From: Cyanobacteria bacterium SZAS LIN-3 | Lineage (GTDB): Bacteria; Cyanobacteriota; Vampirovibrionia; Obscuribacterales; Obscuribacteraceae | Length of the DNA: 64,000 nucleotides | Direction of reading: 5' to 3' | Assembly (NCBI GenBank): GCA_018266215.1 | Contig: JAFEAV010000025.1 | Coordinates: 1-64,000, forward strand | Program-made: the position numbers and the translations under genes | In this document: in pieces, positions 1 through 64,000 of the stretch | Layout of the letters: every line of letters starts with the position of its first letter | Position numbering within the stretch: position 1 is the first letter of the stretch | Notes under the pieces: model-generated | What the model was told of the DNA's origin: nothing | Seen by the model: only the letters and a program-made list of their open reading frames with translations | The model's database searches: none

Positions 1-1
1 T

Positions 2-610
2 GGTGTCGAACCGGGCGAAGTCATCATCATCGGCGGCGGCGTGGTTGGCACAAACTCCGCCAAGATCGCACTTGGTCTGGGCGCCAGAGTTACAATCTTC
101 GACCTGTCCCTTGACCGTCTGCGCTATCTCGATGACGTTTTCGGCGGCCAGGTGAGAACCGTGTTCTCGGTCGGCCACTATCTCGAAACCCTCCTCCCTG
201 CAGCGGACCTCGTGATCGGCGCAGTCCTGATCCCCGGTAAACAGGCCCCTCGTATCATCACCAGAGAAATGGTCAGCAAGATGAAGAAGGGTTCGGTCAT
301 AGTCGACGTATCAGTCGACCAGGGCGGTTGCATCGAAACAATCAAGCCCACGACTCACTCACAACCGATATATGAAGTAGATGGTGTTGTTCACTACGGC
401 GTGGCCAATATTCCGGGCGCGGTTCCGTGGACCTCTACAAGAGCCCTCACCAATGCCACTATGACCTATGCCCTCAAGCTGGCTCGTCGTGGCTACCAGG
501 CAGCACTTGACGACCCTGCTCTCTTCAAGGGTGTGAACATCCACGAAGGTCAGATCGTCCACGCTGGCGTTCTCGAAGCCGTTGGCACTCCTGTCGCATC
601 AGGCAAATAG
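2..610 (+). CDS. ald: Alanine dehydrogenase, C-terminal part (5' end outside window)
   Basis: The reading frame is open from base 2, so the gene starts upstream of the window and only about 200 C-terminal residues are visible. The first residues carry an NAD-binding glycine-rich loop (IIIGGGVVGTNSAK, roughly residues 8-21), followed by a beta strand ending in an acidic residue (VTIFD) expected to contact the adenine ribose. VIGAVLIPGKQAPRIITREMV and the later DVSVDQGGC are typical of the alanine dehydrogenase/PNT family. The enzyme converts L-alanine, water and NAD+ to pyruvate, ammonia and NADH in the cytosol. The stop TAG is at 608-610 and a strong hairpin follows. Pyridine nucleotide transhydrogenase alpha is related but less likely, because the protein ends where alanine dehydrogenases end (GQIVHAGVLEA). 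Confidence 0.93.
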   Translation, partial: GVEPGEVIIIGGGVVGTNSAKIALGLGARVTIFDLSLDRLRYLDDVFGGQVRTVFSVGHYLETLLPAADLVIGAVLIPGKQAPRIITREMVSKMKKGSVIVDVSVDQGGCIETIKPTTHSQPIYEVDGVVHYGVANIPGAVPWTSTRALTNATMTYALKLARRGYQAALDDPALFKGVNIHEGQIVHAGVLEAVGTPVASGK

Positions 611-646
611 CCAAGCGCCAAGAAAGAACCATCTCCACTATACTGA

Positions 647-688
647 AAAGGCGCGCTGGCAATTTCAAGGCAAGCGCGCCTTTCAATT
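647..688 (+). terminator. Candidate rho-independent terminator after ald
   Basis: An 11-bp perfect stem (arms 647-657 and 673-683, AAAGGCGCGCT paired with AGCGCGCCTTT) encloses a 15-nt loop and is followed by a short, weak T-rich tail (tttcaatt). It sits between the ald stop and the exonuclease III start, so it probably separates the two transcripts. The weak T tract lowers confidence. Confidence 0.6.
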
Positions 689-707
689 CCCCGTTTCAAG
701 CATCGAT

Positions 708-1481
708 ATGGCAAAAATAAAGCTCGCTTCCTGGAATATAAACGGCATTCGCGCAATCGCCAAGAGGGGATTATTTGAGTGGCTGTCGCAGGAAAGACCT
801 GACATCCTCTGCCTCCAGGAAACAAAAATCTCGGCAGACCAACTGACTAACGACATAACCGAACAGAAGGGCTACAAAAGCTTTTTCTCACACGCAGAGA
901 AGCGCGGCTACAGCGGTGTAGGTATTTACACCAAAATTGAACCGATATCGGTTAGGGACGGATTTGGAGTCAAGCGTTTCGATTCCGAAGGCCGAACCCT
1001 GGTAGCCGACTACGGCGATTTTATTCTGGCAAACATCTACTTTCCTAATGGTTCGCAAAATGAAGACAGACTGAAGTACAAACTCGAATTTTACGATGCC
1101 TTCTACAAGTGGGCAGCAGCCACCAGGAAGGCTGGCAAGAAACTGATCGTCTGCGGTGACTTCAATACCGCTCACAAGGAAATAGATATCGCCCGACCTA
1201 AGGAAAACGCCAAAGTTTCGGGCTTTATGCCAATTGAGCGGGAGTGGATGGATAAATTTTTAAATTCCGGTTTTCACGACACGTTCCGACTCTACAATCA
1301 AGAGCCGCACAACTACAGCTGGTGGCATATGCGCAGTGGTGCCAGAGAGAGAAACGTCGGCTGGCGTATAGATTATTTCATGGCAGACAAGGGCCTGGAA
1401 AATAATTTGCAAAATGCCGATATACTGCAGAAGATCCAGGGGTCCGATCATTGTCCAGTAACACTCGAATTAAAGGTCTAG
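708..1481 (+). CDS. xth: Exodeoxyribonuclease III / AP endonuclease
   Basis: A 257-residue enzyme of the EEP (exonuclease-endonuclease-phosphatase) family for base-excision repair: it cuts 5' of abasic sites and removes 3'-blocking groups. The ATG at 708 is chosen because the family's first strand follows immediately (MAKIKLASWNINGIRA); upstream codons in frame run through the terminator hairpin and are not conserved. Visible catalytic motifs are the metal-binding LQETKI near residue 43, GDFNTAH near residues 149-155 and the terminal GSDHCPV with its Asp-His pair. Length matches the family (about 250-270). A CGATATCG palindrome at 943-950 is embedded in frame, encoding part of EPISV. Confidence 0.95.
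   Translation: MAKIKLASWNINGIRAIAKRGLFEWLSQERPDILCLQETKISADQLTNDITEQKGYKSFFSHAEKRGYSGVGIYTKIEPISVRDGFGVKRFDSEGRTLVADYGDFILANIYFPNGSQNEDRLKYKLEFYDAFYKWAAATRKAGKKLIVCGDFNTAHKEIDIARPKENAKVSGFMPIEREWMDKFLNSGFHDTFRLYNQEPHNYSWWHMRSGARERNVGWRIDYFMADKGLENNLQNADILQKIQGSDHCPVTLELKV
940..953. repeat. 14-bp palindrome AACCGATATCGGTT inside xth
   Basis: Perfect copy of the iterated palindrome (core CGATATCG 943-950). It is read in frame as CCG ATA TCG GTT, giving Pro-Ile-Ser-Val. Confidence 0.9.
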
Positions 1482-1495
1482 GTGGCCATTAATCA

Positions 1496-2971
1496 ATGTC
1501 AACAGATCACGAACAAGATGAACTTGACGACGGTTCAGCCGGAGGACAAATCCGCTGGTCTCCGGATAATGCTGTTGCCCCGCCTGCGTCGGTTCCTGCA
1601 AACGCACCCATGAGCTGGGAAACGCTTTTCAGTGAACCCACAAGCGGACAACAACCGATATCGGCTAACGGATCACCTCAGGAACCATCCAGGCCGTCAA
1701 CGGCCCCTGCACCAGCTGAAGTCTCAGCCGATCCGCATTTTTCTCGAGGACCGGCACAAGCGCCGACCCCTCCCCCAAGTCCTTTAGAGAACAATCCGTT
1801 CACGACGCCGGTCGATGAGCCCGCATCCGCACCAGCACCAGCCCCGACGTCAACGGCGGCCCCGAGCCCACCCTCGCACGCCCAGCCGACACAACAGAAT
1901 TTGGGCTTCAATCCCGCCCCACAGTTTTCTTCCAGTTCGGATCAGAACCGAGCTGTGGGAGCAGGCGGAAGCGGCAGTCAGACGAGCGAACCAGCACCGG
2001 TGAAAGTTTATTTCACTGAAGAAGATATTGAAAACGAAATCTTGAGAGAACAGGGATTGCCGCCCCGGAACAGAGCTGGGCAACAGGGCGGTTCACAAAC
2101 ACCTTCCCCTGCTGCCGCCCAGGCGCAGTCACAATCACAATTCCAGCGGCCCGGTCAAACGCAGGGTCCCGGAGGGCAAGCCCCAGCTCCGTCAGCCCCA
2201 CCGCAACAAATGAACCCGCCAAGCCAACCGATGAATGTATCGGTGAGCGGTCCCATGGCCTCTCCGCTCGGTGCCCAGAACCAGAATCAGAACCAGCATC
2301 AGCTCTCAAATCAAGTCGGCACGCAGAGCACGCAAAGCACTCAACAGGCAGCTAGAGTGCCTGACCTTGCCGATCAAATCAGAGAAGACGACGAGGAGGC
2401 GCCGGACCTTTCGGCCGTGCCCGAGATCGAAACCGGCCGCATCTGGGAACAGCGCAGCACCAAAGAAATTTTGATGGGCATCCTTAAGGCGAAAAAGGCG
2501 GAATACGCCGTTGCTCTGCTCGCTTCCACGGATGGTTCTGTTCAGGGCGAAATGCTCATCGTAAAAAGCGTAGTCATTCACGGCGCCAAGCTGGTCGACC
2601 CCGACCTTTCGGGCTACGAAGCTCTCAAGGTAATGCTGGCGATTCCACACGGAACATACACCTTGCTCGACGTCAGCGACTACGTCGACCAGGCGCAGCA
2701 GTTAGAACAGGGGCTCAACGTGCGCATAACCCCGCTCGCCAATGCCCTGCCAAATCTACCGGATTCAGTCGATGATTTGATGGGCGCCAGCAATATAAGT
2801 CGCATCCGCAGCAAGGGGCCAGTCGATCTGGAAACCGAACAGGTTCCGGTTAAGCCGCCCAAATCGCAAACATCCTTGCGCGAGAAATTGCCGTCGACCA
2901 AGATTCTGGTGCTTTCGGGCCTGACTGTGCTGGCCCTGATTATGATGTTGGTTGTGCTTTTCACACGCTAA
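1496..2971 (+). CDS. Proline/glutamine-rich protein with DUF4388-like domain and C-terminal membrane anchor
   Basis: A 491-residue protein without a named family that I can assign with certainty. Residues 1-290 are low-complexity, rich in Pro, Gln, Ala and Ser, and probably disordered. Residues about 320-430 form a compact folded region (KEILMGILKAKKAEYAVALL, then GSVQGEMLIVKSVVIHGAKL, then GYEALKVMLAIPHGTYTLLD). This pattern resembles the DUF4388/PATAN layout of a 'store, read-out, gene-all' domain used in bacterial signalling scaffolds; that assignment is inference. Residues about 465-490 (ILVLSGLTVLALIMMLVVLF) form a single hydrophobic segment at the very C-terminus, implying a tail-anchored protein facing the cytosol. 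It starts 14 bases after xth and may be co-transcribed with it. Confidence 0.75.
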   Translation: MSTDHEQDELDDGSAGGQIRWSPDNAVAPPASVPANAPMSWETLFSEPTSGQQPISANGSPQEPSRPSTAPAPAEVSADPHFSRGPAQAPTPPPSPLENNPFTTPVDEPASAPAPAPTSTAAPSPPSHAQPTQQNLGFNPAPQFSSSSDQNRAVGAGGSGSQTSEPAPVKVYFTEEDIENEILREQGLPPRNRAGQQGGSQTPSPAAAQAQSQSQFQRPGQTQGPGGQAPAPSAPPQQMNPPSQPMNVSVSGPMASPLGAQNQNQNQHQLSNQVGTQSTQSTQQAARVPDLADQIREDDEEAPDLSAVPEIETGRIWEQRSTKEILMGILKAKKAEYAVALLASTDGSVQGEMLIVKSVVIHGAKLVDPDLSGYEALKVMLAIPHGTYTLLDVSDYVDQAQQLEQGLNVRITPLANALPNLPDSVDDLMGASNISRIRSKGPVDLETEQVPVKPPKSQTSLREKLPSTKILVLSGLTVLALIMMLVVLFTR

Positions 2972-2981
2972 AACTAGAAAT

Positions 2982-4175
2982 CTAAACCGATATCGGTTTA
3001 TCAAAACGTGAAAACCCGAAGCGGCTGAGATCAAGCCTCGAGCTTCCATCGAGAACCAGTTCCGCTACTGACTCCCCAATAGCGGCCGAGTGCTTGAAGC
3101 CATGGCCCGAGCAGGGCGAACAAACTATCACTGAATCGTGCCCCGGCAGCTTATCGACAATAAAGCCGGTATCAGGTGTCGAGGTATAGAGACAAACCCG
3201 CGCCTTGATGCAGGGGCCAACCGCCGGCGAGAAAAATGGGCGAATCTGTTTTTCATAGGTCGTGGCCATTTCATCGGCGGAAACGTTGCGGTCCACCGTG
3301 TCAGTTGTGACCACCTTGTTATAGCCCTCGGTTCCGATTTTGAAGCCGCCGCTGCGACCATCCAGGGCCGGAAATCCGTACATCGACTGACATTTCCCCG
3401 AGCCCGAAAGCTCCCAGATAAAAACAGGGAAGGCGCCGGCGGCGAAGCTGTCATAACATTTGTCAACATCAAACCAGAACTGCACCTGCCTCTGCACTTG
3501 AAACAGAGAAGAAAGCTGCGGGTCCACAAGTTGCGAAACCCAGGGGCCGGCGCAGACCACAAGCTGCCGGGCATGATAGGTGCCACTATCAGTGGTGACT
3601 GAAACATTGCCCCCCGCAGACTCATTGAAGCTCAGTACGCATTCATTGACGCGGATATTTGCCCCCAGTTTGGCAGCCAGCGCCAGCTGCACCTCCACGC
3701 ATTTTTCCGGAGACAGCACACCGGCTTCGTATTCGTAATAAGCGACTTCATCGTCGCGCACGACAAACTGGGGGAAGCGCTTGCGAATATCCGCCGCGCT
3801 GAGTTCATCGTGCCGTATGTCGAATTTCTTGGCGGCTCGCAAGGTGTTCTTATAAAAATCGGCAGTATTGTGTATGCCACCGCTACTGGGGCTGGAAATC
3901 ATCAGGCCTCCAGTGATGCGCAGCAGTTCAGCACCACTCTGGGCCTCCAGGTCGCGAAAAATCTCATAACTTCTAAGCGATATCGGTGTAAATTGTTCGC
4001 CCTCCCCGATCGCCTGACGCGTAATTCGGCTTTCGCCGTGGGTACTGCCCAGGGTATGCGGCGGATCAAACTGATCAATGCCCAACACCTTATCGCCGCG
4101 CCGGGCGAGTTGATAAAGTGCGGCGCTGCCAACAGCGCCGAGGCCGAGAACAATTGTATCGAAGCTGTCAGTCAT
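2982..4175 (-). CDS. Monomeric sarcosine oxidase / N-methyl amino acid oxidase family FAD enzyme
   Basis: A 397-residue flavoprotein of the DAO superfamily, the usual length for monomeric sarcosine oxidase and N-methyltryptophan oxidase. The N-terminus has the dinucleotide-binding GxGxxG loop (G11, G13, G16 in VLGLGAVGSA). HTLGSTHGESRITRQAIGEG is the family-typical segment after the first strand. Near residue 326, CLYTSTPDTGFIVD contains the Cys that covalently attaches FAD in this family. The expected reaction is oxidative demethylation of an N-methyl amino acid to formaldehyde, H2O2 and the free amino acid; the substrate cannot be read from sequence. It is the last gene of a minus-strand run (22 bases after the CAP gene). 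The C-terminal KPISV and stop derive from an iterated palindrome, so its tail may be recently altered. Confidence 0.88.
   Translation of the reverse strand: MTDSFDTIVLGLGAVGSAALYQLARRGDKVLGIDQFDPPHTLGSTHGESRITRQAIGEGEQFTPISLRSYEIFRDLEAQSGAELLRITGGLMISSPSSGGIHNTADFYKNTLRAAKKFDIRHDELSAADIRKRFPQFVVRDDEVAYYEYEAGVLSPEKCVEVQLALAAKLGANIRVNECVLSFNESAGGNVSVTTDSGTYHARQLVVCAGPWVSQLVDPQLSSLFQVQRQVQFWFDVDKCYDSFAAGAFPVFIWELSGSGKCQSMYGFPALDGRSGGFKIGTEGYNKVVTTDTVDRNVSADEMATTYEKQIRPFFSPAVGPCIKARVCLYTSTPDTGFIVDKLPGHDSVIVCSPCSGHGFKHSAAIGESVAELVLDGSSRLDLSRFGFSRFDKPISV
2983..3000. repeat. 18-bp palindrome TAAACCGATATCGGTTTA at a convergent gene junction
   Basis: Perfect 18-bp inverted repeat without a spacer, lying just after the stop of the gene ending at 2971. 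It also forms the last codons of the minus-strand gene ending at 2982, encoding Lys-Pro-Ile-Ser-Val and contributing bases of the TAG stop. Confidence 0.9.
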
Positions 4176-4197
4176 GGAGATTCTTCACGGTTGGGGC

Positions 4198-4851
4198 TCA
4201 CGGTTCCTCATCGGTGTATTCCTGCACCATCCAGAGCTCATCCCCTTTTCGAACAATGCCGACACCGACATGGGTGTGCTCGGGTTTCAAGATGATATAG
4301 CGATGATTTTTCTCACCAGGCGGTTCGCTCATGAAGGACTGGTTGAGGGCGTCCAACTTTTCGCGGTCGGAGTCGTCCCCCGACTGCCAGCCGAGATTCT
4401 CATAAACCGGCGCGGCAATGGCGGCAGCGCTGGCACGCTCCTGGGCTCCGCGCCCCTGCTTATCCTGGTGCGCGAAGAAATCGTCTTTTTTCATCGCCTC
4501 CGCGTAAGAGCGGGCAAAATCACTCAACTTCTTACTGAGCGGCAAAGGACCGAGCCCGGCCTGCGCTCTATCCTTATTTATTAAGGACAGGGCATAACTT
4601 TCCAGCTTGTCGATGGACAATTTGTGCTTGCCACCACCTGTGGCGTCATCAATTTCCGGCTGCGGGGCATCCACTTTGCTATTTTCGCCGTCCAGCTTGC
4701 GCTCCTTACCGTCCGACAAATGAATGTAAGAAGAGGCATTTGGCGCCCCCGCAGGCTGAGCCAGGGCAGCCGAAGCCGAAACACAAAGAAGAAGAAACAC
4801 GACCGCTTTCGTCGAGGTCGTCAGTGGCGCAAAGTATCCGCCGCCCCGCAC
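4198..4851 (-). CDS. Secreted CAP/SCP-domain protein
   Basis: A 217-residue protein with an N-terminal signal peptide (hydrophobic TKAVVFLLLCVSASAALA, cleavage likely near residue 32). A CAP (cysteine-rich secretory/PR-1) domain follows from about residue 75 to the end. Family hallmarks are INKDRAQAGLGPLPLSKKLSDFARSYAEAM, the first-helix His in FFAHQ, the glutamate in YENLGW and the closing NHRYIILKPEHTHVGVGIV. Bacterial CAP proteins are extracytoplasmic; their molecular role is usually unknown. The start ATG lies 2 bases after the stop of the WG-repeat lipoprotein, so the two are almost certainly one transcript and probably work at the same surface. Confidence 0.88.
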   Translation of the reverse strand: MRGGGYFAPLTTSTKAVVFLLLCVSASAALAQPAGAPNASSYIHLSDGKERKLDGENSKVDAPQPEIDDATGGGKHKLSIDKLESYALSLINKDRAQAGLGPLPLSKKLSDFARSYAEAMKKDDFFAHQDKQGRGAQERASAAAIAAPVYENLGWQSGDDSDREKLDALNQSFMSEPPGEKNHRYIILKPEHTHVGVGIVRKGDELWMVQEYTDEEP

Positions 4852-4853
4852 TA

Positions 4854-6089
4854 CTACGGTACCGGCATTTCAATTGCGCTTTTGCCCACGAGCGCGCGCT
4901 CATCTTTGAACGGACGAGCGGTCAGATATTTGGGGGCCAGCACATAACGACCGGTCTTATCGATGTAACCGTACATGCCGCCTTTAAATTCCTGAACCAG
5001 GGCCACACCACTGGAGAATGGCGCAGCATCCCAATACTTAGGCTGTATCACCTGCACGTGCTTGCTGTCGATAAAGCCGATCTTGCCCGTGCCGTTATCG
5101 TCGTAAACGGCCGCCATGCCATCGGAGAAAGGAAAGACGTAGTCGTAAAAGCCACTATAAGGAACGCGTTCAAACTTGGGCGTCATGAAACCAAATTTTT
5201 TGCCGTCCTGCATGATGGCGAAACCCTCGCGGAATGCCGGGCTGACATCGGTGCTGAGGGGGCGGCTGACTTTGGCATCGGCCTCGGATTTATCGGCTCC
5301 GGTTTTGAATTCATTGCGAATCCAGAGGCGATTGCGCAGATTTTTCAAAGGCACCGGACTCATGAGACGATGAGCCAATTGATGTCCGGACGGATCGAAG
5401 TAATCGATGTACTGATCGCGGTTGTCTTCGGAAAGACCGTCGCCCTGTGCCGCGACAATAATGCCGGCATTGACGGGGTAAACGATATCGTAACTGGGAG
5501 GCACCACATACTTACCGGTCTTGTCGATACAGCCCATCTTGCCTTTTTCTTTGACCGCCGCCAGACCGTCCGAAAACGGCTCAGCCTGGTCGAAATACTT
5601 ATCGAAAGCGGGTTTTCCGGTCTTGTCGATGTACGTCCACTTGCCCGGGAACTTGGCGCCTTTATCGTCTTTGTGCGTACGCACCGGGGCCACACCCTCG
5701 CTGAATTGTCCGGCCGCTCCGTAGGTAGGCTCAACAACCGTATCGCCGACATTGTTGATGTAGCCCCAGAGTTCTTCCTCGGCGGTTTTGCCGACGCAAT
5801 AGGCAGCCATGCCATTGGAAAAGGGAGCAATGTATCTAAAAGGTTTGACGAAGGCCAGGCCACCGTTTTTGTCGAGACAGCCGAAGCCGTTGGCAAATTT
5901 CGCCGGCACGAAACCTTCGGAGTAATTGCCCATTACGAGCGGTTTCTCGGTCGTTTTATTGGGATCGACAACCAACTGACCATTCTTGTCGATAAAGCCA
6001 TCAGTCATGGCCCCCTGAGAGCAGCTGCTCAAGGCTAGGCTGACAAGAGCCAGCGCGCCGAAGCCGGCAAATAATCTCTTGTCCATCAA
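4854..6089 (-). CDS. WG-repeat lipoprotein
   Basis: A 411-residue predicted lipoprotein. The N-terminus MMDKRLFAGFGALALVSLALSSC ends in a lipobox (LSSC, Cys23). The rest is a series of WG-type repeats of about 45-60 residues, each with a core like 'GYID..G..V..P.Y..A..FS.GLA.V'; clear examples are YIDKTGKPAFDKYFDQAEPFSDGLAAV and GYIDKTGRYVLAPKYLTARPF. WG repeats are thought to form beta-propeller-like or extended beta surfaces for binding; no catalytic residues are evident. The start overlaps the stop of the upstream epimerase gene by 4 bases (ATGA). The first of two adjacent ATG codons was taken. Confidence 0.88.
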   Translation of the reverse strand: MMDKRLFAGFGALALVSLALSSCSQGAMTDGFIDKNGQLVVDPNKTTEKPLVMGNYSEGFVPAKFANGFGCLDKNGGLAFVKPFRYIAPFSNGMAAYCVGKTAEEELWGYINNVGDTVVEPTYGAAGQFSEGVAPVRTHKDDKGAKFPGKWTYIDKTGKPAFDKYFDQAEPFSDGLAAVKEKGKMGCIDKTGKYVVPPSYDIVYPVNAGIIVAAQGDGLSEDNRDQYIDYFDPSGHQLAHRLMSPVPLKNLRNRLWIRNEFKTGADKSEADAKVSRPLSTDVSPAFREGFAIMQDGKKFGFMTPKFERVPYSGFYDYVFPFSDGMAAVYDDNGTGKIGFIDSKHVQVIQPKYWDAAPFSSGVALVQEFKGGMYGYIDKTGRYVLAPKYLTARPFKDERALVGKSAIEMPVP

Positions 6090-7513
6090 CCCTCATACCC
6101 CGCCGAAAGCCCCAGCATATACTTTAGCGCTTCGCCCAGCTCCGGATCAAGGAACTGATAGCCGGTTTGCTTCAATTTTTGAGGTAGGAGCCTGCGGCTG
6201 GCCAGAAGCAGCGCTTCGCCCATCTCACCAAACATGACACGCACGGCCGTTTCCGGCAGGGGGACCAGCGCCGGGCGGTGCAGAACACGGCCGAGGGTAG
6301 CGCCGAATTCTTTATTGGTCAGACAATGTGGTGCCACCGCATTTAGTGGTCCCCGCACGGACTCTTCCACCAGAGCGTGATAGATACAGCCCAGCATGTC
6401 ATCCATCGATATCCAGCTAAAATATTGCGCCCCAGTACCAACCGGCCCCCCGGCGCCGGCCCGGAAGACGGGTAGAAGCTTGCCCAGAACCCCACCTTTG
6501 GGGTGAAGTACACCGCTGATGCGCAGATTTACAACTCGCATATTGAGACCGAGCGCGGGATCGGCGGCGCGCGAGGCGGCTTCCTCCCAGCGCTTGCAAA
6601 CCGTTGCCAGGAAACCCTCTCCGCCCCCGGAATCCTCAGTAACCGGCTCGCTGCCGCGATCGCCATAGAAATCCATGGCCGAAGCACAGACAAAAACCGG
6701 CGGCGGAGATTCCATCCGAGCGAAGAGACTGACAAGATACTCAGTGCTGTTTACCCGACTATCTTCAATCGTCCGCTTGACACCCGGCGTCCAGTTCGAC
6801 TGGGCGACATTGTATCCACCCAGGTGAACTGCGCCGTCGAGATTTCCCGGCAAGTCAACCGATATCGACTTACTTTCCGGATCCCAAACTATTTTTTCCA
6901 CCGATGGGACATTATTGGCCGCATCCGGCGCGGACCGGACCAGCTGGACGACCGAATGACCCTGGGTCGTCAAAAAGGGGATCAGTTGCGAACCGACCAG
7001 GCCGCTGCCGCCGCTGACCAGAATGCGCAGGGGCCTCTGCCCATAGCGCTTCTGAAGACCGAGATCACGTCGCATCAAGGCATGCCTGTAGCGAAACAGT
7101 CGAGTGAGGTCGGATTTAATCAAAGCGGACCCAAAAATACTGCCGGCCAGGCCCATAGGCAACCGAAATTCAGCGCGATCAATCAGATCCGACTCTTCCG
7201 GTCCCGCTTGAGAAGCTGCGACCTGATGGATTTGCTGCCAGCTCTGGAAAGGGCCGGCAATCTGGTAGTCGACGAAATGCTGATCCTGCACATAATCTTT
7301 GTGGCCCAGAACCCAGGGAATAGCCAGCGGCCCCTTCTTCACCAGAAGGACGACCCGCGAACCATTTCGAATTCCCCCGGAACGCTCAACGCAGTCCACA
7401 TCCAACCAGGGGGGCGAAAGCCTTTCAAAGGCGCCATCTCGCTCATGCCAGCGAAAAACTCTTTCTGGGCTATGATGCAAGTGTACCCGGGCTTCGAAGA
7501 TTTGATTTTTCAC
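6086..7513 (-). CDS. TIGR01777-family NAD(P)-dependent epimerase with N-terminal SRPBCC domain
   Basis: A 475-residue two-domain protein. Residues 1-150 look like an SRPBCC/START-type ligand-binding domain (FEARVHLHHSPERVFRWHERDGAFERLSPPW, then GPFQSWQQIHQ). Residues about 160-475 are an atypical short-chain dehydrogenase of the YfcH/SDR39U1 (TIGR01777) type: the Rossmann loop ILVSGGSGLVGSQLIPFL at about 164-181, the family sequence HLGGYNVAQSNWTPGVK, and the C-terminal DUF1731-like LVPLPETAVRVMFGEMGEALLLASRRLLPQKL followed by GYQF. The substrate is unknown for the whole family. It is the first gene of the minus-strand run to 2982 and is divergent from the TPR gene at 7689. Confidence 0.9.
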   Translation of the reverse strand: MKNQIFEARVHLHHSPERVFRWHERDGAFERLSPPWLDVDCVERSGGIRNGSRVVLLVKKGPLAIPWVLGHKDYVQDQHFVDYQIAGPFQSWQQIHQVAASQAGPEESDLIDRAEFRLPMGLAGSIFGSALIKSDLTRLFRYRHALMRRDLGLQKRYGQRPLRILVSGGSGLVGSQLIPFLTTQGHSVVQLVRSAPDAANNVPSVEKIVWDPESKSISVDLPGNLDGAVHLGGYNVAQSNWTPGVKRTIEDSRVNSTEYLVSLFARMESPPPVFVCASAMDFYGDRGSEPVTEDSGGGEGFLATVCKRWEEAASRAADPALGLNMRVVNLRISGVLHPKGGVLGKLLPVFRAGAGGPVGTGAQYFSWISMDDMLGCIYHALVEESVRGPLNAVAPHCLTNKEFGATLGRVLHRPALVPLPETAVRVMFGEMGEALLLASRRLLPQKLKQTGYQFLDPELGEALKYMLGLSAGYEG

Positions 7514-7688
7514 TATTTCCCTCAGGGATTTGAGCTGTACTGAAAACTTTGATTAAGCGGCCTGATCACGCACACTTTCTACATTATTGGCAGAATAAAA
7601 GCCCTGTAGAATAAAAGATGTTCCTTACTCGTTATCTTGACAAAAGGGCGGTCGCCCAAGCGTTGCAAAAGGAAACCTGACTCGGAAA

Positions 7689-9191
7689 ATGAGCAAAGAT
7701 TGGGAAAAGTTTTTTGGGCAAGGCAACGCCGCCTGGGAGCAAGGCAACCTCGAGCAGGCCGAAACCATGTTCAAGGCCGCGCTTTCCGAAGCCGAACGCG
7801 GTCACGACGAGCTCGTAACAGCCTCCAGCCTTGAGCGCCTGGGCGAACTTTACTTCGAGTGGGAACGCTTTGACCAGGCCGAGCCGCTTTTTATGCGAGC
7901 CCTGGCAATTCGCGAAAAGCTTTTGCAACCACATGACGACCTGGTTGTAGCGGCACTCAATAATCTTTCGGCGCTGTATTTTTTCCAGGGTAAGCATGAC
8001 CTGGCCGAGTCCCCCTGCAAGCGCCTGACCGAAATATACGAGCAAGTGCTGGGTGCCGAGCACCCCGAAGTGGCTACATCGGTTAATAATCTTGCCCTGA
8101 TCTATGCCGCCCAGGGCAAGAGTCGACTGGCCGAACACAACTTCAAGCAGGCCCTGGCGATCAAAGAGAAATCCCTGGGGCGCAGCCATCCGGAAGTGGG
8201 TGACATTCTCCACAATCTGGCCAATGTGTATATCAACGAGGCTCGCTACAGCGACGCAGAACCGTATCTAAACCAGGCGCTGGCGATTTTGGAAGCGACA
8301 ATCGGGGCCGACCATCTTGATCTGGCGCCGGTAATTACGTCCCTGGCCGCTGTTTACCAGTCGGACGGCAAACACAAACAGGCCAGTAAACACCTGGAAC
8401 GCCTGCTTTCACTCAAGGAAATCAATCTCGGACCAAACCACCCGGAAGTCGTGGCCAGCATCACCAACCTGGCGGCCTCATACCTTTATGAGGGTCGATT
8501 TGCCGAATCGGAGCGACTCTACAAACGCGCCCTGACCATCCGCGAACGAGCTCTGGGCCGCCAGAGTCCGGAAGTAGCAGAAATTCTGGCCAATATCGCC
8601 TTTGTGCATCAGTCTGATAATAAATACCTGCTGGCCGAAAATCTCTATCGCGAAGCCCTGACGATTTGCGAAAACACTCGCGGACCGGAAAGCGCCGAAA
8701 CGGACCAGCGGCTCTGGGACCTGGCCTGCCTGTACCACAACCACAACCGATATCAGAAAGCCGAACCATTCTGGAAACGCTTGACCGATATGCGGGAAAA
8801 AAATCTCGGACTGGGACACCCCGACACGCAGTTGTGCATGGACAGCTTGATCATTTGCTACCTGCAGCAAACCAAATACAAAGAAGCCGAGGCCCTGCTC
8901 AAGCAACTGACGGAACTGAGAGAAATGAGCGTCGGGCCCGTCCACCCGGATGTGGCAGCCTGCCTGCATTATTTAGCTGAAATAATGCGGCATGACGGTC
9001 GCTACGAGCTCTCAGAGAAGAATTACAAGCGCGCGATCGATATTCGCACGCACGCCCTTGGCCCGAATCATCCTGATGTGGCGCATTCGCTTGAAGGTTA
9101 TGCTCATCTGCTCGCGGCAACTTATCGCGAAGCCGAAGCCGAACACATGCGCACGTGCGCCCAGGCCATTCTCAATGCTCCTTCCCACTGA
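7689..9191 (+). CDS. Kinesin-light-chain-type TPR protein
   Basis: A 500-residue protein made almost entirely of about eleven 42-residue tetratricopeptide repeats of the kinesin-light-chain type. The recurring core is 'AEPLYKRALAIREKALGPDHPDVA..L.NLA.LY' (for example residues about 35-75 and 275-315). No signal peptide or membrane segment is visible, so it is probably a cytosolic protein-protein interaction scaffold. The ATG at 7689 follows an AAGGAAA-like site. It points in the same direction as the RND genes 57 bases downstream but a functional link is not shown. A near-palindrome copy (CCGATATC) lies at about 8746. Confidence 0.85.
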   Translation: MSKDWEKFFGQGNAAWEQGNLEQAETMFKAALSEAERGHDELVTASSLERLGELYFEWERFDQAEPLFMRALAIREKLLQPHDDLVVAALNNLSALYFFQGKHDLAESPCKRLTEIYEQVLGAEHPEVATSVNNLALIYAAQGKSRLAEHNFKQALAIKEKSLGRSHPEVGDILHNLANVYINEARYSDAEPYLNQALAILEATIGADHLDLAPVITSLAAVYQSDGKHKQASKHLERLLSLKEINLGPNHPEVVASITNLAASYLYEGRFAESERLYKRALTIRERALGRQSPEVAEILANIAFVHQSDNKYLLAENLYREALTICENTRGPESAETDQRLWDLACLYHNHNRYQKAEPFWKRLTDMREKNLGLGHPDTQLCMDSLIICYLQQTKYKEAEALLKQLTELREMSVGPVHPDVAACLHYLAEIMRHDGRYELSEKNYKRAIDIRTHALGPNHPDVAHSLEGYAHLLAATYREAEAEHMRTCAQAILNAPSH

Positions 9192-9247
9192 GAACCGATA
9201 ACTCTTTGGATTTAGGAGTCTGCACTTAAACCAGGAGTCTATAAACA

Positions 9248-10555
9248 GTGGTGGCAATGGCAGGCAATTCAAGAAAATCATTGGTGTGCTATTGCACCAG
9301 TGCTCTCTGCATTGCGCTCAGCTTCTTTTGCCTGACCGGCTGCGAACAAAAAAATTCAGCCCTGTCAGACAATAGCAGAGCCGGATCCAACGACACCGGC
9401 GGTGCTAAAACGAGCGGCGGCGCCCAGAGCGGATTAGATGACGAAATAGTCTTAACCGATATCGCTAAAGCAAACGCAAAAATCATTACCGAACCTCTGC
9501 GCCTGATGAAATATCAGAAAGAGATCAAAACAACCGGCGAAATTAAAGCGGATGAAAATCGCGTTTTCCATATCAATAGCATGGTCTCTGGTCGGGTCCT
9601 GAAGGACAATGTAAATTTAGGCGATGTCATTCACCAGGGCCAGGTACTGGCGCTGGTGCAAAATACAGAAGTGGCAAGGGTCTATGGAGATTACGTCCAT
9701 CAGAAGCATCAGAATGAGGTGCAGATCAGGCAGCTGCTTTCCAGACTGGACCTGGCCAAATCGATTCTGGACCGCACGACGCAACTGGCCAACGAAGGCA
9801 TTGCCCCGCAAAAAGACGTCCTGGCCGCGCAAAACGCCTGCGACCAATTGAGTATAGAAATCAAGGGCGTGCGCGAACATCAGACGCACCTGGTTTCGGA
9901 AACGCAGGCTCTGCTGAGCGCTTACGGCAAATCCATTCGCGCCTCTGATGAGGACGGCTCAAAAATAGACAACGAAAGTCCAATGGTGGCCCCGCGCGGC
10001 GGAGTCGTTATCAAGAAAAACGTTACACTTGGCGATGTGGTCAATTCCACCGAGCCATTGTATGTGGTGGCAGACCTGAGCAGCGTCTGGCTGGACATAA
10101 CTGTTTACGATAAGGACTTAACCGATATCCAGGTAGGAGAAATAGTCACCTTTACCAGCGACAGCCTGGCCGGTCGTACCTTCACCGGAAAAATTGATTA
10201 TATTCAGCCCCTGGCCGGCGATTCAACGCGGACGTTTCTGGCTCGGGTCAGTCTGCCCAATCCCGGTTTGGCCCTCAAACCCGGTATGTTCGGCACGGCC
10301 AAAATTCATACAGCCAGAAGCGACAATCTGCCTTATGTACCAGACAGCGCAATTCAGCATTATGGCGGGGAAACTTTCGTTTTTGAGGAAGGCGCCGCCA
10401 ACCACTATCACAAACGCATAGTCACACTTGGGGACCGAATCCTCGATGGCTTTCTAGCAAAAAGCGGCATCACCGGTCATGAAAAAGTTGTCGTGGGTGG
10501 CAGTCTCGCGCTCAAAGCAGAGCTCGTCAAAAGGCTCAGCCCCGAGAAGGAGTAA
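9248..10555 (+). CDS. RND efflux periplasmic adaptor (CzcB/CusB type), lipoprotein
   Basis: A 435-residue membrane-fusion protein of a heavy-metal RND system. The N-terminus is a lipoprotein signal (ALCIALSFFCLTGC, lipobox LTGC near Cys33). Then follow the beta-barrel/lipoyl half-motifs (KTTGEIKADENRVFHINSMVSGRVLK at about 98-123; VAPRGGVVIKKNVTLGDVV at about 247-265) flanking a helical hairpin, and a C-terminal membrane-proximal domain. The adaptor joins the inner-membrane pump to an outer-membrane channel. Start choice: AGGAG at 9233-9237 lies 10 bases before GTG 9248 but 19 before ATG 9257, so the GTG is preferred. It ends 11 bases before the pump gene. No outer-membrane channel gene is adjacent. 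Confidence 0.9.
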   Translation: MVAMAGNSRKSLVCYCTSALCIALSFFCLTGCEQKNSALSDNSRAGSNDTGGAKTSGGAQSGLDDEIVLTDIAKANAKIITEPLRLMKYQKEIKTTGEIKADENRVFHINSMVSGRVLKDNVNLGDVIHQGQVLALVQNTEVARVYGDYVHQKHQNEVQIRQLLSRLDLAKSILDRTTQLANEGIAPQKDVLAAQNACDQLSIEIKGVREHQTHLVSETQALLSAYGKSIRASDEDGSKIDNESPMVAPRGGVVIKKNVTLGDVVNSTEPLYVVADLSSVWLDITVYDKDLTDIQVGEIVTFTSDSLAGRTFTGKIDYIQPLAGDSTRTFLARVSLPNPGLALKPGMFGTAKIHTARSDNLPYVPDSAIQHYGGETFVFEEGAANHYHKRIVTLGDRILDGFLAKSGITGHEKVVVGGSLALKAELVKRLSPEKE

Positions 10556-10566
10556 ATTTTCTGACC

Positions 10567-13500
10567 ATGGAAAATTTCCTGGCAGCGATGGTCAAGCAAA
10601 AGCTCTTTGTCATCTGCCTCTTCCTGGCTATAGGAGTGGCGGGCGTCTTTTCGCTGCTCAGTTTGAACATCGATGCTTTTCCGGACCTGGCTAATAACCA
10701 GGTGCAGGTGATCACCGAAGCTCCCGGGCTGGGGCCGATTGACGTGGAGCAACTGGTGACTATTCCACTGGAAACAGTTATGAATGGATTGCCGAATGTC
10801 GAAATGACTCGTTCGATATCGAAATACGGCCTGTCAGTCGTGACCGTGATTTTTTCGGACAAGGTAGACACATACTTTGCCAGGCAACTTGTTCTGGAAC
10901 GCCTGCAAACAGCGCGCGCCAGATTGCCGGCAGACGTCAATCCGGAACTTGGACCGATATCGACTGCGATGGGAGAAATTTTCCAGTACCTGGTCGAAGG
11001 CAAGTCTTATTCAGCCACCGAACTTAAATCACTGCAAGACTGGCAAATCAAGTATCAGCTGCGCACCATTCCGGGGGTGGCCGAAGTCAACACCTGGGGC
11101 GGCCTGACCGATGAATACGAAGTGGAGATCACCCCCACGCTGCTGCAACAGTACGGATTGACCCTGAAAGACGTCTTTAGCGCTGTCGCTCGCAACAACG
11201 AAAATTTCGGCGCCGGTATCATCAACCACGAATCGGAGCAGTTCGTTATCCGGGGGCTGGGTCGTGTAAACAGCTTAAGCGATATCGAAAATATCACGAT
11301 AAAAACCAAGAACGGCATACCGATTCTGGTGAAAAACGTGGGCCGGGTTTATCACGGCGCTGCGCTGCGACAGGGCGCATCAACGCGGGACGGCCAGGGC
11401 GAAACCATAGTCGGACTGGTGATGATGCTCAAGGGCGAAAACAGCCGGGCTGTTATCGAGCGCGTCAAAAACGGTCTGGTTCAGATCCAGAAAACCCTGC
11501 CCGAAGGGGTTGGCGTCGTGCCCTTTTATGACCAGTCTGCGCTTGTTGAACAAACCATCGACACAGTCAAAGACAATTTGCTCAAAGGCGGCTTTCTCGT
11601 CATGCTGGTACTGCTGCTGACGGTCGACAGCCTGCCGGCAGCGCTTATTTGTGCGGCGGCTATTCCTTTATCTATGATGTTTGGCATGCTGGGCATGAAA
11701 TATTTCGGCGTCACAGCCAATATCATGAGTCTTGGCGCCATCGACTTCGGCATGATCGTGGACGGCTCAATTGTCATGGTGGAAAATTCACTGCGCAATC
11801 TGGCCAGTGACACAAGCGGCCGCAGCAAAGACGATATCGTTCAACAATCCGTGCGGGAAGTGGCGCGGCCGATACTTTTCGGCATTCTTATAATCACGAT
11901 TGTTTATCTGCCCATCCTGGGCCTCGAGGGCATGGAATACAAAATGTTCTCGCCCATGGTCGTGACGGTTTCCTCGGCCCTCATCGGCTCGCTCTTTGTC
12001 TCACTCCTGCTGGTGCCAGTGCTTTGCTCGCTGATGCTGCGCGGGCGGAAGCCGTCGGCGAAAACTTCAACCGATATCGGTCATTCCGAAAAGAAAAATT
12101 TCTTCCTCCACCTCTTGTGGGTGCCGTACTCGTTTCTGTTCAGCCTGGCGATGAAGGCTAAACTTCTCACAATCGGCCTGGCGATTGCCGCAGGAGTAGG
12201 GGCAATCTGCCTGGTGCCGTTTCTGGGCACAGAGTTTGTGCCGCGCCTGGATGAAGGCGACGTTCTCATTGAAATCAAAAACATCCCCAGTATTTCTCTG
12301 CCAGCCTCACTGACAACCGCCACCGAAGTCGAGTCGCTGGTGAAAAAATTTCCGGAAGTGCGCGCCGTCGTATCACGCACCGGCAGGCCCGACCTGGCTA
12401 CCGATCCGATGGGGGTTTTCGCCACTGATTGCATAGTCATATTGCAGCCCAAAAGCAAGTGGCCCAGCGGAATGACCAAAGACAAACTGACCCAGGCAAT
12501 GCGCGAAAGTCTTGAGAAAAATATCGCCGGCGCCCAGTTCAATTTTACGCAACCCATTGCCATGCGTGTCGATGAACTCGTCTCCGGTGTGCGAGCCGAT
12601 ATCGCTATAAAAATATTCGGCGACAACATGGACTATCTGCAAGAAAAGGCCAAGGAAATCGAAGCGGTGATCGCCACTGTTCCTGGAGCCGCGGATTTAC
12701 AGGTAGAGAGACTGGAGGGCGCAGAACAGGTGGCCATAACACCTGACCGTCAGCGTATGGCACGTTACGGGGCCGATATTGCTGATGTGCGCGACCTGGC
12801 GGAAACCGCTGTCATAGGTCGCACAGTTTCTCAGGTAATTGACGGTCGCAAGCGCTTCGACTTGAAAGTGCGCCTGCCAAACGGAATAAACATGGAGCCC
12901 GAAGCTATTCCCAATTTACTGGTGGAAACCAGCTCCGGCAAGCGAGTCCCGCTTTCGCAGGTGGCGGACGTTAAAACCACCTCGGCACTGGAGACAATCA
13001 ACCGCGAACAAGGGCAGCGGCGAATTGTTGTGCAATGCAACGTACGCTCACGCGATATCGGTTCATTTGTTGCCGACTGCCAGAAGCGCATCAGCGAGAA
13101 AGTAAAACTCAATGCCGGATACTACATCCGCTGGGGCGGCCAGTTCGAAAATCAGCAGCGCGCCCTTGGTAAGCTTTCTATTCTTGTCCCCCTGGCCATT
13201 GCAATAATTTTCCTTCTACTGACTGCTGCCTTCGCCTCCATACGCAATGCATTGATTGTCATGCTCAATGTTCCCTTCGCTCTGATTGGCGGCATTCTGG
13301 CCCTGTTCGTACGCGGGATGTATCTGAGCGTACCGGCGGCGATAGGATTCATCGCCCTGTTTGGGGTAGCCGTTCTCAACGGCGTCGTGCTTGTGTCCTA
13401 TGTCAACCGTCTCGTGGCCTCGGGTATGGAGCCGGAGAAAGCAGTAACAGAGGGTGTTAAGGCGCGATTCAGACCGGTCATAATAACGGCCCTGGTCGCG

Positions 13501-13755
13501 GCACTGGGATTTCTTCCGATGTCGGTTTCCGCAGGTTCTGGAGCCGAAGTGCAGAAGCCCCTGGCCACCGTCGTCATTGGCGGACTTTTGAGTTCAACGC
13601 TGCTAACCCTGCTGGTCCTGCCGGTCGTCTACTGCCTCGTCACCAGGACGCGTCGCAGAAAAGAAACCTTAACCGATATCGGCCAGGATAATTCTGACGA
13701 AGCTACTGCTGCCGACGCCCCTTCAGCTGAAGTTCCCCCCAGCGCCGAACCCTAG
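10567..13755 (+). CDS. Heavy-metal RND efflux pump (CzcA/HME family)
   Basis: A 1062-residue inner-membrane proton/metal antiporter, full length for the HME-RND class (about 1040-1060). The typical N-terminus is present (MVKQKLFVICLFLAIGVAGVFSLLSLNIDAFPDLANNQVQV). In TM4 the signature DFGMIVDGSIVMVEN (about residues 392-406) has the two Asp and the Glu of the divalent-cation group (Zn/Co/Cd/Ni). It is not the AxGxxxxD pattern of Cu/Ag pumps, so a CzcA-like rather than CusA-like role is inferred. The second half repeats the first, with KARFRPVIITALVAALGFLPM near the end. Seven CGATATCG cores fall inside the gene. The last 30 residues are an acidic, Ala/Pro-rich tail beginning at one such palindrome (LTDIG). 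Confidence 0.93.
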   Translation: MENFLAAMVKQKLFVICLFLAIGVAGVFSLLSLNIDAFPDLANNQVQVITEAPGLGPIDVEQLVTIPLETVMNGLPNVEMTRSISKYGLSVVTVIFSDKVDTYFARQLVLERLQTARARLPADVNPELGPISTAMGEIFQYLVEGKSYSATELKSLQDWQIKYQLRTIPGVAEVNTWGGLTDEYEVEITPTLLQQYGLTLKDVFSAVARNNENFGAGIINHESEQFVIRGLGRVNSLSDIENITIKTKNGIPILVKNVGRVYHGAALRQGASTRDGQGETIVGLVMMLKGENSRAVIERVKNGLVQIQKTLPEGVGVVPFYDQSALVEQTIDTVKDNLLKGGFLVMLVLLLTVDSLPAALICAAAIPLSMMFGMLGMKYFGVTANIMSLGAIDFGMIVDGSIVMVENSLRNLASDTSGRSKDDIVQQSVREVARPILFGILIITIVYLPILGLEGMEYKMFSPMVVTVSSALIGSLFVSLLLVPVLCSLMLRGRKPSAKTSTDIGHSEKKNFFLHLLWVPYSFLFSLAMKAKLLTIGLAIAAGVGAICLVPFLGTEFVPRLDEGDVLIEIKNIPSISLPASLTTATEVESLVKKFPEVRAVVSRTGRPDLATDPMGVFATDCIVILQPKSKWPSGMTKDKLTQAMRESLEKNIAGAQFNFTQPIAMRVDELVSGVRADIAIKIFGDNMDYLQEKAKEIEAVIATVPGAADLQVERLEGAEQVAITPDRQRMARYGADIADVRDLAETAVIGRTVSQVIDGRKRFDLKVRLPNGINMEPEAIPNLLVETSSGKRVPLSQVADVKTTSALETINREQGQRRIVVQCNVRSRDIGSFVADCQKRISEKVKLNAGYYIRWGGQFENQQRALGKLSILVPLAIAIIFLLLTAAFASIRNALIVMLNVPFALIGGILALFVRGMYLSVPAAIGFIALFGVAVLNGVVLVSYVNRLVASGMEPEKAVTEGVKARFRPVIITALVAALGFLPMSVSAGSGAEVQKPLATVVIGGLLSSTLLTLLVLPVVYCLVTRTRRRKETLTDIGQDNSDEATAADAPSAEVPPSAEP

Positions 13756-14147
13756 AGTTCATTTGCCACAAACAAATCTTCGTCCATGCTCTTAAGTTCT
13801 TTCACTACAGACCGCAGTTTCTGCACCTGCTGCTCATAATCACTTTTATCGATATCGGCACAGAGCCGCATCAACTTGTCGAGCACAAGGCGCACCTGCG
13901 AATGTGTTTCTTCGCACCCCTCCAATCCGCCGCTATGCGACTGCTCACGGATCACGGGATAAATATCCTTGTCTTCGACCAAAGACAGGTGATTGAGGCA
14001 GGCGGAGACCTCAGAAATGATGGTTTCGCGCTCGGTCTTGCAATCGCAAGCGTTATAGCGCTCCAACAACATCATAATTTCGTCGTACTTGCCTCGAACG
14101 GCTTTGACGGCCACGTCCGTATTTAAATCGGTGTTTCTAGAAGTCAT
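13752..14147 (-). CDS. Degenerate hemerythrin-like four-helix protein
   Basis: A 131-residue helical protein. The stretch LNHLSLVEDKDIYPVIRE (H53, E58) and the later ETHSQVRLVLDKL (H82) match the second and third metal-ligand helices of HHE/hemerythrin domains. The first-helix His is replaced (YDEIMMLLE) and the last helix has MDEDLF instead of HxxxED. It therefore looks like a member that has lost part of its di-iron site, or one that uses carboxylates; oxygen binding should not be assumed. Its stop overlaps the RND pump's stop by 4 bases in convergent orientation. Assignment is from motif pattern only. Confidence 0.6.
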   Translation of the reverse strand: MTSRNTDLNTDVAVKAVRGKYDEIMMLLERYNACDCKTERETIISEVSACLNHLSLVEDKDIYPVIREQSHSGGLEGCEETHSQVRLVLDKLMRLCADIDKSDYEQQVQKLRSVVKELKSMDEDLFVANEL

Positions 14148-14232
14148 AACTTAATTCCTATAAAAGTGCGAATCGATCGCCCTTTTTCTGTGACTGGCGC
14201 AACAACAATTGGTTCCAGCAAAGCGAAACCTC

Positions 14233-14246
14233 AACCGATATCGGTT
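14233..14246. repeat. 14-bp palindrome AACCGATATCGGTT in an intergenic gap
   Basis: Perfect copy of the iterated palindrome located 14 bases downstream of the stop of the gene ending at 14260. It is outside any coding frame. Confidence 0.9.
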
Positions 14247-14259
14247 TGCCGCCGTTCTA

Positions 14260-17091
14260 CTAATAGTCGAAAAGCATCTCTCTTTCGCGCTCTCGCTTCC
14301 AGCGAATAACAATCCCTTCGTCTTGAGGCTCAACCGATATCGGGGAAGAGGCAGGCACTGAAGGAGCTCCTGACACTGATGCTGCTGGAGAAGTCGCCGG
14401 ACATTCCGACAAAGGAGCATAAGAAGTACCAGACGTCACCGGGACGACTGCCGGGGTCCAGGCGAACCATGAATCACCGGACAGTAATCCATTTGACCAA
14501 ATTCCAGCGGCCTTGCTGGAGTCGGATAGTTGACGATTAGCTGTGGAAGCTAAAGCGATATCGGTAGAAATTCCCGCAGGACAAACATCAACTCCGCGAA
14601 CATTTGACTTCGCCTGCCCGAATTGCGCCGCGATGCTACTCCAGCGCTGATTAAGATTGCACTCAGGCCTGATGCTTGCTGAAGCGAAACGGGACCCAAA
14701 ACGCATAAATCCTTCCATGTAATTTTTTCTGGCCGTTTCATAGAAGTTAGAAAAGCCTCGGCTGGCAGCCAGACTCAATTCACACTCGCCCACAGTAAAT
14801 TCAAATCCTACAATCGATCTGCCATAGCCCCATTTGTTGATTTGCTTTTTAGAAGCGGCCAGCAATTTAAAACACTCGTCGTAGCGCCCATGCTCACAAA
14901 GTATCTTCGCCTGCGCTAGACGGGCCCGCACATAGGCCAGGGCCAGATCCATGACGACCACTACTTCACTTTCAAACGCCCCTATTCTCTTATTGGCGTC
15001 ATCGGTCAAGCGTTGTGCCTCCCCGTTGTACTTGGCCTGACTGAATACTTCGGCCAGGTCAAGATAAGCGTGAACAAGCTTCAACTCCAATTGCCAGGTG
15101 GGAGTGCTGGCATAGATATTGCGCAGGTATCCAAACCATCCCCGACAAGGAGGAGATTTAGAAATTTTCTGTTCCAACAGTTCGATTATCTGCTTATACA
15201 TTTGCTTGGCGCGCGAATAATCGCTGCGCCGGTAGTAAAGTCTACCGATAACGCTTAGCAGTCCACAGTAGGCCAGGGTGTCCATGTCCTTGCCCACATC
15301 CCGCAGAGCTTCCAGGAGAATTTTTTCCGCCTGTTTGTCGTCTCCTCGCTGGCTGTGAAAATGAGCCAGGGACATTTTGGCGGCAATTGTCAGTTCGTCG
15401 TGACGGCCCCGAGATTTCTCGTAAAGCGATATCGCTTTGCGTAAATAATCTTCCCCCAACAGGCGCAGCTCATCGGTCCGGTGAAAACTCAGCAGACAAG
15501 AACCAAACATTTCCAGCATGCCTACAACAAGCCAGTGCTCAGCCCCCAGGAAATACTCTTTCACCCGGACAGCTCTATTAAACGTAGAGAGAGCCATATT
15601 TGTCTGCTTCAGACCAAGCAGTATATAAGCCAAACATTCAGGATAGAAAAACAGAAGGTACGCGAGACAAGCCTTGAGGGTCATTCCGATAGTGAGGTTG
15701 CGCGAATTGATGGGCGTATAAGCAGCGGCCGTGCCCAATCGATCCTCAACCTTCGTAGAAAAGATAAAAGGCAGCACCTTATTATCCGGCAGCGAAATGT
15801 CGTTTTCCATCCGTCCGCTGAGATCGGCGAGCAACTGTTTCGTTCGACCTTTCTCGATATCGGTTGACTGTTTGCGCAGCAAAACTCCGTTCATATCACG
15901 CAGTAGCTGATCCTGCAAAAACGGCAGCTCAGCCATAGTCGACTCAGCTGAAGCCTTTGCCTGAATGGCCAGTTGCTGCGCCTGCTCGGCCTTCGCAACA
16001 TAAAGGGATTCGCAGAACAGCCCGTTTTTCAGAGCCGGATGACCGGCCAACGACAGACAGAGGCCGACATAGATAGCCGCCGCCTTTGCTACGAGAAGGA
16101 TGCCGCCAAAACCAAATTCGACGAGACTGCGCTTGAGCGAAAGAGAACGAACGGGCGGCATGTAACGCAACATCAAACAACAGGAGACGAGCAGCGCGCC
16201 AAAACTGGCAAAGAACGCCTGGGCCGCCGGGTCCGTCAGACCGTAAGCCAGACCCATTCCGTAATTGCGCAGAGCGACCCAGCCCGTCACCACCACACCG
16301 AGCCAACTGGCCAGAAGCATCGTCTTGATGAAAAGCCGCGCCAGAGCGTTTCGAGATTCGCCACCGTTGCTTTCAGCCTTGTCGCGAGATTTCATAAAAC
16401 TGAGAAACAGCGCAAAAGGCAGGAGCGCAGCCAGGAACGAAAAAATAGGCAATACCGCACGCAGCAAAATCTGAGACACTTCCTGCATCTGTTCCGCGCG
16501 CAGTTCATTGTATAAGGCCAAATCTCCCAAACTGATGGCCTGAAACGGGTAGGCCGAGCCAAGGTTTTGAGCGGCTGTCAGGGCTGAAACGAATTCGGAT
16601 TCGGCAGCGGAATAATCCTGCCGCTGAGTAAATTCCAGGGCAAGACGCCTATGAAATTGCCATTTCACAAACTGTCGTATGTCCTGCCGGTCGGATGCAT
16701 AATTCTCGATTTGGACAGAATCGTATGGCACGCTGCGATTAGCAACCAGATTGGCAAAACTATCGGCGACCGACTGCCAGTCCTTAATGCGCTTTGCGTC
16801 TGCCTTTCGGTCCTTCTTACCGACGTTGATGGAATTAACGTAACTATATCGAAACTTACTGTTATTAAACACGTAGTTCGTTTCATAGCGCCAGTGGTCG
16901 GTGCCTTGATTGTCGAATATCTTTCCCAGATTGTTAAAGTCCAGTACGAAACTGGTTACAAATACCGAGGTCAGCAGCGTCAACCATACAAGCGGCCAGT
17001 GCTTCTTAAACGCACTGTCCTCGGTAAATCGCGGCGCAGACGGGGGCTGGAGCAAAGGCCGTTCTCCCACAAAAATCCGACCTTTTGCCAA
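14260..17091 (-). CDS. Polytopic membrane protein with C-terminal TPR region
   Basis: A 943-residue protein of unknown function. Hydrophobic segments are seen at about residues 33-52 (LVWLTLLTSVFVTSFVL), 213-235 (LLRAVLPIFSFLAALLPFAL), 255-276 (FIKTMLLASWLGVVVTGWVA), 292-312, 328-350 (GGILLVAKAAAIYVGLCLSL) and about 475-500 (LKACLAYLLFFYPECLAYIL). Residues about 505-800 carry TPR-like helical repeats (MALSTFNRAVRVKEYFLG; AEKILLEALRDVG; YSRAKQMYKQIIELLE). The last 140 residues are low-complexity Ala/Ser/Pro. The large soluble part between segments 1 and 2 also has TPR-like character. It is encoded alone on the minus strand. Four CGATATCG palindromes lie inside the gene, one of them 16 bp perfect at 15423-15438. 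Confidence 0.75.
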   Translation of the reverse strand: MAKGRIFVGERPLLQPPSAPRFTEDSAFKKHWPLVWLTLLTSVFVTSFVLDFNNLGKIFDNQGTDHWRYETNYVFNNSKFRYSYVNSINVGKKDRKADAKRIKDWQSVADSFANLVANRSVPYDSVQIENYASDRQDIRQFVKWQFHRRLALEFTQRQDYSAAESEFVSALTAAQNLGSAYPFQAISLGDLALYNELRAEQMQEVSQILLRAVLPIFSFLAALLPFALFLSFMKSRDKAESNGGESRNALARLFIKTMLLASWLGVVVTGWVALRNYGMGLAYGLTDPAAQAFFASFGALLVSCCLMLRYMPPVRSLSLKRSLVEFGFGGILLVAKAAAIYVGLCLSLAGHPALKNGLFCESLYVAKAEQAQQLAIQAKASAESTMAELPFLQDQLLRDMNGVLLRKQSTDIEKGRTKQLLADLSGRMENDISLPDNKVLPFIFSTKVEDRLGTAAAYTPINSRNLTIGMTLKACLAYLLFFYPECLAYILLGLKQTNMALSTFNRAVRVKEYFLGAEHWLVVGMLEMFGSCLLSFHRTDELRLLGEDYLRKAISLYEKSRGRHDELTIAAKMSLAHFHSQRGDDKQAEKILLEALRDVGKDMDTLAYCGLLSVIGRLYYRRSDYSRAKQMYKQIIELLEQKISKSPPCRGWFGYLRNIYASTPTWQLELKLVHAYLDLAEVFSQAKYNGEAQRLTDDANKRIGAFESEVVVVMDLALAYVRARLAQAKILCEHGRYDECFKLLAASKKQINKWGYGRSIVGFEFTVGECELSLAASRGFSNFYETARKNYMEGFMRFGSRFASASIRPECNLNQRWSSIAAQFGQAKSNVRGVDVCPAGISTDIALASTANRQLSDSSKAAGIWSNGLLSGDSWFAWTPAVVPVTSGTSYAPLSECPATSPAASVSGAPSVPASSPISVEPQDEGIVIRWKREREREMLFDY
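15423..15438. repeat. 16-bp palindrome AAAGCGATATCGCTTT
   Basis: A variant of the iterated palindrome with AGCG/CGCT flanks instead of ACCG/CGGT, perfect over 16 bp, inside the coding region of the TPR membrane protein (encodes Lys-Ala-Ile-Ser-Leu). Confidence 0.85.
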
Positions 17092-17214
17092 GGCCAGAAT
17101 TCCACCTTATCCCCGGGCGGACGGGTTGTCAATGGGGTTTTGGATAGGTCATCTTTCAATAGCATTCCTCTCATAGTCCCTTGCAAAAGGACGGTAAGCA
17201 ATTTGAAGTCTGGT

Positions 17215-18156
17215 TTAACGAGATAGCGTCCAGGAAACAGATTTGGGTGCTGCCACTGCCTGAGGTGCGCCGTACGAACCCACATAGATACGATATTTTT
17301 TCGCTATTTCTTCGTAGCTGCCATTGTATCCGCCAAATTGATGCGCCAGAAAATAGCCGCCTTCGGAGATAGCCAGCGCTCCCAGAGCCACGACACCAGC
17401 ATCAATTGCCTTGTCCTTTGCGCTGCCGCCCTTGGAAAGGCGCAGAGTCATCAAGCCGGCACCCACCGCAAACTTCGGGGCAGACAGAAGGGCATCACGA
17501 ACATATAGCGGATCCTCGTCGAGCTTGGGATTCATAGCCCGATCAATTTTCGCCATATCAAATTTCTCGATACCAGGATCATCTCCATGTCGCGGAACGT
17601 CATGAAAAGTACCATAGGCATTCTTTAAAACAGTAAGATAATTACGCTGAAGATCATTCAGTGAATGTTGACCAAGCCCCTTATTGATCTCATTCAAATT
17701 CAGGCTTTCATTCGCGTCCGTATCAAAGGCCTTGCTCATTTCAGGAAACAAGCGGCGCATCTCTTCCGGGTGCGCCAGGAGTGCTTTCTGCGCGGCGAGA
17801 TCTCGAGCTTGTCTATCTTCAACGATATCGGTTACTGATTCTGATTTCGTCGGAGTCGTCTGCGCCGCATCAGTCGTATGAGGCACAGGAATAGGGGCCA
17901 CGGGAGCAATCGGTCGAAGACTGTCTGTTGCCTGATTAAGATAATCCGTTGGAGAATCGCTTCTATTTGTAATTGTCACGCGAGGGAGAACAGCGTTCGC
18001 ACTATCATCGGCAGCAGGTGTCTCCCCCTGAGGGGCCGGGGACGAATCTTTAGTCTGCGGTCGCTGCGGATAAGTGTCATCGATAATCTGGTTTTTATAA
18101 ATGGTATCCAGGTGACTCTTAAATTGGGCCTGGTCAAAAACCGTATCCTGGGGCAT
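17215..18156 (-). CDS. EF-hand-like membrane-associated protein, paralogue A
   Basis: A 313-residue protein of no named family. The N-terminal motif (VFDQAQFKSHLDTIYKNQII, residues 5-24) is shared with the next gene, followed by a disordered Pro/Thr-rich region. Residues about 145-165 contain an EF-hand-like loop: in FDTDANESLNLNEI, positions 1, 3, 5, 7, 9 and 12 of the loop are Asp, Asp, Asn, Ser, Asn and Glu, as in calcium-binding EF-hands. Then come the shared LNDLQRNYLTVLKNAY and two weakly hydrophobic stretches (about 228-242 and 250-270). It could be a calcium-responsive, membrane-attached protein (inference). The ATG at 18156 has AGAAGG six bases upstream. It is clearly a duplicate of the gene at 18373-19197. 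Confidence 0.7.
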   Translation of the reverse strand: MPQDTVFDQAQFKSHLDTIYKNQIIDDTYPQRPQTKDSSPAPQGETPAADDSANAVLPRVTITNRSDSPTDYLNQATDSLRPIAPVAPIPVPHTTDAAQTTPTKSESVTDIVEDRQARDLAAQKALLAHPEEMRRLFPEMSKAFDTDANESLNLNEINKGLGQHSLNDLQRNYLTVLKNAYGTFHDVPRHGDDPGIEKFDMAKIDRAMNPKLDEDPLYVRDALLSAPKFAVGAGLMTLRLSKGGSAKDKAIDAGVVALGALAISEGGYFLAHQFGGYNGSYEEIAKKYRIYVGSYGAPQAVAAPKSVSWTLSR

Positions 18157-18372
18157 GTGGATCCTTCTCCAATAACTATAGAACTAGCGCCTCCGGCTGC
18201 CAAAGCAAGCCGGACGGAAAACAAAAATTCAAGCTATCGTAGAGGGGGGGCAGATGCGTCGAGCAAAAGGCACATCCGATATCCGTCAATACACAAAATT
18301 GCGAAATCCTGGACACCTCAGCAGCAAATTAACGAAGCGCCGAAAGAAACCGGCTGCCGAAAACTTGTAGAG

Positions 18373-19197
18373 CTAATAATGATCAACAAATCTGCGATAT
18401 CGCTGTTCTATGTTGTCGTATTCCTTGTTGTATCTGCCGGCAAGGTGGTTATATAGAACGCAGGCTTCTCCAAAAGCCAATACGCCTAAAATAGAACCCG
18501 CATAAATCACTGGATTTTTCATTGCAAGTCTCACTGAAATTGCCGAAACTGCAACTGCGCTGATCAAGGACGCGGTAGGCAGCGTCACGCGAGCCTGCTC
18601 CGCCCAAATCGGATCCTCTGGAAGACTGCGGTTCATAGCCTTTTCAATTCGGGCCAGATCATATTCTTGAATCCCGGGCGCGAACTTCTTAGAATCGCGC
18701 AAAATGCCGTCGTAACCGTTTCTCAGAACAGTCAAGTAGTTGCGTTGCAGGTCCGTAAGCGAACCTCTGGCCAGACCTTTCGCAATATCGTGCCGGTCGA
18801 GGTAGCCTTGATGGGTCAGGTCGAATTCCTTCAGCATCTCAGGAAACAGCCGTCGCAACTCCCCCGGGTGAGCCAGCAGCTCCTTCTGGGCACTCAGATC
18901 ACGTAGCTCTTGAGCTTTAGCGATATCGGTTTGAGATTCAGCGCCGGGTCTCGTCTGCCGGCCTCGATAATAACGATCCATATCAAAGTCGGGCGTCAGG
19001 CCCTGCGACTCAGCGATTGTAAGCGAAGGCAGCAACCCGCCAGCCCCTTCATCACTCTTAGCGATCGCAGAAAGTTTCAGCGTCTCAGTCCTGGAGTTCG
19101 GACGCTGGAAATAAGTATCACTAATAATCTTGTCGCGATAAATATCATCCAGGTGCTTTTTAAATTGCGCCGGCTCAAAAACAATATCAACTGTCAT
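18373..19197 (-). CDS. EF-hand-like membrane-associated protein, paralogue B
   Basis: A 274-residue paralogue of the previous gene. The start ATG at 19197 is chosen because it aligns exactly with the first residues of paralogue A (MTVDIVFEPAQFKKHLDDIY) and is preceded by AGAGG. Conserved blocks are the N-terminal motif, DLSAQKELLAHPGELRRLFPEM, the EF-like loop region and SLTDLQRNYLTVLRNGYD. The loop here is degenerate (FDLTHQGYLDRHDI: Asp at 1, Thr at 3, Gln at 5, Asp at 12), so calcium binding is doubtful in this copy. Two hydrophobic segments follow (about 195-213 and 220-240). The gap upstream of each copy also shares short similarity (a GATATC near-palindrome and an 'aattgc...tggacac' stretch), so the duplication seems to have included the promoter. 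Confidence 0.7.
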   Translation of the reverse strand: MTVDIVFEPAQFKKHLDDIYRDKIISDTYFQRPNSRTETLKLSAIAKSDEGAGGLLPSLTIAESQGLTPDFDMDRYYRGRQTRPGAESQTDIAKAQELRDLSAQKELLAHPGELRRLFPEMLKEFDLTHQGYLDRHDIAKGLARGSLTDLQRNYLTVLRNGYDGILRDSKKFAPGIQEYDLARIEKAMNRSLPEDPIWAEQARVTLPTASLISAVAVSAISVRLAMKNPVIYAGSILGVLAFGEACVLYNHLAGRYNKEYDNIEQRYRRFVDHY

Positions 19198-19319
19198 AAC
19201 CTCTTCCCCCAAAAGCAAGGATTCACATACTTGAAGTGGGGGAACAGATATCGGTCTATATCCAGCAAACGGAATTGCTGGACACGCACTGCAAAATTTT
19301 AAAAGTCGACTTATGGATC

Positions 19320-21821
19320 CTATTTACCAGCCGGCGCCGCGGATTTAATTTTGCTTTCCATCTGGGCGATGGTTGCAGCTTCACGCTGGGCGTCGTTCTC
19401 CATCGACAACTTGCGGTAGCTGTTTAGCAGAGCGCGGTGGGCATCTAGCCAGCAGGGATAGAGTTCGACCGCTTTCTTGAAACTCTCAATCGCTTCCTTG
19501 GACTTACCTGAAGCCAGGAGAGCTTCACCGGTTGTGACATAGGCCTGGGCGTAGTAGGGATTTACATCAAGAGCCCTGCGGCTGGCATCAAGAGCGGCGG
19601 TGGCATCCCCCTTTTTAAGCAGCAATTCGGCCAGCAGCAAGTTAGCCGGATAACATTTATCGTAGGCGGTCAGAGCGGCCTTAACGCTGGTTATAGCGCC
19701 ATCGGTATCACCCAGATTCATTTGTATGCGCCCTTTTTCACAGAGCACCCGCGAAGCCATCGCCCGGTCTTCGTTTTTGCTGGCCTCCGCCAGTGCCACC
19801 GCCGGCGCTACCGCCTCCAGGGCCTTCTTATTGTCGCCGGCCAGTCTCCAGGTAGCTCCGTCATAAAGTCCGTAAGCAAGAGTCTTACGCTTGGCCTCGG
19901 CCACCTCGTCCAGGGCCTGACGAGCCAGTTCGGGCTGACCGGCGTCGAGCAGAGATTCGACCATGCCATAGCGCAGGGTTTCCTGGCGGTCAGCCGGCAA
20001 CTCTTTGAAAGCGGCCAGAAGATTCTTGGCCGGAGTGGCGCCGAGATCGCGCATCAGCTTGCAGCGCGCCAGGAAGAAGCTGTCTTCCTTATTGGCGCCC
20101 TTGTCCTTATATATAGCGATGATATTGTCAAATTGCCCACTGGCGTCGCTGTAGCGTCCTTCGTCATAGAGCAAATAGGCCAGCGACCGCATCACGTCCA
20201 GACGGCTGGGATCGTCGGGCATGCCACCATTGGGAGACAGCTGCTGCAGGGCCAGAGCGGTGACAAAGGCCGCTTCCGCCTGCATAAAATCATCGGTCTC
20301 GGCATAGCAGAAGCCAAGGGCCACAAGATCTTTAACCGATGTCGGAAGAATATTCAGCGCCCGGGTAAACTCTTTTGCCGCCATATTAAATTGCTGCTGC
20401 TGCACATAATAGGCAGCCAGCGCGCGGTGGGGTGCCGGGTCGGTCTGATTGAGATTGGCCGCTTCCTTATATTCTTCGATGGCCTTATCTTTATTGCCGC
20501 TGACCAAAAGCACATTGGCATAGCCCATGTGCAATTCGGAACTCTTCGGATATCGCTTTATTTGTTCCTGATACGCATCGACCAGATCGGTGTAGCGTTT
20601 TTCCTCGACCAGCAATTTAAAGAGTTTCTCCCGCGCCACTTCATTTTCGGGATTGAGCACCAGGGCTTGCTTGAAATTTTCGATGGCCTTGTTTTTATTG
20701 CCGGCGGCGAGATTGAGATTGGCCAGTTCGGTAAGTTCAAAGCCCTTGTCTTTGCTCAGTTCACAGGCAACGGTCTGGTCGGCGATTGCCCCTTCGAGAT
20801 CTTTCTGGCAGCGTTTGACCGAGGCCCGGTTCCGAAAATACTTGGCTGATTTGGGATCCTGGGCGATAGCCAGATCGAGTTCTTTCAGCGCCTCACGCAG
20901 TCGCCACTGCTGGGTCAATATCTGCGCCAGACGAAAATGCGAAGGTGCATATTTGGGCTCTACCCGTATGCCCTCCAGAGCGACATCGGTGGCTCCGTCA
21001 AAATCATTGCGCGCCAGCTTTATTTCGACCAGCATGTCGCGCGCCTCATCCAGCTGCGGCTCCACTTTGAGGGCACTGGTCAGGGCATCTTCGGCGGTGG
21101 CATTATCCTTGAGCAATTTCTGCGCCAGAAAGCCTATGGTGCGATAGCCCCAGGCAAACCGCGGATCAATTGTTGTGGCCACCCGGGCATACTGCACAGC
21201 GCGAGCAGCCTGTCCCCGCTTTCCGGAAACGGCAGCCAGGGCGAAGTTATAGAGTGCGTCCTGCGAGCAGATTTCGGGGGCCGACTTGAGTGTCGCTTCA
21301 GCGTCGTCCAGCTTGCCCTGGCCTATCTGGTCGAAGCATTTGATCACCAGCGCATTGCCGAGCATGCGTTTGTCGTCGTCATCCTTGGCCAGCGATGCAT
21401 CGAAGCATTCTTTGCTCATGCCCTCGACAAGCTTTTTCAAATCATCGTTTTGCGATTGATACATCCAGGCAAAAGCCTGCCAACCCTGGCGGTAGCTGTC
21501 GATCAACTGTTCACGGCCGGAGGACTTTGATTTGCCATGCGCCTTGCTGTCGGCCAGTTGCTTGCCCAGGCTGTCGCTGACGGCTTTCCAGCTGCCACGG
21601 TTGATAAGCGACATGGTTTCTTTGTCGATGGCGGCGTTACCGATATTGTCATCGGCGGAACGCGAATGACGCCTGGCCGATGAACTCTCCTTAGCCGCGG
21701 CGCCGTCTTTTGTTTTTGCGCTGTCTTTGCTTTTGGCTGCAAGCGGTAATTGGGAGAGCAGGCTGAAAGTAACGGCCAGTGCCAACCAGCGAAAGTTTCT
21801 GTTCAAAAAATTACCACTCAT
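19320..21821 (-). CDS. Secreted TPR-repeat protein
   Basis: A protein of about 833 residues with an N-terminal signal peptide (NFRWLALAVTFSLLSQLPLAAKS) and then at least fifteen tetratricopeptide repeats of 34 residues. Examples are AIENFKQALVLNPENEVAREKLFKLL and AAKEFTRALNILPTSVKDLVALGFCYAETDDFMQAEAAF. The ATG at 21821 is preferred over an in-frame GTG at 21869, since only the former is preceded by a purine-rich site and places the signal peptide at the N-terminus. It probably acts as a periplasmic or surface scaffold; partners are unknown. It precedes nothing obvious in an operon; mutS lies 66 bases upstream on the same strand. Confidence 0.85.
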   Translation of the reverse strand: MSGNFLNRNFRWLALAVTFSLLSQLPLAAKSKDSAKTKDGAAAKESSSARRHSRSADDNIGNAAIDKETMSLINRGSWKAVSDSLGKQLADSKAHGKSKSSGREQLIDSYRQGWQAFAWMYQSQNDDLKKLVEGMSKECFDASLAKDDDDKRMLGNALVIKCFDQIGQGKLDDAEATLKSAPEICSQDALYNFALAAVSGKRGQAARAVQYARVATTIDPRFAWGYRTIGFLAQKLLKDNATAEDALTSALKVEPQLDEARDMLVEIKLARNDFDGATDVALEGIRVEPKYAPSHFRLAQILTQQWRLREALKELDLAIAQDPKSAKYFRNRASVKRCQKDLEGAIADQTVACELSKDKGFELTELANLNLAAGNKNKAIENFKQALVLNPENEVAREKLFKLLVEEKRYTDLVDAYQEQIKRYPKSSELHMGYANVLLVSGNKDKAIEEYKEAANLNQTDPAPHRALAAYYVQQQQFNMAAKEFTRALNILPTSVKDLVALGFCYAETDDFMQAEAAFVTALALQQLSPNGGMPDDPSRLDVMRSLAYLLYDEGRYSDASGQFDNIIAIYKDKGANKEDSFFLARCKLMRDLGATPAKNLLAAFKELPADRQETLRYGMVESLLDAGQPELARQALDEVAEAKRKTLAYGLYDGATWRLAGDNKKALEAVAPAVALAEASKNEDRAMASRVLCEKGRIQMNLGDTDGAITSVKAALTAYDKCYPANLLLAELLLKKGDATAALDASRRALDVNPYYAQAYVTTGEALLASGKSKEAIESFKKAVELYPCWLDAHRALLNSYRKLSMENDAQREAATIAQMESKIKSAAPAGK

Positions 21822-21887
21822 TGTCGTCTGCCTTTTCAACTTCGATTGCCCTTTTAGAAATTTGCTCACTGATCAAAAATCCGTTCA

Positions 21888-24539
21888 TTATTCAGTCAGC
21901 ACAACGCCCTTGCTTTCCGCCTCAAAAAGCGACAGCTGCATCACTTCTTCGATGGGAATATTGCGCAGTCTCGGACCGTCCAGAATTTTGCCGGCAACGC
22001 CCTTCTTTTCCATCTGATTAATCAGATACTGCGCCCGCTCGATTATCTGCATGGGCAAACCGGCCATGCGCGCCACTTGCACGCCGAAGCTGCGGCTGGC
22101 ACCACCGGGCACTACCGTGCGGATGAATTCCACGCGGCCGTCTGTTTCCTTCACCAGAACCTGATAGTTCACAATCTGCGGCAAATAATTAGAAAGGCCA
22201 TTGAGCTCATGATAGTGGGTGGCAAAAATAGTCCGGGCCCGCACTTCCTTAGCCAGATACTCGGCCACGCCCCAGGCGATTGACACACCATCATAAGTAC
22301 TGGTGCCGCGCCCCACTTCGTCCAGCAAAATCAGAGAACGACTGCTGGCCGACAGACAGCACTGCGTCGTCTCGGACATTTCCACCAGAAATGTCGACTG
22401 CCCCTGGGTCAAATCGTCGACGGCGCCTATGCGCGTGAAGACACGATCAACAACACCGATGGTTGCCTCCCGGGCAGGCACAAAAGATCCGATCTGGGCC
22501 AGAATGACAATCAGCGCCACCTGGCGCAGATAGCTGGACTTACCGGCCATGTTCGGTCCGGTCAAAATTACCAGTTGATGGTCGTCGCAGTCACCGAGCA
22601 GCTTCACGTCATTGGCCACATACTTGCCCATCGGCAGCAGCTTTTCCAGAACAGGGTGACGCCCCTGCTTGATCGTCAGCACCTTGGAATTGTCCACGAC
22701 TGGACAGATAAACTTGCGCTCCAGCGCCACTTTGGCCAGTGAAATCAGCGCGTCCAGATTGGCCAGATGATGCGCAATCTTGTGCAGGTCCGGACCGAGC
22801 GCCGCCAGTTCCTTGCGCAATTCGATAAAGAGTTTGTATTCGATATCGGACTGGTTTTTCTCGGCGTTGAGAATCTTCGCTTCGTACTCTTTCAAATCCG
22901 GGGTGATATAACGCTCGGCGTTTGTCAGAGTCTGCTTGCGGATGTAATCGGCGGGCACAAGGCCTTGATTGGCGTTGGTGATTTCGATGTAATAGCCGAA
23001 GGTGCGATTGAAATTGACCTTGAGACTCTTAATGCCGGTGCGCTCCTGCTCTTTGCGCTGCAGGTCTTCAATCCACTGCTTGCCGCCGCCCAGGAGCATG
23101 CGCACTTCGTCCAGCTCGGCGTCGTAGCCGGGGGCGAAAATCCCGCCTTCGGTCAGTTCGCGCGGGGGCTCGGGATTGATGGCGCGCGTCACCTTCTCGC
23201 CAAACTGGATCAGAGCCGGCGGCACATGCTTGAGAGCACTGAGGTAGGGACTGCGGGCGTGCGAAACAAAAGCGGCGATGGCGGGCAGAACAGCCAGGGA
23301 AGAAGCGACCGAAAGCAGCTCCTTGGGATTGATGGCCTGCGAAGTGAGGCGCACCGAAAGCCGTTCAAGGTCCGAGAGCTGGCCGATAAGCGATACCAGG
23401 TCGTCGCGCTTGAAACCCGGTTCGAGTAACTCCTTAATCGCATCCTGCCTGGCGACGATGGCATCGACCGACAGAAGCGGCTTGAGCAGCCATTTGCGCA
23501 ACATGCGCGAACCCATGGCGGTTTCGGTTTGATCGATAGACCAGAGCAACGAACCGTTGAAAACCCGCTCGCGGGAGGTTTCGGTCAGTTCCAGATTTTT
23601 GCGGGTATTGGCGTCCAGGACCAGGTAACCGTCGGTGGTATAGGTCGAAATACCGTCCAGAGCAATCTTCTGCCCGCCCTGGGTGCGCTCGAGATATTCC
23701 AGAATGGCACCGGCGGCACCGATGGCCAGCGGTTTGTCCTGACAGCCGAAGCCGTCCAGAGTGGACACTTCCAGCGTACTTAAAATGCGTCTTTGCGCCG
23801 GTTCCGGCTGGAAGAACATAGCCGGGCGCCCCTTAAAGCGATATTCGCCGGCAATAATCTCGGGCAGCTCCAGCACCTCCCGCGGTACCACTTCATCGGG
23901 GCCGGGCTTGACCACACGAATCGGCACCAGCACCTCAGCCGGGCGCAGACGGCCGAGTTCAAGAATGAGGCTCTCTTCCGAAAGCTCGGTAACGAAAAAT
24001 TCGCCGCAAGAAGCATCAACAAAAGCCAGGCCCCAGGTGTCACCGGCACTGGCGGCACTGGCGGCGCTCGCACCGGTGGAGGCCGAAGCGGCCTGGGAAC
24101 GGGGATTCTTAACGATGGCGGCCAGATAATTATTTTCGCGGGCCGGCAGCAGATGCGACTCCAGCACCGTACCTGGTGTCAAAACGCGCTTCACCTGGCG
24201 TTCGACCGGGCCTTTCTCCGCTCCGACAATGCCGACCTGATCGCAAATGGCTACCGAATAGCCCTTGCCCAGAAGCTTTGCCACATAGGCCTCATAGGAT
24301 CGATAAGGCACACCGGCCATGGGCATGCGACCGTTTGGATAAGATGCCTCCGGTCGACCGGTGAGCACGATGTCAAGCTCCCGTGCCGCCACCTGGGCGT
24401 CGGTGTCAAACATCTCGTAGAAGTCGCCGACTCTGAAAAAGAGCAGGGCGTCCGGATACTGGGATTTGACATCCCAGTACTGCCGCATCATCGGCGAAAG
24501 AGCACTGCCTTCAACTTCTGCTTCTTTGCTGCGCACCAT
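21888..24539 (-). CDS. mutS: DNA mismatch repair protein MutS
   Basis: An 883-residue full-length MutS. The mismatch-recognition Phe-x-Glu motif is at F40-Y41-E42 in GDFYEMF. The connector, core and clamp domains follow, and the ATPase has its Walker A loop GPNMAGKSS near residue 660. Also visible are the D-loop/ABC signature region STFLVEMSET, Walker B LILLDEVGRGTST and the switch region FATHYHEL. It recognises base mismatches and small loops and recruits MutL. The C-terminus is short (no long beta-clamp tail). A run of Ala/Ser residues in domain II (near residues 150-170) looks like a local expansion. The start ATG is at 24539. Confidence 0.97.
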   Translation of the reverse strand: MVRSKEAEVEGSALSPMMRQYWDVKSQYPDALLFFRVGDFYEMFDTDAQVAARELDIVLTGRPEASYPNGRMPMAGVPYRSYEAYVAKLLGKGYSVAICDQVGIVGAEKGPVERQVKRVLTPGTVLESHLLPARENNYLAAIVKNPRSQAASASTGASAASAASAGDTWGLAFVDASCGEFFVTELSEESLILELGRLRPAEVLVPIRVVKPGPDEVVPREVLELPEIIAGEYRFKGRPAMFFQPEPAQRRILSTLEVSTLDGFGCQDKPLAIGAAGAILEYLERTQGGQKIALDGISTYTTDGYLVLDANTRKNLELTETSRERVFNGSLLWSIDQTETAMGSRMLRKWLLKPLLSVDAIVARQDAIKELLEPGFKRDDLVSLIGQLSDLERLSVRLTSQAINPKELLSVASSLAVLPAIAAFVSHARSPYLSALKHVPPALIQFGEKVTRAINPEPPRELTEGGIFAPGYDAELDEVRMLLGGGKQWIEDLQRKEQERTGIKSLKVNFNRTFGYYIEITNANQGLVPADYIRKQTLTNAERYITPDLKEYEAKILNAEKNQSDIEYKLFIELRKELAALGPDLHKIAHHLANLDALISLAKVALERKFICPVVDNSKVLTIKQGRHPVLEKLLPMGKYVANDVKLLGDCDDHQLVILTGPNMAGKSSYLRQVALIVILAQIGSFVPAREATIGVVDRVFTRIGAVDDLTQGQSTFLVEMSETTQCCLSASSRSLILLDEVGRGTSTYDGVSIAWGVAEYLAKEVRARTIFATHYHELNGLSNYLPQIVNYQVLVKETDGRVEFIRTVVPGGASRSFGVQVARMAGLPMQIIERAQYLINQMEKKGVAGKILDGPRLRNIPIEEVMQLSLFEAESKGVVLTE

Positions 24540-24686
24540 ATATATCTATTCGTTCCCTCGCAGTCTCAGTCCGATATCGCTCAAGAGTTTCAATATTACA
24601 GTCTGACTCCGGCTAAGTTATTAAGCTTCTGGTAATATGACTACTCGGAGTATGGTCTCGCGATATCACAGCTTGAGAAGGCCTTC

Positions 24687-25289
24687 ATGGAAGTCAATAT
24701 GCAACGTAGAAACTCTGTCAAATTTGTGGCCCTGAGCCTGTCCCTGGCTCTTGCTTGTGTCACCCTGGGTCCGACCGGGTATTTGAGCGCAGCGCAAGCA
24801 GCTCCCGCAGCCCCGGCCAAAGCCGCTAATGACAAGGCCGCCGAGAAAAAAGAGACAAGCAAGCCGGCCCCCGAACCGGTCATCGAAAATATCGTCAACG
24901 TTCAGCCGGAGACGCTGGTAGACCATCCAAACGAATATCTCAACAAGAATATTCGCTTCAGCGCGCAGTTTTCCGGTTATAACAACCTGGCCGTCGACTA
25001 CAAACCGGCCATGCGCTCCTCCAAGCAATATATTTCCTTCTCGGTTCTGAGGGATCATTCCAAAGTCCCGCTCTCCGAACTGAAGCTGGCCATGCTCAAT
25101 CCCAAAGATGAAAAAGACGAGCTGACCAAGCTATTAATGAAGTTGAAAGAAAAAGATGAAATTGAAGTAATCGGCAAAGTATTCAATACTGCGCTCGATG
25201 AGCCCTGGGTTGACGTGCTCAAACTGAAACTGATCAAAGCAGCGCCCGATGATAAAAAGCCGGATGCCGGCAGCACTCCAGCAAAATAA
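24687..25289 (+). CDS. Secreted protein of unknown family
   Basis: A 200-residue protein with a clear signal peptide (VKFVALSLSLALACVTLGPTGYLSAAQA, cleavage near residue 40) and an Ala/Lys-rich linker. The globular region from about residue 70 (ETLVDHPNEYLNKNIRFSAQF, LKEKDEIEVIGKVFNTALDEPWVDVLKLKLI) resembles an OB-fold layout of five strands, as in proteins that test whether a relation 'x is within y' holds in nucleic-acid-binding-like domains; this is weak inference. The ATG at 24687 has GAGAAGG at 24674-24680, a good spacing. It ends 22 bases before the roadblock gene and is probably co-transcribed with it. Confidence 0.75.
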   Translation: MEVNMQRRNSVKFVALSLSLALACVTLGPTGYLSAAQAAPAAPAKAANDKAAEKKETSKPAPEPVIENIVNVQPETLVDHPNEYLNKNIRFSAQFSGYNNLAVDYKPAMRSSKQYISFSVLRDHSKVPLSELKLAMLNPKDEKDELTKLLMKLKEKDEIEVIGKVFNTALDEPWVDVLKLKLIKAAPDDKKPDAGSTPAK

Positions 25290-25310
25290 AGGAAGAGGAA
25301 AAAGATAGAG

Positions 25311-25688
25311 ATGGTCGCCCCAGAATCGGCAGCACAAGTCAAACTGCTTTTAAATTCACTGAACGGCAAACACGGCATCCTCGGTTGCCTGCTCGTCGCT
25401 CGCGACGGCAGCGTGGTCTCCACTTCCCTGCCCGCCGAGGTGGATATCGCCACCATCGGCGCTCTCAGTGCCACACTCTTTTCCAACAATGACGTCTCAA
25501 TTCAGCGCATGAACCGCGGCAACCTCATACAGATGACTCTGCTGACGGATCAGGGCATATTACATTTCTACGAGGCTGCCGGCCACTTCCTGGTAGTCCT
25601 GACCGCCAAGGGCCAGCGCATCAATCTCGAAGGCCTGATACGATCAGTGGAAGAGCAAGGCAAGTCGCTCGAGACCATGATCAACTAG
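25311..25688 (+). CDS. Roadblock/LC7-domain protein
   Basis: A 125-residue single-domain protein of the roadblock/LC7 (longin-like) fold. The pattern LLNSLNGKHGILGCLLVARDGSVVSTSLPAEVDIATIGALSATLF followed by a strand-rich half (LIQMTLLTDQGILHFYEAAGHFLVVLTAKGQ) is typical. In bacteria such proteins often act with small Ras-like GTPases (MglA/MglB type) in polarity or motility, or as dimeric scaffolds; no GTPase gene is in this window. The start has AGGAAGAGGAAA upstream. It sits between two secreted-protein genes in an apparent three-gene operon (24687-26861). Confidence 0.9.
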   Translation: MVAPESAAQVKLLLNSLNGKHGILGCLLVARDGSVVSTSLPAEVDIATIGALSATLFSNNDVSIQRMNRGNLIQMTLLTDQGILHFYEAAGHFLVVLTAKGQRINLEGLIRSVEEQGKSLETMIN

Positions 25689-25700
25689 GAGTTAGTGATT

Positions 25701-26861
25701 ATGTCCAGCAAAACGAACGAACAGTCCAGAACGCAAACGCCCAAATGGACTGTTATGCTGGCTTTGGTGACGGGAATAGGCCTTCTCAATCTTCAACCGA
25801 TATCGGTTAACGGATCGGCCTGGGCCCAGGGCGAATCCCAGCCCTACCAGGGCAATCCCTCAAATGGTCAGTACCAGCAGCAGCAATCACAGTATTACCC
25901 GCCCCAGGGTCAGTCTGTGGCACCGGGTCAGCCCGAGATTTTCAACGCGCAGCAGCAGCCTTATCCGCCCCAGTATCAGCAACCCCAGTACCAGCAGCCC
26001 TACCAGCCGCCGCTTCAGGGCCAGGTGGCAGTGATTGGAGCAGGCACTGAATTTCAAGCGTCACTGGTCAACACCCTGGACTCGGGCGTGACCCAGCTGG
26101 GCGAGCAGGTCCAGGCCACGCTCGGCCAGGGCCTTATGGGCTCCAACGGCAGCGAAGCCATACCGGCCGGCAGCGTACTGACGGGCTCGGTTACCAATGT
26201 AGTTTCGGCCAAACGTTTTCAATTCGGCGCCAACGGCAAAATAGACATCAAGTTTACGTCCCTGCGCACGCCGGATGGCCGCGTTTTCCCGCTCTCAGCC
26301 TCGGTTGACGACAATCAGGTAAAGCTGGTGGGAGGCTCAACAGCGGGAAGAGTCGGTAAAGGTGTGCTCACAACGGCAGTCGGAGCCGGCGGTGGGGCAG
26401 CCCTGGGCACGGGGCTGGGGGCCATTGTCGGCGCCACTTCGCATGGCCAGGTCGGTCGCGCAACCGGCATGGGAGCGGTCTTCGGCACCGCCATTGGTGG
26501 CGGCGTCGGCCTCATAGGAGCAGGGGTGAGAAAAGGCTCCGAAGTTATTTTCAAGGCGGGGAAATCACTGCCTATTAAGCTCGATCAGTCGCTGCAAGTA
26601 ACAGTCGCCAGCCAGCCTTACTATCCCCCGATGCAACAGGGCTATCAGCAACCGCCCATGCAGCAGGGCTATCAACAGCCACCAATGCAGCCGACCTACC
26701 AGCAGCAACCGATCCAGCCGACATATCAACAGCGGCCCGTGCAGCAGGGCTATCAACAACCCCCGATGCAACAAAACTACCAGCAACAACCGAGCGCTCC
26801 GCCCCAGCAATCTCCGCCGCCGCTGCCCACGCAGCCGGTCTGGACGCCGACCGGTCAGTAG
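25701..26861 (+). CDS. Secreted PQ-rich repeat protein with glycine-rich core
   Basis: A 386-residue protein. The start ATG at 25701 is preferred: AGGAG at 25687-25691 is nine bases away, whereas the upstream in-frame GTG is only three away. It has a signal peptide (VMLALVTGIGLLNLQPISVNGSAWAQ) in which an iterated palindrome encodes QPISV. Then come a Gln/Pro/Tyr-rich linker, a globular region at about 105-200 (GTEFQASLVNTLDSGVTQLG, IPAGSVLTGSVTNV, FPLSASVDD) reminiscent of the beta-barrel part of VirB10/TrbI-like proteins, a Gly/Ala-rich glycine-zipper segment (about 215-285), and a C-terminal run of imperfect nine-residue repeats (MQQGYQQPP). An envelope location is likely; the function is unknown. 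Confidence 0.7.
   Translation: MSSKTNEQSRTQTPKWTVMLALVTGIGLLNLQPISVNGSAWAQGESQPYQGNPSNGQYQQQQSQYYPPQGQSVAPGQPEIFNAQQQPYPPQYQQPQYQQPYQPPLQGQVAVIGAGTEFQASLVNTLDSGVTQLGEQVQATLGQGLMGSNGSEAIPAGSVLTGSVTNVVSAKRFQFGANGKIDIKFTSLRTPDGRVFPLSASVDDNQVKLVGGSTAGRVGKGVLTTAVGAGGGAALGTGLGAIVGATSHGQVGRATGMGAVFGTAIGGGVGLIGAGVRKGSEVIFKAGKSLPIKLDQSLQVTVASQPYYPPMQQGYQQPPMQQGYQQPPMQPTYQQQPIQPTYQQRPVQQGYQQPPMQQNYQQQPSAPPQQSPPPLPTQPVWTPTGQ
25795..25808. repeat. 14-bp palindrome AACCGATATCGGTT within a signal-peptide coding region
   Basis: Perfect copy of the iterated palindrome, read in frame as CCG ATA TCG GTT (Pro-Ile-Ser-Val), inside the signal peptide of the PQ-rich protein. Confidence 0.9.
26625..26790 (+). repeat. 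Tandem 27-bp-like coding repeats (QxYQQPPMQ)
   Basis: About six imperfect copies of a 27-base unit encode Met-Gln-Gln-Gly-Tyr-Gln-Gln-Pro-Pro and variants at the C-terminus of the secreted PQ-rich protein. Copy number may vary between strains, as is common for such units. Confidence 0.7.
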
Positions 26862-26899
26862 GTCAGTAGCGTTTTAGTTGGCGTTTACGTCTGAAACTA

Positions 26900-26913
26900 A
26901 ACCGATATCGGTT
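26900..26913. repeat. 14-bp palindrome AACCGATATCGGTT between convergent genes
   Basis: Perfect copy of the iterated palindrome in the 63-base gap between the stop of the PQ-rich protein gene and the stop of uppS. There is no T tract beside it, so it is not an ordinary terminator. Confidence 0.9.
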
Positions 26914-26924
26914 AGTGTTTCCGT

Positions 26925-27683
26925 TCAGTCTCCGCCCCAGCGTCTATTGCGCTGGGCAAAATCGGCAATAGCCTGGTCGAAGTGCTCGGGCGAAAATTCC
27001 GGCCAGAGGGTCTGGGTCACAAACAATTCGGTATAAGCCGACTGCCACAACAGATAATTGGACAAGCGCATCTCGCCGCCGGTGCGAATCAAGAGTTCGG
27101 GGTCAGGCATACCGCCCGTATATAAGTTATCCGATATCATCTCTTCGGTTATATCGGCCGGGTCGAGCAAGCCAGCCTTGACCTGCTGGGCTATCTTCTT
27201 GACGGCATCGGTAATCTCGAGACGGGCGCCGTAATTGATTGCCACCTGCAAACTCAAACCGGTATTGCCGGCGGTTTTCTGCATCGTATTTTCCATCGAC
27301 TTGCGCAGTTTGGGCGGCATCGCCGCCAGCTGACCAAGGAAAGTAAGGCGCACGCCATTTTCGGCCAGTTCGGCAAACTCCTCGGTTAGCACCCGACCGA
27401 AAAGTTCAAAGAGATAGTTCACTTCTTCTTCCGTGCGCTGCCAGTTTTCACTGGAAAAGGCATACACAGTCAAATATTTCAGTTTACGCTCACCAACATG
27501 CCGCACCAGGCGCTTGAGCGACTTGACGCCTTCCTGGTGCCCCTTCAGCCGCGGGTAGCGGCGCAAATCGGCCCAGCGGCGATTACCGTCCATAATTATG
27601 GCTACATGCTCAAGCGGCATTGCTGCGCTCGAGACTTCTTTTTTGCCTGCCTTGGATAGTTTGCTCTGGGTCAACGCCTTCAC
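26925..27683 (-). CDS. uppS: Isoprenyl transferase (undecaprenyl diphosphate synthase)
   Basis: A cis-prenyltransferase that extends farnesyl diphosphate with isopentenyl units to the C55 carrier lipid used for peptidoglycan and surface polysaccharides. Family motifs are HVAIIMDGNRRWA (catalytic Asp and the phosphate-binding GNRRW), LTVYAFSSENWQR, and the C-terminal DPELLIRTGGEMRLSNYLLWQSAYTELFV with the IPP-binding Arg residues. I chose the GTG at 27683: it gives 252 residues, the usual length, and follows a GAAGAG-like site. The frame is open to a TTG at 27755, and an ATG at 27620 is also possible. A link to the polysaccharide genes further right is only functional, not positional. Confidence 0.93.
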   Translation of the reverse strand: MKALTQSKLSKAGKKEVSSAAMPLEHVAIIMDGNRRWADLRRYPRLKGHQEGVKSLKRLVRHVGERKLKYLTVYAFSSENWQRTEEEVNYLFELFGRVLTEEFAELAENGVRLTFLGQLAAMPPKLRKSMENTMQKTAGNTGLSLQVAINYGARLEITDAVKKIAQQVKAGLLDPADITEEMISDNLYTGGMPDPELLIRTGGEMRLSNYLLWQSAYTELFVTQTLWPEFSPEHFDQAIADFAQRNRRWGGD

Positions 27684-27834
27684 TTGCGACTCTTCAAACC
27701 CTTGCCCCTGAAGGGGTCCTTTAATCGACCATTCTACTCCTGCTTGCGTTAGCAAGTCGTAAGAAGTTAGGCAGGTTGCAACGGTTTCAACATACAGAGG
27801 AGTTAAGATTACCAGAGTATAAATTGAGGCGCGC

Positions 27835-28320
27835 TTGTTTCTAAAGCCTGACTATCTCATAAACGGTGACATAACCGATATCGACCTGGACGAACTGGAA
27901 CGGGCCGGCATAAAAGGCCTGATACTCGATCTCGACAGCACTCTCATAGCGCCAAAATCCGCCTTCATCTCAGACCAGGCTGCGGCGTGGCTGGAGCGTG
28001 CCCGCAAAAAATTCCACGTAGCCGTGGCCAGCAATAATAAAAATGAAGTCTATTTAGACAAAGTCCGCGCCCTGCTCGACATTAAAATAGTCGGCAAAGC
28101 CAGGAAGCCCAGCCGTAAGGCTTTTCAGCGCCTGCTGGAAGAGTTTGAACTGAGCCCGCATCAAATTGCGGTTGTGGGAGACAGACCACTAACCGATATC
28201 TGGGGAGGTCGCCGCGCCGGGATGAAAACAATACTGGTCGGCACCCTGCGCACGATGAACGAACCCCAGTGGAAAACGCGCATACGCAACATGGAACGCA
28301 TTTTCATCCGCAACGATTAA
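27835..28320 (+). CDS. YqeG-family HAD IIIA phosphatase
   Basis: A 161-residue HAD-superfamily protein of the YqeG type. Motif I is LILDLDSTLIAP (nucleophile and acid/base Asp of DxDxT), motif II is the Asn/Ser after VAVASNN, and motif III/IV is VVGDRPLTDIWGGRRAGM with the metal-binding Asp. It is proposed to be a phosphatase; members are related to mitochondrial and plastid phosphatidylglycerol-phosphate phosphatases, so a lipid substrate is possible. The start is a TTG at 27835 with GAGG five bases upstream; no ATG fits the alignment of the conserved N-terminus (KPDYLINGDITDID). It carries one palindrome core at 27876 and a one-mismatch copy at about 28192, both read as T-D-I. Confidence 0.9.
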   Translation: MFLKPDYLINGDITDIDLDELERAGIKGLILDLDSTLIAPKSAFISDQAAAWLERARKKFHVAVASNNKNEVYLDKVRALLDIKIVGKARKPSRKAFQRLLEEFELSPHQIAVVGDRPLTDIWGGRRAGMKTILVGTLRTMNEPQWKTRIRNMERIFIRND

Positions 28321-28338
28321 ATCTGCCTAAGTCCGCAA

Positions 28339-28358
28339 CTTAACCGATATCGGTTAAG
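28339..28358. repeat. 20-bp palindrome CTTAACCGATATCGGTTAAG, longest copy in the window
   Basis: The longest perfect copy of the iterated palindrome, in the convergent junction of the YqeG gene and the alpha/beta hydrolase gene. It forms the last codons of the hydrolase (Leu-Thr-Asp-Ile-Gly) and supplies its TAA stop. Confidence 0.92.
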
Positions 28359-29080
28359 CCTTCGAGCAACCAGCGGTTGAAAGTCTTGGGATGGGTATCC
28401 ATGAAATTGTGCCCGGCCCACTCAAACATTTTGAAGGTGGAAGTCGGCAGCGCCTGGTGCACTCGCCGGGCATAAAAGCTGGGGGCAACAGGATCGAATC
28501 GTCCGGCGGCAATATGCACCCTGCACTTAACCTGTGGCAGATTGGTAACAAAATCGAGGCCGCCGAAATTGGCGACGATTTGTTCCAGGGCATGCTTTTC
28601 GGTTTGAATCAGGGTGCGCGGGCGAAAAGCCCAGCCGTGGTGCCAGTTTTTGGCCTTCAGCGGCGTGTAGCCGTGGGCCATGAAGAGCTTAAAAGCCAGA
28701 GAAATGGCCGGAAGCACCCGGCCAGGGAAACCAGCGGCAAAAACGAGAGACACCAGCTCGGGCCGCTGTTCAGCAAGAGTTACGGATATGATGGCGCCCA
28801 GCGAATGACCGATGAAAACGCAGGGAAACTTAATAGGCGAGTTTTCCACCGTTTCGATGACATCGGCCATGTGCACGGCCAGATCGGTATGCTCGCATGG
28901 TTCCGGCGACTTGCCGTGGCCGCGCAAATCGATGACAAAGCAACGGTGCCCGATTGACGTGAGTAAGTCCACCTGGGGCACCCACATTTCCGCCGACGAG
29001 CCTGTGCCATGAATCAGAACGATATCGGACTTGCCGGCTTCACTGACCTTGGGATCAAATTGATGAAGGGCGAGCCGCAA
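28340..29080 (-). CDS. Alpha/beta hydrolase
   Basis: A 246-residue alpha/beta-hydrolase fold enzyme. The oxyanion HGTGSS motif is near residue 24, the nucleophile elbow GHSLG at about residues 92-96 (Ser94), an Asp near residue 197 (AAGRFDPVAP) and the catalytic His near residue 224 (WAGHNFMD) complete the triad. The substrate is not predictable. Its start lies inside the last 26 bases of the glycosyltransferase gene upstream, so the two are translationally coupled, which hints at a lipid- or glycolipid-related substrate (inference). The C-terminal LTDIG and the stop come from the 20-bp palindrome. Confidence 0.88.
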   Translation of the reverse strand: MRLALHQFDPKVSEAGKSDIVLIHGTGSSAEMWVPQVDLLTSIGHRCFVIDLRGHGKSPEPCEHTDLAVHMADVIETVENSPIKFPCVFIGHSLGAIISVTLAEQRPELVSLVFAAGFPGRVLPAISLAFKLFMAHGYTPLKAKNWHHGWAFRPRTLIQTEKHALEQIVANFGGLDFVTNLPQVKCRVHIAAGRFDPVAPSFYARRVHQALPTSTFKMFEWAGHNFMDTHPKTFNRWLLEGLTDIG

Positions 29081-30317
29081 CTGTTTCTCCAGAATCCATA
29101 GCTATAGCGGGCAAAAATTCCACACCGGCCATTTTGAGCAGCGTCTCGGCAATTTCAAAAACAGCGTCCACGCGATCGAGTTGATAGTTGGTGGGCAGGG
29201 GTCGGGCGGCGAATTCCTCACGCAGGACCATGTTTTCTGCAATGGCGACAATGTCGGAGGGCTTGTTCACCCGCTGACCGAGGCCCTCGGAAACCAGTAT
29301 CTGTGCGGTTCCCATCTCCTGCGGCATAGGCTCGGTGATGGTGTCGATAGCCATCGGCAGCCGACGAGCGATCGCTTCAAAAGTCGTTAAGCCACCAGCC
29401 TTGGTGACCATCAAATCGGAAGCCGCCATCACATCAGCCAGACGATCGTGGAAAGGCAGGACCGCTGTGGGTATTGGTGAGCGACGCGATTCGCGCTTCA
29501 TGGTGGCATAGAGTTCTTGATTATGACCGCAGAGGAAAATCACTTGCACCGGACGTGATACCGAATGCAGTGCCTTGTAAACTTCCATCATATTGCCGCC
29601 GCCGGCCCAACCGGCGTTGATGCAGATGGTGGGCAGATCCCGGGTCAGACCGAGATTGTGGCGAAATTCTTCCTTAGAAGAAGTGGGCGGATTTCTAAAA
29701 TCGGGATGTACCGGCATGCCGACTACTTTGATTTGATTTTCACCGACACCGAGATCGATCAAACGTTTCTTGGAGAGATCATTGGGCGCAATCGTCAGGT
29801 CGGAATCCTTACAGGCCCAGCCGCTCCAGAAATCGCCATTGGGATCGGTGACGATCGTAACCAGCTTGCTCTGGGCCTTGAGACCCGTTTCTTTAAGGCA
29901 GCGAGCCAGATACTGATTACACATCGGATGCACCGAAACAGTGAGATCGGGATCGATCGATCGCAATTTCGTTTCCAGATAGGGCTTGGTAAAGAGCCAG
30001 GCAATTTCGGAATCGTTGGGCTTCACGGCTTCGATGAAAGCGTAGTAGTACTTCATCAGAGCCTGATTGTGCCGCAGGAGATAATTATAAAATTGAACGA
30101 AGCCGCGGTTGATGGGATGTGTGTTTTCGGCCACATTATCTATCACAACCTTGACGGGCCTTTTGGTGCCACGCTCACGACAAAGCTGTTCGATGGCCGT
30201 TTGAACGGCTTCAACAGCGCTGCGATGACCACCGCCGGTATCGGAGAAAAACAGCGCGATCACCGTTGGTTTTACGCCAGTCTTGTTGGAATTAGTAAAT
30301 TCGCTAGTGTGAGTCAA
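29055..30317 (-). CDS. MGDG-synthase/GT28-type glycosyltransferase
   Basis: A 420-residue GT-B glycosyltransferase of the MGDG synthase / processive diacylglycerol glucosyltransferase / MurG-like group. The N-terminal lobe has LFFSDTGGGHRSAVEAV (donor/acceptor glycine loop, residues about 23-38) and VTIVTDPNGDFWSGWACKDSDLTIAPN. The C-terminal lobe has ICINAGWAGGGNM and the nucleotide-sugar site MVTKAGGLTTFEAIARRLPM with its Gly-Gly and Glu. It is expected to transfer a hexose to diacylglycerol or a similar membrane lipid at the cytosolic membrane face. Overlap with the downstream hydrolase gene suggests a shared pathway. Confidence 0.87.
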   Translation of the reverse strand: MTHTSEFTNSNKTGVKPTVIALFFSDTGGGHRSAVEAVQTAIEQLCRERGTKRPVKVVIDNVAENTHPINRGFVQFYNYLLRHNQALMKYYYAFIEAVKPNDSEIAWLFTKPYLETKLRSIDPDLTVSVHPMCNQYLARCLKETGLKAQSKLVTIVTDPNGDFWSGWACKDSDLTIAPNDLSKKRLIDLGVGENQIKVVGMPVHPDFRNPPTSSKEEFRHNLGLTRDLPTICINAGWAGGGNMMEVYKALHSVSRPVQVIFLCGHNQELYATMKRESRRSPIPTAVLPFHDRLADVMAASDLMVTKAGGLTTFEAIARRLPMAIDTITEPMPQEMGTAQILVSEGLGQRVNKPSDIVAIAENMVLREEFAARPLPTNYQLDRVDAVFEIAETLLKMAGVEFLPAIAMDSGETVAARPSSI

Positions 30318-30507
30318 GAGTGTTTTCCTTTGTTCGCGACACGGTTTCTCGATATTGGGCGAACATATTAAGAGGTAGGAACGGGCTTTCTGTTAAAATG
30401 AACCTCTATGAGTTAATCTCGGCTAGAGTGTTTCTCAATTCCCCACTGTCCTTCAGAGCATAATGTACCATTTACCGCGGTCGGCAGAGACTGGCCCAAA
30501 GTCCCAA

Positions 30508-31977
30508 ATGAAGAACAGAAAGAGTTTTTCCCTCGCTAATAGTCCCATCGGCACTGCGATTATCAGCCTTTTAGTGACGGCCTCAATCGCTTCTATACCC
30601 GCGCAGGCAGCAGCTCCGCGCTTGACATCGCCGCCGGCCAAGAACTCTCAGAAATGTCTGCTGGCAAGCAATCTGAGCGAAAACATCCCGTTAACTCCAC
30701 TTACTAAAAGAATTAAAAAACGTCCGACCGAAGTTCAGCTATTTCAGCTTGACAACACGCCTCTTGGCGACCGCACTCCATTTCTCATGGTTCACGGACT
30801 GCGCGGCGAATATTGCCCAGGCTTCCGCTGGCAAAAATTAGCCGAGCATTTCACCAAAAACGAAGACTTCAAGGCCCGCTACAAGATCTACATGGTGCGC
30901 TACAGCAGCCTGGATCGCATCGCCTTTAATTTGCAGAGCTACAAAGACGTATTCAATCGTCTGTACAACATGGGCAAACAAAAACCGATAACGGTGATGG
31001 CCCTGTCCATGGGCGGCAATCTGGCTTATGAGGCGATGACCGACAAGGACATCGACAATAAAACCCAGCGCCTGATCACCCTGGGCACACCTTTTCACGG
31101 CTCGCCTCTATTTGCCAAAGAATGGCTCACCTACTCACTCTACAAAAGATTTTCCTGGCCCTGGACAAGGGTGGAACACAATCTCACATACAATTTTTAT
31201 TTCAACGACAACAAACAATTGCGCCAGGATCTTAGCTGGGACAATGTTGACGGCGCCATCCCCGATGTCGGTCGATTCCGCTCGCATCTGCCCCTCGGCC
31301 CGCGCGGCGTGCTCACCGTCGGCGATACCATCAACGAACGCTTGATCAAAGTCAATGAAGCGCCGATCGACAAGCGCAAATTGATCACGTACAGCGGCTA
31401 CATGACCAATGAATATCTTGCCTCCCGCGAAAAACGCATCCTGGAGTCAGCTTTTCTCTATCCGTATTTTGTATTGTTCACGTCTTTCCCGGCGCACTTT
31501 GGCCGCGAACACGCTGCACTCGGCTTGATCAATCACGACATGTGCTGCGTACCGTCGACAAAAGAAGTCGTAAAAAAAGCGGGTGAGCCGTACATTTACG
31601 TCCTCAACGACGGCATAGCGCCTGTAACCAGCGCCATTTTCCTGCCTAAAGAGGTAGCCAGAGAATATTATCTGGCCAGAGAAAGCGACATCGAAAAGTT
31701 GAAAGACAAAATCGATGTCGGACAAGCGCGCGTGTTTCGTGATGTCGATCATCTGACTTTCATAGGTAGCGAACCAAAAACCAAGGCGGTATCAGCGCTT
31801 CGCAGTCCACTGAAAGACCAGCTCAATCCCAACGAACCGAGCCGCGAAATGTTCGACTGGATCTTGAGCGATGTGCTGCACAACGATGAAGTGACCGGCC
31901 GCCTGGCAAAAGGGGCCGACACCAGTCCCGCCCCCACTGCCGCTCAGACGCCGGCTACCCTGGAAGCGACCAAGTAG
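30508..31977 (+). CDS. Secreted lipase-like alpha/beta hydrolase
   Basis: A protein of about 489 residues with a signal peptide (IGTAIISLLVTASIASIPAQAAA). The ATG at 30508 is preferred because it puts the signal near the N-terminus; an in-frame ATG exists at 30463. The mature part shows an alpha/beta hydrolase: PFLMVHGLRGE (oxyanion region), the nucleophile elbow VMALSMGGNLAYEAM (Ser in A-L-S-M-G, about residue 168) and TLGTPFHGSP, typical of lipases and PGAP1-like esterases. The likely later acid and His are in NDGIAPVTS and DVDHLTFIG. An extracytoplasmic esterase or lipase role is inferred. A short, low-complexity Thr/Pro/Ala tail ends the protein. Confidence 0.8.
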   Translation: MKNRKSFSLANSPIGTAIISLLVTASIASIPAQAAAPRLTSPPAKNSQKCLLASNLSENIPLTPLTKRIKKRPTEVQLFQLDNTPLGDRTPFLMVHGLRGEYCPGFRWQKLAEHFTKNEDFKARYKIYMVRYSSLDRIAFNLQSYKDVFNRLYNMGKQKPITVMALSMGGNLAYEAMTDKDIDNKTQRLITLGTPFHGSPLFAKEWLTYSLYKRFSWPWTRVEHNLTYNFYFNDNKQLRQDLSWDNVDGAIPDVGRFRSHLPLGPRGVLTVGDTINERLIKVNEAPIDKRKLITYSGYMTNEYLASREKRILESAFLYPYFVLFTSFPAHFGREHAALGLINHDMCCVPSTKEVVKKAGEPYIYVLNDGIAPVTSAIFLPKEVAREYYLARESDIEKLKDKIDVGQARVFRDVDHLTFIGSEPKTKAVSALRSPLKDQLNPNEPSREMFDWILSDVLHNDEVTGRLAKGADTSPAPTAAQTPATLEATK

Positions 31978-32016
31978 TCGTCGGCAATTTATGAGAGCGA
32001 TTTTCTTAACTAATCG

Positions 32017-32046
32017 TTGACGCCGAGTCGTCGATGGCATTAGCAT
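32017..32046 (+). promoter_or_regulatory. Candidate promoter of the Asp-tRNA synthetase leader
   Basis: TTGACG at 32017-32022 matches five of six bases of a -35 box, and TAGCAT at 32041-32046 matches four of six of a -10 box with an 18-base spacer. Transcription would start near 32053, before the Asn-rich open frame. This is a pattern match only. Confidence 0.4.
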
Positions 32047-32095
32047 GAAGAAACGACGCATCGAATACGTTCGCCCACCAACGGCCCGCATCTAT

Positions 32096-32179
32096 ATGTA
32101 TAACTTCCAAACAGACGCCAATAATAATAACAATAATGATTACCCAACTCCGTTGCGGTACCGGCCTCTGTTTGCGTAA
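32096..32179 (+). CDS. Asn-rich leader peptide of the Asp-tRNA(Asn) synthetase attenuator
   Basis: A 27-codon open frame, ATG 32096 to TAA 32177-32179. Codons 9-14 are AAT AAT AAT AAC AAT AAT: six consecutive Asn codons, followed by GAT (Asp). With codon 3 there are seven Asn in 27 residues. An in-frame upstream ATG at 32045 would lengthen it to 44 codons, but the best promoter match puts the transcript start after that ATG. No strong Shine-Dalgarno is visible for either start, which is a weakness. Codons 19-22 overlap the segment 32152-32159 (GTTGCGGT) that can pair with the 5' arm of the downstream terminator. This is the geometry of a trp- or pheST-type ribosome-mediated attenuator. Confidence 0.72.
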   Translation: MYNFQTDANNNNNNDYPTPLRYRPLFA

Positions 32180-32213
32180 ACAATAAACGACGTAAGTAGT
32201 AACCGACCGCAAC
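32152..32213 (+). promoter_or_regulatory. Predicted antiterminator pairing
   Basis: GTTGCGGT at 32152-32159 is exactly complementary to ACCGCAAC at 32206-32213, the 5' arm of the terminator. This 8-bp pairing excludes the terminator. A ribosome waiting at the Asn codons (32120-32137) would leave 32152-32159 free, while one reaching the stop at 32179 would cover it. A possible protector stem (32079-32084 with 32150-32155) could form when the leader is not translated. Confidence 0.65.
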
Positions 32214-32235
32214 AAGAGTTGCGGTCTTTTTTTTT
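32205..32235 (+). terminator. Attenuator terminator just before the synthetase ribosome-binding site
   Basis: A perfect 9-bp stem (GACCGCAAC 32205-32213 with GTTGCGGTC 32218-32226) has a four-base loop and nine T residues (32227-32235). The T run is directly followed by the GGAG of the synthetase gene (32236-32239). A full-strength terminator inside a leader has no use unless readthrough is regulated. Confidence 0.88.
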
Positions 32236-32245
32236 GGAGTATTTT

Positions 32246-33577
32246 ATGATGGAAACGATTGCTCTGAGCCAGGCGGCCCAATATGTCAGCCAGGTAGTAC
32301 GCATAAAAGGACATCTGCAAGGGATGCGGGACCTTGGTCAGATCATGTTCTTGAACGTGCGCGATCGCGAAGCTTCCATCCAGGTCGTGGTCGAAAATCC
32401 GGAATTACTGGCCAGAGCGCGTGCGCTGGCCCTGGAGACCCCCTGCTTTTTCGAAGGCACGATGCAGACGCGCCTGGGCAAAGCGCAGGCGGCGGCAGCG
32501 CAGGAGCTCGTCCTGACTGCCATTAAGCCACTTTCACCGGTGAGCGAAACCTGCCCTGTGGAAATAGGCAAGCAATCCAAGATCGACGGCCTCTCCCCGC
32601 AGACCCTGCTGGACTACAGGCCCCTGACCCTGCGCAATGAGAAGGTGCGGGCCATTTTCAAGATTGAAGCTGAAATAGTCAAAGCCTTCCGCCAGTATCT
32701 GGACGAACAGGGTTTTACCGAAATTCATTCGTCAAAACTGGTCTCCACAGGCACCGAGGGCGGTGCCCAGCTCTTTGCCGTCGACTATTTTGGTCGGCAG
32801 GCTTACCTGGCGCAAAGCCCACAGTTTTACAAGCAAATCATGGTGGGTGCTTTCGAGCGGGTCTACGAAGTCGGCCCCGTGTACCGGGCGGAAGAGCACG
32901 ACACAACCAGACACCTGAACGAGTATATAAGCCTCGACTTCGAGATGGGATTTATCCAGAGCGAGCAGGATGTTATCCGCATGCAAATTGGCTTGCTGCG
33001 CCACATTTTCAGCGAAGTGGCGGAGCGCTGCGCTAAAGAGTTTGCCCTCTACGGCATCACTTTGCCCAAAATCGAAACGATAGCGCAGATAACTCTTGAG
33101 GAAGCGCGCTCTCTTCTGACTGAGAGGTACCGCTGGCAACCCGAGCCCACGGTGCAGGATCTGGACGGTGAGGGCGAAAGACTCCTCTGCGCGCACTTCG
33201 AAAAAAACGAAGGGCTCTCCATGGTCTACGTGACGAACTACCCGCACAAGATCCGGCCGTTTTACGCCATGCCCGCTTCGCAGGAAACCGGCAGTGCTGT
33301 GCTGGGCTCGAAGAGTTTCGACTTGCTCTACGGCGGTCTGGAGATAACGACAGGCGGTCAACGCATTCACGAATACGCCAAACTGACGCAGTCAATGCAG
33401 AGCAGAGGTCTCAATCCTGAGGACTTCGGCGACTATTTGATGGCCTTCAAACACGGCCTGCCGCCCCATGGCGGACTGGCCATAGGCCTGGAGCGCCTGG
33501 CCAAGCAGATGCTGAAACTGCCCTCGGTAAAACAGACGGCACTGTTTCCGCGGGACATCAATCGCCTGACGCCCTAG
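32246..33577 (+). CDS. aspS: Aspartate--tRNA(Asp/Asn) ligase, archaeal-type (probably non-discriminating)
   Basis: A 443-residue class IIb synthetase. The start ATG at 32246 has GGAG six bases upstream; the frame upstream of it runs through the terminator. The N-terminal OB-fold anticodon-binding domain (about residues 12-100; VVRIKGHLQGMRDLGQIMFLNVRD) is followed by the catalytic core. Motif 2 FERVYEVGPVYRAEEHDTTRHLNEYISLDFEMGF and motif 3 GGLAIGLERLAKQML match archaeal-type AspRS, not the longer bacterial AspRS with a GAD insertion and not AsnRS. In bacteria this type usually charges both tRNA(Asp) and tRNA(Asn), the latter product being amidated by GatCAB. The Asn-codon leader upstream supports a tRNA(Asn) role. 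Confidence 0.92.
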   Translation: MMETIALSQAAQYVSQVVRIKGHLQGMRDLGQIMFLNVRDREASIQVVVENPELLARARALALETPCFFEGTMQTRLGKAQAAAAQELVLTAIKPLSPVSETCPVEIGKQSKIDGLSPQTLLDYRPLTLRNEKVRAIFKIEAEIVKAFRQYLDEQGFTEIHSSKLVSTGTEGGAQLFAVDYFGRQAYLAQSPQFYKQIMVGAFERVYEVGPVYRAEEHDTTRHLNEYISLDFEMGFIQSEQDVIRMQIGLLRHIFSEVAERCAKEFALYGITLPKIETIAQITLEEARSLLTERYRWQPEPTVQDLDGEGERLLCAHFEKNEGLSMVYVTNYPHKIRPFYAMPASQETGSAVLGSKSFDLLYGGLEITTGGQRIHEYAKLTQSMQSRGLNPEDFGDYLMAFKHGLPPHGGLAIGLERLAKQMLKLPSVKQTALFPRDINRLTP

Positions 33578-33600
33578 TCGTTGAGGCAGCGCAGCCCCAA

Positions 33601-33631
33601 TATTGACTGAGCCTCTATATTGACTGAGCCT
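33601..33631 (+). repeat. Two direct copies of a 14-bp unit
   Basis: TATTGACTGAGCCT occurs at 33601-33614 and again at 33618-33631 in the short gap between the convergent synthetase and ATP-grasp genes. The second copy touches the stop codon of the minus-strand gene. Probably a small tandem duplication. Confidence 0.8.
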
Positions 33632-34548
33632 TAATCAAGCACGGAAGCGATCGCCGCGGCGAAACGCTCGCCGGCTTGAGGGGCGGCCATGGCCAGAAAT
33701 AATGAGGGTTCAATCAATTCCAACTCGAGCAGTGTCAGTTGCCCGTTTTCATCCGGCACGACATCGACGCGGGCATATAAGGGCATTTTGCACTGACGCA
33801 TTGTCAGCAATTTGCTCAGGACCATCCGGCCAAAAGCGATTTCAGCATCGCTGGCCGTAGCCGCGGTCTCGCCGGCCTCGCCGGCGGCAGCCTGCTTTTG
33901 AAAAGCTGATTTGCGAACGGCGTGGGAAAACTCACCATTGATGAAAACCAGGGCGCGCTCACCATACTTTTCAACCGCCGTCAGAAATGGCTGAATCAAA
34001 ATATCACTTGACTGCGCCAGCTTTTGAATGTGGTTGGATATTTCCTGGAGAGAATCATCAACCGATATCGGTTTGAATTTTTTGACACCATACGTGCTCA
34101 AGCCCACGGTGGGCTTAACTATGATCTGCTCGCAGCCGTCAATTTCCGGGCGTTTCAAGATTTCGGCCAGCTGCGAAACAGTCAAAGTTTCGGCGGCGGA
34201 TCTTTCTATATGTACGCTTGGCACAATCGGCACACCGGCACTTGCCAACGCTAACAGATATCGCTTGTCCGAATTCCAGCGCACCAGTTCACTGTCATTG
34301 AGAAGCTTTGTGCGCTTTCCAACCGACTCAACCCAATCAAGAAATTCGCTGTAATAGTGGTGGTAGTCCCAGGTAGAACGCAGCAATACCAGGCGGCTGT
34401 CAAGCGCACCAGCAGCAACTCTTCGCCAGTCGACAACGGCGACATTGAGGCCGCGATCGGCCAGCAATTTCAGCGCCAACAAATCATCGGGGTCCCCATC
34501 GGGCAAACCACTATAAGTAGCGAAAACTACGTCTAGACCAGGTTTCAA
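33631..34548 (-). CDS. ATP-grasp domain protein (DcsG/RimK-like)
   Basis: A 305-residue protein with the ATP-grasp architecture. The pre-ATP-grasp domain (residues 1-95) includes LLRSTWDYHHYYSEFLDWVE, a sequence typical of the DcsG/glutathione-synthetase-like subgroup. The nucleotide-binding part follows (EQIIVKPTVGLSTYGVKKF with its ATP-binding Lys, about residues 145-165; DILIQPFLTAVEKYGERALVFINGEFSHAVRK), and the Mg-binding end is LYARVDVVPDENGQLTLLELELIEPSLFL. These enzymes ligate an amine to a carboxylate at the cost of ATP; the substrate is unknown. The gene stands alone on the minus strand and carries one perfect 14-bp palindrome (34060-34073). Confidence 0.83.
   Translation of the reverse strand: MKPGLDVVFATYSGLPDGDPDDLLALKLLADRGLNVAVVDWRRVAAGALDSRLVLLRSTWDYHHYYSEFLDWVESVGKRTKLLNDSELVRWNSDKRYLLALASAGVPIVPSVHIERSAAETLTVSQLAEILKRPEIDGCEQIIVKPTVGLSTYGVKKFKPISVDDSLQEISNHIQKLAQSSDILIQPFLTAVEKYGERALVFINGEFSHAVRKSAFQKQAAAGEAGETAATASDAEIAFGRMVLSKLLTMRQCKMPLYARVDVVPDENGQLTLLELELIEPSLFLAMAAPQAGERFAAAIASVLD
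34060..34073. repeat. 14-bp palindrome AACCGATATCGGTT inside the ATP-grasp gene
   Basis: Perfect copy of the iterated palindrome, encoding Lys-Pro-Ile-Ser-Val on the minus strand. It is the only full-length copy in the right half of the window. Confidence 0.9.
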
Positions 34549-34665
34549 CGATCCCCCTCAGCATAGCGAAAAAGCATTAAACGCATATTAGGTGCGTATG
34601 GTCACGATTAACTTTGTATTTATAGCTTTCATGCGTATACTTCTTTTATCAGGAACCTTCATTTT

Positions 34666-34724
34666 TTCGTAACATTTTTCCGGGGCCTTCCAGCTCTCAA
34701 AAAGTGTTACCGAACGAAGTAACA
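34666..34724 (+). promoter_or_regulatory. Two mutually exclusive hairpins in the 34549-34998 gap
   Basis: TTCGTAACATTTTT (34666-34679) can pair with AAAAAGTGTTACCGAA (34699-34714) with two single-base bulges. Alternatively GTTAC (34706-34710) can pair with GTAAC (34720-34724). The two foldings share bases and exclude each other. No gene is seen in this part of the gap. Confidence 0.4.
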
Positions 34725-34751
34725 AACGGCACCCTAAATCACCCCGTGCCC

Positions 34752-34945
34752 AGGCATCTAATTTGAGAGATCCGCTTCGCTCGGGTCTGCTGTCTCACAT
34801 GATTTATGCCTTATGACCGAGCTTGGAGGCTCGGTTAGAGGATGGCGACCAGGATCCCACTGACCCGTGACCCCGTAAGCCTTCTATTGTTTCTCTATCC
34901 CGGCAATATAAGGCTGAACGGGTGGCACGCAGGATTCTAATGGCT
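34752..34945 (+). ncRNA. Candidate structured RNA or 5' leader, family not recognised
   Basis: The 450-base gap between the ATP-grasp and thioredoxin-like genes has no coding frame but strong nested pairing. The stem AGGCAT/ATGCCT (34752-34757 with 34806-34811) encloses TGAGA/TCTCA and a 6-bp GATCCG/CGGGTC hairpin. A perfect 7-bp hairpin follows (ACCGAGC 34816-34822 with GCTCGGT 34829-34835). Then comes a rod closed by ACCCGT/ACGGGT (34863-34868 with 34918-34923) with an inner 11-of-12 stem (34878-34889 with 34904-34915). I could not match it to 6S, SRP, tmRNA, RNase P or any riboswitch consensus I know. It could be a free ncRNA or a leader controlling the gene at 34999. Confidence 0.5.
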
Positions 34946-34998
34946 AAGTAGAAAATTTCTGAGGTTCAACCCAGAGCACCCGCAAGAGGACAATCTAA

Positions 34999-35268
34999 AT
35001 GCGCATCGAACTGTTGTATTCCCCCGGATGTAACACCTACAAAAAGGCACTCAGCACCCTGGAACACATCATCGCCGAAGAGAGGTTGCCCCTGCCTGTC
35101 GAACTTGTCGAGGACCGCTATATGTCAAACGGCAAGCCGCACGTGCGCATCGACGGCGAAATCCTGGCCCAGCTCGGTAAAAAAACTCATACCTACCTGG
35201 ACGATGTTCATGAAGTCCTCTGCCACAAATGGCGCACACACACCCGCAGCTCCCTGCGAGCCAATTAA
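34999..35268 (+). CDS. Small thioredoxin-like protein
   Basis: An 89-residue protein. The opening strand MRIELLYSPGCNTYKKALSTLEHII has the beta-turn-Cys-helix layout of thioredoxin-fold proteins, with a single Cys at the position of the first active-site Cys (C11) and no CxxC. The next strands (PVELVEDRYMSN, KPHVRIDGEIL) fit the fold, the latter resembling the cis-Pro region of small redox or metal-handling proteins. A second Cys lies near residue 74. The function is unknown; a monothiol redox or metal-binding role is inference. The start has AGAGGAC upstream. It is preceded by a structured RNA region and followed by a strong terminator, so it is a single-gene transcript. Confidence 0.72.
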   Translation: MRIELLYSPGCNTYKKALSTLEHIIAEERLPLPVELVEDRYMSNGKPHVRIDGEILAQLGKKTHTYLDDVHEVLCHKWRTHTRSSLRAN

Positions 35269-35300
35269 CCGGTTTTCCTCCAGCCTGCCAACCTAACGGA

Positions 35301-35329
35301 AAAGACCAGCTGCAAGGCTGGTCTTTTTT
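35301..35329 (+). terminator. Rho-independent terminator after the thioredoxin-like gene
   Basis: The 10-bp perfect stem AAAGACCAGC (35301-35310) with GCTGGTCTTT (35317-35326) has a six-base loop and ends in a run of T residues to 35329. Confidence 0.88.
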
Positions 35330-35433
35330 CGTCTCCCGGGGTGACAACATGTAGCGCGCTTAAGGTCACCCAGCAAGGGCCGGGATATCATTGACAACGT
35401 CTTTCCAGTGATACCCCAGAGCCCAGGCGCCAG

Positions 35434-36897
35434 ATGCTTTTCAATTCCCTCAAATACGCCCTGTTTCTGCCCATCGTCTTTGCCGTCTTCTGGGCAACGC
35501 CGCAGAAATATCGCGTCTGGATTCTGCTTGTGGCCAGCTACGTCTTCTACATGACCTGGCGCCCCGGTTTCATTCTCCTCATCATCGGCCTGACTCTAGT
35601 CAATTACTATCTCGGTTTCGCCATTCACAAGGCCAAAGAAGTAAAAGAGAAAAAAGCCTGGCTCACCCTGTCGGTTGTGCTTAACCTGGCCACCCTGGTC
35701 TTTTTCAAATACGCCTATTTCTTCAACGACTGCGTCAGCGCTCTGATCAAACCGCTTGGTTTGCCGGCAACACATCTGCCTTTCGACATCATCTTGCCCC
35801 TGGGCATCTCCTTTTTCGTTTTCGAATTTATCCACTACACGACTGATGTCTTTCGCGGCAGCGAGCCTATAAAGTCCCTGCCGGCCTTCGCCCTGTTCGC
35901 CAGCTTCTTCCCCACACAGATAGCCGGGCCGATCAAACGTTTCCAGGATTTCATTCCGCAATTTCTGGCCGAAAGCAAATTGACCGTAGCTACTTTTGAC
36001 AGCGCTGTTTCACTGATTTTGCTCGGTCTCTTCAAAAAGGTTTTGATTGCCGACAACCTGAGTTTCTTTGTCCAGGGTGGCTTCGGCAATGCCGGTCTCT
36101 TCTCCGGCACCGATCTCTGGATTTTCACCTACGCCTTTGCATTCCAGATATATTTCGACTTCTCGGGCTATACCGATATCGCTCGCGGTTCGGCCATGCT
36201 CTTCGGCTACAAAGTGCCCATTAACTTCAACCTGCCATATCTGGCCAGAAACATCTCCGAATTCTGGCACCGCTGGCACATATCGCTATCCACCTGGCTC
36301 AGAGACTATCTCTTCATTCCCCTGGGCGGCTCACGCTCCAGCCGCTGGAAAGTGCACCGCAATCTGCTCATCACCATGACCCTGGGCGGACTCTGGCACG
36401 GGGCGGCCACCCACTACCTGATCTGGGGCGTCTTCCACGGCGCACTGCTGGTGGTGCACCGCGAATTTCAAGCCCTGAAAAATCACCCCAGCTTCACCTG
36501 GCTCAAAGACGCCATCGCCAGCAAACCAGGCACGATACTCTCCGCCCTGCTCACCTTCCACGCGGTCTGCATCGGCTGGGTCTTCTTCCGCGCCGAGACG
36601 AATGCGGTGGCCTTCCAGATGATTCGCAAAATGTTCACCTTCGCGCCGGTCTTCTGTGAATCGAAAATGGTTTCGGCAGTGCTGCCGACCATCAACTACC
36701 CGCTCATCTATCCCTCCATCTTCTTGCTGCTGCCCATTCTGGCGGCGGCGCACCTGCTCATGGGCTGGATCAACACAACCACCTTCGTTTCTCGCACACC
36801 GAAAATTGCCCGGGCAGTCTGGTGCTGCACCATGATCTTCCTGGTCATGGTCTTCTCGCCGGATAAATCGCCGCGCTTCATCTACTTCCAGTTCTAG
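35434..36897 (+). CDS. MBOAT-family O-acyltransferase (AlgI-like)
   Basis: A 487-residue multi-pass membrane protein. AlgI-type landmarks are the N-terminal MLFNSLKYALFLPIVFAVFW, LPLGISFFVFEFIHYTTDVFRG, FFPTQIAGPIKRF, FDFSGYTDIARGSAMLFGY, NFNLPYLARNISEFWHRWHISLSTWLRDYLFIPLGGSR, and the catalytic His in LGGLWHGAATHYLIWG. Such proteins move acyl groups, usually acetyl, across the inner membrane for O-acylation of alginate, peptidoglycan, teichoic acid or other surface glycans. It is followed at 15 bases by an SGNH-like gene and then a GT-C-type transferase, which together look like a surface-glycan modification operon. One CGATATCG core (36174) lies in the SGYTDIARG codons. Confidence 0.92.
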   Translation: MLFNSLKYALFLPIVFAVFWATPQKYRVWILLVASYVFYMTWRPGFILLIIGLTLVNYYLGFAIHKAKEVKEKKAWLTLSVVLNLATLVFFKYAYFFNDCVSALIKPLGLPATHLPFDIILPLGISFFVFEFIHYTTDVFRGSEPIKSLPAFALFASFFPTQIAGPIKRFQDFIPQFLAESKLTVATFDSAVSLILLGLFKKVLIADNLSFFVQGGFGNAGLFSGTDLWIFTYAFAFQIYFDFSGYTDIARGSAMLFGYKVPINFNLPYLARNISEFWHRWHISLSTWLRDYLFIPLGGSRSSRWKVHRNLLITMTLGGLWHGAATHYLIWGVFHGALLVVHREFQALKNHPSFTWLKDAIASKPGTILSALLTFHAVCIGWVFFRAETNAVAFQMIRKMFTFAPVFCESKMVSAVLPTINYPLIYPSIFLLLPILAAAHLLMGWINTTTFVSRTPKIARAVWCCTMIFLVMVFSPDKSPRFIYFQF

Positions 36898-36912
36898 GCC
36901 CCGGGCAAAACA

Positions 36913-38205
36913 ATGGCAATCGAAACAGAGACCAAAGAAACCGAACTGGAGAAGCAGGTGCAGGCAGCACCTGAGGCCAAAGCTCAAGCTCCCAAGAGCT
37001 TCGTCGGGATAGTCAAAAGCCTGGCGTCCAGCTATGTCATCATGGCGGTTCTGGCTCTCTTTATCATCGACTTCGGCCTCAAGCTGGCCACGGCAACGGA
37101 CCACCCGGCCATCACCATGACGCCGCTGCAAACGCCCTACCGCAGCTGGGTGTGGTGGAACGTGCGCGATTTCGAGAAGGAGAAACAAGCACCGGATATA
37201 GTGCTGCTTGGTTCGTCTCTGATGATGGCCGCTTTTCACGGCGGCGACGCGGCCATGTACAACGTGCCGCAAAACGTAGCCTTCCATCACAAAAGCGTAC
37301 TGCTGGAGCGTCTGCTCAAGGCTCAATTCAAGCGGGACTACAGTACTTTCGTCTTCGCCCTGGGCGGCGAAATGGCCTCCGACGCCTACGCTATTACCGA
37401 CAGCCTGCTCACCGGAGCCAAACAGCCAAAGGTCATCATATATGGTATCGCCCCGCGCGATTTCATGGACCATGCCCTGTCCAGTCCGGCCAGCACCGAG
37501 ATTTTCAAACTGATGAGCCGCATGGGCGATCTCTCCGATGTGGCGCAAGAATCCCGAGGTTCCATCTGGGAAATGGGCGAATACTATCTTGGCCAGGCGA
37601 ACTTCATCTACGGCCATCGTCCGAATTTCATCTACATGCAGTACCGTCTGACAAACGAAGCACTGCGCAAAATCTGCGGTTACAAAAACCTGGACTATGT
37701 CAGCTGCCCGCTCATGATTCGCAAGCAGGCCTTTCTTGAGCTGCCCGAAAACAACGGTCCCAACGAAGTCCTGATTTGCCCACCCTCGGCCGCCGATCTG
37801 GTCTTCATGGATAATTCGGGCGAGTATCGCTACCGATATAAAAATCCCAATCTCAAACAGTTTGCCTCTCAGGTAGGCTATCTGGAGAGGCTGCTCAAGG
37901 TCTCGGACAAACGAGGCATCAAAGTCATCCTCGTCAATATGCCCTTGACCGAAGAAAACGTCGCCCTGATGCCGCCCAACTTTTACGACAGCTATATGAA
38001 AACAATTGAGTCGCTGACGAACAAATACCAGGCGCAGTTTCTCGATCTCAACGACCACAAAGTATTTCCCAAGAAATATTTTGGCGACACGGCCCACCTC
38101 AATGTCCCCGGCGGCAAGCACTTCATGGAAGTGTTAGCGGAAAAAATCGGCAAAGATGATCGAGTGGCGGCAACTATCCAGAACCTGCCTCAGACCGGAC
38201 AGTGA
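36913..38205 (+). CDS. Membrane-anchored SGNH-like protein, partner of the MBOAT acyltransferase
   Basis: A 430-residue protein with a cytosolic, charged N-terminus, one membrane segment at about residues 40-60 (YVIMAVLALFIIDFGLKLA) and a large extracytoplasmic domain. The domain opens with DIVLLGSSLMMAAF, where the Ser is at the SGNH nucleophile position, and closes with YFGDTAHLNVPGGKHFMEVL, holding the Asp-x-x-His of the triad. The layout is that of DltD, AlgX/AlgJ and similar proteins that complete glycan O-acylation after an MBOAT protein. The acceptor glycan is unknown. The stop TGA overlaps the GTG start of the next gene, so the three genes are coupled. Confidence 0.82.
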   Translation: MAIETETKETELEKQVQAAPEAKAQAPKSFVGIVKSLASSYVIMAVLALFIIDFGLKLATATDHPAITMTPLQTPYRSWVWWNVRDFEKEKQAPDIVLLGSSLMMAAFHGGDAAMYNVPQNVAFHHKSVLLERLLKAQFKRDYSTFVFALGGEMASDAYAITDSLLTGAKQPKVIIYGIAPRDFMDHALSSPASTEIFKLMSRMGDLSDVAQESRGSIWEMGEYYLGQANFIYGHRPNFIYMQYRLTNEALRKICGYKNLDYVSCPLMIRKQAFLELPENNGPNEVLICPPSAADLVFMDNSGEYRYRYKNPNLKQFASQVGYLERLLKVSDKRGIKVILVNMPLTEENVALMPPNFYDSYMKTIESLTNKYQAQFLDLNDHKVFPKKYFGDTAHLNVPGGKHFMEVLAEKIGKDDRVAATIQNLPQTGQ

Positions 38206-40532
38206 CAAGCAATAAACTACAGATAGCGTTGCCCCCGCCGCTCAACAGCCAATTTTTAAGGCGCCTGCCCTGGCGCCCCGCACCACTGCTCGTTCTCTTT
38301 TCGGTCATTCTCTTCTTTACTATCATCTCCAGCTTTTCAAAACGGGTCCTGGGCATGGCCATCGTTTTTGATTCGGCCATGTATCTGCATTCAAGCGTCT
38401 GCGTGCTGACCTATCTCAAGGCCCTGCTCAGCTTCCAGACACCCAGCCCCGAGACTTTCAAACTGCTGGCGGAAGGCGTCCTCCTGGACGGACCGGTACT
38501 GCCTATCCTGGGCGGACTTTTCTACCTGCTGCTTGGTCTGACGCCGAGCATAAAAGATATGGGCGCCGCCCTCTTTTTGCAGGCAATTTTGCATGCGCTT
38601 TCGGCCGTGCTCGTCTACCATGTCTTATTCGACCTCACCCGCAAAAAGACGACCTCTCTGCTGGGCGGCTACGCCTGGGGTTTTTATCCGGCGGCAATTC
38701 TGGGCGCCGGCAAATTCATGACCGAAATCCTCACCACCTGCTTGCTTCTTTCTCTGGTTCTGGCTGTGGCCCGCATGGTGAAGCCAAAATTTGCCCTGGC
38801 CACAGGCCTTTTGCTTGGCCTGATAGCCCTGACAAAGGCCGCACTGGCCCCGGCATCGGCGCTCGTTATAGCCTTCGGCCTGATCTATTTGATCATTACA
38901 AAATGCCCCAGGCAAAAAATCCTGGCCAGTGCCATCGCCACCGCCTGCGGTGCGGGACTGATGCTCGGCCCCTGGATGCTTTTCACCTATAAAATAACCG
39001 GCAAAGCTCAGATCACCACAAATCGTCAGCCGACCCACAATATGGTCAGCGGCGTCAATCCGGAAAACGACGGCTGGGCCTCGCTGCCGGACACCCCGCT
39101 GGGACTGATGTTTAGCGACAACGATCCGGCTCTGCCCTCGGCCATGAGCATCGTCCTCTCCCACCCCGGTTATGAACTGCAATTGATGGCCCGCAAAATT
39201 GTCAGGCTTTTTTCCCAACCGTGGAATGACTACCGCCTTTCCTGCCTGCTTGTGCCCATACCCATGCAAATCGCCTGGCATAAACTGCTTATGGCGCTGG
39301 GGCTCTTCGGCTTGCTGGCGCTGTTTATGGATATCGCCCGCAAACAAATCGACCGGGTCACTGAAATCCACGACACAAAAATAGAATTGCTTTTCTGCAC
39401 CCTGGTTATCCTGGTGCTGGGTCATTTCATCTATTTGCCCTTCGTCGCCTGCAGTCGTTACGGATTTACCGCCATGCCCCTGATGACGGTCTTTGCCACT
39501 ATAGGCCTGGCACGCATTTTCGGACTGGGCGGCAAAGCACTGCTGGCGGTGCTGGCCCTGAGCTATTCCCTTTTTGCCTTTGAGTTTAATCCGGTCAAAG
39601 TACTGGAGCAGCAAGTACTGAACAACCACAATATCGACGTCCTGGTCTGGGCCACTGTCTTCAAAGGCCTGCTCTGCCTGAGCGGCATGCTGATGCTGAT
39701 TCGACTGCTGCGGCGCAGCAACGGTTTCAAATTTTTGCCCTGGCAAATCAATGCCTTTCTGGCCATGATGCTGACTGTGATACTGGGGACGGTGGCTATC
39801 GACACCTACTGCGAGCCACTCAATGGAGAGCTTGTATTTAAATTCAGCCACGAAAGACCGATGCACAGGACCTGCGTACTGAGCGAAGAAGAGTTGAAAA
39901 ATCCGGCACTGAAAGCCGCTTATCTGGTCCTCGACTCGCGCACGAAGACAACCATCCTCGGTCAGATGAACGTCAACGATAATCTTCAGACATTATTTCT
40001 GGCTCCGTTTTTTCTGCTTCACCCGGAACCGAATCTTGAGGGCTGCTATGAAATGTTCGCCCGCCTGAGATTTCAAAAAGCGGCCGAACTCAACCAGTGG
40101 TACCTGGCCGAAATCCCCGTCAGCAGCCTGAAAGCAGGGAAGAATCAGATCACTATTACCCCCGAACAAAAATATATTCTCTCGGTCAACGGCAGTCCCA
40201 AGTCTCGCTACCTTCAGGGCAACTATGTCAATCTGCCCTCACTCAATTATTTCAGTCCCACTCTTTTGATGAACGACCTCGACGGCTATGATGCCAGACC
40301 GAGGCAGACTTACTACATCGCCACCGGCAAGGGCCGACGCATCGACTGTTCACTGGAGCGCAACCTCGACGGTGACTACGACCGCACAAATTTAAATTGC
40401 CTTTTGCTGCTGGTTTACGAAAGACCGGCCGAAAGCGCGGGCCAGGCAACGCCTGCAACGGGCCCTGCCATCAATATGATTGGCGGCATCAAACAAATGG
40501 ATCTGCACCGCTGCCTGGTTGTGCCGCACTGA
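38202..40532 (+). CDS. GT-C (PMT/GT39-like) membrane glycosyltransferase
   Basis: A 776-residue protein that starts with a GTG overlapping the previous stop by 4 bases. It has about ten to twelve membrane segments up to residue 545 (for example LLVLFSVILFFTIISSF, LFLQAILHALSAVLVYHVLF, ALATGLLLGLIALTKAALAPASALVIAFGLIYLIIT, ALLAVLALSYSLFAF) and then a soluble C-terminal domain of about 220 residues. The first loop has VFDSAMYLHSS, fitting the acidic residue plus Tyr of GT-C enzymes using polyprenyl-phosphate sugars. The C-terminal domain is beta-rich and may bind carbohydrate. It probably adds a sugar to a lipid or glycan on the outer face of the inner membrane; donor and acceptor are unknown. 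Confidence 0.75.
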   Translation: MTSNKLQIALPPPLNSQFLRRLPWRPAPLLVLFSVILFFTIISSFSKRVLGMAIVFDSAMYLHSSVCVLTYLKALLSFQTPSPETFKLLAEGVLLDGPVLPILGGLFYLLLGLTPSIKDMGAALFLQAILHALSAVLVYHVLFDLTRKKTTSLLGGYAWGFYPAAILGAGKFMTEILTTCLLLSLVLAVARMVKPKFALATGLLLGLIALTKAALAPASALVIAFGLIYLIITKCPRQKILASAIATACGAGLMLGPWMLFTYKITGKAQITTNRQPTHNMVSGVNPENDGWASLPDTPLGLMFSDNDPALPSAMSIVLSHPGYELQLMARKIVRLFSQPWNDYRLSCLLVPIPMQIAWHKLLMALGLFGLLALFMDIARKQIDRVTEIHDTKIELLFCTLVILVLGHFIYLPFVACSRYGFTAMPLMTVFATIGLARIFGLGGKALLAVLALSYSLFAFEFNPVKVLEQQVLNNHNIDVLVWATVFKGLLCLSGMLMLIRLLRRSNGFKFLPWQINAFLAMMLTVILGTVAIDTYCEPLNGELVFKFSHERPMHRTCVLSEEELKNPALKAAYLVLDSRTKTTILGQMNVNDNLQTLFLAPFFLLHPEPNLEGCYEMFARLRFQKAAELNQWYLAEIPVSSLKAGKNQITITPEQKYILSVNGSPKSRYLQGNYVNLPSLNYFSPTLLMNDLDGYDARPRQTYYIATGKGRRIDCSLERNLDGDYDRTNLNCLLLLVYERPAESAGQATPATGPAINMIGGIKQMDLHRCLVVPH

Positions 40533-40544
40533 GCGCCAGGGCCC

Positions 40545-41777
40545 TTACTTGTCCAACAATTGTGAGGCTTCGGCGGTCTTGCCCTCGGCCAGCAATTTCG
40601 CGGCCTTGTCGAGGTTGACTTGTTCAGCCGGAGTAACACCCATACGCCGCCGCAGGAAATAAAGCTGCACCGGCAGGCGCAGATCTTCGGCCGTATATTT
40701 GAAATTTTTGTCGATCAGTTTGCGCCGCAACTCCTGAGTCACTTCCAGATCCCGGTAGCCAAATTCGACGGAAGGCTCAATCTGGGTGCCTTCGCCCCAG
40801 TCGTTCCAGGTCGCGATTTGAACCACCGGCTGACCACTTTTCAGCGCTCGCTCCAGGGTCTGCCTGAAAGTCTTGCCGCCACGATCCTTGATGCTGCCAT
40901 AAGAAGGGTGCACCCCGGCCTGCTCGTAAATGTCGTCAAAACGCGGATAGGCACAGGGTATGCTGAAACGCCACTCTTTCGATTTTTCATAATACGCATC
41001 CAGCTTTTGCTTACTCTGCTTGCCGCCGCCCTGGGGAGAGGGCCAGTAAAATGCCCCGTCGGCACCGGCTTTGGGTTCGTATTCAGTAAACAACAGAGGT
41101 GGCGGTGTCAGCCCCTGAAACATTTTTTGCCAGGAATCACCCTGATAATAAAGGGGACCGAAAACAGCCAAAAGCGGCCGACCGTCAACCTTTAAATAGG
41201 CCGGACGCTTGAACCAGTTTTTCTCCATCCAGAGCAGCATATCGTGGCCATGACTGACCGCATCGGCTTCCTTCAAAACACCACCGCTGATCATCTTGGA
41301 CACGACCCGGTCTTCGTACATGACCGCAAATTGCAAGCCGACTTTTTGCGCGGCATCGATCATTTTTCGCGTATTGCGATCGAGGGCGACATAGTCAAAA
41401 TAATTGTCGCGACCGTACCAATCGAGCATCACCCCATCAATCCCGGCAATCTTCATGAGCAGGGCCTGACACTCAAGGGCATAGGGATCGCTGGAATCAT
41501 AGAGCCCCATCAGAGGATCATAGTGAGAGGCGGCCTGGCGCCTGCCCTTACTCATCTTGGAGGGGTCAAAGTGATTCATTGTCCAGTGCCAACCAAAAGC
41601 CTTGCTCGTCGGCCGACTCTCAAACCAGGGCAGGTAATGCGCCACGATCACAGGCTTTACCGGCGGCACTTGCTCGCCTTCGGCGGCCCGCGCCGCTCCG
41701 GCAAAGCAGCCCGAAAGGACGCTGCCCAGAGCAAAAATGGAGCCAATCAAACGTAAGGCATTGCTGCGCGAAATCAT
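40545..41777 (-). CDS. GH99/WbsX-like lipoprotein glycosidase
   Basis: A 410-residue predicted lipoprotein (signal LRLIGSIFALGSVLSGC, lipobox LSGC near residue 24). The catalytic-barrel features are VIVAHYLPWFE near residue 43, FGWHWTMNHFDP, GIDGVMLDWYGRDNYFDY near residue 113 and VQIATWNDWGEGTQIEPSVEFGY near residue 323. The last, with its two Glu residues, is typical of the GH71/GH99-like and WbsX-type family acting on alpha-mannose-like or related glycans. It is convergent with the GT-C gene (12-base gap), so it belongs to the same neighbourhood but a different transcript. The C-terminal 60 residues form helices outside the barrel. Confidence 0.82.
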   Translation of the reverse strand: MISRSNALRLIGSIFALGSVLSGCFAGAARAAEGEQVPPVKPVIVAHYLPWFESRPTSKAFGWHWTMNHFDPSKMSKGRRQAASHYDPLMGLYDSSDPYALECQALLMKIAGIDGVMLDWYGRDNYFDYVALDRNTRKMIDAAQKVGLQFAVMYEDRVVSKMISGGVLKEADAVSHGHDMLLWMEKNWFKRPAYLKVDGRPLLAVFGPLYYQGDSWQKMFQGLTPPPLLFTEYEPKAGADGAFYWPSPQGGGKQSKQKLDAYYEKSKEWRFSIPCAYPRFDDIYEQAGVHPSYGSIKDRGGKTFRQTLERALKSGQPVVQIATWNDWGEGTQIEPSVEFGYRDLEVTQELRRKLIDKNFKYTAEDLRLPVQLYFLRRRMGVTPAEQVNLDKAAKLLAEGKTAEASQLLDK

Positions 41778-41829
41778 GGTCTAAGTTTCGCACTATCAGA
41801 GCCGATTTGATCGGCGATTCTTGCGCCCG

Positions 41830-43272
41830 TCAAACAGACGGCGGAATGATTTTGGCGGCGGCCAGGATCTTGGAGAAGTCCCGACTGAAGGCGGATTGGC
41901 TGAAAGCGAAAGAATTGTGGTCGGGCATACCGGCCACGGCTGTTGCACCGCGCTGAGCTTCCACGTAAACGCCGGAACCATTATGTGTACTGTTGTCCAC
42001 ATAGCCGCCGAATTCTTCCATCGTCGCCAGCAGCGCCCGACCCATATTTGTCTCCAGGCCGAGTTGCTCGGGGGTCACGTCTTTGGGTACGGCCAGAAGC
42101 GTGCCCTGCTTGAGATTGGGATTGGTCCCGGTGTAATTCTTTTGATAATTGCGGTCGGCGGCAATGGCCGGTCCGAGGAAGCCACCACCGGTGCTGCTCT
42201 CAATATTGAGCGGGACAGTCAGATTGAGCGCGTGGGCGGGGGCGATGCCGTCTTTGACAGCGGCGGCGATTTCTTCGTTGGTAATCAGACCCTCGTTGCC
42301 CATATAGGAGGCACCATGCCCCACCGGCACGCCGATAAGCACGTTGCCTTCCGCCCTCAGAGAGGCATTGGGACCGATATAAGTCTGGGCAAAATTCATT
42401 TCCTTGCCATCGGGCGTGATGATAGTGACCGTGCTGTTGCCGGCGGTTCTGGTGCCGTCTTTGTAAGTGTGCCCCTCTCTCAGGATTTGCAAATCCCGGG
42501 GCACCTGAACGGTACCGTAATATTTGCCGTTTGAATTGTTGGTCAAAAAGTCCTGGTCGGCACCGTAAATCGGTATCGTCACCAGATCCGAAGGTTTCAT
42601 GCCGCGCTCGTCGATCATCTCACCTTCATCAAAGCCGCTCGTCTTTTGCTTGATGGAAGCATCCAGGTAAGTGGCATTGTCGCCGATACGTTTGGCGTAG
42701 AAGGCCGGAGCAACCTTGCCGTGATTGTTATTGTTGATGGCGGTATCGTCGGCCCAGGACGGCGCCGGTCCGAATTTGATGCCGTGGATCGATCCCGAAG
42801 GAGAAGGATTATGAGGATGATCCGTCGGTGGTGGATTATGCGGCTGCTCAGTCGCAGGAGGATTCTTCAACTGCGCCAGAATTTTTTCCAGCAGTGCCAT
42901 TTCCTGTTCCAGTATTTTTAATTCTGTAGTAAGTAATTTCAATTCGGCTTCTCTAATGCGGTCGGCCGAATCGGCGCCCGGACCGCCCCTGTCATGCTGG
43001 TCCCGACAGTGCCCGCGCCCATGCTGCGGCTGATAGTCCGCCGCCCCAAATTTCTCCTGTCCCTGGTGAGCATGCGCCTGAAAGGGACTGTCGAAGTTGA
43101 CGAATCCGCGTTCGCTGAAGGCCCTACCGGAGGCCGCAGTTACCGACGCCGCATCCAGCGCCGGAGATTTGATTTCCACAGGATTGGCCAGATTCACCAG
43201 TTGCCTCACCGGCAGCGCACTGTCGGTTGTAGCGCTCTTTGCGCTATCGGATATTTTGGTTGCAGCGTCCAT
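41830..43272 (-). CDS. Unknown protein with coiled coil and His/Pro-rich linker
   Basis: A 480-residue protein I cannot assign. Residues 1-95 are variable and His/Gln/Gly-rich near 65-95. Residues about 100-140 form a predicted coiled coil (AELKLLTTELKILEQEMALLEKILAQL). Residues 140-165 are a Pro/His-rich repeat linker (PHNPPPTDHPHNPSPSG). From about 170 to the end is a globular domain with several polar loops (APSWADDTAINNNNHGKVAPAFY, MKPSDLVTIPIYGADQDFL, GNSTVTIITPDGKEMNF). The last 60 residues contain GGYVDNSTHNGSGVYVEAQ. No signal peptide or membrane segment is visible. It is divergent from the ferritin-like gene at 43506. Confidence 0.6.
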   Translation of the reverse strand: MDAATKISDSAKSATTDSALPVRQLVNLANPVEIKSPALDAASVTAASGRAFSERGFVNFDSPFQAHAHQGQEKFGAADYQPQHGRGHCRDQHDRGGPGADSADRIREAELKLLTTELKILEQEMALLEKILAQLKNPPATEQPHNPPPTDHPHNPSPSGSIHGIKFGPAPSWADDTAINNNNHGKVAPAFYAKRIGDNATYLDASIKQKTSGFDEGEMIDERGMKPSDLVTIPIYGADQDFLTNNSNGKYYGTVQVPRDLQILREGHTYKDGTRTAGNSTVTIITPDGKEMNFAQTYIGPNASLRAEGNVLIGVPVGHGASYMGNEGLITNEEIAAAVKDGIAPAHALNLTVPLNIESSTGGGFLGPAIAADRNYQKNYTGTNPNLKQGTLLAVPKDVTPEQLGLETNMGRALLATMEEFGGYVDNSTHNGSGVYVEAQRGATAVAGMPDHNSFAFSQSAFSRDFSKILAAAKIIPPSV

Positions 43273-43505
43273 TCAAATACCTCACAAACAAACCGCGGGT
43301 TCCCGCTTTTGCAAACTACTAAAAGCCCATGGCAGTAGCGTGTTCGTTGCGTGGTGAAAATGTGGCAATCCCTACGTCAGTGTCCGATTTGCGCAGGACT
43401 TTTTTAAATTGTTAGCTGCCAGTAAAGCGTTCGTTGGAATCAATCAGATCCGCAACCGGCGAAAAAATGGCGTGCTAGGCTCGAAATATGGAGACGTGAG
43501 CATAA

Positions 43506-44258
43506 ATGACTTCCCAGCAATTAGTTGATAACGGGCGGATTACCGCAGTTGAGAGGAGCATTTTTTCCTCCTCACAGTGGTTGTCGTACTTCGAAAACAA
43601 CTGGAAAAACAAGGCCCGCCCTGCTCTCCCTGAAAAAATTGCGCTTGCCGATAATGTACGCCAACCGATTATCAGATCCCTGCAACGCTTTCAAATTGGC
43701 GAAAGCGGCGATGGCGCCTATCTGAAAAAATTCGCCGCCGCCTCGAACGATCCGATTTACGAGCAGTGCATAGATCTTTTCGTTAAAGAAGAAAATACGC
43801 ACGCCGCAATTCTGGCCCAGATGATCAGCGGCCTGGACGGACAATTAATCACCTGGCACTGGTCCAACCTTCTGTTTACAAACCTGAGACGTATGGTGGG
43901 TTTGAAGACCGAGCTGTTTGTGCTTTTAATAGCCGAAATTATCGGCAAGTGCTTCTACAAAGTTTGCGCCGACAATCTCGAAAACCGGGCAATGAAAGAC
44001 ACGTTCACAGCAATAGTCATGGATGAAATCTTCCATCTGGAGTTTCACTCCACCTTCATGCGCAAAGCCATGCACAACTACAGCCACACGGCGCGTAGAC
44101 TGGTTTACTTTGGCTGGTACGCCCTTTTCTTTGGCGCCTGCGTCGTCTTCATAGCCGACCACCGCGCCGCGCTGAAAGCCCTCAAAGTTACTCCCACGGC
44201 CTTCTTCAAAGACTGCATGGGCACCTTTGACCACGCCGCCGCCAAATCACTGCTTTAA
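43506..44258 (+). CDS. Ferritin-like di-iron carboxylate protein
   Basis: A 250-residue helical protein with the classic spacing of a ferritin-like di-iron site: E66 in helix A, E96-x-x-H99 in helix B (KEENTHA), E144 in helix C (IAEIIG) and E174-x-x-H177 in helix D (MDEIFHLEFH). The set of six ligands fits an oxygen-activating or ferroxidase centre rather than iron storage. After the fourth helix a hydrophobic segment (RLVYFGWYALFFGACVVFIA, about 198-217) suggests membrane attachment, as in some di-iron desaturase- or alternative-oxidase-like enzymes. The substrate is unknown. It is a single gene, divergent from the unknown gene at 43272. Confidence 0.78.
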   Translation: MTSQQLVDNGRITAVERSIFSSSQWLSYFENNWKNKARPALPEKIALADNVRQPIIRSLQRFQIGESGDGAYLKKFAAASNDPIYEQCIDLFVKEENTHAAILAQMISGLDGQLITWHWSNLLFTNLRRMVGLKTELFVLLIAEIIGKCFYKVCADNLENRAMKDTFTAIVMDEIFHLEFHSTFMRKAMHNYSHTARRLVYFGWYALFFGACVVFIADHRAALKALKVTPTAFFKDCMGTFDHAAAKSLL

Positions 44259-44292
44259 GCCTTAAATCAGTTCTTGTAGTCGGTTCTGGCCG

Positions 44293-46920
44293 TCAGTCTT
44301 TGCCGTCGGCCGCGCCAACAGGCTGCGCCGGCCTGGCCGCCACTCGGCCTTCCTCAGGCTCCGGTCCCTGGGGCTTCTGCCCAAAATCGAGACGGACCTT
44401 AAACTCACTGTTGAAGACCAGTCTGGCATCGTAGGTGCCCGAGCCGTCCTTCTTTTTGAAACCCTTGAGCAAACCGGTGCTGCGCGCCGTAATCAGCTCA
44501 ATCATTTCCTCGTCAGTCAGTACGCGCCCGTACTGCTCGCGCCATATGCTCAATGTGCAGCCCTCTTTCCAGCGGCTGCAGCCGGCCCCCTTGGGCGTCT
44601 GGCGCACGGTGCCCTGACCGCACTGGGGACAGGTGCCCAGTCCGGCGGAAGATTTAGGCGGGCCTCCGGCCGCACCATCGGCGGCACCGGCCTGGGCAGG
44701 AGATGCAAATCCCTGCAGGCCGACCTTAAAGTCTTCACCAATGACCAGCACGGCGTCATAGGTGCCCGAGCCGTCCTTTTTCTTAAAGCCCTTAATTTCC
44801 TTGGTCTGCCCCTTCAATATCAGATCCTTTATCTGGTTATCGCTCAGAGTTTTACCCCTTTGCTCCCGCCAGATTGTGAAGGTGCAGCCTTCCTTCCAGC
44901 GGTGACAGCCGGCGCCCTTGGGCGTGGGGCGGACGACGCCCTGCTTGCACTGGGGGCAGGGTCCGATACCGTCGGTGGGTTTGGGCGTAATGGCCGCGGT
45001 AGTGCTGATGACCTCGGGCAAAATCTTGCGCACAAAGCCGGCGATGTCTTCCTCAAATTTATTCAGTTGCAGCTTGCCGTCCTGCATATCAGCCAGGCGC
45101 TGCTCCCAGGTGGCAGTTAAAGCGATATCGCGCAGGTCGTTATGAATCTGACTTATCAGGGCGCGGCCTTTTTCGGTCGGTGCCAGGCTCTTCTTATTGC
45201 GCTCGATGTAGCCGGTCTGCAACAGTCGCTCGATAATGGCGGCACGCGTTGCCGGCGTCCCCAGGCCCTTCTGCTTCATGTAACTGGCCAGGTCCTCATC
45301 GTCGAGTTCCTGTCCGGCGTTTTTCATAGCCGTCAGCAGCGAACCATCGTCGTACGGTTTCGGCGGGCTGGTCTTACTTTCCTTCAAATCATTCTTTGTC
45401 TTTTTAACTTCCTGGTCCTTAGCCAGGGGCGGCAGAGTCTGGGCCTCATCAGCGGAGTCTTTGCCCTCCTTGCCCTCGCCGTCTTTATCTTTGGCCTTGC
45501 GGGTCTTTTTCTTCTCTTCCTCATTGGCCTTGGGATCGACCACGGTCCAGCCGGGATCGGTCAGGACCACGCCCTTGGCGCGGAAAGAATGTTCGGCCAG
45601 GGCGATAATGGCGGTTGTTTCATCGCGCACTTCGGGCGGCAGGAAAATACTGAGAAAGCGCATGGCCACAAGCTGATAGACATTGCTCTGCTTCTCGGGC
45701 AGATTAGACGGCGGCGTATTGTGGGTGGGAATTATGGCGTGGTGGTCGGTGAGCTTGGTGTCGTCGACATAGCTCTTGGTCAGCTTGGGACGCAGCAGTC
45801 CGGCCGTTATCGATCCCGGGACGATTTTTTCGGCGGCAAAGGCAGCCAGGACCTTGGGGCTGGTACCGGGGGATTTGAGCACAGTGGAAAGTATGCGCGG
45901 CAATTCCTGCACCATATCGGTAGAGAGATGGCGCGATTCAGTACGGGGATAGGAAATCAGCTTGTGCTCTTCGTACAGACTCTGAGCAATGGTCAGCGTT
46001 TCCGCCGCCGTATAACCAAATCGCTTATTAGCCTCTTTTTGCAGGGTGAGCAAATCGTAGAGCGCCGGTGCCTTTGTTTTCTTTTCTGAAGTAACGACAG
46101 ATACGACTTTGCCTTTATCTAAAGGCGTTATCGCTTTAACTATCGCCTGGGCCTGCGCCTTATCCGTAAGGCGGGTCTGGGGCTCGGCTCCGGGGGTTAT
46201 ATAGCGGGCGACAAAGCCGGGCTCAAAGGTAGCGAGGATTTCGTAAAAAGGTTTGGATTGAAAATTTTCAATCACCAGCTGTCTATCAACAATCAGCGCC
46301 AGCGTCGGTGTTTGCACCCGACCGACCGTGCACAACTGCCGGTTGATATTTGTATAAGCGCGGGTGAAATTGAGACCCACAACCCAATCGGCATGAGCAC
46401 GCGCGGTGGCGGCGCTGGCCAGATTATCAAAATCGGCTGAAGGCTTGAGTTTGGTCAGACCGTCTTTAATGGCATCTGAGGTAAGCGAGCTTATCCACAA
46501 TCGCTCGAAGCTTTTGGTGCAGCCTGTGAGCTTATAAATCAGTCTGAATATATGTTCGCCCTCTCGCCCGGCGTCAGTTGCGCAGACGATAGATGTGACG
46601 GCGGGGTCGAGGAAAAATTTCTTGATCACGTTAAATTGATTTTTTGTTTTATCAACTACGCGATATTTCCATTCCTCGGGCAGCATGGGCAGCTGATTAA
46701 GGCGCCAGGGCGGGGCCCAGGCCGGATTCATTTCCTCCGGCTCGGCCAGGGTGACGAGGTGGCCAAAGGCGTACGTAACAACGTATCCGTTGCCCTCGTA
46801 GTACCCGTCCTTTTTGTTTTTGGCCCCGACAACCGCGGCAATATCCCGGGCTACCGAGGGCTTCTCGGTCAGAACGACTTTCAATATGCAATCCTGGGAA
46901 GAGACGCTATTTTTGCGCAT
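44293..46920 (-). CDS. topB: DNA topoisomerase III (type IA) with two C-terminal repeats
   Basis: About 875 residues; the ATG at 46920 is preferred over an in-frame TTG nine bases upstream. The Toprim domain starts KVVLTEKPSVARDIAAVVG and has VCATDAGREGEHIFRLIY (acidic metal site). The active-site Tyr is in LISYPRTESRHLS near residue 322. A Lys/Glu-rich insertion follows at about 465-510. The C-terminus has two copies of a roughly 85-residue module beginning CPQCKQGVVRPTPKGAGCHRWKEGC and CPQCGQGTVRQTPKGAGCSRWKEGC, each with four Cys that may bind zinc, followed by a GFKKKDGSGTYDA segment. The enzyme relaxes or decatenates single-strand-containing DNA. One CGATATCG core lies at 45123. Confidence 0.93.
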   Translation of the reverse strand: MRKNSVSSQDCILKVVLTEKPSVARDIAAVVGAKNKKDGYYEGNGYVVTYAFGHLVTLAEPEEMNPAWAPPWRLNQLPMLPEEWKYRVVDKTKNQFNVIKKFFLDPAVTSIVCATDAGREGEHIFRLIYKLTGCTKSFERLWISSLTSDAIKDGLTKLKPSADFDNLASAATARAHADWVVGLNFTRAYTNINRQLCTVGRVQTPTLALIVDRQLVIENFQSKPFYEILATFEPGFVARYITPGAEPQTRLTDKAQAQAIVKAITPLDKGKVVSVVTSEKKTKAPALYDLLTLQKEANKRFGYTAAETLTIAQSLYEEHKLISYPRTESRHLSTDMVQELPRILSTVLKSPGTSPKVLAAFAAEKIVPGSITAGLLRPKLTKSYVDDTKLTDHHAIIPTHNTPPSNLPEKQSNVYQLVAMRFLSIFLPPEVRDETTAIIALAEHSFRAKGVVLTDPGWTVVDPKANEEEKKKTRKAKDKDGEGKEGKDSADEAQTLPPLAKDQEVKKTKNDLKESKTSPPKPYDDGSLLTAMKNAGQELDDEDLASYMKQKGLGTPATRAAIIERLLQTGYIERNKKSLAPTEKGRALISQIHNDLRDIALTATWEQRLADMQDGKLQLNKFEEDIAGFVRKILPEVISTTAAITPKPTDGIGPCPQCKQGVVRPTPKGAGCHRWKEGCTFTIWREQRGKTLSDNQIKDLILKGQTKEIKGFKKKDGSGTYDAVLVIGEDFKVGLQGFASPAQAGAADGAAGGPPKSSAGLGTCPQCGQGTVRQTPKGAGCSRWKEGCTLSIWREQYGRVLTDEEMIELITARSTGLLKGFKKKDGSGTYDARLVFNSEFKVRLDFGQKPQGPEPEEGRVAARPAQPVGAADGKD

Positions 46921-47029
46921 CTCGGGCAAAAGGTAAAGATAAGCCGATGGTCGTACATTATCTATTTCCAGGGGATCAACCCTGCCCCCGGCGTATATAC
47001 CAGGGCATGCACAGCAAGCAAATTAAGAT

Positions 47030-48208
47030 TCAGGAGCCCTGACCGGCCACTCCGATTTTCACCAGATGGTCCAGGCTATCTTCGGTCAAAGTAATGATGC
47101 GGCGCAGCTTGGCGCTGGTCAGGCGGGGAAATTCCAGAAACGGCACCTGGTGGATAAAACTTACCGAGGATATCGTTTGACGGGTAGGATCCGAATTAAT
47201 CGACCAGAGCCAGAGCTTAAATTGATCTCCGACGATATCGGGTCGCAGAAGCAATTCGCGAATAGGGTCCACACTGAGCATCATCTGTAAAACCTGCGGG
47301 TCGGATGCCTTTACCTGATACTGGTCGCCACCATCTACGGTGGCAATGCCGGTGCGGATTTTTTTACGCGCGCCTACCGCCTGCGCGATGCTGGTGTAGA
47401 GGCCGACCAGATTGCGCTCCCAGTTTGGCCTGTAGGCCTTATCTTCAACGCCAAAAGAAAGCTTGACCGGTTTGAGTGGTTCAAACTTAGCGTCGACAGT
47501 AACAACCACATCTTTAAAAACAGTGTCATAACTGCAAGACAATCGGATCTTCCACTTCTTGTAGCGCTTCTCCAGAGTGGGGCCGGGCACGGTCAGATCC
47601 TTAACGTCAAAGGTCAGTGGCGGCGTGTATTCGGCGTCAATATCGGAAGCAAGGCGCGTCCAGCGTTCGCACACATCCATCAGGCCATAGCGAATATTGA
47701 GAGTCGGCAAAACCCGACGAATATCGCGCCAGGTCCAGCCATCGCGCTCCTGGCTTTTATCCAGGAAGCCCAGCTTTAGACACTGCAGCCATTCCACCTC
47801 GGCCAGAGCTTCGATCTGATAGCGATCATCGGCGGAGCCGGAAAGGTCCAGCTCGGCAAGGTTTTGCAACGGATAAATATAGTCGATGTAATTATCGGGC
47901 AGGGTGATATCGCCCAAATCCAGACAGCAAAGTCCACTTAGATGCTGGAGGTGTTCCAGGTCCTCCGGCTGCAGTGTTTTGTCGCGCAGACAGAGCGACC
48001 ACAAATCATCGGGTTCGAGGTCTTCGAGAAAGTTCAAACCATCCTGGGGCAAGCGCCGCAGCACAAGCAAAATCAGTTCATTGATCGGAACACTGATGCG
48101 GCCCTGGGCTTCACCAAGATAAATTTCCTCGTCCTGATAGACGGCAAAAATCTGACCGAGGGATCGGTCGGGTGGAAATCTCAATACTCGCGCGTCGTCC
48201 TGGCGCAT
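47030..48208 (-). CDS. LRR-like protein of unknown function
   Basis: A 392-residue protein. Residues about 60-165 contain leucine-rich-repeat-like turns (LWSLCLRDKTLQPEDLEHLQHLSGLCCLDLGDITLPDNYI; NLAELDLSGSADD; WLQCLKLGFLD). The C-terminal 200 residues include WKIRLSCSYDTVFKDVVVTVDAKFEPLKPVKLSFGV and ISSVSFIHQVPFLEFPRLTSAKLRRIITLTEDSLDHLV. No signal peptide or membrane segment is seen. The kinase at 51619-53787 has a similar LRR tail, so a related interaction role is possible. It is alone on the minus strand, with about 110 bases of non-coding DNA before topB. Confidence 0.6.
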   Translation of the reverse strand: MRQDDARVLRFPPDRSLGQIFAVYQDEEIYLGEAQGRISVPINELILLVLRRLPQDGLNFLEDLEPDDLWSLCLRDKTLQPEDLEHLQHLSGLCCLDLGDITLPDNYIDYIYPLQNLAELDLSGSADDRYQIEALAEVEWLQCLKLGFLDKSQERDGWTWRDIRRVLPTLNIRYGLMDVCERWTRLASDIDAEYTPPLTFDVKDLTVPGPTLEKRYKKWKIRLSCSYDTVFKDVVVTVDAKFEPLKPVKLSFGVEDKAYRPNWERNLVGLYTSIAQAVGARKKIRTGIATVDGGDQYQVKASDPQVLQMMLSVDPIRELLLRPDIVGDQFKLWLWSINSDPTRQTISSVSFIHQVPFLEFPRLTSAKLRRIITLTEDSLDHLVKIGVAGQGS

Positions 48209-48433
48209 GGCGATAGTGTTTCGGCCTGCCTTTAATTAAGATGCCTGAATATAGTAAGCCTATATGGCCAGATATTACCCCAGCAGGATCTTTCCTAAAC
48301 CTCACAGGGTAAGGCTTGAGCGCGTCCAGGCCGGCACTCGGGCGAATACCTCAATCGTGTGACCGATAAGATCACAACCAGAGCCGGGGCGGCTGGGTAG
48401 ATAAATACCGGGGACAGAAAGGATAGCAGGGCC

Positions 48434-48979
48434 ATGGACTTACTGGAGACAGAGCGGCTGATATTGAGGGACTTGCGCCTCACCGACTGCGATGACATCG
48501 TGCGCTTCGCCAATGATTCGGCACTCAATTACAATCTCAGCTTCGGCGATCTGAAGCGCGAAGACGGGGCCCGCAAGTACATCAAAAAGTCCCTGGCCGA
48601 AGGCGACCGCCGACTGAGCTACAAACTGGCGATCCTGCTCAAGCCTGACAGGGAGCTGATTGGCTCCTGCTGGCTGGATATCACCAGTGAAGCGCACCAG
48701 CGCGGCTCGATTGGTTATTTCATCGCCCAGAGCCACTGGGGCCGGGGCTACGCAACAGAAGCGGCCCGCGCTCTCATTACTTTCGGCCTGGAAAAAATGC
48801 AGTTGCAGCGCATCGAAGCCACCTGCGACGCCGATCACGCAGCCACACGCAAGGTCCTGGAAAAAGCGGGGATGAAACGCGAGGCGCGCATGCGGCAGAA
48901 GCGAAGACGAGAAGCGGTCTGGACAGACAGCTGCCTCTATGCGGTCATTGCTCCGCGGGTTTCAAATATGACAGAATAG
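48434..48979 (+). CDS. GNAT N-acetyltransferase (RimJ/RimL type)
   Basis: A 181-residue GNAT enzyme. It opens with the family sequence LLETERLILRDLRLTDCDDIVRFAND, and the acetyl-CoA loop is in YFIAQSHWGRGYATEAARALITFG (Q-x-x-G-x-G/A pattern, about residues 98-110). The later AATRKVLEKAGMKREARMRQ is typical of RimJ/RimL-like acetyltransferases that modify N-termini or small-molecule amines. The target is unknown. The gene ends 26 bases before glgP on the same strand, and a hairpin between them can hide the glgP ribosome-binding site. Confidence 0.9.
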   Translation: MDLLETERLILRDLRLTDCDDIVRFANDSALNYNLSFGDLKREDGARKYIKKSLAEGDRRLSYKLAILLKPDRELIGSCWLDITSEAHQRGSIGYFIAQSHWGRGYATEAARALITFGLEKMQLQRIEATCDADHAATRKVLEKAGMKREARMRQKRRREAVWTDSCLYAVIAPRVSNMTE

Positions 48980-48980
48980 G

Positions 48981-48994
48981 CCTCCCTTCGGAGG
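48981..48994 (+). promoter_or_regulatory. Hairpin hiding the glgP ribosome-binding site
   Basis: CCTCC (48981-48985) is a perfect complement of GGAGG (48990-48994), the Shine-Dalgarno of glgP, with a CTTC loop. The 5-bp stem could reduce initiation unless melted by ribosomes finishing the GNAT gene two bases upstream, giving translational coupling. Confidence 0.5.
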
Positions 48995-49005
48995 AACTCT
49001 AGTCA

Positions 49006-51609
49006 ATGGATAAGAGTGACAAAAACCCCCAGATTGTTGTCGAGGATGACCGCACAGGCACAAGCGTAGAGACATTGCGCCGCGCCATGGCCGACCATCT
49101 GTTTTACAGCCTGGGGCGCGTGCCCGAAATGGCGACCAAGCAAGACCTCTACCTGGCCGTTGCCCTGACGGTCCGCGACCGCCTATTGCACCGCTGGCTC
49201 AATACCGCCGAAACTTACTTCCACCAGGATGTGCGCGTTGTCTGCTATCTCTCGGCCGAGTTTTTGATGGGGCCGCAACTGGCCAATAACCTTGTGAATC
49301 TTGGACTTTACAAGCAGTTTGATCAGGCCCTGAGCGAATCCGGTCTCAGCCTGGAAGCAATAATCGATCAAGAAGAAGAGCCGGGACTCGGCAACGGCGG
49401 CCTGGGGCGGCTGGCGGCCTGCTACCTGGACAGTATGGCAACTCTCAACATAGCCGGGGTCGGCTACGGCATCCGCTACGAATTCGGCATTTTCGACCAG
49501 GAAATTCATGACGGCTGGCAAGTGGAAATCACCGACAAATGGCTGCGTCTGGGCAATCCCTGGGAAATCGACCGCCCCGAAATGGCCCAGGCCGTGGGCT
49601 TTGGCGGCACAACCCAGAGCAGCACCGACGAGCGCGGTCGCTACAAGGTGGTCTGGACACCGGCCCATGTGATAAATGGCGTACCCTGCGACACAGTAGT
49701 ACCCGGATATCAAACCAATACGGCTAACACACTCAGACTGTGGAAAGCCGAAGCGCGAGAATCTTTCAATTTCCAGAAATTCAATGCCGGCGACTACTAT
49801 GGCGCCGTCATCGACAAGGTCTATTCCGAAAACGTCTCCAAAGTACTCTATCCAAACGACGACTTCGAGCGCGGCAAACAATTGCGTCTGGCACAACAAT
49901 ATTTCTTCGTCGCCTGCTCACTGAAAGACATGCTCCGTCTGCACATTCTGGCCGGCGGCAGTGTGGACAATTTCCACGACAAAGTGACCTGCCAGCTCAA
50001 CGACACACATCCCTCTATTGCAATTGCGGAGCTGATGCGCATTTTCGTTGACGAATACGAAATGGAATGGGAAAAAGCCTGGTACATCACCACCCGGACT
50101 TTTGCCTACACCAACCATACGCTTCTGCCCGAAGCGCTGGAGCGCTGGAATGTAGAGCTTTTCGGCGCTACGCTTCCCAGACATCTGGAAATTATTTACG
50201 AAATCAACCGTCGTTTCCTCGATGAAATACGCCTCAAGTACCCCGGTGATGAAGGCCTGGTTTCCCGTCTCTCACTGATTGATGATCAGGGCGGCAAGTA
50301 TGTGCGAATGGCGCATCTGGCCTGTGTCGGCAGCTATGCCATCAACGGTGTGGCGGCTCTGCATACCGAGCTTTTGAAAAAAGATGTACTGAGCGATTTC
50401 TATCGCATTTATCCGGAAAAATTCAGCAATAAAACCAACGGTATAACACCGCGGCGTTTCATGGCCGTCAGCAATCACGAGCTCACCGAGCTGATCACAA
50501 GCAAGATTGGCGACGGCTGGCTCTCCAAGCTGGACGAATTGAAAAAGCTGGAAAAGTTTGTCGACGACAAACAGTTTGTAAAAGACTGGCAGGCGGTTAA
50601 GCGTCTGCAAAAAGAACGCATGGCCGAATACGTCCTGGAAAAAACCGGTGTCACCGTCGATCCGGCATTTCTCTTCGACGTACAGGCCAAGCGCTTGCAC
50701 GAATACAAGCGTCAGCATCTAAATGTCCTGCACATCATCCATCTCTACAACAAACTCAAGAAAAATCCGCACCTTGAGATGACCCCCAGGACATTTTTGT
50801 TTGCGGGCAAGGCGGCGCCGGCATATATGACGGCCAAATTGATTATCAAGCTCATCACATCGGTGGCCTCGGTAGTCAACTCCGACCACGATGTCGCCAG
50901 CAAACTAAAAGTAGCTTTTGTGCCTGATTTCAACGTCAAGCTCGGTCAAATTCTCTACCCCGCCGCCGACCTCTCCGAGCAGATCTCCACCGCCGGCAAG
51001 GAGGCCTCGGGCACGGGCAATATGAAGTTTGCCCTCAACGGAGCACTGACGATAGGCACCCTGGATGGTGCCAATATTGAAATGCGCGAAGAAGTCGGGG
51101 CTGAAAACTTCTTCCTCTTCGGTCTGACAGCCGACGAGGTAGCCCACCTCAAAGCCCATGGCTACAGACCTTACGACTACTATGAGTCCAATCAAGATCT
51201 GAAAGAAGTAATAGACCTGATCGCCGACGGCACTTTCTCCTGGGGCGACAAACTATTATTCAGACCGCTTGTGGACTCGCTCCTGAACTATGACCCCTAT
51301 CTGCTCCTGGCAGATTTCGAATCCTACGTCGCCTGTCAGGAAAAAGTCTCCGACCTCTTCAGCCGGCCGGATGACTGGGCCCGTATGAGCATCTTGAACG
51401 TAGCGCGCATGGGCAAGTTTTCCTCCGACCGCTCGATTCAAGAATACTGCCGCGATATCTGGCGAGTTTCTCCGGTAAAAGTCGACATCGGCAGCTATCA
51501 GCAAAGCTCGGCCGTGCTGCGTATACAGGAGCCGGGCCTGGCCGGTGTCAAAGGGCGGGGCAAAGGCAAACCCAAGCCCGTACCCAAGCCGACCCACCCG
51601 TCCTTCTAA
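49006..51609 (+). CDS. glgP: Glycogen/alpha-glucan phosphorylase
   Basis: An 867-residue GT35 enzyme that releases glucose-1-phosphate from alpha-1,4-glucans using inorganic phosphate. The N-terminal YFHQDVRVVCYLSAEFLMGPQLANNL, the glycine-rich loop GLGNGGLGRLAACYLDSMATL and the PLP-lysine region EASGTGNMKFALNGALTIGTLDGANIEM (Lys near residue 674) are all present, as is the phosphate-site KRLHEYKRQHLN. The last 20 residues are a basic Lys/Gly/Pro tail not usual in the family. The start ATG has GAGGA ten bases upstream. It points to glycogen storage in this organism. Confidence 0.96.
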   Translation: MDKSDKNPQIVVEDDRTGTSVETLRRAMADHLFYSLGRVPEMATKQDLYLAVALTVRDRLLHRWLNTAETYFHQDVRVVCYLSAEFLMGPQLANNLVNLGLYKQFDQALSESGLSLEAIIDQEEEPGLGNGGLGRLAACYLDSMATLNIAGVGYGIRYEFGIFDQEIHDGWQVEITDKWLRLGNPWEIDRPEMAQAVGFGGTTQSSTDERGRYKVVWTPAHVINGVPCDTVVPGYQTNTANTLRLWKAEARESFNFQKFNAGDYYGAVIDKVYSENVSKVLYPNDDFERGKQLRLAQQYFFVACSLKDMLRLHILAGGSVDNFHDKVTCQLNDTHPSIAIAELMRIFVDEYEMEWEKAWYITTRTFAYTNHTLLPEALERWNVELFGATLPRHLEIIYEINRRFLDEIRLKYPGDEGLVSRLSLIDDQGGKYVRMAHLACVGSYAINGVAALHTELLKKDVLSDFYRIYPEKFSNKTNGITPRRFMAVSNHELTELITSKIGDGWLSKLDELKKLEKFVDDKQFVKDWQAVKRLQKERMAEYVLEKTGVTVDPAFLFDVQAKRLHEYKRQHLNVLHIIHLYNKLKKNPHLEMTPRTFLFAGKAAPAYMTAKLIIKLITSVASVVNSDHDVASKLKVAFVPDFNVKLGQILYPAADLSEQISTAGKEASGTGNMKFALNGALTIGTLDGANIEMREEVGAENFFLFGLTADEVAHLKAHGYRPYDYYESNQDLKEVIDLIADGTFSWGDKLLFRPLVDSLLNYDPYLLLADFESYVACQEKVSDLFSRPDDWARMSILNVARMGKFSSDRSIQEYCRDIWRVSPVKVDIGSYQQSSAVLRIQEPGLAGVKGRGKGKPKPVPKPTHPSF

Positions 51610-51618
51610 GCAAGGACC

Positions 51619-53787
51619 TCAAAAATACAAACGGCCGGCCGCCAGCTGCTGCTCGATATAAGGAGTGGTGCGGCCAAAACGCGCGCTGATGCGCATTTTC
51701 TGCAGATGACTGTTCTTCAGAAGTCTCTCCACTCCCGCACCGGTAATGGCAGTACCGCCCATATCCAGGTCTTTCAAATTGTTCAACTTCAGGAGGCTGT
51801 CTATGGCGCGGTCGTCGATATGGTGGCTGTTGGCCAGACTCAGTCGCCAGAGATCCTTCAAAGACCGTAGATAAACAATGTCATCGCTGGTCAGGTCTGT
51901 GGCAACGAGGCTCAATTCGCGCAGTGCCGGACAGCGACCGATGAGAGGCGCGGCCGCCCGGCATTTGAAGACATGCACCTGGGTGACCGAATCGGCCTTC
52001 GGTGAAGCCAGCAGTTCGAGAGTAGCAAGATAGGGCTGGGGCAAAATTTCCTTCCAGACCTTTTCATGCACCTTTATGCCCTCCACCCGCAGTGAATTCA
52101 GATGCGTGGGCTTAAGCCCGAGCAGGGCCAAAGGCGTAAGATCGGCACATTCACGCAGGGAAATACTGCGCAGAGTGGGGATTTTGGCCAGCGCGGCCAG
52201 TCCGCCGTCGTCCAGATCTCCGTATTCGATAACGGCGCGGGTGATGGCCAGATTTTGCAAGCAGGCAAGATTCCCGGCGTTAAGTCCATAGACAATTCTG
52301 AAAGTGACCCCGGCAAGCTGCTGGCCCTGCTTACTGATAATCTCGAAAGCCGCCCGGGTCAGAGTGCGGTGCTCCACCTTATAATCGTTGCCGCCGCGCG
52401 ACAGCTCCTTTTTGGTCACCACCTCCAGAGTTTTGGCGTCCGGACGCAGGGCCATATCGAGCAGATTGCTGGTTGTATCATTAGTATCGAGCTCAACGGC
52501 AGTCTTCGGCGGCGCTTGCTGCGCCACCACCGGCGATGCCGTCTTGACGGCGGGCTTGAAGAGAAAATAGGCACCACCTCCAACAGCCAGAAGAAGTACA
52601 CTGACAGCACCGCCAATTTTAAAAGCGGTCGAGAGTTCGGGCAGCCCATGCGACGTCGCCTCCGAGCCGCGCCCGCGCACGGCTCCGGCAGTCCGGCCCT
52701 GCGCCGCAGCGCGCGCGCCAAGCCGGCGCGCGCGCTGCGAAAGTTCACGCAAACCGGCGCTGTCCTCACTGCCGATACAGCTCAATAATTCCGCCAGCTT
52801 CTCGGCGGACTCAATGCGATCGGCTGGGTCTTTGGCCAGAAGACAGGTCAATAATTCCTGAATACTGACGGGATAATTTTTCTTTGGCGCGCTCTTGCTG
52901 AGCGGCTGAGGAGAATCGGAGACATGCTTAAAAATAGTCTCCATGGCGGTGGCGCCAACATGCGGCGGCAGTCCGGTAAGCATCTCGTACATGACGCAGC
53001 CGAGATTGTAGAGATCCGAACGCTCATCGACTGTCTTGCTGAGGGCCTGCTCCGGACTCATATACAGGGGGCTGCCGAAAATTTCACCGGTGCGCGTCAG
53101 GTCGGCCGATGAAACAGGATCCTCGGGGAAGCACAATTTGGCTATGCCGAAGTCCAGCAGTTTTACCGATAACTTACCGCGACCGCTCTCAGAGATAAAA
53201 ATATTGCTCGGCTTGATGTCGCGGTGCACCGCCCCAAATTTATGGGCATGAGCCAGACCTTCGCATGTTTGTATGAGAATCTCAAGAGTCTGCTGCATCG
53301 GGATGATGCCTACCTTGTCGATCATCTGAGCCAGGGATTGACCGTCCAGGTACTCCATCACCATATATGGTTCACCCTCACTGTTGGCGCCAAAATCCAG
53401 CACCGAAACAAGATTAGGATGCACAAGCTTGCTGAGCAACTTGCCCTCTTGCATAAAACGCTGCAATTGCTTGCTGTCATAGCGCTTGCCTTTGACGAAT
53501 TTGATTGCCACCAGGCGGTCCAGATAAGGATTGAGGGCCTTGAAGACAACCCCCATACCGCCCACACCAAGCAAGCCTTTAAAAAGATAATTGCCTACAA
53601 GCGGTGCGTCCACCTCGGGCAAGACCAGCAGAGCGCTGCCGTCATGGGGACAGGTAGCCTCCAGACCGGAGAGATCGGTGCTGTGCTTACCGGGCTCAAA
53701 GGTGCGACTGCAGCTGAGACAAAGTCGCAGCGACTTTTGCGCGCCGCCGATTCTTACCGTCTTATCCTGCTGCTCGCCGCCCGTCAT
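51619..53787 (-). CDS. Ser/Thr protein kinase with transmembrane segment and LRR-like tail
   Basis: A 722-residue receptor-type kinase. A short Cys-containing N-terminus (SLRLCLSCSRTFEPG, later CPHDGSALL) may bind zinc. The kinase domain runs from about residue 67 to 340: glycine loop LGVGGMGVVFKAL, VAIK Lys near residue 92, HRD motif in VHRDIKPSN near residue 188, DFG near residue 210 and the APE-equivalent MSPEQAL. One membrane segment follows (GGAVSVLLLAVGGGAYFLF, about residues 394-412), then leucine-rich-repeat-like turns (LACLQNLAITRAVIEYGDLDDGGLAALAKIPTLRSISL; LKDLDMGGTAITGAGVERLLKNSHL). The start overlaps the addA stop by 4 bases (ATGA), so it is coupled to the addBA operon. Confidence 0.9.
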   Translation of the reverse strand: MTGGEQQDKTVRIGGAQKSLRLCLSCSRTFEPGKHSTDLSGLEATCPHDGSALLVLPEVDAPLVGNYLFKGLLGVGGMGVVFKALNPYLDRLVAIKFVKGKRYDSKQLQRFMQEGKLLSKLVHPNLVSVLDFGANSEGEPYMVMEYLDGQSLAQMIDKVGIIPMQQTLEILIQTCEGLAHAHKFGAVHRDIKPSNIFISESGRGKLSVKLLDFGIAKLCFPEDPVSSADLTRTGEIFGSPLYMSPEQALSKTVDERSDLYNLGCVMYEMLTGLPPHVGATAMETIFKHVSDSPQPLSKSAPKKNYPVSIQELLTCLLAKDPADRIESAEKLAELLSCIGSEDSAGLRELSQRARRLGARAAAQGRTAGAVRGRGSEATSHGLPELSTAFKIGGAVSVLLLAVGGGAYFLFKPAVKTASPVVAQQAPPKTAVELDTNDTTSNLLDMALRPDAKTLEVVTKKELSRGGNDYKVEHRTLTRAAFEIISKQGQQLAGVTFRIVYGLNAGNLACLQNLAITRAVIEYGDLDDGGLAALAKIPTLRSISLRECADLTPLALLGLKPTHLNSLRVEGIKVHEKVWKEILPQPYLATLELLASPKADSVTQVHVFKCRAAAPLIGRCPALRELSLVATDLTSDDIVYLRSLKDLWRLSLANSHHIDDRAIDSLLKLNNLKDLDMGGTAITGAGVERLLKNSHLQKMRISARFGRTTPYIEQQLAAGRLYF

Positions 53788-56700
53788 GAGCCGCTCTCAG
53801 CCAGCGAACGAGCAACACTTTCCAGAACACCAAATTGTGCGAAGTAGAGAGCGGCCTTGAGCTCGATGCCGGACAGTCGCTTCAAATCCCTGGCATAACC
53901 GAGCAATTGCTCTCCGTGCTTGCGCACCTGTCTGGCGATCTGGGTACGGTCAAATTTATCGGTTTTATAGTCAATCAAATACCACTGCCCATCGGCCGCC
54001 TCGATGATCAAGTCCGGCCGCTTCAAAGCCATACCAAAACCACTGTCCATCAAGTATGGCATTTCGCTGAATCTTCTATGGGCGCCTTCCACAAGCCCGC
54101 GCAAATCGCTCTTGTAATAAATTTCCAGTAGACGCATACCTTCATCGACGAAGGTCTCCAGGCGCTGGGGATGGACAAAGTGGAAGCCCTGATTGACGGC
54201 AATATCACGCACCCAATCACGATCGACCTTTTTAGTACGCGGCAGATTTTCCATCAATGCGTGGAAAAATGTCCCCGTCACCCGCGGACTCGACAGAGCA
54301 AAATCATCGCCGGCGGCACCGGGAGCGGTGGCGGCAGCGGGCGGCGTCAAACGCACCAGGGCCAGCTCATTAACAGGCGAGTCAAACACCGGCGGCAGAG
54401 AGGGCTCGTCGTCGAGGGGATCGAGCGGACCAATGGGCTGAGGCAGGGGCGTGCGATAGGTCTGGCTCAGATCAAGCGGCGGGAAACCATAGCAGTAAGA
54501 GAGCGCATAGCTGGCCGAGGGACCGATACTGATAATGAGCGATTGACCGCGGTCAGGCAGGGAGACATGTTCGCGCCCGAGACCGAGCAGTTTGAAAAGC
54601 CAGCGGCGATACGAAGCCATGTCGCGCCCCTCCTGTTTCAGGAAAAGACCCAGGCTGTCCCGGGCTCGGGTCATGGCCACATAGAGCAGGCGCTTGCGTT
54701 CCTCCTCCTCCATCTTTTTATCCAGTTGACTGGTGGCCTGATACCAGGAAGGCACCTCCTCCTCGGCCAGGCGCTTGGTATTGTAGGCAACACCATAGCT
54801 GCGGTGGAAAATCAGACGATCCGGATTGCTGGTCAGACGTCCACCGAGACAGGGCAGTGCCACCGCGGGAAATTCCAGGCCCTTGGAGGCGTGAATGGTC
54901 ATAATCTTGACGGCGTCGCGACTGTCCAGAGGCGCCTCCGCTTCCTTCATGCCAAACTCTCGCATAGCGCTTAAATTGAGGGCAAATTCACCGCAGCTCA
55001 TGTGTTCATTTTCGCGGGCCAGATGAGCAATTTTCCAGACATTGCGCGATCTCTGCTTGCCGTCTTCGGAGGCCAGCAAAACAAGGTCGTATCTTGTCAA
55101 AGTGATGATTTTGTGGACCAGCTCACCCAGGGGCAGCAGGGAAGCATAGTCGAGCATGGTGCGCAACGTCGCCACCGCCTGCATCAGCGACTGACGGTCC
55201 CCGGAATAGCCCCGCTCCCCGGCACCATCGCCGGCCATCGCCTTGACCCCCTCGGTCAGCAATACCCAGAGCGGTTTCTTGCTTTTCTTAGCATTGGCGG
55301 CCCCGGCAGGCGCGCCGATCTGACCAAGGGCCACTTTGTGAATCAAGTCATCGGTCAGAGGACAGAGCGGTGATCGCAAAACGGCCAGTAAAGAATGGCT
55401 GTCCTTGGGATTATCGAGGAAGCGGAAAAGATTTTCAAAATCAGTCACTTCCTGCCGCCGCAAAAATCCTTTGCCACCAAAAGTGACATAGGGAATACCG
55501 GCGCGCGGGAAAATTTCTTCGAATTTATCGAAGTCCGAATTGCGTCCGACAAGAACGGCGAAGTCACCATATGTGATGGCCCTGCTGCCCCCGCCTTTTT
55601 CTTCGATGCGCTCACCGCCGTCCACCTTGGACTTGATCCAGTGCGCCACCTGACAGGCTTCCAACTGATCGGGAGAAAGACCGGAGTCGTCTTCGGGATC
55701 GGGATCAAAAAGCACCACATCAATGGCCGCCGGAGAAATCTCTCCTTCGGGCGGCTCAGGTTTTGTCCGGGCCGGCTCCAGAGCTTCAAAAGCGGCTACA
55801 TAAGGTAAAACAGCAGGATCGCCGTCAAGCAACTGCGAAAAGACTTCATTGACAAAGGCAACCACATCAGGATGGCTGCGAAAAGATTTAGTCAACTGAG
55901 TTACAAGCGACTCGCCGGACATGCCCGTGCTCTGAGCGCCCATGCTCTGCTTGCGCAGGTTGAAGGTGGCCACGTCGGCGCCCTGAAACTTATAGATGGA
56001 CTGCTTATCGTCGCCGATGAAAAAGACCCGCGTCTCGGGACCGGCCAGGCACATGAGCAGCTCCGCCTGGACATGGTTGGTGTCTTGAAATTCATCGACC
56101 AGAAGCGCCTTCACCTTGTCGTTGAAATAACTGCGGGCCTGGGATCCTTCTTTGCTCAGACAGAGACGAGCACGCCCGATCAAATCGTTATAGTCGAGGG
56201 CGGTGCGCTTTGTTTTTTCATTGTCATAGTACGTTTTAGCCAGCTCATAAAGCCGCACCATACCAAGGATCATTTCCATCGCCAGGTCGTCCTCGGGCAC
56301 AAGACCCTGGGGCACCCTGGCAAGAGCATCTTTTGCTGTGTCCTTCAAAATCTTGAGCTGCGCCCGCAAAGCCTTGGGCTCGGGTTTGTTGCCGCCGACA
56401 TTGCCGACGGTAAAAGTGGCCAACTCCTCCAGCGCCTTCCAGGCCTCTGCCTGCTCTCCCGAAAAAATAGTGCCGCAGCAAGATAGAACAACCTGCCGGG
56501 CATTCTCCAGAGCGTTCTTGGGATCAGCGTGGGGATTGGCCTCAATATAGTTGCAGGCACGCCGGAACTCACGGTTTGTGCGGAGCGCGGCCAGCTCCTG
56601 CCGCTGGACATGCATAATGAAATTTTTAGCGTGATTGAGCAGACCTTCCACACTCAAGTCGGGAATGACCTTGAGCGCTTCTTCAAACTGCATCGAAGCT

Positions 56701-57224
56701 TTGATCAAAGATTGCAGGGTGCTCTGAATACTTTCTATATTGTCGGAGGAGAGAAGCTTGTATTCATAGCTGTCGCGCGACCCGGCGATGACCATCCGCA
56801 GCGCATGGGTGACGGCATCCTGAGCCAGCTCGGTCGAGGTCAGCTCATCCAGCACCTCAAACTCGGGGTCGATACCGGAGTCCGCCGGATAGGCCTTGAG
56901 AATGGACTCGCACTGCGAGTGAATAGTACCGATTCTGGCGCTGTCCACCTCAGCCAGACAATCGAGCCAGCGCTGATGGTCACCCTCCTGCGGGTCCTTG
57001 CTCAGCTTCAAAAATCTGGCCTTGAGACGCGAGCGCATTTCAAAGGCGGCCTTACGGGTAAACGTAACGGCCACAATATTTGAGAGTGTAATGCCGGGAA
57101 ATTTGCGCAAAATTTCCACATAGCGCTCCACCAGCACATGCGTCTTGCCCGAGCCCGCCCCGGCCGAGACCAGGACATTTTTATCAACGCTGTGAGCGGC
57201 AATTTGTTGTTGTTCGGTAAGCAT
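53784..57224 (-). CDS. addA: AddA-type helicase-nuclease subunit
   Basis: An 1146-residue UvrD/PcrA-superfamily helicase joined to a RecB-type nuclease. Walker A is SAGAGSGKT (residues 20-28), and motifs Ia (VAVTFTRKAAFEMRSRL), II (LLVDEFQDTNHVQ) and VI (LLYVAMTRARDSLGLF) are present. The C-terminal nuclease has KRPDLIIEAADGQWYLIDYKTDKFD near residue 1086, with the D-x-K catalytic set. With AddB it resects double-strand ends for RecA-dependent repair. The start ATG overlaps the addB stop by one base (TGATG), and the gene is read immediately after addB. The nuclease core is intact. Confidence 0.93.
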   Translation of the reverse strand: MLTEQQQIAAHSVDKNVLVSAGAGSGKTHVLVERYVEILRKFPGITLSNIVAVTFTRKAAFEMRSRLKARFLKLSKDPQEGDHQRWLDCLAEVDSARIGTIHSQCESILKAYPADSGIDPEFEVLDELTSTELAQDAVTHALRMVIAGSRDSYEYKLLSSDNIESIQSTLQSLIKASMQFEEALKVIPDLSVEGLLNHAKNFIMHVQRQELAALRTNREFRRACNYIEANPHADPKNALENARQVVLSCCGTIFSGEQAEAWKALEELATFTVGNVGGNKPEPKALRAQLKILKDTAKDALARVPQGLVPEDDLAMEMILGMVRLYELAKTYYDNEKTKRTALDYNDLIGRARLCLSKEGSQARSYFNDKVKALLVDEFQDTNHVQAELLMCLAGPETRVFFIGDDKQSIYKFQGADVATFNLRKQSMGAQSTGMSGESLVTQLTKSFRSHPDVVAFVNEVFSQLLDGDPAVLPYVAAFEALEPARTKPEPPEGEISPAAIDVVLFDPDPEDDSGLSPDQLEACQVAHWIKSKVDGGERIEEKGGGSRAITYGDFAVLVGRNSDFDKFEEIFPRAGIPYVTFGGKGFLRRQEVTDFENLFRFLDNPKDSHSLLAVLRSPLCPLTDDLIHKVALGQIGAPAGAANAKKSKKPLWVLLTEGVKAMAGDGAGERGYSGDRQSLMQAVATLRTMLDYASLLPLGELVHKIITLTRYDLVLLASEDGKQRSRNVWKIAHLARENEHMSCGEFALNLSAMREFGMKEAEAPLDSRDAVKIMTIHASKGLEFPAVALPCLGGRLTSNPDRLIFHRSYGVAYNTKRLAEEEVPSWYQATSQLDKKMEEEERKRLLYVAMTRARDSLGLFLKQEGRDMASYRRWLFKLLGLGREHVSLPDRGQSLIISIGPSASYALSYCYGFPPLDLSQTYRTPLPQPIGPLDPLDDEPSLPPVFDSPVNELALVRLTPPAAATAPGAAGDDFALSSPRVTGTFFHALMENLPRTKKVDRDWVRDIAVNQGFHFVHPQRLETFVDEGMRLLEIYYKSDLRGLVEGAHRRFSEMPYLMDSGFGMALKRPDLIIEAADGQWYLIDYKTDKFDRTQIARQVRKHGEQLLGYARDLKRLSGIELKAALYFAQFGVLESVARSLAESGS

Positions 57225-60200
57225 CAGTCGCCGCCTCCGCTTCTGGAGCCATCGCGCTCGGCCTCTCTTTCTCCCAGACCGCCGGTCTTTTTCAACTCTG
57301 TCACGCGGCAGACCTGGAAATGATCACAGGTATTGCAAACGTCGGGACTGGAGGGTTTGATACTGAAATTACCGCGGGCTGCCGCTTCCACAAAGCGGAC
57401 GATGTTTTCTTCGACAATTGAGATGACGTCGATTTCGTTTCTTTCAAAATCGATGCTGCCGGTTTTTTCCCCCGAAGAAATACTGAGGAAGCTACCACCG
57501 CTGACGGTGGCACCAGGCTGAATCGATCTTTGCACCGCCAGGGCATAGATGGGCAACTGCATATTGCGCCCTTCTATCGCTTCTTTTTCACTGATACGAC
57601 CGGCCCCGGACTTGTAATCGACAACGCGCCAGGTGCCGCTGTCCCCAAGGTCCAGGCGGTCGATAAAGCCGCGGATTTTCACTTCCCGCCCGCCGGATTT
57701 TATTACCAGAGCTGGAGCGCCGTCTTTTTCCCTGCTCTCAAAACCAAATGCTTTCTCCAGCAAAACCGGGCGGAAATTTTCGGAACTGTTGAGGGCCCGG
57801 GTAAGCTCCATTTCAAAAAATCGTCTGAGGCGGAAGTACAATTCGTTCTTTTCGTATTGCCAGAATTCACTTTGCTTGAATGGCTTTTCAGTCTCCAGCC
57901 AGTGAATGGCGTCGGCGATACTCTGTTCGAATATATCTCTGACTCTGGCACCGTCGGGGGAGACAATCGTCAGCCCGGCCTCATTCAAGCGAGAGTAAAA
58001 GTACTCCAGCACCTTGTGATAAAGCTGTCCCTTAAGAAGCGCGTCCAGACCTGCCTCCGGCTCGGCCAGTCGATCGATCTCCAGCACATTCGAGACCCAG
58101 AAGCGAAAAGGACATTTGCCGAAATCGTTGAGTTTACTGACACTCCACATATCCGGCAGGTCAACCCTGGCCCCGCCCACGCGCACCTGCTCGCTGATAT
58201 CCCCGTTCCATTCGCGCGAGCGGCCCCGGGAGGCGGCCATTGAACGCGCCTTCACCACCTTGAGCGGCTCACTCAGTTTCTCCAGCAAATCATGAATAGC
58301 GGAAAGCTCGGGCAGTTCGGTCAGCTCCGGCGACACCCCGCTCTCGTCGGGCGGCAGCACCCCACCGGTATACCAGAGCACACCATTAGTCAGGTCCAGA
58401 CTGGAGACCGGCTGCAGGACGGCATTTTCATTAGGCACGATATAGGGCACCTGGGCCAGCACATTATCATCCCCCTGGCTGATGAAAAAAGATGGTGTCA
58501 GCTCTTCGCCCAGGACATCAAAAAGTGGACTGGAAATAAACAGGCTGTCGGTGGCTCGCTCCAGCAAAGATTTATAGAGTGAAATTTCAAATGAATCATG
58601 ACTGCGGGGGTTTTCGATATCGATACCGTAGGTCATCCATTTGTGCACTTCGTCCCGACTGAGGAAGCCGGCTTTCTCGCCCTTTCTCGGGAACTCGCCT
58701 TCCACCAGGCCAGCGACAAAGATACAGGCAAATTTGCGATTGGGCACAAGATCGGCGCCGCAGACGGTGACAGCACCGGCGGTGGCATTAGGTCTGCGGA
58801 AGTTAGCCTGCTCCAGGGATTTTTCCAGCCGTTCGACCAGTGACTCATAGCCAAGATTACGATCGCCGTAGTTGAGGCCGACCAGATTTTCTTCCAGTAT
58901 CAAAGCCGACAGCACCTTGCGAAACTCAAAGAGCGCCTGATTCTCTTCCCAGACAACCAGGGGATCGGCGTACTCGTCGTCATTGGGCAAAATCAATAAA
59001 TCATCGATGATGTCTTCTACCCAGGAGACAAAGGCGGTGAAAGACATAACACCAGCAGGCGGCGTCAGTCTGTCAAAAAATTTGACCAGGGCCTGATGAG
59101 CCTCAGCACCGTCGCCGAGCCAATCGGCGCGCCCACTGACCACCAGGCGATTGAGAGAATCATCATCGATGACTTCAACGTCGCCGTGGGTGAGGCCGAG
59201 ATATTCCAGATTGCAAAAGGGGCTACCAAGAGTGCGCACCACCTCCTGGCGCACAAAATCATTGCCGTTGAGCCGGAGCAGACGCATCAGATATTTGATC
59301 AAAGGCACCGATTGAAGTTCAATCGCTTCGTCCAGATAGTAGCTGATCTGGCCCTTCTCAAAAGCGGCTTTAATGGCCGTCAGGTAGGGTTTGACCGAGC
59401 GCACGACAACAACCGCGCTTTCCGGATCGAGACCGGCATCAAGCTCGGCTTTGAGAGAACGCACCACTTCATCCATTTCCATCATGCGATCAAGAGAACG
59501 CCACATCGTCGGCTGCGCCGGACTGAAGTCGGCAGTTGCCGGCAGCTCGATTTTTTGCAGGCGTTGACCAAAGATCTCATTCAATTCGCGGATGCTCTTT
59601 TCCTTCCAGCGATAGTCGTCCTCGGTCTGCCGATATCGGTTGTCCTCATCGCCGGCGGAGCCGCTCTCGCCGGGGAAGAGATAATCGAAACAAATTACCG
59701 TGCGGTCGGCCTGCTCGGAGAGCGCACTCAAGACCTGCAGCTGCAGCCGATTGAAGCGGTCAAAACCATCGACGGCGAGAAAGCCCAGGGACAGAACCGA
59801 AGAGTCGAGATTGTTCAAAATTTCGCGCGTCTTGTAGGCCAGTTTGCGCTCGTCGTAGATGCCCAGGCGCTCAAGCTCCAGCCAGTAGGCCTCGTAGATA
59901 CGCGCCAGCTCCATATAGCGAGCATTGGTGGCGGCGGAGCGTGAGAGTATGCTGACGACTTCGCTCGGTGCATAACCGGCGCGCTCCAGCTCATCAATGA
60001 GCTCGAGAATACCGGCATGGGTACCGGGGAAATGGGCCACGTCGGCCAGATTTTCCAGACGCCCGGCGGCCTTTACTTCACTGATGGCTTTTTCTAAAAC
60101 CGCCGGTCGCAGCGGATCCGGCAGTATACGAAAACTCTGCCCGGTCTGGCGCAGGACAAAGTGACAGAGCTCGTAAAAGGGCAGGATTTTGAGACCGAAC

Positions 60201-60421
60201 AGACCGCTGATGGGCGATGCGGCCGAGAGCCCACGCTCTTTCACAAGAGCCGCCAGGCGCTCTTCCACAAGCTTTTTATAGCGCTGGGAGGGCACCGTCA
60301 AAATAGCAGGTCGGGAACGCAGCGGTGCCGCCGCCAGATAGTCGACAAGGCGACCCAGTAAATCCAGCGACTTGCCTGCGCGATAGGGACCGGTGACTAG
60401 CTCTACGCTCGATGCGCTCAA
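57224..60421 (-). CDS. addB: AddB-like PD-(D/E)XK nuclease subunit
   Basis: A 1065-residue partner of AddA. The N-terminus keeps a helicase-like Walker A (TGPYRAGKSLDLL, residues 10-22). The C-terminal nuclease has KIRGFIDRLDLGDSGTWRVVDYKSGAG near residues 920-945. Four Cys expected to hold the iron-sulphur cluster flank the nuclease: one in FGKCPFRFW near residue 770 and three in VCNTCDHFQVC near residue 1031. These are hallmarks of AddB. It resects broken DNA ends together with AddA. A tRNA-Arg gene ends 27 bases upstream on the same strand and is probably in the same transcript. Confidence 0.92.
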   Translation of the reverse strand: MSASSVELVTGPYRAGKSLDLLGRLVDYLAAAPLRSRPAILTVPSQRYKKLVEERLAALVKERGLSAASPISGLFGLKILPFYELCHFVLRQTGQSFRILPDPLRPAVLEKAISEVKAAGRLENLADVAHFPGTHAGILELIDELERAGYAPSEVVSILSRSAATNARYMELARIYEAYWLELERLGIYDERKLAYKTREILNNLDSSVLSLGFLAVDGFDRFNRLQLQVLSALSEQADRTVICFDYLFPGESGSAGDEDNRYRQTEDDYRWKEKSIRELNEIFGQRLQKIELPATADFSPAQPTMWRSLDRMMEMDEVVRSLKAELDAGLDPESAVVVVRSVKPYLTAIKAAFEKGQISYYLDEAIELQSVPLIKYLMRLLRLNGNDFVRQEVVRTLGSPFCNLEYLGLTHGDVEVIDDDSLNRLVVSGRADWLGDGAEAHQALVKFFDRLTPPAGVMSFTAFVSWVEDIIDDLLILPNDDEYADPLVVWEENQALFEFRKVLSALILEENLVGLNYGDRNLGYESLVERLEKSLEQANFRRPNATAGAVTVCGADLVPNRKFACIFVAGLVEGEFPRKGEKAGFLSRDEVHKWMTYGIDIENPRSHDSFEISLYKSLLERATDSLFISSPLFDVLGEELTPSFFISQGDDNVLAQVPYIVPNENAVLQPVSSLDLTNGVLWYTGGVLPPDESGVSPELTELPELSAIHDLLEKLSEPLKVVKARSMAASRGRSREWNGDISEQVRVGGARVDLPDMWSVSKLNDFGKCPFRFWVSNVLEIDRLAEPEAGLDALLKGQLYHKVLEYFYSRLNEAGLTIVSPDGARVRDIFEQSIADAIHWLETEKPFKQSEFWQYEKNELYFRLRRFFEMELTRALNSSENFRPVLLEKAFGFESREKDGAPALVIKSGGREVKIRGFIDRLDLGDSGTWRVVDYKSGAGRISEKEAIEGRNMQLPIYALAVQRSIQPGATVSGGSFLSISSGEKTGSIDFERNEIDVISIVEENIVRFVEAAARGNFSIKPSSPDVCNTCDHFQVCRVTELKKTGGLGEREAERDGSRSGGGD

Positions 60422-60447
60422 CTTTTAGGCTTCACCCTGTAAAAATA

Positions 60448-60521
60448 CGTGCCCGCCGAGATTCGAACTCGGGACCTTCGGCTTCGGAGACCGACACTCT
60501 ATCCAGCTGAGCTACGAGCAC
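60448..60521 (-). tRNA. tRNA-Arg (anticodon CCG)
   Basis: Read on the minus strand, 74 nt. The 7-bp acceptor stem GTGCTCG/CGGGCAC includes one T-G wobble; a D-arm, an anticodon stem TCGGT/GCCGA with loop CTCCGAA (anticodon CCG, codon CGG) and a T-arm with GTTCGAAT follow. No CCA is encoded after the discriminator G. It is located between the Crp/Fnr gene and addB. Confidence 0.93.
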
Positions 60522-60684
60522 ACGTTGCACTATTATAGACGCTAAGCGCGCCCGGCTGGCAATAAAGAGCCCGATGCGCCGATTTATTAAGGCCCGGATT
60601 GTCAAGCACGACCATCCGCCCCGAGCAGGCAGGGCATTGTCAAGCCAGAATCAGCAGTCTACTCATGCCACCACCGGCGGTGCA

Positions 60685-61377
60685 TCAATTACTGCGCACC
60701 ATTTCTTCCAGTGCATTCATATTATGGATGGTGACACGCTTGGACTCGATTTCTATCCAGTGGCTGTCCCGGAAACGATTCAGTATCTGAGTCACCGTCA
60801 CCCGCGAAGATCCGACCATATCGGCTATCTCTTGATGCGTCAGGGGAAACTCCACGCGCACGCCGTGGGGCGTGACCTTGCCATGGGTATCGGCCAGGGT
60901 GAGGAGCAGACGAGCGACACGGCTGGGCACCTGACGGAAGACCAGGTCTTCGATACGGGCCTGGGCCTGTTTCAGCCTGTCCCCGACAATACCTATAAAG
61001 CGCAGGCCAAATTCAGGGTTTTCGCGCACAAAATTGAGAAAAGACTCTTTGCTAATTTGATAGATGCGAGCATCTTCAAGGGTTTCGGCGTAACTGTCGT
61101 GCTCTCCTATCTCCCAGGCCGCCTCGCCAATCATGTCCCCGGGGCCAAGCAGAGCCAAAATCACGGTTTTGCCTTCAGTTGACAGCCTGGTCACTCGCAC
61201 CCGACCTTTCTCTATAAAATAGATCGAGTCGCAGGCGCCGCCGGGCGAAAAAATAGTGTGGTGTTTAGGCAACTCCAGCTCTTCCAGAATGCCCAGAAGG
61301 CGCCCGAGCTCAACAGGGTTGAAGGATTCAAAGATTTCGCTGTGCCTCAAGCTGAAAAGCCGTTGCGCACCTTTCAT
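60685..61377 (-). CDS. Crp/Fnr-family transcriptional regulator
   Basis: A 230-residue regulator. The N-terminal cyclic-nucleotide-binding-type domain (about 10-130) includes FSPGGACDSIYFIEKGRVRVTRLSTEGKTVILALLGPGDMIGEAAWEIGEHDSYAETLEDARIYQI. The phosphate-binding Arg-Ser pair of cAMP-binding CRP is replaced by Asp-Ser-Tyr-Ala, so cAMP may not be the ligand. No Cys cluster of the FNR type is seen. The C-terminal winged helix has LTHQEIADMVGSSRVTVTQILNRFRDSHWIEIE, close to the NtcA/Crp recognition helix. It is divergent from recA across a 420-base gap, so it may act on that gap (inference). Confidence 0.9.
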   Translation of the reverse strand: MKGAQRLFSLRHSEIFESFNPVELGRLLGILEELELPKHHTIFSPGGACDSIYFIEKGRVRVTRLSTEGKTVILALLGPGDMIGEAAWEIGEHDSYAETLEDARIYQISKESFLNFVRENPEFGLRFIGIVGDRLKQAQARIEDLVFRQVPSRVARLLLTLADTHGKVTPHGVRVEFPLTHQEIADMVGSSRVTVTQILNRFRDSHWIEIESKRVTIHNMNALEEMVRSN

Positions 61378-61797
61378 TAAAACCTCCCTGAAGTCATCCG
61401 GGCCCCCATAGAATGGGCGTGAGAAGTCATACGAAACTTTCCCACCGGCACGATTGAACTTTGCCGCTGCTAATTACGTTATCTGTATTACCCTTCGGAC
61501 GAATCTTTGTTGGGTAACAACCTTTTTATACCCCCACCCCCCTTTTTCTAACTTTGCTCAAAAATCGGAAAAGGGGATGGACCAGGTATGGAAAGTTTGC
61601 ATAACGGATCGGCCTCGATCGCATATACACTAGACTGCATGCGGGTTTCCCTCGGCACTTTTAATAAGTTTGCCGGACCAAAACCGTTATAATCTGGCTC
61701 GCGTACCTGGATTAAGAATCGGTCGCTCGCATTTCAAAGGTGTTGTCGGTTGGGCGTCGGCTTAGCCTTCTAGCTTATCTATTTGAGGAGATTTAAT
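61378..61797. promoter_or_regulatory. Divergent control region between the Crp/Fnr gene and recA
   Basis: This 420-base gap has no gene that I can support. It holds a TATAAT at 61688-61693 facing recA without a good -35 box at the usual distance. There is a TTGTT-N4-AACAA inverted repeat at 61507-61520, and an unusual C-rich block after it (about 61531-61547). I found no Gram-positive/cyanobacterial-type or E. coli-type LexA box by eye. The recA Shine-Dalgarno GAGGAG is at 61785-61790. Confidence 0.45.
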
Positions 61798-62946
61798 ATG
61801 GCGTTAGGCACTAAAGAGAAAAACCAAGTGGATAAAGATAAAGCCGCTGAAAAAGCGTTGAAATCCGCCCCATCAGTCGACAACAAAAACAAGGACAAAG
61901 ACGGAGCCCCTTCCCAGGAGCGTCTCAAGGCCCTCGGACTGGCCCTGGACAGCATCAAGAAGCAGTACGGCGACGGCTCCATCATGAAGCTGGGCGATAG
62001 CCGCCACGGCGCAGTGGAAGTAATCTCCACCGGCGCCCTTTCCCTGGACGTGGCTCTCGGCGTCGGCGGCCTGCCCAAGGGCCGTATCATCGAAATCTAC
62101 GGACCGGAATCCTCCGGTAAAACCACCCTGGCCCAGCACGTGGCCGCCGAAGTCCAGCGCAAAGGCGGCATCGCCGCCATCGTGGACGCTGAGCACGCCA
62201 TGGACCCGGAATATGCCCGCGCCCTCGGCGTAAACGTAGATGAGCTGCTCATCTCTCAGCCAGACACCGGTGAACAAGCTCTGGAAATCACCGAACAGCT
62301 GGTGCGCTCCGGTGCTGTTGACGTTGTAATCGTAGACTCGGTCGCCGCCCTCGTACCCAAAGCTGAAATCGAAGGCGAAATGGGCGACAGCCTCCCCGGT
62401 CTGCAAGCCAGATTGATGAGCCAGGCCCTGCGCAAACTCACCGGTATCGTCAGCAAGACCAATACCATGGTCATTTTCATCAACCAGTTGCGTCAAAAGA
62501 TTGGCGTCATGTACGGCAATCCTGAAACAACAACCGGTGGCAACGCGCTCAAGTTTTACGCTTCCATCAGACTCGATATCCGCAAGATTGAAACTCTGAA
62601 AAAAGACGGCGTAGAAATCGGCAACCGCGTCAAAGTCAAAGTAGTCAAAAACAAAGTGGCTCCGCCTTTCCGCATTGCCGAATTCGACATCATTTACGGC
62701 CGCGGCATCAACACCGCCGGTTGCATTCTCGATATCGGCGCCGAAATGGACATCATCAAAAAATCGGGCACCTGGTTCAGCTACAAAGAAGAGCGCATCG
62801 GTCAGGGACGTGACCAGGCGCGCACCTTCCTCGAAGCTCATCCCGACATGCTCAAGGAAATCGAAACCCGAGTCAAGGCCGAAATCGCTCAGGGCACACC
62901 AATGCCCGCTAAAGAAGCCAAGGTAAAGGACAAAGACAAGGACTAA
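61798..62946 (+). CDS. recA: Recombinase A
   Basis: A 382-residue RecA. The ATG at 61798 is preferred over one at 61783, because GAGGAG (61785-61790) is seven bases upstream and the earlier codon is inside that site. The first 45 residues are an unusually long Lys/Asp-rich extension; the conserved part starts near [26 protein letters not shown]. Walker [10 protein letters not shown] is near residue 101, then [16 protein letters not shown], the L1/L2 loops ([40 protein letters not shown]) and Walker [13 protein letters not shown]. The C-terminus is again Lys/Asp-rich. It catalyses strand exchange and works with AddAB encoded close by. One palindrome core occurs at 62730. Confidence 0.97.
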
Positions 62947-62970
62947 TCAGTCCTTAGCGAGACAAACACG

Positions 62971-63008
62971 GGGCTGGGGTGATGGCAAACTCACTCCAGC
63001 CCTTCTTC
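62971..63008 (+). terminator. Rho-independent terminator after recA
   Basis: A 12-bp stem (GGGCTGGGGTGA 62971-62982 with TCACTCCAGCCC 62991-63002, one G-T wobble) with an 8-base loop is followed by a T-rich tail (ttcttct). Confidence 0.8.
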
Positions 63009-63154
63009 TAGAGTTATCGATTTAAAATCTGCGAGTCAGTCCCACGGTCAGCAAAAGCACGAGCAAGAAGAAAAAACGCAAGCCTGTCCCGCCAAAGACA
63101 GACAAAGCCGCTCCACCGAAAAAGCCCTGGGCGGGGCAGCTGATCACCGCCGCG

Positions 63155-64000
63155 GTGAGCGGGACAATACTCGGCCTGGCCTGTCCCGGCTTTGAACAAT
63201 GGTATCTGGCCTGGGTCGGCCTGGCCCCTTTCTTTCTGCTTATAGCCATCGATCAGGCAAGCTGGAAGCGCATGCTCACAGCCTTTGTCTACGGCCTGGC
63301 CTACAATCTGACCTACCTGCACTGGTATCTGGGCCTCGCCCCCTTAGACTGGCTGGGCTTCCCCGGCATTCAGGGCAATTTACTGGCCAGCTGCGCCTGG
63401 CTCATCGCCTCCACCCATCAGGCTCTGGCCTTTGGATTTTTCGCCCTGGCCGCCGGCAAAATTCCAATGAGCGGCTCTTTTACATTTAAAAAAGCCGGCG
63501 ACCAGTGGCAGTTACCGGCTCTCGTTTGCCTGCCGCTTCTGTGGATTTTGATCGTCAATCGCATCTGCAATGCCCAGGACCTCATGGGTGTCCCCTGGAC
63601 CCAGCTCGAATACACACAATACAAACAAACTTTCCTGCTCCAGGCCGCTTCCATATTTGGAGGCATCGGTGTCTGCGCCTTGATGGTGATGGTCAATGTC
63701 ACCCTGGCATCGCTCTTTGCCACATTTAAAAACAAGGCCGACTTCAAACCATTGCGCGCCCAATCGAAAGAAGCAGCCTACTACCATTGCCTCGGTGCGG
63801 CCCTGATCGTGGCGGCGTTTGGGGCCATTGGAATATGGCAAACCGATATCGGTAGAGTTGAAGCGACAACACCGGTCGCCGTTATCCAGGGCGGCATAAA
63901 TATAGACATGCAAAAGAGTCAGCGCACTTATTCGCTGAGCGACCTGACCAAGATTTACGACGGGCTTCTGGCCGGATGCAAAGACGAGCTCTGCATCATG
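63155..64000 (+). CDS. lnt: Apolipoprotein N-acyltransferase, N-terminal part (3' end outside window)
   Basis: The frame runs off the right edge. It begins with a typical Lnt membrane region (LGLACPGFEQWYLAWVGLAPFFLLIAID, FVYGLAYNLTYLHWYLGL), followed by VPWTQLEYTQYKQTFLLQAASIFGGIGVCALMVMVNVTL. The nitrilase-like domain starts at TPVAVIQGGINIDMQKSQ, where the catalytic domain normally begins. It adds the third acyl chain to lipoproteins at the inner membrane, consistent with the lipobox proteins in the window. The first usual start codon in frame is the GTG at 63155. However, the frame is open back to 63026 and encodes a Lys/Pro-rich segment with no ATG, GTG or TTG, so the true start is uncertain. 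A 12-bp palindrome lies at 63842-63853. Confidence 0.85.
   Translation, partial: MSGTILGLACPGFEQWYLAWVGLAPFFLLIAIDQASWKRMLTAFVYGLAYNLTYLHWYLGLAPLDWLGFPGIQGNLLASCAWLIASTHQALAFGFFALAAGKIPMSGSFTFKKAGDQWQLPALVCLPLLWILIVNRICNAQDLMGVPWTQLEYTQYKQTFLLQAASIFGGIGVCALMVMVNVTLASLFATFKNKADFKPLRAQSKEAAYYHCLGAALIVAAFGAIGIWQTDIGRVEATTPVAVIQGGINIDMQKSQRTYSLSDLTKIYDGLLAGCKDELCIM

Follow-up and report, generated by a model that had tools for sequence, protein, structure and literature searches.

An archaeal-type aspartyl-tRNA synthetase (AspRS2; 443 aa) is encoded at positions 32246–33577 of the window, which is the whole 64,000-nucleotide stretch of DNA analyzed here. Its gene is preceded by an element at 32096–32235 that, judging from sequence comparison, is very probably a ribosome-mediated transcription attenuator of AspRS2. 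All features described below lie on the forward strand unless stated otherwise. A leader-peptide transcription attenuator for this synthetase had been proposed in the first-pass annotation, and the core of that proposal was supported by 41 related loci. The parts of the attenuator are conserved, and its antiterminator (helix 2:3) and terminator (helix 3:4) both covary among relatives.

The leader peptide ORF comprises 27 codons (MYNFQTDANNNNNNDYPTPLRYRPLFA; 32096–32179) and runs from ATG 32096, at which the nearest relatives also have an aligned ATG, to TAA 32177–32179. It contains a regulatory run of six Asn codons (AAT AAT AAT AAC AAT AAT, 32120–32137) and one Asp codon (GAT, 32138–32140), so that the Asn-rich frame described earlier, with six Asn codons and then Asp, was confirmed base by base. 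The ORF called mechanically in the same frame opens earlier, at ATG 32045. This start was ruled out because it overlaps the predicted −10 hexamer TAGCAT (32041–32046), and 32096 is therefore the likely leader start; the presence of a stop codon immediately 5' of the aligned leader ATG in the relative L033 also favors it. No obvious Shine-Dalgarno sequence for the leader ORF was seen in the window sequence. The predicted promoter is TTGACG-18-TAGCAT (32017–32046), with a transcript start near 32053, and a promoter-like pair TTGAC(N)-17/18-TANNNT was found 5' of the run in the leaders of 38 of the 41 relatives. The 6.77 Mb genome contains the pattern AAYAAYAAYAAYRAY at five sites only. When 240-nt windows on both strands of the whole 64 kb window were used as a chance control, the best ten-codon stretch held eight Asn/Asp codons in the leader vs. 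at most six elsewhere.

An intrinsic terminator lies between the leader ORF and AspRS2. Its perfect 9-bp stem (32205–32226, GACCGCAAC-AAGA-GTTGCGGTC) is composed of segment 3 (32205–32213), which is also the 3' strand of the antiterminator, and segment 4 (32218–32226), and is followed by a U tract of nine T (32227–32235), the Shine-Dalgarno sequence GGAG of AspRS2 directly after the T run (32236–32239), and its ATG at 32246. The 5' strand of the antiterminator, segment 2 (GTTGCGGT, 32152–32159), is located inside the leader ORF and is perfectly complementary to ACCGCAAC (32206–32213). This arrangement of complementary segment, terminator, T run, and Shine-Dalgarno sequence was as the first-pass annotation had described it. 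The fold energies were −22.7 kcal/mol for helix 2:3 and −14.8 kcal/mol for helix 3:4, and the antiterminator stretch 32148–32220 folded with z = −4.1, with none of 200 shuffles as good. A possible protector arm (segment 1, 32141–32148) was tentatively assigned, as it pairs with 32152–32160 (local fold −6.1 kcal/mol). The resulting protector hairpin (32141–32160) can be seen in the window, and many relatives have hairpins like it, but the permutation test across relatives was not significant (2818/20,000), and the hairpin was dropped as a demonstrated part.

Forty-one AspRS2 loci from genomes of the order Obscuribacterales were compared, 29 of which are non-redundant (<85% leader identity). All 41 share one order of parts: an Asn/Asp run in frame, a stop codon 6–42 nt after the run, a U-tracted terminator 21–43 nt after the stop, and then the AspRS2 gene. 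The run, the complementary segment, and the terminator thus persist while the rest of the leader drifts, as the first-pass annotation had predicted. Over the first eight codons of the run, 84% were Asn or Asp codons in frame vs. 0% in the two other frames. The run is not a simple repeat because all four codons are used (AAT 105, AAC 39, GAT 40, and GAC 36). Each of the 41 runs includes one to five Asp codons, Asp codons outnumber Asn codons in four leaders, and the Asn:Asp mix ranges from 8:2 to 1:4. At 49 AspRS2 loci outside the order, the leaders held one to four Asn/Asp codons per ten, with two exceptions.

Of 53 genomes of the order searched with a covariance model of the leader (R1), 41 gave exactly one match each, and all 30 matches inspected were directly upstream of AspRS2. 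Among the 12 genomes with no match, no AspRS2 ortholog was found in eight, G009 has a divergent leader copy at E 0.006, G025 has a different AspRS2, and G108 and G120 were outside the inspection. No leader copies beyond AspRS2 were detected by R1 in the 53 genomes, and no Asn/Asp run with a terminator was found upstream of asnS, aspS1, asnB, gatA, or gatB; a regulon wider than AspRS2 was accordingly rejected.

Pairing was evaluated in a structure alignment of 29 rows, one per non-redundant leader, whose shared descent causes the following figures to overstate independence: 96.9% of the cells of helix 3:4 were paired (slid controls, 27–51%), with 35 cells changed on both sides and such changes in six of the nine pairs, and 81.9% of the cells of helix 2:3 were paired (slid controls, 28–47%). 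Segment 2 paired more strongly with the terminator arm of the same leader than with the arms of other leaders (means of −18.8 vs. −14.6 kcal/mol; 0/20,000 permutations). The antiterminator was weak in a few leaders (L031, L036, L013, and L055). AAT repeats and terminators each occur on their own, and it could be argued that such a repeat and the ordinary terminator of the upstream gene merely happen to precede AspRS2. This coincidence is hardly conceivable, as the run is kept in frame with mixed synonymous codons, the terminator covaries with a segment of the leader, the leader is separated from the upstream gene by a promoter of its own, and the element occurs as a single copy per genome, always before AspRS2.

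Folding was also simulated for different states of the ribosome and of the transcript. With a stalled ribosome and before synthesis of arm 4, segments 2 and 3 paired in all 29 leaders; with no ribosome and arm 4 absent, they also paired in 26 of 29. At equilibrium, the terminator was favored in most leaders whatever the state of the ribosome, and equilibrium energies were thus not decisive as proof of switching. Because equilibrium folding alone predicts no switch, the attenuator has to work kinetically, as known attenuators do.

For the geometry of the ribosome, a typical footprint length was assumed, with the leading edge 13 nt past the first nucleotide of the codon in the A site. With this footprint, segment 2 stays free whichever of the seven Asn/Asp codons in the window causes the stall, and the same applies to most Asn/Asp codons in 29 of 29 leaders. 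The stop codon follows the end of segment 2 by about 16 nt in relatives and 17 nt in the window, so a terminating ribosome would occupy the loop that separates segments 2 and 3. It had been claimed earlier that the ribosome at the stop codon covers segment 2; the segment is instead placed at its trailing edge, with the ribosome between the two antiterminator strands.

From these features, we infer how leader translation, stalling, termination, and its reversal would be coupled. RNA polymerase would start near 32053, and a ribosome would translate the leader. A shortage of Asn-tRNA(Asn) or Asp-tRNA(Asp) would stall the ribosome within the Asn/Asp run, and even on the last codon of the run the leading edge of the ribosome would end before 32152. 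The free segment 2 (32152–32159) would then pair with segment 3 (32206–32213), the terminator would not form, and AspRS2 would be transcribed. With adequate charging, the ribosome would reach the stop codon at 32177, between segments 2 and 3, leaving segment 3 to pair with segment 4, and transcription would end in the T run. AspRS2 would thereby serve as an inducible source of Asp-tRNA(Asp) and, if it is non-discriminating, also of Asp-tRNA(Asn) for amidation by GatCAB.

As every run has Asp codons besides Asn codons, the sensor would read both tRNAs. The leader had been described as a sensor of Asn-tRNA(Asn); Asn was retained as a signal, while Asn alone was not. Sensing of both Asn-tRNA and Asp-tRNA is the simplest interpretation and suits an enzyme able to supply Asp-tRNA(Asp) and, together with GatCAB, Asn-tRNA(Asn). 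A leader-peptide attenuator could also respond to a stall signal other than tRNA charging, such as missing queuosine, which is usually carried by the tRNAs for Asn and Asp codons (NAY), or destabilization of the ribosome by the nascent chain, which has been described for other leaders. The latter would be expected to involve Asp runs after the start codon, and the Chloroflexota-type leaders L103, L104, and L141 do start with such runs; neutral Asn codons, however, equal or outnumber Asp codons in 37 of the 41 runs. With regard to queuosine, no enrichment of codons for His and Tyr, the other queuosine codons, was visible by eye in the leaders. Moreover, the regulated gene itself encodes an enzyme that makes Asp-tRNA, and a tRNA-charging signal is therefore predicted. 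Both non-charging signals are improbable on these grounds.

The AspRS2 protein scored above the cut-offs of the aspartate--tRNA(Asn) ligase profiles NF003483 (505.8 bits, cut-off 353) and TIGR00458 (387 bits, cut-off 368.4) and below those of the AsnRS and bacterial AspRS profiles, and its best PDB match was 1n9w, the AspRS-2 of T. thermophilus. The genome, an Obscuribacterales MAG, also encodes AsnRS, a bacterial-type AspRS (639-codon frame), and asparagine synthetase B, and GatB and GatA genes were found in a search that covered gatB and gatA. Its tRNA(Asn) has the U1-A72 pair, which is required by the amidotransferase (PMC9976931). As AsnRS, the bacterial AspRS, GatCAB, and AsnB are all encoded here without such a leader, AspRS2 gives the impression of a second enzyme that can be induced.

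Judged by family, AspRS2 is likely non-discriminating. The other reading is that the attenuator is real and AspRS2 is discriminating, charging tRNA(Asp) only, with the Asn codons sensing the shared supply of Asp and Asn (nitrogen). It concerns the purpose of the attenuator and would leave the attenuation mechanism itself intact. A His and a Pro in the anticodon-binding domain are, we assume, the determinants of a non-discriminating AspRS; at the position of the T. thermophilus AspRS-2 His, the 41 AspRS2 have Q in 23, H in 10, and Y in 5 cases in an ambiguous loop alignment, and APGG of the anticodon-binding loop (window 32246–32560) is lost in Obscuribacterales and kept in most other bacterial AspRS2. 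These losses may mean an altered tRNA specificity, and a discriminating enzyme would also fit a genome whose AsnRS has no such leader. Conversely, the sequence scores above the cut-off that NCBIfam sets for the non-discriminating family, GatA, GatB, and a U1-A72 tRNA(Asn) are encoded in the genome, most runs are dominated by Asn codons, and the loop alignment to which the assumed residue rule is applied is ambiguous. We consider a discriminating AspRS2 possible and rather unlikely. The earlier argument that codon identity argues for charging of tRNA(Asn) is weaker than stated, given the AsnRS in the genome and the loss of the assumed determinant residues. The codon content of the leaders yields a prediction for the tRNA specificity of AspRS2. 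The absence of gatB in some genomes was rejected as counter-evidence to transamidation; the missing genes are likely assembly gaps because gatA is present in G002, G005, G013, and G023.

Two side observations concern other genes. asnB and gatA are about 14 kb apart on one contig (G000:C140), and their distance is 7–10 kb in several relatives (e.g., G008, G021, and G023). On the reverse strand of the window, 33631–34548 encodes a protein that resembles the D-cycloserine synthetase family (193.5 bits, cut-off 360) and is probably an ATP-grasp ligase.

A T-box or other Rfam element was rejected as the sensor in the window. Neither T-box RF00230 nor another Rfam element matched the window by the same method that detects T-boxes in L078, L103, and L236, no model of the known Rfam amino-acid leader families matched it, and the T-box core TGGNACC is absent from all 41 leaders. 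The AspRS2 genes of Clostridia and Chloroflexota, in turn, have T-boxes or T-box cores, and in the Caldilineales loci L103/L131, L140, and L141, a T-box is followed in tandem by an Asp/Asn-rich leader ORF. A tree of 73 AspRS2 proteins groups those with Obscuribacterales leaders in a single clade (100/99), separate from the others; a minimum of two changes is required for the leader label. One gene thus appears with exchanged sensors: a T-box in Clostridia and Chloroflexota, a leader peptide in Obscuribacterales, and both in tandem in some Caldilineales.

Several features of these loci were noted. The AspRS2 T-box specifier of Caldilineales (Chloroflexota) appears to read GAC (Asp), and the tandem ORFs open MDDDNDDNN... 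and MPDDDDDDNDD... (T-box and ORF of L103 at 2504–2780 and 2829–2888). A hairpin with no U tract abuts the AspRS Shine-Dalgarno sequence in L103, which suggests a second, translational layer. L104 has the leader MDDNDDDVRRRLL (372–413) alone, with no T-box match in the flank examined; its CCTCTTGT complements ACAAGAGG at the AspRS Shine-Dalgarno sequence, which suggests translational attenuation. G025, from the same family as the window genome, has a different archaeal-type AspRS (43% identical) with no leader peptide and a T-box-like RNA before it (L236 433–624; 40.4 bits, below the Rfam gathering score).

We lean slightly toward the view that the leader peptide gauges Asn- and Asp-tRNA at once because its enzyme supplies both, and that this solution arose at least twice (Obscuribacterales and Chloroflexota). 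If so, the leader would parallel the two-codon T-box, with a ribosome as the reader, and the Asn:Asp mix of each leader might report the tRNA specificity of its AspRS2. The findings also suggest an inducible reserve as the reason for a second AspRS beside AsnRS, AspRS1, GatCAB, and AsnB.

The trp, his, and pheST leaders of proteobacteria are ribosome-mediated attenuators. Such attenuators were also described for trpS and leuS of Streptomyces (PMC1262725), and the hisS paralogues of bacilli have His leaders (PMC2965389). No Asn or Asp leader peptide was found in Rfam or in the part of the literature covered. The aspS gene of Shewanella is listed with a 'tRNA synthetase leader' in PMC2659441; there, too, a 5' regulatory RNA that includes a terminator is predicted ahead of an AspRS gene, but no Asn/Asp peptide is described in the passages covered. 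For C. acetobutylicum, PMC4206432 cites tRNA-dependent amidation (Saad 2012) and a two-codon T-box (Saad 2013); one T-box of this species reportedly binds two tRNAs. The T-boxes of AspRS2 share with the element in the window the pathway, a tRNA-charging sensor, and control by a terminator, whereas sensing in the window would be performed by a translating ribosome. With the known ribosome-mediated attenuators, it shares a leader ORF with a regulatory codon run, mutually exclusive antiterminator and terminator, and a synthetase gene directly 3'. The type of mechanism is thus classical, while the Asn/Asp sensor, the double codon set, and the bacterial group appear undescribed. Unlike the known cases, the present leader has Asn and Asp codons, precedes an archaeal-type AspRS in Cyanobacteriota (Obscuribacterales), and has its segment 2 within the ORF, with about 16 nt between this segment and the stop codon; with order-wide comparative support, it would add Asn and Asp codons, as well as non-photosynthetic Cyanobacteriota, to the known range of ribosome-mediated attenuation.
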